IMG/VR virus record: IMGVR_UViG_3300019776_000016
Span: 1-25,127 of that record
Direction: 5' to 3' (one strand)
DNA length: 25,127 bases
Source: a virus
Shown here: one piece after another, positions 1 to 25,127 of the stretch
Numbering within the stretch: the stretch's first letter is position 1
Layout: each line of letters begins with the position of its first letter
Notes under the pieces: model-generated
The model's database searches: none
What the model was told of the DNA's origin: nothing
What the model saw: the letters and a program-made list of their open reading frames with translations, nothing else
Position numbers and translations under genes: made by a program

Positions 1-3000
1 CGGCGTAGTTGCAGGCGGTGGTGGCGGTGGTGGCGGTGGTGGCGGTGGTGGTGGTGGTGGCGGTGTAGTAGTAGGTGGCGTCACTACCACGGGTGGTGTT
101 ACTTCATCGGGCGGCGTCACAACCACAGGGGGTGGTGTAGTTGCAGGCGGCGTGACCACCACTGGGGGCGTATTTGTTATCTCAGGCGGCGTTACCACGA
201 CAGGTGGCGTAACTGTTGGGGTTACTGTCACTTCAGGAGTAACTGTAGGAGTGGTAGTTACTTCTGGCGTAGTAATTACCTCTGGAGTAACTGTTGGGGC
301 AGTGGTTGTTTCAGGAGTTACTTCAGGTGTGGTAGTAACTTCTGGTGTGGGTGTGACTTCAGGCGTAGGAGTGGGAACTTCTACAAGACCATTGTTTTCT
401 AAATCATCAACTACATCAATAGGTGTTGTTGTCTCAGGCGTAGGCGTGGTAGTATTTACCACATCACCAGTTTTTAATGCTCCGTCACTATTGTCTACTA
501 CCGTAACATTGCCTGTGTTTGATACCACAAGGGCCGTATTGGAATCTGCCGCAACCACTGTTCCTGTGTTTGATTCACCAACAACACTTGGCGCTGGTGT
601 TGTAACTGCATCGCGGATAACTTCTGGTGCCGAGGTCACAGCAGGTTTGTATTGTGCGATTGCCCTTGCATCGGCAGATGTAATTCGGCCATCACCATTA
701 ATGTCATACCTGGAATCAAATGGTAGTTTGTTTACCGCCATTTGCATTGCGGTATTTGCATCTAAGTTATTTTCAGAAATGTACTGACTATACTGATCCT
801 TAGTTAATTTAACAGATTGTGCTGGAGTTACTTCTGGAGTTGGTGTTACGTCAGCCGGTGTGGGTGTCTCAACAAGCCCGCTATCTAGCAAATCGTCAAC
901 AACGGACGGCGTGGGCGTTACATCAGCAGGAGTAGGTGTTATGCCTGTATCAACCGCGCCGGTCACAGCATCTCCGGCTTTGTTTAATGATTCATCTATA
1001 TTGGGTGCTAATTTATCTTGCGGAACACTTTCCACAATTTTGTTTGCAAGACTGATTGCATCGGCATCTGACATATTTGTCAGGCCAAGGTCTTTCATCA
1101 TCTCCTGTGCAGCAGCAGCGTCTACTGGTTTACCAGCCTCAAACGACGACATGCCTTCAAGAAATGTCTCTAATTCCGTCTGCGCTTCCGCCTCGCTCTT
1201 TGGCCCAACAAGGCTATCTAGTACCTGTTGTGATGGGTTGGTGTAGCCCAGCGCTTCTGCTATCTCGCGAGCTTCTGATCTGGTAACAACTGCATCATTA
1301 ACAATTTTATTTGCTTCTTCAGCTTGTTCAGAAGCAGGCACACCAGCCGCATCTAAGGCGTTATACACACCATGCACAATACCGGTTGTTGCTCCGCTGG
1401 CAATCAATGCTTGTGCAACTGTTGATCCTAAATTTGAATCCCAGTTTCTGCCGCCTATGATGTTTCCTATGATTTGGCCTGATGCTTCTTCAGCAACTTC
1501 GGAACTCATTTCACCAATCAGCGCATTTTTAATTGAAGTTTGTGCCGCTGTTTTTGCAGCAATCATGCCTTCGTTGGAAAGGGCTCCAGGTATATATCTA
1601 TTAGCAACTACAGATGTAAAAGCCGCAAGACTTCCAGCTAATCTGGATGCGTTTAATGCTTGATCTGGGCTTTTACCCGCTTTGATTGCATCGTCGTACG
1701 CATCTTTTGCTACACTTGCACCTTGAGTTGCAGCATTAAGTCCTATAGCCGCTGCATTGGCGGTTGTCATGCCAGCACCCAATGCTTTAGCTGCCGCCAT
1801 TCCTCCGCCGCCGACTAAAAGCGTAGGAGATTGCTCAACAATAAACGCGGCCATTTGAGTTGGGTTGGCACCAAACTGCTTCCCTGTTTCAACTAACTGC
1901 GCAAAAAATCCTTCATTACCCGCTTTTGCTATGGCATCGTTTATGAGTTTGGCATCATCCTTAAAATCAGTAGACCGCATTGCATCTACGGCAGCTTTGG
2001 CACTAACCCCGGTTCTGGTAACGATATTATTCATATCAACCAGTCCAGTTAAGCCAGCTAACGTTCCTGCATTTTCAGCTAAAGAACCAACTCCACGCGG
2101 AATGCCAGAAAGAATATCTAGTCCAGTGCGGATAGTAGAACCAACAGCAGTGTTGATTGCGGCTGTAGTTGTGCTTTCATCAGCAAGATTTAAGCTGCCA
2201 CTTACAACATTACCAGCGTTATCCCAAACTCGCGTATCTGTTACAACCTCACCAGTTTTTGTGTTGATAAATACATTGCTAACACCTAATGGTGTGCCTG
2301 TTCTGGTATTTTGTGCCCCACCATATATAGGCATCAAATCAATGCGTTTTTGATCCGCAATTGCTTGAGCCGCTTTTTCACTTTCCGATGGTGCTAAAGC
2401 TGTGCTGTATAAACGAGTTTCTCCTGTTTGCGGATTTGTCCAAGGAAACTCTTTATTGTCTCCTAGTGCAGTCCTCCAAGATGAAAACGCTTCGCTAAAT
2501 GTGGGTGCTTTGGCATTAATTCCCCGCTCAGTGGCCGCATTAATTGCGCCTTGCAAGTCACCCCAAGGATCAGCATTGGCTGTATCAGTACCACCTGTTT
2601 GAGAGGCGGTATCTGCCATTGCACTTTCGCCGGGTTTTCCTGTTACGGCAATTGGCGGTAAATCGGTTCCAACTACATCACCGCTTGTTACCGGCGTACT
2701 AACTGCCTCTGTTAGCCCCGCGTTGGAAAGATCGGCAATTGTCTGATCGCCTGCACCACCAGTGGTTTGCAACCCATTGGCAGCTAAAGTAGATTCAACA
2801 TCGTCTAGCGTTGTGCCGCTAGTTACCGTGTCGGATGCGGCGCCTGTTGAAGCCTGTTGCGCTGGGTCTTGCGCCATTGGGTTGGCTGCGGTTGCGCCCG
2901 GAGTAGTTGTTAGCGTGTCCAGAACATAGTTAGTGCCTTCTTTCAATGCAGTGTTAAGCATTGATTTGGTGCCATCACCGCCTTGGATGGAGGTAGCAAT

Positions 3001-3999
3001 GCCAGATTTAACTATGTTTTTCTGGGCGTCGGATAAATTCTCTACACCGGGAATGTTTTTTACTACTTCATTGGCTGCTGCATCAGCCACTGTAGAAACT
3101 ACAGAACGACCAATTCCTTGCAATACTTCATCGCCGGTCTTTCCTTGGGCAACTGCCTTAACAACATCAGTACCAGCCTTGTAAATTGCGTTTTGAGCAA
3201 TCGGGTTGTCAGTGATTTCTTTTATTGCTTCTTTAACAGATGAACCATACGCTTGAGTTAACCCTGATACGCCGGCTGAAAGAATGGCATTTCCCAATGC
3301 TTCATCTAAAGGTTTTCCTTGGGCTACACTGACGCCAGTTTGAACTAATGCAGTTCCAATGGTGGTTGCATAAGGAACTGCCGCGCCAGTGATAACACCT
3401 GAACTGACCAAAGATTGACCAAGCGCTTGCCCAATACCGGGTAAAAAGTATGATGCTGCTAATCCAACAATAGCGGGAGCGTTTCTTGATAAACCCAAAG
3501 CGTTATCAAAATCTTCCAGAGCTTTGCCAACAGATGTAAGACCACTGGATAATCCCAATGAAGAATCTATGCCGGCAAAAAAGTCACCAACAATATCGCT
3601 GCCATTGGGAGTGTACGTAGTAATGAACTGACCTGAAGGAGAATACCGATTTACAGTACCATCAGGATTAACAGATTCATATGCCTCTAATCGAGCCTCA
3701 ATTGGAGCGTCAACATTAGGTCCGCCACCACCAGTTGTGGTTATTACAGGGGCTAGTGTTTGACCAGCAGACGGTCCTGTTGTAGCAACAATTGGTGGTG
3801 CTGAAACCGCAGCAGCAGCCTTGGTCGCAGCAGCTTTAGCCGGATTAAAAACCCATCCTTGTTGCGGCCCTTCATAAGTCCAACCTGGCTGTGAGTAGTC
3901 CGGCGCTGCTGGTGGTGGCGCAGTTGGGTAATTGTTGTAATCGCCGCCCTCTCTTAGCACATACCCAAGAGCCTTGCGTTTGTAGTCTAAGATGTTCAT
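1..3999 (-). CDS. giant virion-associated protein, partial (C-terminus beyond left edge); ejection/tail protein candidate
   Basis: An unbroken frame of 1333 codons, open at base 1. Residues 1-60 are Pro/Tyr-rich (NNYPTAPPPAAPDYSQPGW). About 170-330 is an Ala/Gly-rich hydrophobic region (LPGIGQALGQSLVSSGVITG) with helical segments. About 600-880 has a long helix-rich part including EMSSEVAEEASGQIIGNIIG, as in phage DNA-ejection or polyvalent virion proteins. About 890-980 is helical. Residues 1099-1110 (DINGDGRITSAD) form an EF-hand/dockerin-like calcium loop. A VVDDL...GLVE-PTP unit occurs near 1030-1043 and 1192-1205. From about 1175 on it is Pro/Thr/Val-rich, with 17 consecutive prolines at 1313-1329. 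No catalytic motif was found. The ejection role is inferred from helical content and place. Confidence 0.8.
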   Translation of the reverse strand, partial: MNILDYKRKALGYVLREGGDYNNYPTAPPPAAPDYSQPGWTYEGPQQGWVFNPAKAAATKAAAAVSAPPIVATTGPSAGQTLAPVITTTGGGGPNVDAPIEARLEAYESVNPDGTVNRYSPSGQFITTYTPNGSDIVGDFFAGIDSSLGLSSGLTSVGKALEDFDNALGLSRNAPAIVGLAASYFLPGIGQALGQSLVSSGVITGAAVPYATTIGTALVQTGVSVAQGKPLDEALGNAILSAGVSGLTQAYGSSVKEAIKEITDNPIAQNAIYKAGTDVVKAVAQGKTGDEVLQGIGRSVVSTVADAAANEVVKNIPGVENLSDAQKNIVKSGIATSIQGGDGTKSMLNTALKEGTNYVLDTLTTTPGATAANPMAQDPAQQASTGAASDTVTSGTTLDDVESTLAANGLQTTGGAGDQTIADLSNAGLTEAVSTPVTSGDVVGTDLPPIAVTGKPGESAMADTASQTGGTDTANADPWGDLQGAINAATERGINAKAPTFSEAFSSWRTALGDNKEFPWTNPQTGETRLYSTALAPSESEKAAQAIADQKRIDLMPIYGGAQNTRTGTPLGVSNVFINTKTGEVVTDTRVWDNAGNVVSGSLNLADESTTTAAINTAVGSTIRTGLDILSGIPRGVGSLAENAGTLAGLTGLVDMNNIVTRTGVSAKAAVDAMRSTDFKDDAKLINDAIAKAGNEGFFAQLVETGKQFGANPTQMAAFIVEQSPTLLVGGGGMAAAKALGAGMTTANAAAIGLNAATQGASVAKDAYDDAIKAGKSPDQALNASRLAGSLAAFTSVVANRYIPGALSNEGMIAAKTAAQTSIKNALIGEMSSEVAEEASGQIIGNIIGGRNWDSNLGSTVAQALIASGATTGIVHGVYNALDAAGVPASEQAEEANKIVNDAVVTRSEAREIAEALGYTNPSQQVLDSLVGPKSEAEAQTELETFLEGMSSFEAGKPVDAAAAQEMMKDLGLTNMSDADAISLANKIVESVPQDKLAPNIDESLNKAGDAVTGAVDTGITPTPADVTPTPSVVDDLLDSGLVETPTPADVTPTPEVTPAQSVKLTKDQYSQYISENNLDANTAMQMAVNKLPFDSRYDINGDGRITSADARAIAQYKPAVTSAPEVIRDAVTTPAPSVVGESNTGTVVAADSNTALVVSNTGNVTVVDNSDGALKTGDVVNTTTPTPETTTPIDVVDDLENNGLVEVPTPTPEVTPTPEVTTTPEVTPETTTAPTVTPEVITTPEVTTTPTVTPEVTVTPTVTPPVVVTPPEITNTPPVVVTPPATTPPPVVVTPPDEVTPPVVVTPPTTTPPPPPPPPPPPPPPPPPATTP
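13..63. repeat. GGT/GGC microsatellite encoding a 17-proline run
   Basis: The plus strand is a near-pure GGTGGTGGC tract. On the coding minus strand it is seventeen consecutive Pro codons. The flanking region to about base 470 is also a low-complexity array of short TTP/VTP-type codon repeats. This tract is prone to slippage and to assembly error. Confidence 0.85.
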
Positions 4000-5366
4000 T
4001 GGGTTGTCAAATCGTAGAAGGCAAGCGCACCCCAAGCATCACCTGTTGGTGTAGCGTCTAGGGTTCTGATTGCCAATGTGTAAATATCACTGACCCCGGC
4101 TAAAGACATTCCGATCTGGTTGTCCCAGTTGTACCCAGCATTAATACTAGCCGCATCTGTTGCTTGCGCACTTGCTGTAGCGTAATACTGCGAAATCATT
4201 GCGCCGCCAGTCATTGCGGTGGCGGTTTGATCGTACTCCACATTGATAGAGTTTGTAGCCGCCCACGATGCGCCTGTCAGCGTCGCGTTTTTAAACATGG
4301 CTACTTCATAGTTTTGTATCACTGTGGGAAGGGCTTGGAAGCCTTTAATCAGCGCCACCGTACCACCATTTCCAGAAACCAATCTTACTGAAACCAGCGG
4401 TACAAAAGTCGTTGAAAACCCAGTTCGCTTCGTAGTTCTACGTGCTATGAATTCATTGGACGTAGCGTCATATCCGCCTTCTGACATGACTGATGAACAG
4501 ATTTGTTTTAACGTAGCCGCAACAGCAGAGGTAGATGTGATTTCATATCGCACTGGCAAAATAGCCGTGGTCATGTACGTGGTTGTAATTTCGTTAGCGT
4601 TGTTAAAAGTGTGACAAACAATGTACTCGCCATTGATAATGAATCCACACCGAACCGATCCTACGCCAAGCCATTCAAAATCCATCCACAAAATTTGAGC
4701 TTTGGATGAATCTAGGGTATATCCTGATGTTCCATTGCCGTCTAGTTTGTCGCCATTCCATGAAGATTGGGGAATAGACCGCGCATCACTAACAGACCCT
4801 GTTACATAAGACCGAAGCACAAAAGAATTTACACCATCAATCCGCTGAAAAAATACACCATTTTGGTCGTTGAAGTAACCAACCCGTTGAGTCAAGTTCA
4901 GGCTTGCGCTACCGTCCATGCAGAACGTAGCCAACATCAGCAATCCTTTACCCGGTTGATACGGAAAACTGCGATAAGTCTGACGAATGACCGAGCCTAC
5001 CCCACCTGAAGTCACCGTCAAATTTAAAGCAGACTCATTGATTTGATATGCAGTTGTGCCTGTGCCGGTTGTCGCCGTGCTGTATTGTTGGTCTGCTGCA
5101 TAACGGTTCTGGCTATCAAACAACGTATAAGGCTGGCTAACCCGAACACGGCCAAAAGCATCTACGTTAGTGCCGCCTATGGATACGGGTAGGGTGTCAA
5201 TATTTGCCACAAGCTGTCCTACGATGTTATCGAGTTGGTTAAAGTACAACCGAAGAATATTGTTTAGTTGGTCAATGTATCGGCGGTCATACTCATCCGG
5301 TGCGTTTGGTAACCGAGGCGCTACAACACGGTTAATGTCGAAATCAGAAGTGACGATGAGTGTCAT
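3996..5366 (-). CDS. tail-associated virion structural protein
   Basis: A 456-aa protein directly after the nozzle gene. The N-terminus has an EYDRRYIDQLNNILRLYFNQ helix followed by LDNIVGQLVANID, then a VDAFGRVRVSQPYTLFDSQN motif. A beta-rich body follows with GSVIRQTYRSFPYQPGKG, RVGYFNDQNGVFFQRIDG, ILWMDFEWLGVGSVRCGF and CHTFNNANEITTTYM. The P-x-EY-x2-Y-x2-QLN-x2-LRLYFNQLD start and the FGR-RVS-P-T-FDS-N block recur in aquatic podovirus structural modules. I infer a tail or capsid surface protein of jelly-roll type, but no specific function is known. The stop overlaps the start of the large left-edge gene (ATGA, 3996-3999). Confidence 0.75.
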   Translation of the reverse strand: MTLIVTSDFDINRVVAPRLPNAPDEYDRRYIDQLNNILRLYFNQLDNIVGQLVANIDTLPVSIGGTNVDAFGRVRVSQPYTLFDSQNRYAADQQYSTATTGTGTTAYQINESALNLTVTSGGVGSVIRQTYRSFPYQPGKGLLMLATFCMDGSASLNLTQRVGYFNDQNGVFFQRIDGVNSFVLRSYVTGSVSDARSIPQSSWNGDKLDGNGTSGYTLDSSKAQILWMDFEWLGVGSVRCGFIINGEYIVCHTFNNANEITTTYMTTAILPVRYEITSTSAVAATLKQICSSVMSEGGYDATSNEFIARRTTKRTGFSTTFVPLVSVRLVSGNGGTVALIKGFQALPTVIQNYEVAMFKNATLTGASWAATNSINVEYDQTATAMTGGAMISQYYATASAQATDAASINAGYNWDNQIGMSLAGVSDIYTLAIRTLDATPTGDAWGALAFYDLTTQ

Positions 5367-5369
5367 AAG

Positions 5370-7490
5370 TCAGCGTCTGCCATCAGGACGCAAGTCAATT
5401 CTTGGAGAACCCAATTGCCATTGCGTACCCAATTTGTTGGATGTAATTTTCAGAGACATTTGCCTTCCGCGAACTCGAATAAAAACCTGTCCCGTAAATT
5501 CATCAATTTCAACCGGGACAATTCCATTAATTGGCGCAGAGCCATTAGTTGCTATTCCTCCAACAGATGCTGGTGTTGTGTATCCAGAACCTGAATTTTT
5601 CAAAGGTTGCAAGTACATCGTCAAAGACGGAGAGGTTCCATCCGTAGACCCTCGAAACGTCAAGTCTGGCAGCATACGATACACAAATGCAAAATTGTGA
5701 CCATCGCCAATATCAAATTGAGAACTTGTAATGGATGCCTCAATTGCTACTGGAGTTCCAGTGGTATTGTCATCAACACCATACTCATGGTTGACAATGT
5801 TGTTGGCATAAGTAGCCGCCAATGGGTATGTACGAAGGCCAGTATCCAACCAAGCCGTTCTTCCCATGCTTCCGTAATACCAGCAATCTTCAACATAGTT
5901 GTAGACTACATAACGATCAATCACAAGAGAAGAACTGGTGCAGTAAAAAAACCACACTTCATTAAAGCCTTCATTCGTACTCGCGTAAATCTGCTCAAAT
6001 TGTGATTTGTTAATGTCGTCGTAAATAAATTGCCGCAGGTCGCAGCGCAACGTTTGGATGCGCCCATCGTATTTGTAGAATTTATCAATACCCATCCAAT
6101 AAACAGCGCCTGAAGCTATTGCAGCAGCATTGGGGCCGGCAATTGATACATTATCCCCCAAAAGTTGACTTCCCCATATTGCAGGAACTCCCAGGTATTG
6201 CATGGAATACAACGTTGAGTCAGTCCACACCAAGATTTCCTGACGGCTTTGCAGGGCTGTAACAATCTTAGAGCCATGCGACAAGGTAATGCTTCCTGCT
6301 TGATTTGTCGCAGAAGGATTCCATTGCGTTACAGACTCTTGATCGCTCCACCGCACCAGCATTGGATTAAACACGGTAGAAAAAACATCGTTGGTGCCAA
6401 AACAAATCACAAACCTACTGGCATCAGAGATCAAAAAGTAAGTGTGTGATAGTGGAACCTCAGATGCACCAGACAAAGATGAAATCGGCACACCCCGAGG
6501 GGAGATGCTGTGCGTACCAGACTGAGTTCCTGTTGTAACAATTAAAGCGCCAGTAGGTGTTGAAGACAAATTAAACGTATTGGCGGTTAGATACCGTACA
6601 TAGTAAATAGTGCCAACAACTAAACCAGTTGGCAACGCGCCAGTGGTGGTAAACGTAATCGGAGTTAAATCTGGGAGAGTTAGTGTTGACGATGCAACAC
6701 ATGGAGATGCGATGGTAAAAGTTACTGGCGTTGATGTATAGCCAACATTGGCATCCCAGTAGTACAACTTACCACCACGAGGACCATAGATTAAGTTTTG
6801 CCCAAAGTTATTTTGATTCCAAATCCGCAAAGAATCTGCTGACGTAGAGCCATATCCCCATGTGCCAACTGTAGAGGGCGGAGCTACTACAGGCGGCGTT
6901 CCCCATGTTCCAGCACCCCATCCAAAAGGCGGAACTACTGTGCTTCCGCCAACATTGACTTGATATGAGGCATAAACTGTACCCCCACCAGTTGCATTAG
7001 AAGAGGCTAAAGAGCCTGCATTGATTGTGTAGGTGCCAGTTCCAACACTGGCAATTTGATATTCTCCATTGATGGTTAAACCACCTACGGCAGTGGCACC
7101 TGTATAGGTTACAAAGTCATTGACCAAATATCCTGCGCTGGCATCTGTAACTGTAACCGTAGAGGATAAATTGACTGTGGTAAAAGGATTTGTAAGAGTA
7201 CGCGTTGCAGAGATTGGAGTAATGTCGGTGTAGATACCTTCATTCTCAATGTAAAACTTTAGATTGGTGCCAACGCCAAGCAAATTCTTTGATGCTAAAG
7301 TTACCCAATTCCAAAGTGAACGGCAAATGCCAATAAAAGTAGCAGAAGATATTCTTGACCAGCCACCAATTTTTTCTGGAGTGCCTTGGCGAAATCGAAC
7401 TTTGTCAGACTCATAATACCCGCCCTCATTGGTGTACCGGGTGTTTTCACGGTTGCACCCCGGACGCAGTGTTATTTTTTGTAAACTCAT
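5370..7490 (-). CDS. tail nozzle/DNA stabilisation protein, P22 gp10- or T7 gp12-like
   Basis: A 706-aa protein with the conserved opening of this podovirus tail family: LRPGCNRENTRYTNEGGYYE, SDKVRFRQGTPEKIGGW (28-44), an ICRSLWNWVTLASKNLLGVG strand pair and TDITPISATRTL. A propeller-like core follows: DASRFVICFGTNDV, RWSDQESVTQWNPSATNQAG, GNDNVS-like and GPNAAAIASGAVYWMGIDKF, KYDGRIQTLRCDLRQFIYDD, and EVWFFYCTSSSLVIDRYVVY. Two extra beta domains are inserted at about 110-177 and 256-325. The C-terminus is a beta-strand with VFIRVRGRQMSLKITSNKLG and WQLGSPRIDLRPDGRR. It would form the tail tip hub below the adaptor and keep packaged DNA in. It starts at ATG 7490, and its stop is four bases before the next ORF start. 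Confidence 0.82.
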   Translation of the reverse strand: MSLQKITLRPGCNRENTRYTNEGGYYESDKVRFRQGTPEKIGGWSRISSATFIGICRSLWNWVTLASKNLLGVGTNLKFYIENEGIYTDITPISATRTLTNPFTTVNLSSTVTVTDASAGYLVNDFVTYTGATAVGGLTINGEYQIASVGTGTYTINAGSLASSNATGGGTVYASYQVNVGGSTVVPPFGWGAGTWGTPPVVAPPSTVGTWGYGSTSADSLRIWNQNNFGQNLIYGPRGGKLYYWDANVGYTSTPVTFTIASPCVASSTLTLPDLTPITFTTTGALPTGLVVGTIYYVRYLTANTFNLSSTPTGALIVTTGTQSGTHSISPRGVPISSLSGASEVPLSHTYFLISDASRFVICFGTNDVFSTVFNPMLVRWSDQESVTQWNPSATNQAGSITLSHGSKIVTALQSRQEILVWTDSTLYSMQYLGVPAIWGSQLLGDNVSIAGPNAAAIASGAVYWMGIDKFYKYDGRIQTLRCDLRQFIYDDINKSQFEQIYASTNEGFNEVWFFYCTSSSLVIDRYVVYNYVEDCWYYGSMGRTAWLDTGLRTYPLAATYANNIVNHEYGVDDNTTGTPVAIEASITSSQFDIGDGHNFAFVYRMLPDLTFRGSTDGTSPSLTMYLQPLKNSGSGYTTPASVGGIATNGSAPINGIVPVEIDEFTGQVFIRVRGRQMSLKITSNKLGTQWQLGSPRIDLRPDGRR

Positions 7491-7508
7491 GGTGCAATCC
7501 CTGAACCG

Positions 7509-8018
7509 TCATGTCATGGCGAGGGCTTCGGTGTTTACACCAGCTACTCGGGTACTCCACCCATTGCCAAAAGTTGCAAATGTCGGCAGAGACTCAAGGA
7601 ACGCTTGCCTTTTATCATTGTACGCCTTGATGAGTTCTTTGGGGTCTTTTTTGGCAACTGCCTGAAGCGTCATAGGGCCGATAGCACCGTCAGCTTTTAC
7701 GCCAACTAACTCCTGAAGAAACTTTGCCGCACGGCCCGGACCTGAGTTCACCGCAAAGTCGAACACAGCATGATCCACCCCGTCAGGCAAGTTGTCGCCT
7801 TGAATCTTGTCCCAGTATTTGCGCCGGTACAGCGGAGCTACCATCTCAGGCGTCAATGAGCGCATCTCCTTTTCGCTGGATGGACGGCCAACCCACTCCT
7901 CCCACACGACCTTTGTTACCCCGAGGTTGGTCATTCCGCCTGGATCAAGTTTGTGGTGGCTCCAACCGCCCTCGTGCTTCAGTACGTGGATCAGCGCGTC
8001 AACAAAGTTCTCTTTCAT
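7509..8018 (-). CDS. endolysin, GH108 N-acetylmuramidase with peptidoglycan-binding domain
   Basis: A 169-aa lysozyme-like enzyme that cleaves the glycan strand of peptidoglycan at lysis. The GH108 signature is clear: the catalytic Glu16 in LKHEGGWS, followed by DPGGMTNLGVTKVVW (25-39). A YRRKYWDKIQGDNLPDGVDH helix region and the FDFAVNSGPGRAAKFLQ stretch come next. Residues 106-140 resemble PG_binding_3 (VKADGAIGPMTLQAV, then IKAYNDKRQAFL). There is no signal peptide, so it depends on the holin encoded directly upstream. The length is normal for the family. The downstream nozzle gene starts 18 bases beyond its stop, with a weak CAGGGA ribosome binding site. Confidence 0.93.
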   Translation of the reverse strand: MKENFVDALIHVLKHEGGWSHHKLDPGGMTNLGVTKVVWEEWVGRPSSEKEMRSLTPEMVAPLYRRKYWDKIQGDNLPDGVDHAVFDFAVNSGPGRAAKFLQELVGVKADGAIGPMTLQAVAKKDPKELIKAYNDKRQAFLESLPTFATFGNGWSTRVAGVNTEALAMT

Positions 8019-8518
8019 TGGTTGCCCTTTGCCATTTCAGCCAACTTATCCGTTTTGTCTTGGCTCGACTTGCTGGTGCCGTAGAAGAAATTCAGGATCG
8101 TGGCTACGACTGTGCCCAACAGAAATCCAAGAATGGTATCGGCGAAGCGAATGTTCTGCACCGGAATCGTAGCAAAGGTAATAGCAGCAATATACGCTAC
8201 CGCACATAGAGACCAGAATGCAGCAAAGTAGTACACGAAACGCTTGCTGAAAACATCTGCTTGGCCCAGCGCGGCCACCTGCATGTCGCGCGCGCCCTTG
8301 ACGTTCTCAAGGTGCAACTTGGCGTATTCCATGTCCAGTTCGCGTAGCTTCTTACCCGCTTCTGGATCGCCAGCAATCGCTTGTGCTACGGCTGAAACGG
8401 TATCTTCTACGCCAAACTTTTTGGCAATCATAGACACTGCTGCCCCGCCAAGTGGTCCAGCTACAGCAGTAGCAATAGCTGGGGCAAAACCCTTTATCAG
8501 ACTAAGCAGGTCGTCCAT
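8015..8518 (-). CDS. holin of the 3TM family
   Basis: A 167-aa membrane protein with hydrophobic segments at about 9-31, 94-117 and 127-146. The first is followed by a charged amphipathic helix (KKLRELDMEYAKLHLENVKG). The last is followed by the FYGTSKSSQDKTDKLAEMAK tail typical of the 3TM holin family first described for gene-transfer-agent release. It would permeabilise the inner membrane so the endolysin can reach peptidoglycan. It sits between the HExxH gene and the GH108 endolysin and overlaps the latter by ATGA (8015-8018), the standard holin-endolysin pairing. Confidence 0.88.
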   Translation of the reverse strand: MDDLLSLIKGFAPAIATAVAGPLGGAAVSMIAKKFGVEDTVSAVAQAIAGDPEAGKKLRELDMEYAKLHLENVKGARDMQVAALGQADVFSKRFVYYFAAFWSLCAVAYIAAITFATIPVQNIRFADTILGFLLGTVVATILNFFYGTSKSSQDKTDKLAEMAKGNQ

Positions 8519-8519
8519 A

Positions 8520-8780
8520 TCAATATCCAGCCTTTGTTCTAGCTTCTACCTCGTATGGGCTGTTGATATAGCCATACCGCAGCAGGTAGTAAAAGATTTT
8601 TACAGTCCACATCACGGCACCATCCCGTTCAATCTGAGCCACATGCACAGATTCATGCAAAGCTAATGGCGCATTGTTTTCTTCACCGGGGCGGCAATAC
8701 ACTGTCTTCCACGGCATAGTTACAGCCAAAGCGTTTGCAGCTTTTAAAAACCACAGCACAAAAAACGGAGCGGTCTTCAT
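8520..8780 (-). CDS. membrane-anchored HExxH metallopeptidase-like protein
   Basis: An 86-aa protein with a hydrophobic N-terminal signal or anchor (APFFVLWFLKAANALAVTMP). This is followed by a zinc-peptidase motif LHESVHVAQIERDG (His42, Glu43, His46). Near the C-terminus is YEVEAR, whose Glu77 or Glu79 could be the third ligand. Short proteins of the type HE-xx-HxxQ...YExEA occur in many phages, but I know of no proven substrate. Its place, coupled to the fibre gene (ATGA) and one base upstream of the 3TM holin gene, puts it in the lysis cassette. A role in envelope or peptidoglycan-associated protein cleavage is therefore conceivable. The residues for catalysis are present but the protein is very small. 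Confidence 0.75.
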   Translation of the reverse strand: MKTAPFFVLWFLKAANALAVTMPWKTVYCRPGEENNAPLALHESVHVAQIERDGAVMWTVKIFYYLLRYGYINSPYEVEARTKAGY

Positions 8781-10456
8781 GCTTTGCTTTCGAGTTGCGC
8801 TACGCGATTACTCAGGGTTTTAATGATCTGTGTTTGTTCTTTGATGGCATTAACCAAAACTGCAATCATGGACTGGTCGTTGAACCGCAGCTTCTCAGGG
8901 TCTTCGTTATCCACGATAACTGGTTTAGCACCTTCTTCAGCCAGCACTTCTTGTGCTTTAAAGCCATACCGTACCGGCCCGTGACCTTCTGTAGCCTCAC
9001 GGTTAATTTTGTACCGATATGCCGTAGGCTTAAGTTTGCAAACAAAATCCAATCCATGCGGAACTGGCGCAAAGTCAGTCTTGTCCCGAGCGTCAGATAC
9101 AACCGTCCATGCTACTTGTATATAAGCATTGGTAGCATAAGTCGACCCCATGCAAATTCGGTTGTCTTGCGTAGTTGGGTCAAATACAGGGGAATAAACG
9201 GAGTAATAGCTATTGTATGGAGCTATCGCGATGTTGTTGCTACCAGTAGTAACGTTGTAAAGCGCTCTAAATCCTACGGCGGTATTATTCACACCTGTTG
9301 TGCAAAAAAGAAGAGTGCGGCTACCAATTGCGGTATTTATATTGCCTGTAGTATTAAATTTAAGTGCGCTTTCTCCAATAGCTGTGTTTAAGTACCCTGT
9401 TGTGTTGCCGTTTAAAGCATCTTGTCCGATAGCTACATTAGCGTCCCCAGATGTATTTAATGTAAGCGCGTAATCCCCAATACCTATATTTTGATAGCCT
9501 GTGGTATTTGTGTAAAGGGCTTCCCGACCAATAGCAATATTGTTATACCCCGAAGAGTTACTGGTAAGTGCAGTCTTTCCAATACCAATATTAAAATTAC
9601 CTGTACTGTTTAAGGAAAGCGCAAACGATCCAATTCCAATATTTGAGTTACCTGTTGTATTGCTACTCAACGCAACACCAATAGCTATGTTTTGAGTACC
9701 TGTAGTGTTGGCAGCTAATGCATCGGTTCCAACCGCCGTGTTTTGAACACCTGTAGTATTGGAAACCAGCGCGTTGTATCCAAAAGCCACGCTTTGATAC
9801 CCTGTGGTGTTAGCAGTCAGCGCACTACTTCCAATAGCCGTATTCTGATACCCTGTGGTGTTAGCAGCTAATGCGTTTGTTCCAACCGCTGTGTTAGCAG
9901 AAGCTGTAGTAGTAACGGCGAGGGCATTTTGACCAATCGCAAGGTTGTTACTTCCAGTGGTATTAGAAGCAAGAGCGCTTTTCCCGTAAACTAAGTTACT
10001 AGCAACATTCCCACTGCCAATACCCATGTTAAACGGAGTAGATGCAATTTTTACGTAATCAGTACCATTCCAAGCAATTACAGCTTTTTCTCCGTCAACT
10101 AGCGTAATACCCGTGGTCGGTGTAGTTCCTCGAACGGTTAGCAAAAACCCACCCGTGCCGTTGTTGTTGATAATGTAATGGCGGCTTGAGGCTGGCAGGT
10201 TTAGATTACGCGCAGCAGTCTTGGCTCCGCTGATATTTAGGATGGCGTACTGTGCCGTGGTGGATGTGATGCCTGTTGCAGCATTGGTTCCGCTAGTATT
10301 GGTCAGGGTTACATCAGTTGTCGTGATGGTGATAGACAACCCACCCGCAATGGCAATATCCAAATAGGAGGTAAGGCCGTTGTTTACCAGATCACCCCAT
10401 GTTCCAGACTCTGTGCCAGTTGTGGGTGTTGCTAGGCTAAGAAGAGTAGATGGCAT
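8777..10456 (-). CDS. beta-roll tail fibre with C-terminal S74 intramolecular chaperone
   Basis: A 559-aa fibre. Residues 1-140 are a Thr/Gly-rich virion-attachment part (LSLATPTTGTESGTWGDLVN). Residues 165-415 are fifteen tandem repeats of about 17 residues, consensus NTTGxxNxAIGxxAL, as in left-handed beta-roll head domains of trimeric adhesins. The last 106 residues form a Peptidase_S74 chaperone. It begins at Ser454 in SDARDKTDF with Lys459 five residues on, the spacing of the known Ser-Lys catalytic pair. A PTAYRYK strand, GFKAQEVL and a C-terminal coiled coil (IIKTLSNRVAQLE) follow. The chaperone should trimerise the fibre and cleave itself off before Ser454. It is coupled (ATGA) to the HExxH gene of the lysis cassette. 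Confidence 0.9.
   Translation of the reverse strand: MPSTLLSLATPTTGTESGTWGDLVNNGLTSYLDIAIAGGLSITITTTDVTLTNTSGTNAATGITSTTAQYAILNISGAKTAARNLNLPASSRHYIINNNGTGGFLLTVRGTTPTTGITLVDGEKAVIAWNGTDYVKIASTPFNMGIGSGNVASNLVYGKSALASNTTGSNNLAIGQNALAVTTTASANTAVGTNALAANTTGYQNTAIGSSALTANTTGYQSVAFGYNALVSNTTGVQNTAVGTDALAANTTGTQNIAIGVALSSNTTGNSNIGIGSFALSLNSTGNFNIGIGKTALTSNSSGYNNIAIGREALYTNTTGYQNIGIGDYALTLNTSGDANVAIGQDALNGNTTGYLNTAIGESALKFNTTGNINTAIGSRTLLFCTTGVNNTAVGFRALYNVTTGSNNIAIAPYNSYYSVYSPVFDPTTQDNRICMGSTYATNAYIQVAWTVVSDARDKTDFAPVPHGLDFVCKLKPTAYRYKINREATEGHGPVRYGFKAQEVLAEEGAKPVIVDNEDPEKLRFNDQSMIAVLVNAIKEQTQIIKTLSNRVAQLESKA
9212..9964. repeat. fifteen tandem 51-bp repeats encoding a beta-roll shaft
   Basis: Repeats encode NTTGxxNxAIGxxALxx units at residues 165-415 of the fibre. 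All full units are 17 codons except unit 6 (16 codons, NTTGTQNIAIGVALSS). The last one ends early after AIAPYN. Codons for NTTG and NxAIG are strongly conserved, while positions after TTG and after IG vary. Confidence 0.88.
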
Positions 10457-10464
10457 GATTGACC

Positions 10465-10884
10465 TTATGTATTGCTACGAAGAAGCGCAGATGTAGATGT
10501 GTTTGCAGGCATGGACACTTTGAATGTGTAAATCGGCGACTTATTCGCGCCAAAATCTAACACAGCAATAGCCTTGTTGCCCTTAGATGCGTTGTAAATC
10601 AATGCGCCACGGCAAGTAAAATTACTCGGTTCCCAGGTAGCATCATTGAAATTGACATACGCAATGCCGTTATTGGTGTTGACAGATGCACCAGTTAACG
10701 TAACTCCGCCTGCTGTGTATCCGCCCGTCGTTACTTCATTTGCAGTTGTATACACTGTGGTGTCAGCGTTTAGTGTAGCGTTTGACGTATACAGAGCCAA
10801 CTTAATGGTGTCTGTCAGCAGGTTATGCACCGCCTGATACAACTCTGCCTCAAAGCTGGTGCATCGAGTCTGCGTAATGCTCAT
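10465..10884 (-). CDS. small virion structural protein downstream of the adaptor
   Basis: A 139-aa protein with a helical N-terminus containing CTSFEAELYQAVHNLLTDTI. Then come KLALYTSNATLNADTTVYT and EVTTGGYTAGGVTL, a short W-x-PSNFTCRGALIYNASKG strand pair and a beta-rich end with IYTFKVSMPANTSTS. The IKLALYTSxATL...GYTAGG pattern is a recurring phage protein type encoded among head and tail genes. I infer a minor capsid or tail surface role, not proven. It is translationally coupled to the adaptor (TAATG overlap), and eight bases separate it from the fibre gene, whose start is preceded by AAGG. Confidence 0.75.
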   Translation of the reverse strand: MSITQTRCTSFEAELYQAVHNLLTDTIKLALYTSNATLNADTTVYTTANEVTTGGYTAGGVTLTGASVNTNNGIAYVNFNDATWEPSNFTCRGALIYNASKGNKAIAVLDFGANKSPIYTFKVSMPANTSTSALLRSNT

Positions 10885-11537
10885 TACAGCACCTGTGTTC
10901 TAGGTTGCCCACTGCGATATGCGTCTTGCCGCAACTTGCCGTCACTCAGGTTTTTGAGTAGTGCAATAGATTGCAAGTACATATCTTGGTACAGCTTCAC
11001 CATGTCGGGTTCACCCTTCATAAAGCGAATGGCTTCTACCAATGCGCCGTTAAGCAAAGCTGAATCAAAGTTCTCACCCAACCAAGTATCGCCAGCAGTG
11101 ACGATGCTTTCTGGATAGAAGAAATAATTCATTTCCAATGTGTACGCAAGGTCAGGCGTAGGACCAAATGAAAATCTAATCTCATTGGCGTCGCCTACTT
11201 GCGGCCCAAAGATGGCGTAATACTTTGGTGTTCCAGTGTAAGCCACCGTAGGGTATGCTTCACGGATAAAGTTTACATCCTTGTTGATAAGGTATGTATA
11301 AACGTTGGTTGATGGGTGAATTACAGCAAGATCAAAAGCCGACAGGAAATCTGCCGGGGCATTGGTATACATGCTTGATGGCGTAAGAACACTTGTCGTA
11401 TTCTTTCGGAGCGATGGCAATTGCGCAGTGTTGTATATCCGCTGCTCAGTTTGCTTTGTAAATAAAGCATACTCATCCGCTGTGAATTGATTTTCACAGA
11501 TGCTGGCAATGTTTGCGCAAAGCTCCGTGTACGTCAT
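10884..11537 (-). CDS. tail adaptor protein, SU10-type/T7 gp11-like
   Basis: A 217-aa mostly helical protein matching what I know of the SU10_adaptor family, which forms the ring between portal and nozzle in podoviruses. The N-terminus (MTYTELCANIASICENQFT) and the KQTEQRIYNTAQLPSLRKN helix are typical. Then come a beta insertion (YTNAPADFLSAFDLAVI), the LINKDVNFIREAYP block and a C-terminal helical bundle (ALLNGALVEAIRFMKGEPDM, VKLYQDMYLQSIALLKNL). The family and the length agree. Coupling: ATGA with the upstream 87-aa gene, and the stop TAA overlaps the next ATG. The window also encodes a gp4-like protein; both may take part in the head-tail joint. Confidence 0.85.
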   Translation of the reverse strand: MTYTELCANIASICENQFTADEYALFTKQTEQRIYNTAQLPSLRKNTTSVLTPSSMYTNAPADFLSAFDLAVIHPSTNVYTYLINKDVNFIREAYPTVAYTGTPKYYAIFGPQVGDANEIRFSFGPTPDLAYTLEMNYFFYPESIVTAGDTWLGENFDSALLNGALVEAIRFMKGEPDMVKLYQDMYLQSIALLKNLSDGKLRQDAYRSGQPRTQVL

Positions 11538-11797
11538 GCCATCGGACCCCTGCTCATGGTCCCTTTAGTCGCACAGCCAGCACCACGCATTTTGATGCCA
11601 GAGGTCTTGACGTCAGCATACGGTTTGGAACGATACGCACCCACCGATACGCTATCGTCGCCTACCTTGACCTGATCGCCGCCTTCGTAGCCAGCGCTTT
11701 TTAGACTGACTTTACCGCCACTCATTGTGTGGGGTTTGGCATAGACGGTAGCATCACCCACCTCTTTACCCATGAGTTTTTGACTGAACTTAGCCAT
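11534..11797 (-). CDS. small basic phage protein, RGxGxATKG type
   Basis: An 87-aa protein. It starts MAKFSQKLMGKEVGDATVYA, has a KPHTMSGGKVSLK block and a central GYEGGDQVKVGDDSVSVGAY. It ends with a characteristic TSGIKMRGAGCATKGTMSRG tail. This C-terminal signature (GIKMRG-G-ATKG-x2-RGPMA) is very common in uncultured aquatic phages, usually next to head-tail joining genes. It has no experimental function known to me. It is soluble and has one Cys. The gene is coupled on both sides: TAATG with the 44-aa gene and ATGA with the adaptor gene. Confidence 0.8.
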   Translation of the reverse strand: MAKFSQKLMGKEVGDATVYAKPHTMSGGKVSLKSAGYEGGDQVKVGDDSVSVGAYRSKPYADVKTSGIKMRGAGCATKGTMSRGPMA

Positions 11798-11931
11798 TAC
11801 TTGCTCCGTTTCTGGTTCACGACCTTAGCCATGTTACGGCCATACTTAAGCATGTCCTCGTTGGTTTTACCGCCATTACCGCCCTTGCCGCCTTTTTGAA
11901 CGGGAACAGTTTTTGCACCTTGAGTAGCCAT
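11797..11931 (-). CDS. 44-aa basic Gly/Lys-rich protein
   Basis: A tiny ORF between the gap above and the 87-aa protein gene. The peptide reads MATQGAKTVPVQKGGKGGNG, then GKTNEDMLKYGRNMAKVVNQ and KRSK. It has a glycine-rich basic linker and a short basic helix. The K-Y-GRN-A-V-NQ ending recurs in small proteins of aquatic phages. Its TAA overlaps the next ATG by one base (TAATG), and an AAAGG lies upstream of ATG 11931, supporting translation. It has no known function. It belongs compositionally to the set of small KGG proteins encoded at 16522-17928. Confidence 0.7.
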   Translation of the reverse strand: MATQGAKTVPVQKGGKGGNGGKTNEDMLKYGRNMAKVVNQKRSK

Positions 11932-11949
11932 GATTTGCCTTTCGTGAAT

Positions 11950-11964
11950 TAGGGTGTTACCCTA
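11950..11964. other. short hairpin in a 79-base gap
   Basis: TAGGGT-GTT-ACCCTA forms a six-base stem with a three-base loop in the gap between the fibre assembly gene and a tiny basic protein gene. No T tract follows. It is the widest gap between genes other than those flanking the endonuclease. The sequence CATATAGGGT nearby resembles a -10 box, but I see no matching -35. Confidence 0.35.
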
Positions 11965-12010
11965 TATGAGACTTGTGAAGTTTACACCAGCTTGCTAATT
12001 TTGGGTGGTT

Positions 12011-12466
12011 TTATGCGTTTGGAGCAGTAGGCCACACAATACTTTCAGGAAATTTTGATTGCTTTGTAATGTCTCGCAGGCTTTTACGGTAGGCTGTCCA
12101 GTCGGCTTTATCTGCCCCAGCGTAATCACCCAACTGCGTCCAGTCACACTCAGCCAAGAGCCGATTGCGCTGCTCACGGGCCATTGATCCGAGGTGCGCT
12201 AGTCGGTCAGTTTCACGCTGAGATTTGTCCTCGTCGGTCAGGGCCACCAGTTCGGCGGTGTAGACCACACCATCCCGCAGCGTTGGCTCAGTGCTGACCC
12301 GCTTGTAGGCGTTGGCGTCGAAGTACAGGTACTCTTCCACCGGGTAAACGCCAGAGTCAGCCAGCCATGCGGCATCCGGGCCGGTATCCGGGAACGAGGT
12401 ATCGGGGAACAGCACCTTCAGCACGGTGATCTGAAACCCATCGTCGGTTTGCTTTGCGTAGTACAT
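12011..12466 (-). CDS. tail fibre assembly/tail assembly chaperone-like protein
   Basis: A 151-aa protein with a beta-rich N-terminal half (MYYAKQTDDGFQITVLKVLF) and a C-terminal helical motif: REQRNRLLAECDWTQLGDYA followed by WTAYRKSLRDI and a FP-x3-VWP end. That R-x2-RLL-x3-DWTQL-x10-W-x2-YR-x-LRD pattern is typical of the phage tail assembly chaperone family (Phage_tail_APC), often encoded directly downstream of a fibre gene. It is expected to help fold or mount the preceding fibre, here the LamG protein. It starts two bases after the fibre stop codon. Cofactor or catalytic residues are not expected and none are seen. Confidence 0.82.
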   Translation of the reverse strand: MYYAKQTDDGFQITVLKVLFPDTSFPDTGPDAAWLADSGVYPVEEYLYFDANAYKRVSTEPTLRDGVVYTAELVALTDEDKSQRETDRLAHLGSMAREQRNRLLAECDWTQLGDYAGADKADWTAYRKSLRDITKQSKFPESIVWPTAPNA

Positions 12467-12468
12467 GG

Positions 12469-14469
12469 TTATGGGCCTGTCGGGAATGTTACTGCTGGGG
12501 GTGTAAAGGTTGCCGTGTACCGTGCCACGCCCTTGGTGATACGAATATCGTCTAGGTATCCATTCAATCCATTAGCATTGCTACGGTCAGCGCCCACAAG
12601 CAAGGCATTAGTTTGGTTGAAGTTTGTGCTGTCAGTCGCTGTGGCCTCTAGGTTTCCACCAATAAACAATCGGGTTGAAGTGCCCGAGCGGGTAACAGTA
12701 ACGAACGTCCAAGTCGTTGCAGCAATTGTCGTGGTGCTAGTCAAAATTGCCGTAGACGTTACCGTAAACACCAATTGGTTTGACGAGTTAACTTGCAACA
12801 ACCATCCTGTAGCCGCTGCGCCCTTACAAATCAGCGAATGCAAAACGCCAGCGGCATTGCGGTACACCCACATTTCAATGGTGTAGTCGCCGGTTCCAAG
12901 TTGCAAATTGACAGCATCGGCCACTGTCTGATAGGCCGTAGCAGTGTAACTAGCACTCTCTGCTCCGTACTTTTTAACCTGTGTTGTCACCGCCGTTGTG
13001 CCGGTGCTGGATTGAGCATTTCCGTTGTTGCTCAAATCATAGAACGCACCAGTATCCCCCCGCACCAGCAGAGAGGTATTGGTGATCGCGGTCAGCGGTG
13101 TAGTTGATGGCGTGAAGTTGGCGGTGTATACGGCTGTGCCTTTAACGATCCGAGCGTTGCTTACATAACCATTTAACAGTGATGTTCCATTGCTTTGTGA
13201 ACCAATAGCAAATACGTTTGTTGAATCATTTACTGTGCCAGATTGCACATTTGAACCTAATGATGAACCGTTAATATAAACTTTTACAGTACCGGAAATT
13301 CTGCATACAGCGATATGGAACCATGTAGTTAATGGTACTGTGTACGTATAAGTAACAAAAGCCCCGTTGACATGAATCAATATGTCATTTCCAGTTGAAC
13401 CAGGAATTTCAACTTGAAAATTACCAGCACCGCTAAAGTTACCTAAAGAAAAAAGACGGGCATTAATTGGTTTTGTAATTAAATAAACCCAAGCTTCGGC
13501 GGTAAAATCCCCAGTTCCAAATTGAAATACTGCATTATTTGGTGTTGTGAGATATTGCGTTGTTCCATTAAACAACACACTCCCCGGATAAGTATTCCCA
13601 AACGGACTCAAACCTGAGTACACCGGAGAGCCTGTAGCAGTCACCGTTAGAGCGTTTGGCCCTTGGTCTACAAAGGTGCTGTTGTTGAACATACCCTGCC
13701 CAGTGCCGGTGATGAGCAGGCTGGTGTTTGTGATGGCTGTTAGCGGGGCTGTTGGAGGGGTAAACCCTGTGGTATAGACTGCGGTGCCTTTGACAATTCG
13801 GGCATTAGAAATAAAACCAGGGAAGTAAGCAAATGCAGCTTGGCTTTCTTCATACCCAATATACAAAGCCCTCGCACCGTTGGCTAAAGTGCTTGGGATT
13901 GATGTTGTTGTTCCGTTGGATGTTCCATTAACCCAAACAGTACCATTGACGCCGATGCGGGTTACGGCAACGTGATACCAAGTGTTGAGCGATAGTGTTG
14001 TTGACCCTGTAATATTTGCCGTTGGAGCGCCGCCGCCATTTGGAACTGAACTAAAACTGGCGCAAACTTTCAATGAAGAATTAACGTATAAAGTGTATTG
14101 CGGCCAAGATACCGCATTTTTTCCGTCTTTATTTATAACGTTAGCGCCGCTATTTGTCGCTGCACCCGGCGTAGCTGTAAGGTAAATCCATGCCTCAAGC
14201 GTAAAGTCGCTTGTTCCCATGTTGAGCGCAGCATTATCTGGGGCTATCAAGTACCCCGTACTTCCATTCAACCACTCACTTCCGCCCACTCCACCGCTGA
14301 ACGGTGTATTTAGGCTTGGGTTAACCACCCCGTTGCGCGTGATGGCAAAGTTATTGGTACTGCCATCCTGAAAGGTCAGGTTGTTTTCAAAGTTCGTGAG
14401 CAGGCTGACACTGCTCCAGTACGGATCGCCCGAGCTAACTACACTACCTGTTTTAGATGCTGCAAACAT
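12469..14469 (-). CDS. tail fibre/receptor-binding protein with three LamG lectin modules
   Basis: A 666-aa protein made of three concanavalin A-like (LamG/Laminin_G_3) modules at about residues 24-253, 254-469 and 470-655. Each has a strand with FTLEAWIYL, FTAEAWVYL or YTIEMWVYR, a NTWYHVAVTR-like strand (165-171, 382-390, 586-594), and ends in an ARIVKGTAVYT / DIRITKGVARYT block. A PLTAITNTSLL linker is repeated after modules 1 and 2. Such domains bind glycans, so it probably recognises host surface polysaccharide. The start is ATG 14469, which overlaps the previous stop (TAATG). A frame extending to 14589 is a read into the neighbour. A tail fibre assembly-like gene follows at once. Confidence 0.88.
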   Translation of the reverse strand: MFAASKTGSVVSSGDPYWSSVSLLTNFENNLTFQDGSTNNFAITRNGVVNPSLNTPFSGGVGGSEWLNGSTGYLIAPDNAALNMGTSDFTLEAWIYLTATPGAATNSGANVINKDGKNAVSWPQYTLYVNSSLKVCASFSSVPNGGGAPTANITGSTTLSLNTWYHVAVTRIGVNGTVWVNGTSNGTTTSIPSTLANGARALYIGYEESQAAFAYFPGFISNARIVKGTAVYTTGFTPPTAPLTAITNTSLLITGTGQGMFNNSTFVDQGPNALTVTATGSPVYSGLSPFGNTYPGSVLFNGTTQYLTTPNNAVFQFGTGDFTAEAWVYLITKPINARLFSLGNFSGAGNFQVEIPGSTGNDILIHVNGAFVTYTYTVPLTTWFHIAVCRISGTVKVYINGSSLGSNVQSGTVNDSTNVFAIGSQSNGTSLLNGYVSNARIVKGTAVYTANFTPSTTPLTAITNTSLLVRGDTGAFYDLSNNGNAQSSTGTTAVTTQVKKYGAESASYTATAYQTVADAVNLQLGTGDYTIEMWVYRNAAGVLHSLICKGAAATGWLLQVNSSNQLVFTVTSTAILTSTTTIAATTWTFVTVTRSGTSTRLFIGGNLEATATDSTNFNQTNALLVGADRSNANGLNGYLDDIRITKGVARYTATFTPPAVTFPTGP

Positions 14470-15347
14470 TATGGTACGTACGCCTGTCCTAAAACGCTGC
14501 CGTACCAGTTGGTCCCATCTGAGAAGAATGAGAACACATCCTGCCTGCTGGCGGTGCTTGTGATCGTCGGTGCTGTGCCAGCAGGCCACTTAACCGTAGT
14601 CCAAGTAACCGTGAAGCTACCTGCGCCGGTTTTGAGCATGATGATAAATGATTTACCAGATACCGCAGTAGGCATGGTGATCGTCGGGCTACCAGTCAGG
14701 GTAAGTATCTGTACCGTACCGTTGGTCAAAGCAATTGTAATTGCCGTGCCAGTGTTGGCCGTAAATGGCGTCTCTGTATAGTTTGTAACCGTTGGGTTAG
14801 TCAGTGTTTTGTTGGTAAGGGTGGCACTACCATCTACCGTTACTAAGCCACCCGTGGTGTTCACTGCATTGTTAATTGCGGTGACTACACCAGTTCCAGT
14901 GGTTGTAGTCGTAGGGGCCGCTCCTGCACCACCGCCGAGCATGATGGCGCTGGCAGTCAATACGCCGCTGGAAGCCCATGCAGTCCCACTTGAGAAGTAG
15001 GGAATACCGCCGCTAGTTCCTGCCACAGTAAGCGCTGGGGTTGAGGTAGCCGTAGCCACGCTAATGATGCCGCCCGTGAACGATACGCTTGTAACTGTTC
15101 CTGTGGCTGTGGAAGATAGAGTACCTGCGGCAAAAGACAGTCCAGAACCTACGGTAACATTGCTAAAGCCACCAGAGCCATTGCCGTAAAAAATTGCTGT
15201 GCCAGTGGTTGCTGGGGCATAGTCTGTACCCGAAGTGGCTACCGCAATATTGCTTCCAGAGCCTGTTCCTTTAAGCAAACCAGTCAAAGGCAGGCTAAGT
15301 GAGGTAAGCCCTGTGATTGTTCCTGTACCATTTATCTGAACTGGCAT
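14469..15347 (-). CDS. Gly/Thr/Ser-rich tail fibre or head fibre protein
   Basis: A 292-aa protein with the composition of a trimeric phage fibre. It has a PVQINGTGTITGLTSLSLPL start, then LLKGTGSGSNIAVATSGTDY and many T/S/G-rich beta segments (ATGTVTSVSFTGG, TSTPALTVAGTSGGIPYFSS). A DGSATLTNKTLTNPTV motif, common in phage fibres, follows. The C-terminal 100 residues look like a compact beta-sandwich (GKSFIIMLKTGAGSFTVTWT, TASRQDVFSFFSDGTNWYG). Its likely job is receptor contact or linkage at the tail or head surface. Which surface cannot be told from sequence. ATG 15347 follows a TAAGGAAATGAC site. The stop TAA overlaps the start of the LamG gene (TAATG). Confidence 0.78.
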   Translation of the reverse strand: MPVQINGTGTITGLTSLSLPLTGLLKGTGSGSNIAVATSGTDYAPATTGTAIFYGNGSGGFSNVTVGSGLSFAAGTLSSTATGTVTSVSFTGGIISVATATSTPALTVAGTSGGIPYFSSGTAWASSGVLTASAIMLGGGAGAAPTTTTTGTGVVTAINNAVNTTGGLVTVDGSATLTNKTLTNPTVTNYTETPFTANTGTAITIALTNGTVQILTLTGSPTITMPTAVSGKSFIIMLKTGAGSFTVTWTTVKWPAGTAPTITSTASRQDVFSFFSDGTNWYGSVLGQAYVP

Positions 15348-15356
15348 GTCATTTCC

Positions 15357-15824
15357 TTACGTAATTGTCCATACCGCTGTGCCGTAAACATTGGCAAAAC
15401 AACCATCAGGTATTCTTGTTGGACCAACTGTAGTTGTATCAATTGTAATTTCATACACTGGACATATCAAAACATCTTCTGCTGTTACTTGTCCAAGTGC
15501 TGGCGTGTTAACTAAATTGTTTGGGGTAAGTGGAGCATCAAAAAAACTAGAGCCGCCTACGGGGTTCCAGCCCCATTGAATATCTCGATTCTCTACATAT
15601 CCTGCAAAGTCAGGCCGTGGGTTGCGTACAGCCTGTGGATCGCTTACTGGGTAATAGCCTAATTGAAGTTGCGGGTGGTCTGGACTCCAGCAAGTCCTGC
15701 ACACAAGCATATTAATCATTTTTGTCTTAACGACAAGCGGCTTTAATTCCTTGAGTTTAAACCTGAAACCGCAAAGATCGCATTCGCTGATAGCCTTATG
15801 ACCATTGGCAAATCTATTACTCAT
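15357..15824 (-). CDS. zinc-ribbon-containing virion-module protein
   Basis: A 155-aa protein with an N-terminal zinc ribbon: Cys15-x2-Cys18 in SECDLCGFRFKLKELK and Cys42-x2-Cys45 in LVCRTCWSPDHPQLQLG. Next comes a conserved-looking YPVSDPQAVRNPRPDFAG and a beta-rich C-terminal part containing ICPVYEITIDTTTVGPTRIP. Proteins with this N-terminus and the DPQA-RNPRPD block are recurrent next to gp4-like genes in aquatic phages. The role is unknown, and a structural or assembly function is inferred from location. The gene starts one base after the stop region of the fibre-side neighbour in the same operon. It ends with a TAAGGAA that doubles as the ribosome binding site of the next gene. Confidence 0.75.
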   Translation of the reverse strand: MSNRFANGHKAISECDLCGFRFKLKELKPLVVKTKMINMLVCRTCWSPDHPQLQLGYYPVSDPQAVRNPRPDFAGYVENRDIQWGWNPVGGSSFFDAPLTPNNLVNTPALGQVTAEDVLICPVYEITIDTTTVGPTRIPDGCFANVYGTAVWTIT

Positions 15825-15825
15825 A

Positions 15826-16518
15826 TTAACTCAGGAACATTTGTCTTGGTACCCATCGTACAGCCGCTTTCTCGCGATCTTCGTCAATAGCAGTTTGCCA
15901 TGCTGTATCGTACTGTTGTTGCAGCACGGGCAACCGTTCCAAAGCACCTGGAATCTTCATCGCTAAATGATAGGCTAGGCCAGCCACCATACATGGCAAA
16001 AACCTAAACGGCACATCCATTGTATTTACGCCGTTACCAGCGTCTTGAATCCTACGCAACCTCCAGTAAACAAACGTATAAGTCTGTGAGCCATCAGGCG
16101 TAGGCCATACCGTCACGGTAGGGGTAGGGCTTAGTCTGTCAATGTAGACCTGAATAGGCCGCGCCTGCGTCAGTTTATTGGGGATGGTGGAGTAAGTAGA
16201 AACACTGATTCGCGTGATAGTCAAATCAGTCTGCGTAGATACATTACCTGCGCCTGTACGGATGACATGCTCAAGTAGGTCTACTGTGTCGTCAGGTAGG
16301 TTGTAAGTGGCTGTGCCTTGGACAAATGGGATAGAGCCTTGCTCCACTGTCCACAAATTTATTCCACGCGATGCCCAATCGGCAAACATGAGATTTAAAC
16401 TGCGCCGAGCAGTCTTTAGGTCATATCCCGACCTGGCTTCTGCACCACAGCGCTCAAAACTTTCGTCGACGATTTCCGTAAGGTCAAGCGTAAACGATGA
16501 GGTGCCAGAAGTTGCCAT
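15826..16518 (-). CDS. head-completion/tail adaptor protein, P22 gp4-like
   Basis: A 230-aa protein that I recognise from podovirus-like aquatic phages, where it is annotated as a gp4-like packaged-DNA stabilisation or tail accessory protein that binds under the portal. Landmarks are FTLDLTEIVDESFERCGAEA, RRSLNLMFADWASRGINLW, TATYNLPDDTVDLLEHVIR, IPNKLTQARPIQVYIDRL, YTFVYWRLRRIQDAG and VPFRFLPCMVAGLAYHLAMK. A C-terminal DEDREKAAVRWVPR follows. The helical start and end with a central beta insertion fit the adaptor fold. The length is in the usual range. It is encoded between the small basic proteins and the zinc-ribbon virion gene. The ribosome binding site is weak. A gene downstream (10884-11537) encodes a second adaptor-like protein. 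Confidence 0.8.
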   Translation of the reverse strand: MATSGTSSFTLDLTEIVDESFERCGAEARSGYDLKTARRSLNLMFADWASRGINLWTVEQGSIPFVQGTATYNLPDDTVDLLEHVIRTGAGNVSTQTDLTITRISVSTYSTIPNKLTQARPIQVYIDRLSPTPTVTVWPTPDGSQTYTFVYWRLRRIQDAGNGVNTMDVPFRFLPCMVAGLAYHLAMKIPGALERLPVLQQQYDTAWQTAIDEDREKAAVRWVPRQMFLS

Positions 16519-16521
16519 AGT

Positions 16522-16767
16522 CTACTTTGCAGTTAGTGCGGATTGTTTAAACGCTTGTGCTGTTGGTGCGCCCGGTGTACCAACTTTACGCATTTTCTCA
16601 CCAGAGCCTTTAGCAATGCGCTTACGTTTAGCGTTGATGTTTGCGTACAAGCCTACATCGCCACCTTTAGCGTACTGCGTAAAGTCGGTGTCATCACGGC
16701 GCTTTGTCTTAACGCCGTTTGGCATTTTGCTCGGGTTAATATCACCCATACCCCGTGATGCTCTCAT
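16522..16767 (-). CDS. small basic phage protein, YAKGG type
   Basis: An 81-aa protein starting MRASRGMGDINPSKMPNGVK, followed by RRDDTDFTQYAKGGDVGLYA, NINAKRKRIAKGSGEKMRK and a GAPTAQAFKQSALTAK end. I recognise the NINAKRKRI-x2-GSGEKMRK block from many aquatic phages. There it is a standalone protein of unknown function close to head-completion genes. I take ATG 16767, coupled to the upstream stop as TAATG; a GTG at 16773 is also in frame but lies inside the previous gene. The following head-completion gene starts three bases after its stop. The protein has no Cys and no membrane segment. Confidence 0.78.
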   Translation of the reverse strand: MRASRGMGDINPSKMPNGVKTKRRDDTDFTQYAKGGDVGLYANINAKRKRIAKGSGEKMRKVGTPGAPTAQAFKQSALTAK

Positions 16768-17027
16768 TAGCACATCTTCCCGCGAGTCTTACCACGTTGC
16801 TCAATGCCGCCACCTCGTGCATACTTGGCAACCTTGCCGCCTTTTTTCATGGCAGGAGGTGCAGCTTGAGCAGCTTGAGCGCCTTCGTCCATTGCTTTTT
16901 CTTTAGCCTGACGAATCATCATGGCGCGTTTAGCCCGCTCTTCGGGGCCAACAACAGTATCCATGTTCATGTCAGGACGACGAGGAACGTAATTGCGCAT
17001 TCCTGCGCGAGTGCTGCTTACGGGCAT
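16767..17027 (-). CDS. small basic phage protein, RGKTRG family
   Basis: An 86-aa protein. A Pro/Arg/Met-rich start (GMRNYVPRRPDMNMDTVVG) is followed by a charged helix (PEERAKRAMMIRQAKEKAMD) and an Ala-rich hinge. It ends in MKKGGKVAKYARGGG and GIEQRGKTRGKMC. The last 13 residues are clearly related to the end of the 153-aa protein encoded just upstream, including the nucleotide sequence around CGCGAGT-TTACCACG. Proteins ending this way are frequent in aquatic phage genomes but have no assigned function that I know. Start ATG 17027 sits behind a stop-overlapping TAAGGAG. The stop TAA overlaps the next ATG by one base. Confidence 0.75.
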   Translation of the reverse strand: MPVSSTRAGMRNYVPRRPDMNMDTVVGPEERAKRAMMIRQAKEKAMDEGAQAAQAAPPAMKKGGKVAKYARGGGIEQRGKTRGKMC

Positions 17028-17037
17028 GATCTACTCC

Positions 17038-17499
17038 TTAGCACTTGCCACCACGGCTTTTCATCACGATGTTGTCGCCGCGAGTTTTACCACGCTGGGC
17101 GATGCCGTCAGCAGACTTGTTGCCTGCATCAAGACCAGACTTAACAGCAGAGCCTTTTACGCCCTTAAAGCCGCTGGGCAACTTCCCACCAGCAACACGA
17201 GCAAAGCCGCCTTTAGCCATCTTATGAACGCCTTCAGACTTCTCGCCTTTAGCGTATTGCATGGGGGTAATCTTGCCGGACTTGATAGCCTTAGCTTCTG
17301 CAAGTTCTTCCTTCATGGTTTCCTTGCCTTTGAACAAATTCTTCGTAGCCATATCACCGCCTTTTGAAAATTTACGACCCTTATCGGCCTCTGTAAAATC
17401 TTTACCCACACTCATTGGGACGCCAACTTTCTTGGCAAATGACGGTGAGTGTGCAATGGCCGTCATAAACTTGTGCTGCTTTGCGGATGTAGAAGGCAC
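17038..17499 (-). CDS. small basic phage protein with KGG and RGKTRG motifs
   Basis: A 153-aa very basic protein. Residues 1-47 (PSTSAKQHKFMTAIAHSPSF, AKKVGVPMSVGKDF) look like one module often found alone in aquatic phages. Residues 50-100 (ATKNLFKGKETMKEELAEAK, AIKSGKITPMQYAKGEK, KMAKGGF) look like a second. The C-terminus has DGIAQRGKTRG (131-141) and ends in GGKC. The RGKTRG end is shared with the next gene. I suspect a fusion of two short modules. The start is GTG 17499, whose G is also the last base of the previous stop (taGtg), with GGGGAGA upstream. The function is unknown. The low complexity and strong positive charge suggest nucleic-acid or membrane interaction, which is inference only. 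Confidence 0.75.
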   Translation of the reverse strand: MPSTSAKQHKFMTAIAHSPSFAKKVGVPMSVGKDFTEADKGRKFSKGGDMATKNLFKGKETMKEELAEAKAIKSGKITPMQYAKGEKSEGVHKMAKGGFARVAGGKLPSGFKGVKGSAVKSGLDAGNKSADGIAQRGKTRGDNIVMKSRGGKC

Positions 17500-17675
17500 T
17501 ATAGTCTCCCCGTCCAGCGTTTTACGGTTTCAGTTTCCCAGATTCTGATGCTTGTCCACACAATTGTAAACAGCGCTGCAATGGATGGTAGTACGTTCAC
17601 TAAAGCACCTAGTACAGTTGCAATTGAAAGTGCATCCACGAGGTGCTTGGTGGACTCGGTTAGTTCTTGTTTCAT
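17499..17675 (-). CDS. small membrane protein, candidate holin
   Basis: A 58-aa protein with an N-terminal amphipathic segment (KQELTESTKHLVDALSIAT), one or two close-packed hydrophobic stretches (about residues 13-43, containing LGALVNVLPSIAALFTIVW) and a basic tail (VKRWTGRL). This is the usual look of a small phage holin-like membrane protein with a central Pro turn and a TSIRIWET-type end. I place the start at ATG 17675, one base after the upstream stop and behind GGAAATG. A longer frame to 17741 would overlap the DUF6321-like gene by 65 bases and adds no conserved-looking sequence. It is far from the endolysin gene, so the holin role is uncertain; it may be an alternative or antiholin-like protein. 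Confidence 0.65.
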   Translation of the reverse strand: MKQELTESTKHLVDALSIATVLGALVNVLPSIAALFTIVWTSIRIWETETVKRWTGRL

Positions 17676-17676
17676 G

Positions 17677-17928
17677 TCAGCATTTCCATGCTTTAAGAGA
17701 CTTGTTAATTCGAGAGTTTGGGTCGTTGGCTGTTTTTGCACTGGTTAACTTAGCCTTCATACCCTCCATTCTTGAGCAAAATGAATCTTTACGTTTTCCA
17801 CCTTCGGGTTGCGGAGCTTTTAAACCAGGCTTACCGGGATTGGCTTTATTGTAAGAAGCCCGTCCTTTGGCGTTTAAACCGCCTTTTGGGTTCTTCCCTT
17901 CTTTACGAGTCCAAGCAGGAGTAGCCAT
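17677..17928 (-). CDS. small basic phage protein, DUF6321-like
   Basis: An 83-aa Lys/Gly/Pro-rich protein. Its sequence follows a pattern I recognise from many aquatic phages: PAWTRKEGKNPKGGLNAKGR at the start, PGKPGLKAPQPEGGKRKDSF in the middle, then CSRMEGMKAKLTSAKTANDP, NSRINKSLKAW and a terminal Cys. I believe this corresponds to DUF6321, but a profile search would be needed to confirm it. The function is unknown. It is strongly basic and soluble, so DNA or capsid association is possible but unproven. It begins at ATG 17928, three bases after the 53-aa gene, and ends two bases before the ATG of the small membrane protein. Confidence 0.8.
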   Translation of the reverse strand: MATPAWTRKEGKNPKGGLNAKGRASYNKANPGKPGLKAPQPEGGKRKDSFCSRMEGMKAKLTSAKTANDPNSRINKSLKAWKC

Positions 17929-17931
17929 GAT

Positions 17932-18093
17932 TTATACGGTTTTAATTTTATTCAATGTGTCTTGCGTTTCCGCAATCTCATCATCCAATCGAAGTACCGC
18001 AGCAATATCCCCGCTTGCAGTGGCAGTGGATTTGGCAATATTTAACGAAGCTAATTTGTTAGCCAAAAGACTTACTAACTCTTGTAGTGTCAT
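17932..18093 (-). CDS. 53-aa helical protein
   Basis: This short ORF is translationally coupled to the 537-aa virion gene by an ATGA overlap at 18090-18093. It stops at TAA 17932-17934, three bases before the next start. The peptide begins MTLQELVSLLANKLASLNIA, has a short loop (TATASGD), and ends with a second helix (LRLDDEIAETQDTLNKIKT). The helix-turn-helix hairpin of amphipathic helices suggests a small oligomerising or accessory protein. The frame exactly fills an otherwise empty 160-base gap and has sensible codon content, so I consider it real. No family recognised. Confidence 0.7.
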   Translation of the reverse strand: MTLQELVSLLANKLASLNIAKSTATASGDIAAVLRLDDEIAETQDTLNKIKTV

Positions 18094-19703
18094 ACCAGCA
18101 CCACCATTTCTTGGGCAACAGTTGACAAGTGAGATTGCAACAAAACAACATCGTAGGTATCAGTTCCATCAACTGCGCAATATGCGGCAATTCGTTGCCC
18201 AACAACTGCCGCGCCAGCCTGTAAAAAGTCTGTTGGAGTAAACGGACTTAGCACACGATTTTGAACATCAAACCGATACATTTGATTAACTGCGGAAGCA
18301 GTGTAAACGTTCATATAGAACATTCTGCCTTCATTTTCAAAAGGCGATTGGCATCCACAACTACCAACAGTCAGCGTCACTGCTCCGTCATATGTAATTG
18401 CACCCGTCCATGTGCCGGTAATTGAACCAGCAATATCAAGAACGTCTAGCGTGACTGCACTACCCCGGAAGAAATAGCAGAATGATTGACGCGCATTTCG
18501 TGCGGCATCTGGCTGAATACCAAATGATGGTGCCCACATATTTCCTGCTGCATTAGCCGCTGGTGCAGCAGCAAAATATGTAGTTGACCACGAGTTAGTA
18601 GCAATACTGTTCGTGCCGTTGTTGATGGTGGCATCAGAATAGTTGTATGTGTATACCGTAGTGGTAGCACTTGATCGAACCAACATCAGATTTGGCAGTT
18701 CAATGACGTACTTGGCAGACGATGATGGCTGAGTTGTCCAGGCCGTGCCAAGTGTATAAACAGGGCTTGGGCCTGCTGTGTGGCTAGCAATTACTCGCCG
18801 TTGTCCAACTGCTGCGGGGGTTACTGTATCTTGAACGATACGGATTTGGAAGTTTCGATACTCATTAATGGCTACAACAGCATCGCCCAGTGTAGCCTGA
18901 CCCGTCAAAGTGCTTGCACCTGATGCTGTGGCTGTAAGTGCATAACGTGTTTCCACTCCGGTATCGTACAGAAATGCACCTTTAATCATGCCGTCGCCGG
19001 GGTTGCAATCATAAGGCGTGAACTGTTCGTCCAACACCATGATCGCACTGTCAGTTGCAATTGTTGCCGGCAGATTGGTGGTTGATAATCCAGTAGACAG
19101 CGTGTTAGACGCGACTTCAAATGACCGCCAAATATTGGCAGCAGTTGTACCAGCACCCAACATGAACAAACGACCTGCAATGATTTCGTAGCGATCATTG
19201 AGAGCTGGAGTAAATGTAAACGGCGTTAGAACTTGAATGGTTGGCGTTGCACTAGCAGTGTTGCCAGTAATGTATCGCTCTTCAGTTTTCCCGCTAGCAA
19301 ATCCAATAATACGCAGTTTGAATCCGTACTCACCAGAGCCGCCGCGATTTGCCAGCATATTCAAACCAACTGCTGTAGGCAACGCAGTAGACAACGTAAC
19401 TGAACTTGTAGTAGCACCAGCCGCAATGACACCCACCAAACCCAATGACGGTGCAAACGCTGAAGCAGAACCAGCACCAAACGTGCCTGCCAGTGCGGGG
19501 CTTTGAACAAAATTCCAAGCCTTGGTGACAATATTGAAACGATTAAGAACCGTAGCCGAAACAAGGTTGTAAACAAATGGATTGCGAGACAAGCCAGAGC
19601 GTAGATCAGATGCTACGGAGGTTGCTGCCGCACTTGCGTTAGGCGATGGGGCAACCTGCACCCACATCAAGCGATCAATAACTTTTTTGAACGTGTTTGC
19701 CAT
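18090..19703 (-). CDS. large virion structural protein, function unassigned
   Basis: A 537-aa protein. The N-terminus NTFKKVIDRLMWVQVAPSPN is followed by a Ser/Ala-rich segment and an SGLSRNPFVYNLVSATVLNR stretch. The rest is beta-rich with many Thr/Ala/Gly residues, typical of capsid- or tail-associated proteins. Late landmarks are CYFFRGSAVTLDVLDIAGS, VGSCGCQSPFENEGRMFYMN and FDVQNRVLSPFTPTDFLQAG. I recognise the general type from aquatic phage structural modules but know of no solved role. The repetitive sheet-like C-terminal half could be a propeller or large head-surface protein; this is inference. It overlaps the preceding stop by one base (TAATG), with AAGGA upstream, and its own stop overlaps the 53-aa gene as ATGA. 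Confidence 0.75.
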   Translation of the reverse strand: MANTFKKVIDRLMWVQVAPSPNASAAATSVASDLRSGLSRNPFVYNLVSATVLNRFNIVTKAWNFVQSPALAGTFGAGSASAFAPSLGLVGVIAAGATTSSVTLSTALPTAVGLNMLANRGGSGEYGFKLRIIGFASGKTEERYITGNTASATPTIQVLTPFTFTPALNDRYEIIAGRLFMLGAGTTAANIWRSFEVASNTLSTGLSTTNLPATIATDSAIMVLDEQFTPYDCNPGDGMIKGAFLYDTGVETRYALTATASGASTLTGQATLGDAVVAINEYRNFQIRIVQDTVTPAAVGQRRVIASHTAGPSPVYTLGTAWTTQPSSSAKYVIELPNLMLVRSSATTTVYTYNYSDATINNGTNSIATNSWSTTYFAAAPAANAAGNMWAPSFGIQPDAARNARQSFCYFFRGSAVTLDVLDIAGSITGTWTGAITYDGAVTLTVGSCGCQSPFENEGRMFYMNVYTASAVNQMYRFDVQNRVLSPFTPTDFLQAGAAVVGQRIAAYCAVDGTDTYDVVLLQSHLSTVAQEMVVLV

Positions 19704-20431
19704 TATGTAATCCTTGCTCTAACCGATGACTGCCACGCAGAAAGGTTTTGACCGTTTGCCAAAATCTGTGCTTGTATGCCGCCCATCAAAGTTTGGTTTG
19801 CTACGTTGCTGACAGTAGCGACAGTTGTTACCGTAGTAACTGTGGTAACTGTGGTAACTGTTCCAGACTCTATGATTGTAGTGCCGCGTGATCGCTGAAG
19901 CGACTTATCGTACCCCATTGGTGAATTAAGATAATTCAACATTCGGAGTAGCAAATTATTTGCGTCATCCTGCTTAACGGCTAACACCGGGTCCAGCACT
20001 TGCAGTGGAGTGGCCCTAAGTTGTGTATCTGTTAAACCCGCTGCTTGGATGGTTCCTGACGGCGTGTAAACAGCATTGGTGTTCAGGTTAAAGTACGTAA
20101 CCGTAATGCCGTTATCCCGAGCAACAAAGAGTGCGCCAGTATTGTCTGTCAGTAGTACGTCAGCCAAATTACTACCGCCACCCCCGCCGCCAGCCGCTTG
20201 AATTGTGCCGGACGGAGTGTAGACGGAATTGGTATTCAGGTTGAAGTACGTAACAGTAGTGCCGTTATCACGACCTACAAATAACGCGCCCGTTCCGTCG
20301 GTAAGTAGTACGTCAGCCAGCAAACTACCACCGCCACCACCTCCGCCCGTAGTTGGAAATGGATTAAGCGCGGTAATTGGGTCGCCGTTTTCGTCAAGTA
20401 TCTCTGTACGAAAATCGACGATTCCAGTCAT
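19703..20431 (-). CDS. virion protein with an internal 51-residue tandem duplication
   Basis: A 242-aa protein. Residues 1-28 (IVDFRTEILDENGDPIT) lead into a run of seven glycines. Two near-identical 51-residue copies follow (about 29-80 and 81-131). Each is a glycine run plus LADVLLTD, a GALFV-RDNG-TVTYFNLNTN segment and YTPSGTIQAAG. The second half has a helix (NLLLRMLNYLNSPMGYDKS), then a TVTTVTTVTTVTTVATV repeat (191-207) and a short tail. The duplicated unit looks like a small beta-domain on glycine linkers, as in fibre or capsid-surface proteins. Function is unassigned. Its stop TAA overlaps the next ATG by one base. Confidence 0.7.
   Translation of the reverse strand: MTGIVDFRTEILDENGDPITALNPFPTTGGGGGGGSLLADVLLTDGTGALFVGRDNGTTVTYFNLNTNSVYTPSGTIQAAGGGGGGSNLADVLLTDNTGALFVARDNGITVTYFNLNTNAVYTPSGTIQAAGLTDTQLRATPLQVLDPVLAVKQDDANNLLLRMLNYLNSPMGYDKSLQRSRGTTIIESGTVTTVTTVTTVTTVATVSNVANQTLMGGIQAQILANGQNLSAWQSSVRARIT
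19811..19861. repeat. 9-bp microsatellite-like repeat encoding TVT/VTT units
   Basis: Successive ACAGTTACC-type units on the minus strand encode Thr-Val-Thr-Thr-Val-Thr-Thr-Val repeats in the 242-aa virion protein. The array is short and imperfect toward both ends. Confidence 0.7.
20039..20347. repeat. 153-bp in-frame tandem duplication
   Basis: The DNA encoding glycine linker plus LADVLLTD...SGTIQAAG occurs twice in direct order, offset by 51 codons, inside the 19703-20431 gene. The two protein copies differ at only a handful of positions (for example Gly/Asn, Gly/Ala, Thr/Ile, Ser/Ala). The glycine codons of both copies give short GGC/GGT-type tracts, a likely site for slippage or recombination. 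Confidence 0.85.
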
Positions 20432-20991
20432 TTTGCAAGCTCCGCAATGTATGCGCCGGTGATACTAGAAAGCCGTTCTTTGCGTGTTTTGTAGCTTTGT
20501 ATTTCAACGCTCAAAGCAGAAGTAGCGGTTTTCTGTGCGGCCACAGCATCAGAGGCTGCTTGCTCACGCGCTTTTGCTGCGGCAATGGCAGAGCTAAGTT
20601 CTGCCTTCAGTTTCTCAGCTTCTTGCACCAAAGCAGCTTGAGCGCTTTTAAGGCTATCGGCGTCTTTTCTCAAAGCTGCTGCATCGGCTTCTGCTTTTGC
20701 AATCACATCTTTAGCAGCAAGACTGGCGGCGTTTTTTGCTGCCGCTGCGTCTAGTTTGGCTTGTTGCAACTCTTTCTTAGCTGCTTCACGATCTGCTTTT
20801 GAGTCTGCTTTAAGTTGCAAAATCTCATTAGCGGGGCCAACCAAAGCAACAAACTTTTTGTTTTCTTCGGTGGCATTGACCATATCGGTCAACTTCTTTG
20901 CGTACACATCCGGGTTAGCAACTACCGCCAACAGGTTAAAAACCTGCGAAGCATCACCCCCAGAGTTACCTGTAATGTCAGTTGCAATCAT
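20428..20991 (-). CDS. Ala/Lys/Glu-rich coiled-coil protein
   Basis: A 187-aa protein with a short globular start (about residues 1-40, ending in YAKKLTDMV). Then comes a nearly continuous helical region (about 40-173) built of Ala, Lys, Glu, Asp and Gln with heptad-like hydrophobic spacing, for example KAELSSAIAAAKAREQAA. It contains no Cys and no membrane segment. A single long coiled coil amid virion genes suggests a structural spacer, fibre shaft or oligomerisation protein; I cannot name a family. It overlaps both neighbours by ATGA (20988-20991 and 20428-20431). All three genes are therefore probably translated in fixed ratio. Confidence 0.7.
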   Translation of the reverse strand: MIATDITGNSGGDASQVFNLLAVVANPDVYAKKLTDMVNATEENKKFVALVGPANEILQLKADSKADREAAKKELQQAKLDAAAAKNAASLAAKDVIAKAEADAAALRKDADSLKSAQAALVQEAEKLKAELSSAIAAAKAREQAASDAVAAQKTATSALSVEIQSYKTRKERLSSITGAYIAELAK

Positions 20992-21317
20992 GCCTTACCT
21001 CCGCCACCGGCTTGGATGATGGTTAGACGCGCAGTGCCTGCACCAGAGTTGCATTTAATGCGAATGCCCTGAACCGGGTACGCAATGTTTGAATCCAACG
21101 TAGCAGTTTTGGCCGTAAGAGATGGATGGTCTACCCAATTCCCACTAGCAGGAACATACGTTTTTGCAAACACATCATCAAATGTGTATTGAACTGTGTA
21201 ATCAACAACCCCTGTAACCAATACAGAAAGAGCCACGTTAAATGGCGATGTGTATTGATCTGGAGGAAATACGTTGGAAATTTGAGTTCCTGTAACCGTA
21301 TATACGACTGGCCGCAT
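20988..21317 (-). CDS. small virion structural protein
   Basis: A 109-aa protein with predicted beta-rich content: RPVVYTVTGTQ at the N-terminus, VDYTVQYTFDDVF in the middle, YPVQGIRIKCNSGAGTARL and a glycine-rich end (QAGGGGKA). I recognise the combination of a proline-containing N-terminus, VQYTFDD and GIR-x2-CNSGAGTA from small proteins encoded near phage capsid or tail genes. No biochemical role is known to me. It starts at ATG 21317 behind a strong AAGGAG. It overlaps the following coiled-coil gene by four bases (ATGA), implying translational coupling. Confidence 0.7.
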   Translation of the reverse strand: MRPVVYTVTGTQISNVFPPDQYTSPFNVALSVLVTGVVDYTVQYTFDDVFAKTYVPASGNWVDHPSLTAKTATLDSNIAYPVQGIRIKCNSGAGTARLTIIQAGGGGKA

Positions 21318-21336
21318 GGTATCTCCTTAATCAAAT

Positions 21337-21352
21337 TGGGGCCAAAGCCCCA
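21337..21352 (-). terminator. GC hairpin, possible weak terminator or attenuator
   Basis: On the minus strand TGGGGC-TTTG-GCCCCA forms a six-base stem with a four-base loop, followed by ATTTGATT and then the AAGGAG of the next gene. The T tract is interrupted, so termination would be partial at best. It may instead mark an RNA processing or stability element between two virion genes. Confidence 0.45.
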
Positions 21353-21359
21353 GAGCTAC

Positions 21360-21842
21360 TTAGGCCGAAACAGGGTTGGAGATGGCAGTAGTTCCGCTCA
21401 CAGCTTTTTGTGCGTAATTCACAGTCACGATGAACCGGCCAGCGCCCAGCGTACCAGTACCAACTACGTTGCGGATAAACACTGTGGTATCTGCCGAGGT
21501 AGAGGTTTGCCATGCAAGTTGCGTAGCGGCGGTTGCTACGCCTTGGAATCGGCCACCAGCCGTAGTAGCCACAGCGGCAGTCAACTCAGCGCCGCCAGAG
21601 GTGGTGCCGGTAGAGATAGTCGTAGTACCGACAGTGGCGGCAACAACTTGGTCAATGATGATGTTGATGATCTGCGCGCCTGCCGGAAGAATCATCGCGG
21701 CAACATCGTAGTTGCCTTGCACAGTACCAGCCAAGTTACCCGAGTCATACGACTGAGTAAGAACTACCAGACCCGCATTGCGACCCGGATTGTTCAATAC
21801 GGTGCCAACGCGCAGGGGGCCAGAAAAGGATGAAAAGCTCAT
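21360..21842 (-). CDS. virion structural protein, decoration-like
   Basis: A 160-aa protein rich in Gly, Thr, Ala and Val, with alternating hydrophobic/polar residues typical of beta-strands. Recognisable stretches are SGNLAGTVQGNYDVAAMILP and the central IINIIIDQVVAATVG. It has no signal peptide, Cys or membrane segment. This type of protein is regular in the capsid-proximal region of aquatic phages and is likely a head decoration or capsid-associated protein; the assignment rests on position and composition. It is the first structural gene after the endonuclease cassette. Its start ATG 21842 has a TAAGGAAAA ribosome binding site. The following gap holds a GC hairpin that could reduce read-through. 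Confidence 0.7.
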   Translation of the reverse strand: MSFSSFSGPLRVGTVLNNPGRNAGLVVLTQSYDSGNLAGTVQGNYDVAAMILPAGAQIINIIIDQVVAATVGTTTISTGTTSGGAELTAAVATTAGGRFQGVATAATQLAWQTSTSADTTVFIRNVVGTGTLGAGRFIVTVNYAQKAVSGTTAISNPVSA

Positions 21843-21866
21843 GATTTTTCCTTACATACAAGATAA

Positions 21867-21911
21867 GCGTATCAATCGGTATGTCGTCTAGCCGGGACTA
21901 GTTTGATACGC
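21867..21911. repeat. 9-bp perfect inverted repeat in the gap after the endonuclease gene
   Basis: GCGTATCAA at 21867-21875 is the exact complement of TTGATACGC at 21903-21911, with 27 bases between them. It fills the centre of the 101-bp gap between the endonuclease stop and the next gene's start. No T tract follows on the minus strand, so it is not a canonical intrinsic terminator. It may be an operator, an RNA hairpin, or a trace of the insertion boundary; the sequence does not decide. The leader ends with AAGGAA before ATG 21842. Confidence 0.5.
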
Positions 21912-21943
21912 CGGAAAGCCCGGAGTAAGTGCAATATATCACG

Positions 21944-22861
21944 TTATTTGCTTATGCGCAATTGTTTTTCATCCCCTCTACGGCAAGTAATACAGGTGCC
22001 TTTTGTAGCGCGTAGGCTAATATGACCGCGATCACAAGGGATGCCGGTAAAGTATTGTTTGGCACCTGTAGCTTTGGCTTCGGAACGGGAGCGGGGATAG
22101 TGTTTGTACTCGTCAGGAATCACAACCGGCGTTGCATCTGCGTCAGCATAAAAGAACTGCCAGCCTGAAAACTTTCCTTTGGTCACAAGTTTGTTTGTTT
22201 TGCAAAGACGCACCAACATTGGATACGGAGTGTTTAACTCAACTCCCGCTTCGGAGACTCCGACAAAATCTTTGCGAGTTCCATCGTGTAACAGCGCATA
22301 AATTGGTCGGCGTAGCTTTTGCTTTGTCGCTTCTGTGTGCGTTTTGCCAAGAAAGTGTTGGTTGCCCAAAGTGCGCTGGCGAATAGCTTCTTTCTCTGCA
22401 TCAGTTCGTTTATATCCGAGTGCGTTTTGATTTCCTTTTAAAGCCTCTGACATTTTTGATCTGGTTTGTTCATTTGGGATAAATTTTCCGCCACGACCAT
22501 CAGCTAATACTTTGTGCATAGAAATGGACATTTTTAACTTGGACGCTTCTGTGTGCGGAATTCCGAGACGGGGGACATACGCATCAACGTTAATGTTGTA
22601 GCAGTCTGGTTGCCCAACGCACTTCACCAGATAAGTGTTCTCTACGTCAAAAGTTGCTACCCCTTCTGGGATTTCCTCAATGATTTCAAAGACAAACATC
22701 TCTGCACCGTACTTGTTCCATGCAGCCTGTAAACGTGGATTCTTATGTGCGCCACGTTTTAAGTCGTACTTGTGTTGCCACTCTCTACGCGCAAAAGATT
22801 CGGCACTTCCAATGTAGTAATTTCCATTGGACATGTTGGTGATTCGATAGATAACAGCCAT
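21944..22861 (-). CDS. free-standing GIY-YIG homing endonuclease
   Basis: A 305-aa selfish DNA endonuclease. Residues 3-92 form the GIY-YIG nuclease domain: VIYRIT, NYYIGSA (YIG at 16-18), a candidate catalytic Arg at 25/26 with His30, a KYG, a candidate metal-binding Glu74 and the closing YNIN. Two NUMOD3-type DNA-binding motifs follow (GIPHTEASKLKMS near 100-112 and GKTHTEATKQKLR near 172-184). After them comes a NUMOD1/IENR-like segment ending GKFSGWQFFY (229-238). The C-terminus has a Cys276-His280 and Cys290-Cys293 cluster resembling the zinc-binding tail seen on phage HNH enzymes. It would cut DNA of relatives lacking the insert so that repair copies the gene. It is flanked by complete genes, so it appears intergenic rather than intronic. 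It has its own promoter and AAGGAG. All key residues are present, so it looks intact. Confidence 0.92.
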   Translation of the reverse strand: MAVIYRITNMSNGNYYIGSAESFARREWQHKYDLKRGAHKNPRLQAAWNKYGAEMFVFEIIEEIPEGVATFDVENTYLVKCVGQPDCYNINVDAYVPRLGIPHTEASKLKMSISMHKVLADGRGGKFIPNEQTRSKMSEALKGNQNALGYKRTDAEKEAIRQRTLGNQHFLGKTHTEATKQKLRRPIYALLHDGTRKDFVGVSEAGVELNTPYPMLVRLCKTNKLVTKGKFSGWQFFYADADATPVVIPDEYKHYPRSRSEAKATGAKQYFTGIPCDRGHISLRATKGTCITCRRGDEKQLRISK

Positions 22862-22888
22862 GTAAAGCTCCTTGTGGTAATGACTGCT

Positions 22889-22917
22889 ACTATACCAAAG
22901 AACAATTGATTGGTCAA
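22889..22917 (-). promoter_or_regulatory. sigma70-type promoter of the homing endonuclease gene
   Basis: On the minus strand a -35 box TTGACC (22917-22912) is followed by exactly 17 bases and then a -10 box TATAGT (22894-22889). Each box differs from the consensus at one position. The predicted start of transcription is near 22882. It leaves a leader of about 20 nt that contains a strong AAGGAG site (22873-22868), six bases before ATG 22861. This is the only near-consensus promoter I found between genes in the window. Confidence 0.85.
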
Positions 22918-22949
22918 GTGTTTATGAGCCTTGTATCTCAAATAGGTAC

Positions 22950-22969
22950 AAAAAAGCCCCCGAAGGGGC
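22950..22969 (-). terminator. rho-independent terminator after the capsid gene
   Basis: On the minus strand this reads GCCCC-TTCG-GGGGC followed at once by six T. The five-base GC stem with a TTCG tetraloop and the T tract is a textbook intrinsic terminator. It lies 31 nt beyond the capsid stop codon and 33 nt before the -35 box of the homing endonuclease promoter, separating the two transcription units. Confidence 0.93.
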
Positions 22970-23000
22970 AGAAACTAGGGATAAACCCTTGTTTTAGGGC

Positions 23001-23918
23001 TTAGGACGAACCGGGACTGCCAAAAATGCCGAGCGAATCGCTGACGCCGAAGGAATAGCGCTCCCGCGCCTTATACCGCTGATTCCCGGTATCAAAGTCA
23101 CCATCCATCGACGTACTCAGCGGCGTCCGTACAAAGTGCTTCAGACCGTTCGGCACGTCAGTGGTCAGGAACCATGCGTTCGTATCGGTCAAGAAGTGGT
23201 TGACGGTATAGCCACCAGGAATCGAACCGTTGCTCTTCAGTGCGTTGATGTCGTTATCGGTTGTGCCGACACGCAACGAAGTCTCAAGCAGTCGGGTTGC
23301 GACGAACATGAGCGAAGGGGGAACGATCAGCTTCTTGGGCTTTGCAGCGATCAGCAGGCCGCGCTCATCCGTCCATGCAGCGATCTGGATCACAGCCGCT
23401 TCAAGGGACGTTTCGTTCAGGTCTGCGCCAGTGGTTGGGCGATTGCTGTTGGTGCCGCCGTTGACCAGAGGGTGGTCAGTAGCGAACAACGTTTTGCCGT
23501 CACCGTAGGTGGGATTACCTGCACCGACAAAGCCGGTGTTCAGGATGGCAGCAGCTTTAATCTGCTTGGTGTATGCCATAGCCCGTGCGAGGGACTTGGT
23601 ATATCGTGCAGACAGGCTGTCGTACAGGTTGTCTTCCATTGCCTCTTCGGTAATGGAAAAGCCCATAGCGATAGTCTCGTGGTTGTAACGAGCGGTCCAT
23701 GCTTCTTGCGCATTGTCATACGCGATGGCTTGACCTTCGTTCTTCACCGGAGCAGCGTTAAAGCCTGCCAGTTTGGTTTCTTCTTCGAAAGAACGCTCAG
23801 ACGATTCGGTTTCATAAATCTCTTTATGCTCTTCACCGTAACGAGCGTACTCCATGCCGAACAAAGCGTTCAGGCCGGGGAGAAGTTCTTTAAGTAGTTG
23901 TGCGCGTGAAATTGCCAT
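23001..23918 (-). CDS. major capsid protein, Mu gpT-like
   Basis: A 305-aa protein matching my knowledge of the Mu-like major head subunit gpT family found in many aquatic phages. The N-terminus is a helix (RAQLLKELLPGLNALFG). It is followed by an acidic/charged stretch (EEHKEIYETESSERSFEEE) and a conserved capsid-fold core with EAWTARYNHETIAMGFSITE and NLYDSLSARYTKSLARAM. A DERGL-IAAKPKKLIVPPSL segment lies in the second half. The length is normal for the family. Start ATG 23918 has a clear AAGGAG seven bases upstream. A strong intrinsic terminator begins about 30 nt after the stop, so the head genes form a transcript ending here, which fits high capsid demand. Confidence 0.9.
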   Translation of the reverse strand: MAISRAQLLKELLPGLNALFGMEYARYGEEHKEIYETESSERSFEEETKLAGFNAAPVKNEGQAIAYDNAQEAWTARYNHETIAMGFSITEEAMEDNLYDSLSARYTKSLARAMAYTKQIKAAAILNTGFVGAGNPTYGDGKTLFATDHPLVNGGTNSNRPTTGADLNETSLEAAVIQIAAWTDERGLLIAAKPKKLIVPPSLMFVATRLLETSLRVGTTDNDINALKSNGSIPGGYTVNHFLTDTNAWFLTTDVPNGLKHFVRTPLSTSMDGDFDTGNQRYKARERYSFGVSDSLGIFGSPGSS

Positions 23919-23929
23919 GATTTAGCTCC

Positions 23930-24541
23930 TTACAGACCAACGGCGTTGGTATAGGTGTGATACCCAGGGTTGATCTTCACCAGAATGTCGGTGGCCGTAT
24001 CCCCAGGGGTGGAGACAAAACCAATGACACGGAAGGCGGCGGTAGTCGTAACGGCAGAAGCACCAGCCACGACAGAAGCCGTAGAGTTACCCGTTGCGGT
24101 AGAACCCGTTGCCACAGCGCCAGTCGAGAAGAACACATTGGCACCTACGGCATTTTGTGCCACGGAACCAGCGGACTGCACTTGGAACACTGTGTCATAG
24201 TCATCGATCACTTGGGCAGTAATCACGCCAGTAACACCCGTGGGGTAATACTGCGACCAGATTTGCTGACCTTGTGCATTGACATACGAACAACCAACAA
24301 ACACACCGACAATGCCGGTATTTTGAGTACCAATGGGAAAACCATTAGTCGTTGCATCTGCGCCGGTAGCCGTAGCCACTGCCAGATAGCCGTTTGCGGT
24401 TACATACACGGGCGAACCGTTGTAAATAGTAGAAGCAGTACCAGCCGGATCAATAAGATACGTGCGGGTGCTACCTGCATACGGTTGACCACCGATAAGG
24501 TTTACGGGTTTTAGACCGTAGGGAGAAGCAACTGATGCCAT
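23930..24541 (-). CDS. probable capsid decoration/head structural protein
   Basis: A 203-aa Gly/Ala/Thr/Val-rich protein directly upstream of the major capsid gene. It starts MASVASPYGLKPVNLIGG. Beta-strand-like segments with many small residues follow, and the region around residues 145-175 is almost entirely Ala, Thr, Gly, Val and Ser. It has no signal peptide or transmembrane segment. Proteins of this size and composition next to a capsid gene are usually head decoration or capsid-stabilising proteins; I assign the role from context and composition, not from a specific motif. The ribosome binding site is a good AGGAGT upstream of ATG 24541, and the gene ends 11 nt before the capsid gene start, so the two are co-transcribed. 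Confidence 0.7.
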   Translation of the reverse strand: MASVASPYGLKPVNLIGGQPYAGSTRTYLIDPAGTASTIYNGSPVYVTANGYLAVATATGADATTNGFPIGTQNTGIVGVFVGCSYVNAQGQQIWSQYYPTGVTGVITAQVIDDYDTVFQVQSAGSVAQNAVGANVFFSTGAVATGSTATGNSTASVVAGASAVTTTAAFRVIGFVSTPGDTATDILVKINPGYHTYTNAVGL

Positions 24542-24556
24542 TTAAGGACTCCTAAG

Positions 24557-25033
24557 TTAAGTACCGCGCCCGAAGGATACCTTGCTTTGCCGCTCTCGGA
24601 AAAGTGGCATGCGAGGATCGTTCTCACGCATAAAGTTGTTGTCCACTGAGTTCATTTGACCATCGGCTTGCTGTCGGTAGAAAGCATCCCGCTGTTCAAC
24701 AAACTCAACAGGTGTTTTGCAAAGAACCAAACCACCGATTTCAATGCTGTCTGGGATGTTAGTTTTAGCACCCATAAGCTGAATTTCCGGATGTTCCGAC
24801 GCTTTGACTGGTTCCCAGCCCTCACGCATTTTTGAAGAAATGTTCATCGGGTCAGCGTTACCCAATGTACTGGTGCGAATCCATCGAAAAGCGTAACCCG
24901 GTTCCGGCGCAGGATCGGGAAGCAACTGGGGCGGCATCCACGAACGTGGGCGCTCCAACATGGGACGACTCTCAGCGGCGCGAGAATCAATTGCACGAGA
25001 TTCAGTATCACGAGTTGTACGGGGTCCGGTCAT
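24557..25033 (-). CDS. conserved phage head-module protein of unknown function
   Basis: A 158-aa soluble protein between the scaffold-like gene end and the decoration/capsid genes. The first 30 residues are Arg/Glu-rich and probably disordered. The middle carries GYAFRWIRTSTLGNADPMN and WEPVKASEHPEIQL, and the C-terminal part has EIGGLVLCKTP and a VDNNFMRENDPRMPLF stretch. I recognise this pattern from marine and freshwater phage head modules but know no assigned function; minor head or assembly factor is an inference from position. Two ATGs are possible. ATG 25039 overlaps the upstream stop (ATGA) but lies only 2 nt from the GAGG. ATG 25033 lies 8 nt from the same GAGG, so I choose 25033. 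There are no membrane segments. Confidence 0.8.
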   Translation of the reverse strand: MTGPRTTRDTESRAIDSRAAESRPMLERPRSWMPPQLLPDPAPEPGYAFRWIRTSTLGNADPMNISSKMREGWEPVKASEHPEIQLMGAKTNIPDSIEIGGLVLCKTPVEFVEQRDAFYRQQADGQMNSVDNNFMRENDPRMPLFRERQSKVSFGRGT

Positions 25034-25035
25034 TT

Positions 25036-25127
25036 TCATTTCCTCATTTCTTCAGCAACCTTACGAGCATAGAGTTCCAAAGGAACGCCTAGCTTTTTGG
25101 CGATATTCACTTGAGTTTGCGTAAGTA
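25036..25127 (-). CDS. C-terminal end of an upstream head gene (partial), possibly scaffold or prohead protease
   Basis: Only the last 29 codons are in the window. The frame is open from the right edge and stops with TGA at 25036-25038. The peptide has a TQTQVNIAKKLGVPLELYAR segment and a basic end. A short helix of the form Q-x3-A-x2-LG-x5-Y is common at the C-terminus of phage scaffold and Mu gpI-like prohead protease/scaffold proteins, where it contacts the coat protein. That family link is inferred from position (two genes before the capsid gene) and the short motif only. Its TGA overlaps a possible ATG of the next gene as ATGA. The body of the gene lies outside the window, so function cannot be settled here. 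Confidence 0.6.
   Translation of the reverse strand, partial: LTQTQVNIAKKLGVPLELYARKVAEEMRK

Follow-up and report, generated by a model that had tools for sequence, protein, structure and literature searches.

The GIY-YIG endonuclease gene found between the major capsid protein (MCP) gene and a putative capsid cement gene of this phage is probably a free-standing, site-specific homing endonuclease cassette, as judged by sequence comparison, with cleavage and homing expected from its protein family and its distribution. With somewhat less confidence, we favour a wider reading in two parts. Unrelated homing genes at this one locus would have convergently come to supply the -35 box of the virion gene behind them, often with the TG of the -10 region through their stop codon (a 'promoter lock'). 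The cement gene of HTVC023P-type pelagiphages and their freshwater relatives would be controlled by an undescribed, widespread class of four-helix mRNA leader.

The window, that is, the whole stretch of DNA analysed, is positions 1-25,127 of IMG/VR virus record IMGVR_UViG_3300019776_000016, from a water-borne phage, and has its virion genes on the minus strand. By eye, the minus strand also encodes a repetitive tail-fibre-like protein whose C-terminal region resembles an intramolecular chaperone (8777-10456) and a large protein in which concanavalin/LamG-like segments recur (12469-14589). The features around the endonuclease gene are as follows.

23001..23918, minus strand: MCP gene, Mu gpT-like fold family (Pfam PF10124, E 8e-10; PHROG 371, E 6e-22)
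22950..22976, minus strand: intrinsic terminator of the MCP unit with a UUCG loop (sequence scan; UUCG loop in 35/45 GIY loci)
22889..22917, minus strand: predicted sigma70-like promoter of the endonuclease gene, TTGACC-17-TATAGT (consensus match; position kept in homologues)
22868..22873, minus strand: Shine-Dalgarno AAGGAG of the endonuclease gene (sequence)
21944..22861, minus strand: intact GIY-YIG endonuclease ORF of 305 aa, ATG at 22861, end at 21944 (sequence, Pfam, PHROG, alignments), comprising a catalytic domain (1-92), NUMOD3, an HTH-like region and a C-terminal Zn-finger-like CxxGH..CxxC
21360..21842, minus strand: 160-aa gene, product likely a capsid cement (decoration) protein (placed like the 'cement protein' of phage DSL-LC04, with a similar N-terminus)

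The initial annotation had described the promoter, the AAGGAG and the intact GIY-YIG gene, located directly after the capsid terminator, as a self-contained cassette inside the late virion operon, and all four elements were found at the positions given above. The product of the 160-aa gene has no Pfam match; it is likely to be the cement protein, an assignment taken from one annotated relative, DSL-LC04. Relatives were collected by a scan with the MCP, which gave 80 loci, and a scan with the endonuclease, which gave 46 loci.

The protein has the domains expected of a GIY-YIG homing endonuclease. It matches GIY-YIG (PF01541, E 3.8e-6, above the cut-off) and NUMOD3 (2.7e-10) in Pfam as well as phage homing-endonuclease families in PHROG, and its PDB matches are I-TevI catalytic-domain structures only (E 4e-10). 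Y5, Y16, R26, H30, H39, E74 and N89 are invariant among 17 homologues, and the catalytic residues aligned with I-TevI are intact. DNA-binding modules follow the catalytic domain, namely NUMOD3 and a PHROG 1081 / endonuclease VII-like Zn-finger region at 253-300. The protein also matches NCBIfam TIGR01453 (E 1.4e-29), a family named for group I intron-encoded endonucleases, which would suit an origin within such an intron; however, the flanking MCP and cement ORFs are both intact and the window has no intron or other Rfam match, so that we give this origin a negligible probability.

The insertion site is fixed, and its occupation varies. Every close GIY homologue for which the flank is present (38/38) immediately follows an MCP gene of this phage group. 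Of the 67 MCP relatives that had sufficient sequence, picked irrespective of nuclease, 40 had no recognised insert, 9 had the GIY family of the window, 6 a Zn-finger HNH, 4 another GIY type, 2 an HNH and 6 an acidic protein. Thus, 27/67 have an insert, drawn from five gene types of which four are nucleases, and occupied and empty alleles occur at one site. Identity of the nuclease is weakly correlated with that of the MCP (Mantel r 0.22, p 0.005). Four nuclease types at one site together with this weak coupling are as a homing hot spot would predict, although fast evolution of the nuclease could also weaken the correlation. The fixed position in all close homologues, the intact reading frame and a correlation above zero would fit a domesticated gene that is inherited vertically and kept for another function, such as excluding related phages or regulating the capsid. 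The patchy distribution (40/67 without insert), the unrelated nucleases found in its place and the weak coupling to MCP identity speak against domestication, and we consider it unlikely; homing and the exclusion of rival phages are compatible, not mutually exclusive. The small acidic protein at the same site (L013, L028, L046, L047, L049 and L067) lies ~430 nt from the leader of the cement gene where this was measured.

The comparison of loci shows that the cassette leaves the MCP terminator upstream and brings a predicted sigma70-like promoter and a ribosome-binding site of its own. In nearly all GIY loci, a terminator lies between the MCP gene and the GIY gene. In occupied loci (e.g. L087 and L110), a short inverted repeat of the form AATCAAGCACTTA.. 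recurs between the MCP stop codon and the terminator, and the distance between these two is longer when the site is occupied (median 27 nt vs 12 nt in nuclease-free loci). This repeat or the longer gap is possibly a co-converted flank or a target.

Both promoters, that of the endonuclease gene and that of the cement gene, were called as consensus matches. The former consists of TTGACC (22917-22912), a 17-nt spacer and TATAGT (22894-22889), with 5/6 matches in each box and TG one base before the -10. Taken from the window alone, it is not beyond chance (1 site vs 4.6 in shuffles of the region; p ~0.03 for the 80-nt upstream region). This would be expected if the gene were a promoter-less passenger that relies on read-through transcription of the capsid unit, with the TTGACC-TATAGT a chance match. 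In divergent homologues (~45-60% aa identity) of one subgroup, however, TTGACN-16/18-TANNNT is kept at a fixed distance from the gene, its -10 ending 25-28 nt before the ATG in most and with a per-locus p of 0.005-0.035 for many. Such a promoter was found in 20/48 GIY loci vs 3/40 loci without nuclease. The conserved spacing and the intervening terminator make read-through of a passenger gene very unlikely. We regard the endonuclease promoter as convincing through the comparison with homologues, while in the window alone it is no better than chance. The count also supports the proposal of the initial annotation that promoter and gene move as one insert, and the same promoter was mostly absent from relatives lacking the endonuclease, where its presence would have contradicted that proposal. 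Some GIY relatives have a weaker -35 of their own; the closest one, L082, has TTGCGC. A second subgroup (L099-L113), whose -35 is mostly poor, has an inverted repeat that encloses the -10 and extends to the start codon; it is significant in L101, L102, L105, L108, L110 and L113 (p 0.003-0.023). At the gene of the window, which belongs to the first subgroup, a hairpin hiding the ribosome-binding site was not found (p 0.28).

The opposite end of the insert adjoins a second predicted promoter. The cement gene has a sigma70-like TTGnnn-17-TATATT that ends ~10 nt before its leader, and the ORF of the endonuclease ends inside it.

21956..21961, minus strand: -35 box TTGCGC of the cement promoter, within the last endonuclease codons (sequence comparison)
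21933..21938, minus strand: -10 box TATATT of the cement promoter, preceded by TGA (sequence comparison)

The end of the ORF reads CAA TTG CGC ATA AGC AAA TAA, followed by CGTGATATATT. A set of 36 nuclease loci of three unrelated nuclease types, whose ORFs end close to the leader, was used for counting the -35. TTG stands at the -35 (16-18 spacing) in 35/36 of these loci vs 0-0.19 at other offsets; the loci are mutually related, so that counts overstate their independence, though the three unrelated types agree. The -35 lies inside the nuclease ORF in 29/36 loci and outside it in 7/36. In 19/36 the -10 begins immediately after the stop codon, which in 14 of them is TGA and gives the TG of an extended -10. 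By sequence, a promoter element of the next gene therefore falls within the nuclease ORF.

Conservation of the protein, with no embedded promoter, might also place TTG at the ends of these ORFs, since a single reading frame (nTT Gnn) accounts for 23/26 of the TTGs, and V/I/L followed by D/A is often encoded there. That explanation is hard to reconcile with three unrelated nuclease types, two reading frames and variable residues. Moreover, TTG was found at the exact spacing in 26/29 ORFs vs 8.8 expected from synonymous codons, the maximum in simulation being 18 (2000 runs), and the same TTG is present where no ORF overlaps, in 9/10 other loci and 24/35 nuclease-free loci. We regard protein conservation as highly improbable. 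Because the codon choice at the ORF end departs from the synonymous expectation, the embedded promoter appears to be under selection.

In nuclease-free relatives, the MCP terminator is followed directly by the leader of the cement gene, mostly without a promoter of the endonuclease type in between, and the -35 TTG is often in the terminator loop. GIY loci mostly have UUCG-type terminators without TTG; by a strict count, TTG is in the terminator loop in 0/45 GIY loci vs 13/36 nuclease-free loci. Thus, the insert parts the terminator from the promoter, and its own end replaces the -35. These results may imply the following course of events: Nuclease-free alleles have the same leader and cement gene behind the MCP terminator, often with the -35 TTG in or near the terminator. 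During mixed infection, the nuclease would cut such alleles in the MCP-cement region, and repair would copy the gene in. In the occupied alleles, the last codons serve as the -35, and in many relatives the stop codon abuts or belongs to an extended -10.

This arrangement bears on statements of the initial annotation. It had read the sigma70-type promoter as a sign of expression early or throughout infection, which is unsupported: the adjacent cement gene has a sigma70-like promoter too, so that the promoter class is uninformative on timing here. A place inside a late operon is doubtful, as the MCP unit ends at a terminator and a separate promoter is predicted for the cement gene. The term 'self-contained' holds in that promoter and gene form an insert, and fails in that the 3' end of the ORF holds the -35 of the next gene; this embedded promoter half and the structured leader had been overlooked.

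The leader comprises four mutually interlocked helices, arranged as a b d a' d' c b' c'.

21849..21923, minus strand: cement mRNA leader, from helix a to the Shine-Dalgarno (covariation; covariance model)
21923-21919/21896-21892, minus strand: helix a
21911-21903/21875-21867, minus strand: helix b
21901-21898/21891-21888, minus strand: helix d
21884-21879/21859-21854, minus strand: helix c
21853-21849, minus strand: cement Shine-Dalgarno AAGGA, after helix c

In a plain MAFFT alignment of 81 leaders, 88.9% of cells pair vs 27-45% with the partners slid, and there are 346 double changes vs 101 in shuffles. The leaders were first gathered by a descriptor that demanded helices a, b and c, and helix d was not searched for; the slide and shuffle controls and helix d are therefore the cleaner evidence. 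The middle pair of helix d is UA in 39, AU in 28, CG in 8 and GC in 5 of the 81 leaders. When the model was fitted to b and d only, helices a and c still showed 89.9% pairing, with 171 double changes vs 47. The leader of the window, a training member, scores 80.5 bits (E 1e-18). Outside the training set, the model matches DSL-LC04 (E 1e-8) and Pelagibacter phage HTVC023P (E 6e-8). It finds one copy per locus at this place in the phage group, as well as in HTVC023P-type pelagiphages, with matches in 35/80 HTVC023P-type contigs. A score-limited descriptor found the leader in 45/70 HTVC023P-type sequences vs 0/900 shuffled windows, whereas without a score limit over 2.4 kb it was too permissive, with matches in 18/25 shuffles. 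HTVC027P, by inspection and descriptor, and 023Pt_psg01 also fit. The leader was looked for and not found in Alcaligenes and Caulobacter phages, and a match in a cyanobacterial phage (L128) was rejected as a differently placed hairpin.

Neither in the window nor in 18 loci did the leader match an Rfam family at gathering; matches were weak and sub-threshold only. A hammerhead, suggested by CTGANGA-like letters, was rejected because the T covaries with its helix d partner and is not a fixed core. The pistol ribozyme has the helix order a b a' c b' c', and the leader of T4 gene 32 has a pseudoknot near its ribosome-binding site. The cement leader resembles the former in helix order and the latter in the position of its pseudoknot. 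Unlike pistol, however, it has an extra helix d (3 bp) around a', and no covariance match to the pistol ribozyme was obtained at gathering or at E<=10. Helix c overlaps the Shine-Dalgarno or is <=3 nt from it in 72/80 and 38/45 leaders, which suggests that the leader helps to control translation of the cement gene. Since cement genes of several types stand behind it, a recognition site for one cement protein is less likely; we infer that control through a shared factor, the ribosome or 5' stabilisation is the likelier role.

The window gene resembles the T4 seg genes and I-TevI in its GIY-YIG core with I-TevI residues and its place beside essential virion or replication genes. Unlike the seg genes, its family occupies one fixed site behind the MCP gene and has its own sigma70-like promoter; several T4 seg/mob genes are transcribed by read-through (PMC2988022). 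In T4, promoters of downstream genes lie whole inside some nuclease ORFs, which has been argued to favour retention (PMC2988022). Here the downstream promoter is split, the ORF end giving only the -35 and the stop codon often the TG, and several unrelated nucleases do alike. Within the literature searched, this split form, the stop codon sharing the -10 region and the convergence at one locus are new. In T4 I-TevI, segB and Aeh1 mobE, a hairpin hides the ribosome-binding site and only transcripts from an internal promoter escape (PMC2988022). The inverted repeats of the second subgroup resemble it, with the 3' arm over the start region, and the window gene differs in this respect.

Homing genes have been described at boundaries of exchange and near essential genes, with swapping of nuclease domains (PMC10448857); the main text of that paper does not contain the word 'promoter', and embedded promoters are not treated there. 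HNH-like proteins occur at the same site behind the MCP gene in L032, L048, L052, L059, L063 and L076. Their N-terminal Zn-finger-like domain resembles the C-terminal domain of the GIY-YIG protein of the window (56-64% identity in most). As in the systems of that paper, this looks as though nuclease modules had been exchanged on a common DNA-binding module.

If the proposed arrangement is true, the endonuclease gene would be a selfish gene that is hard to lose. As a virion gene has its -35 within the insert, a simple deletion would strip that gene of its promoter and damage cement expression, favouring retention; nuclease-free alleles would stay viable because their -35 lies elsewhere. The persistence of homing genes in compact phage genomes, a long-standing question, could thereby be tested with single synonymous changes. 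Irrespective of this arrangement, the cement leader is a strongly covarying, previously uncatalogued knotted RNA common to very abundant ocean phages.
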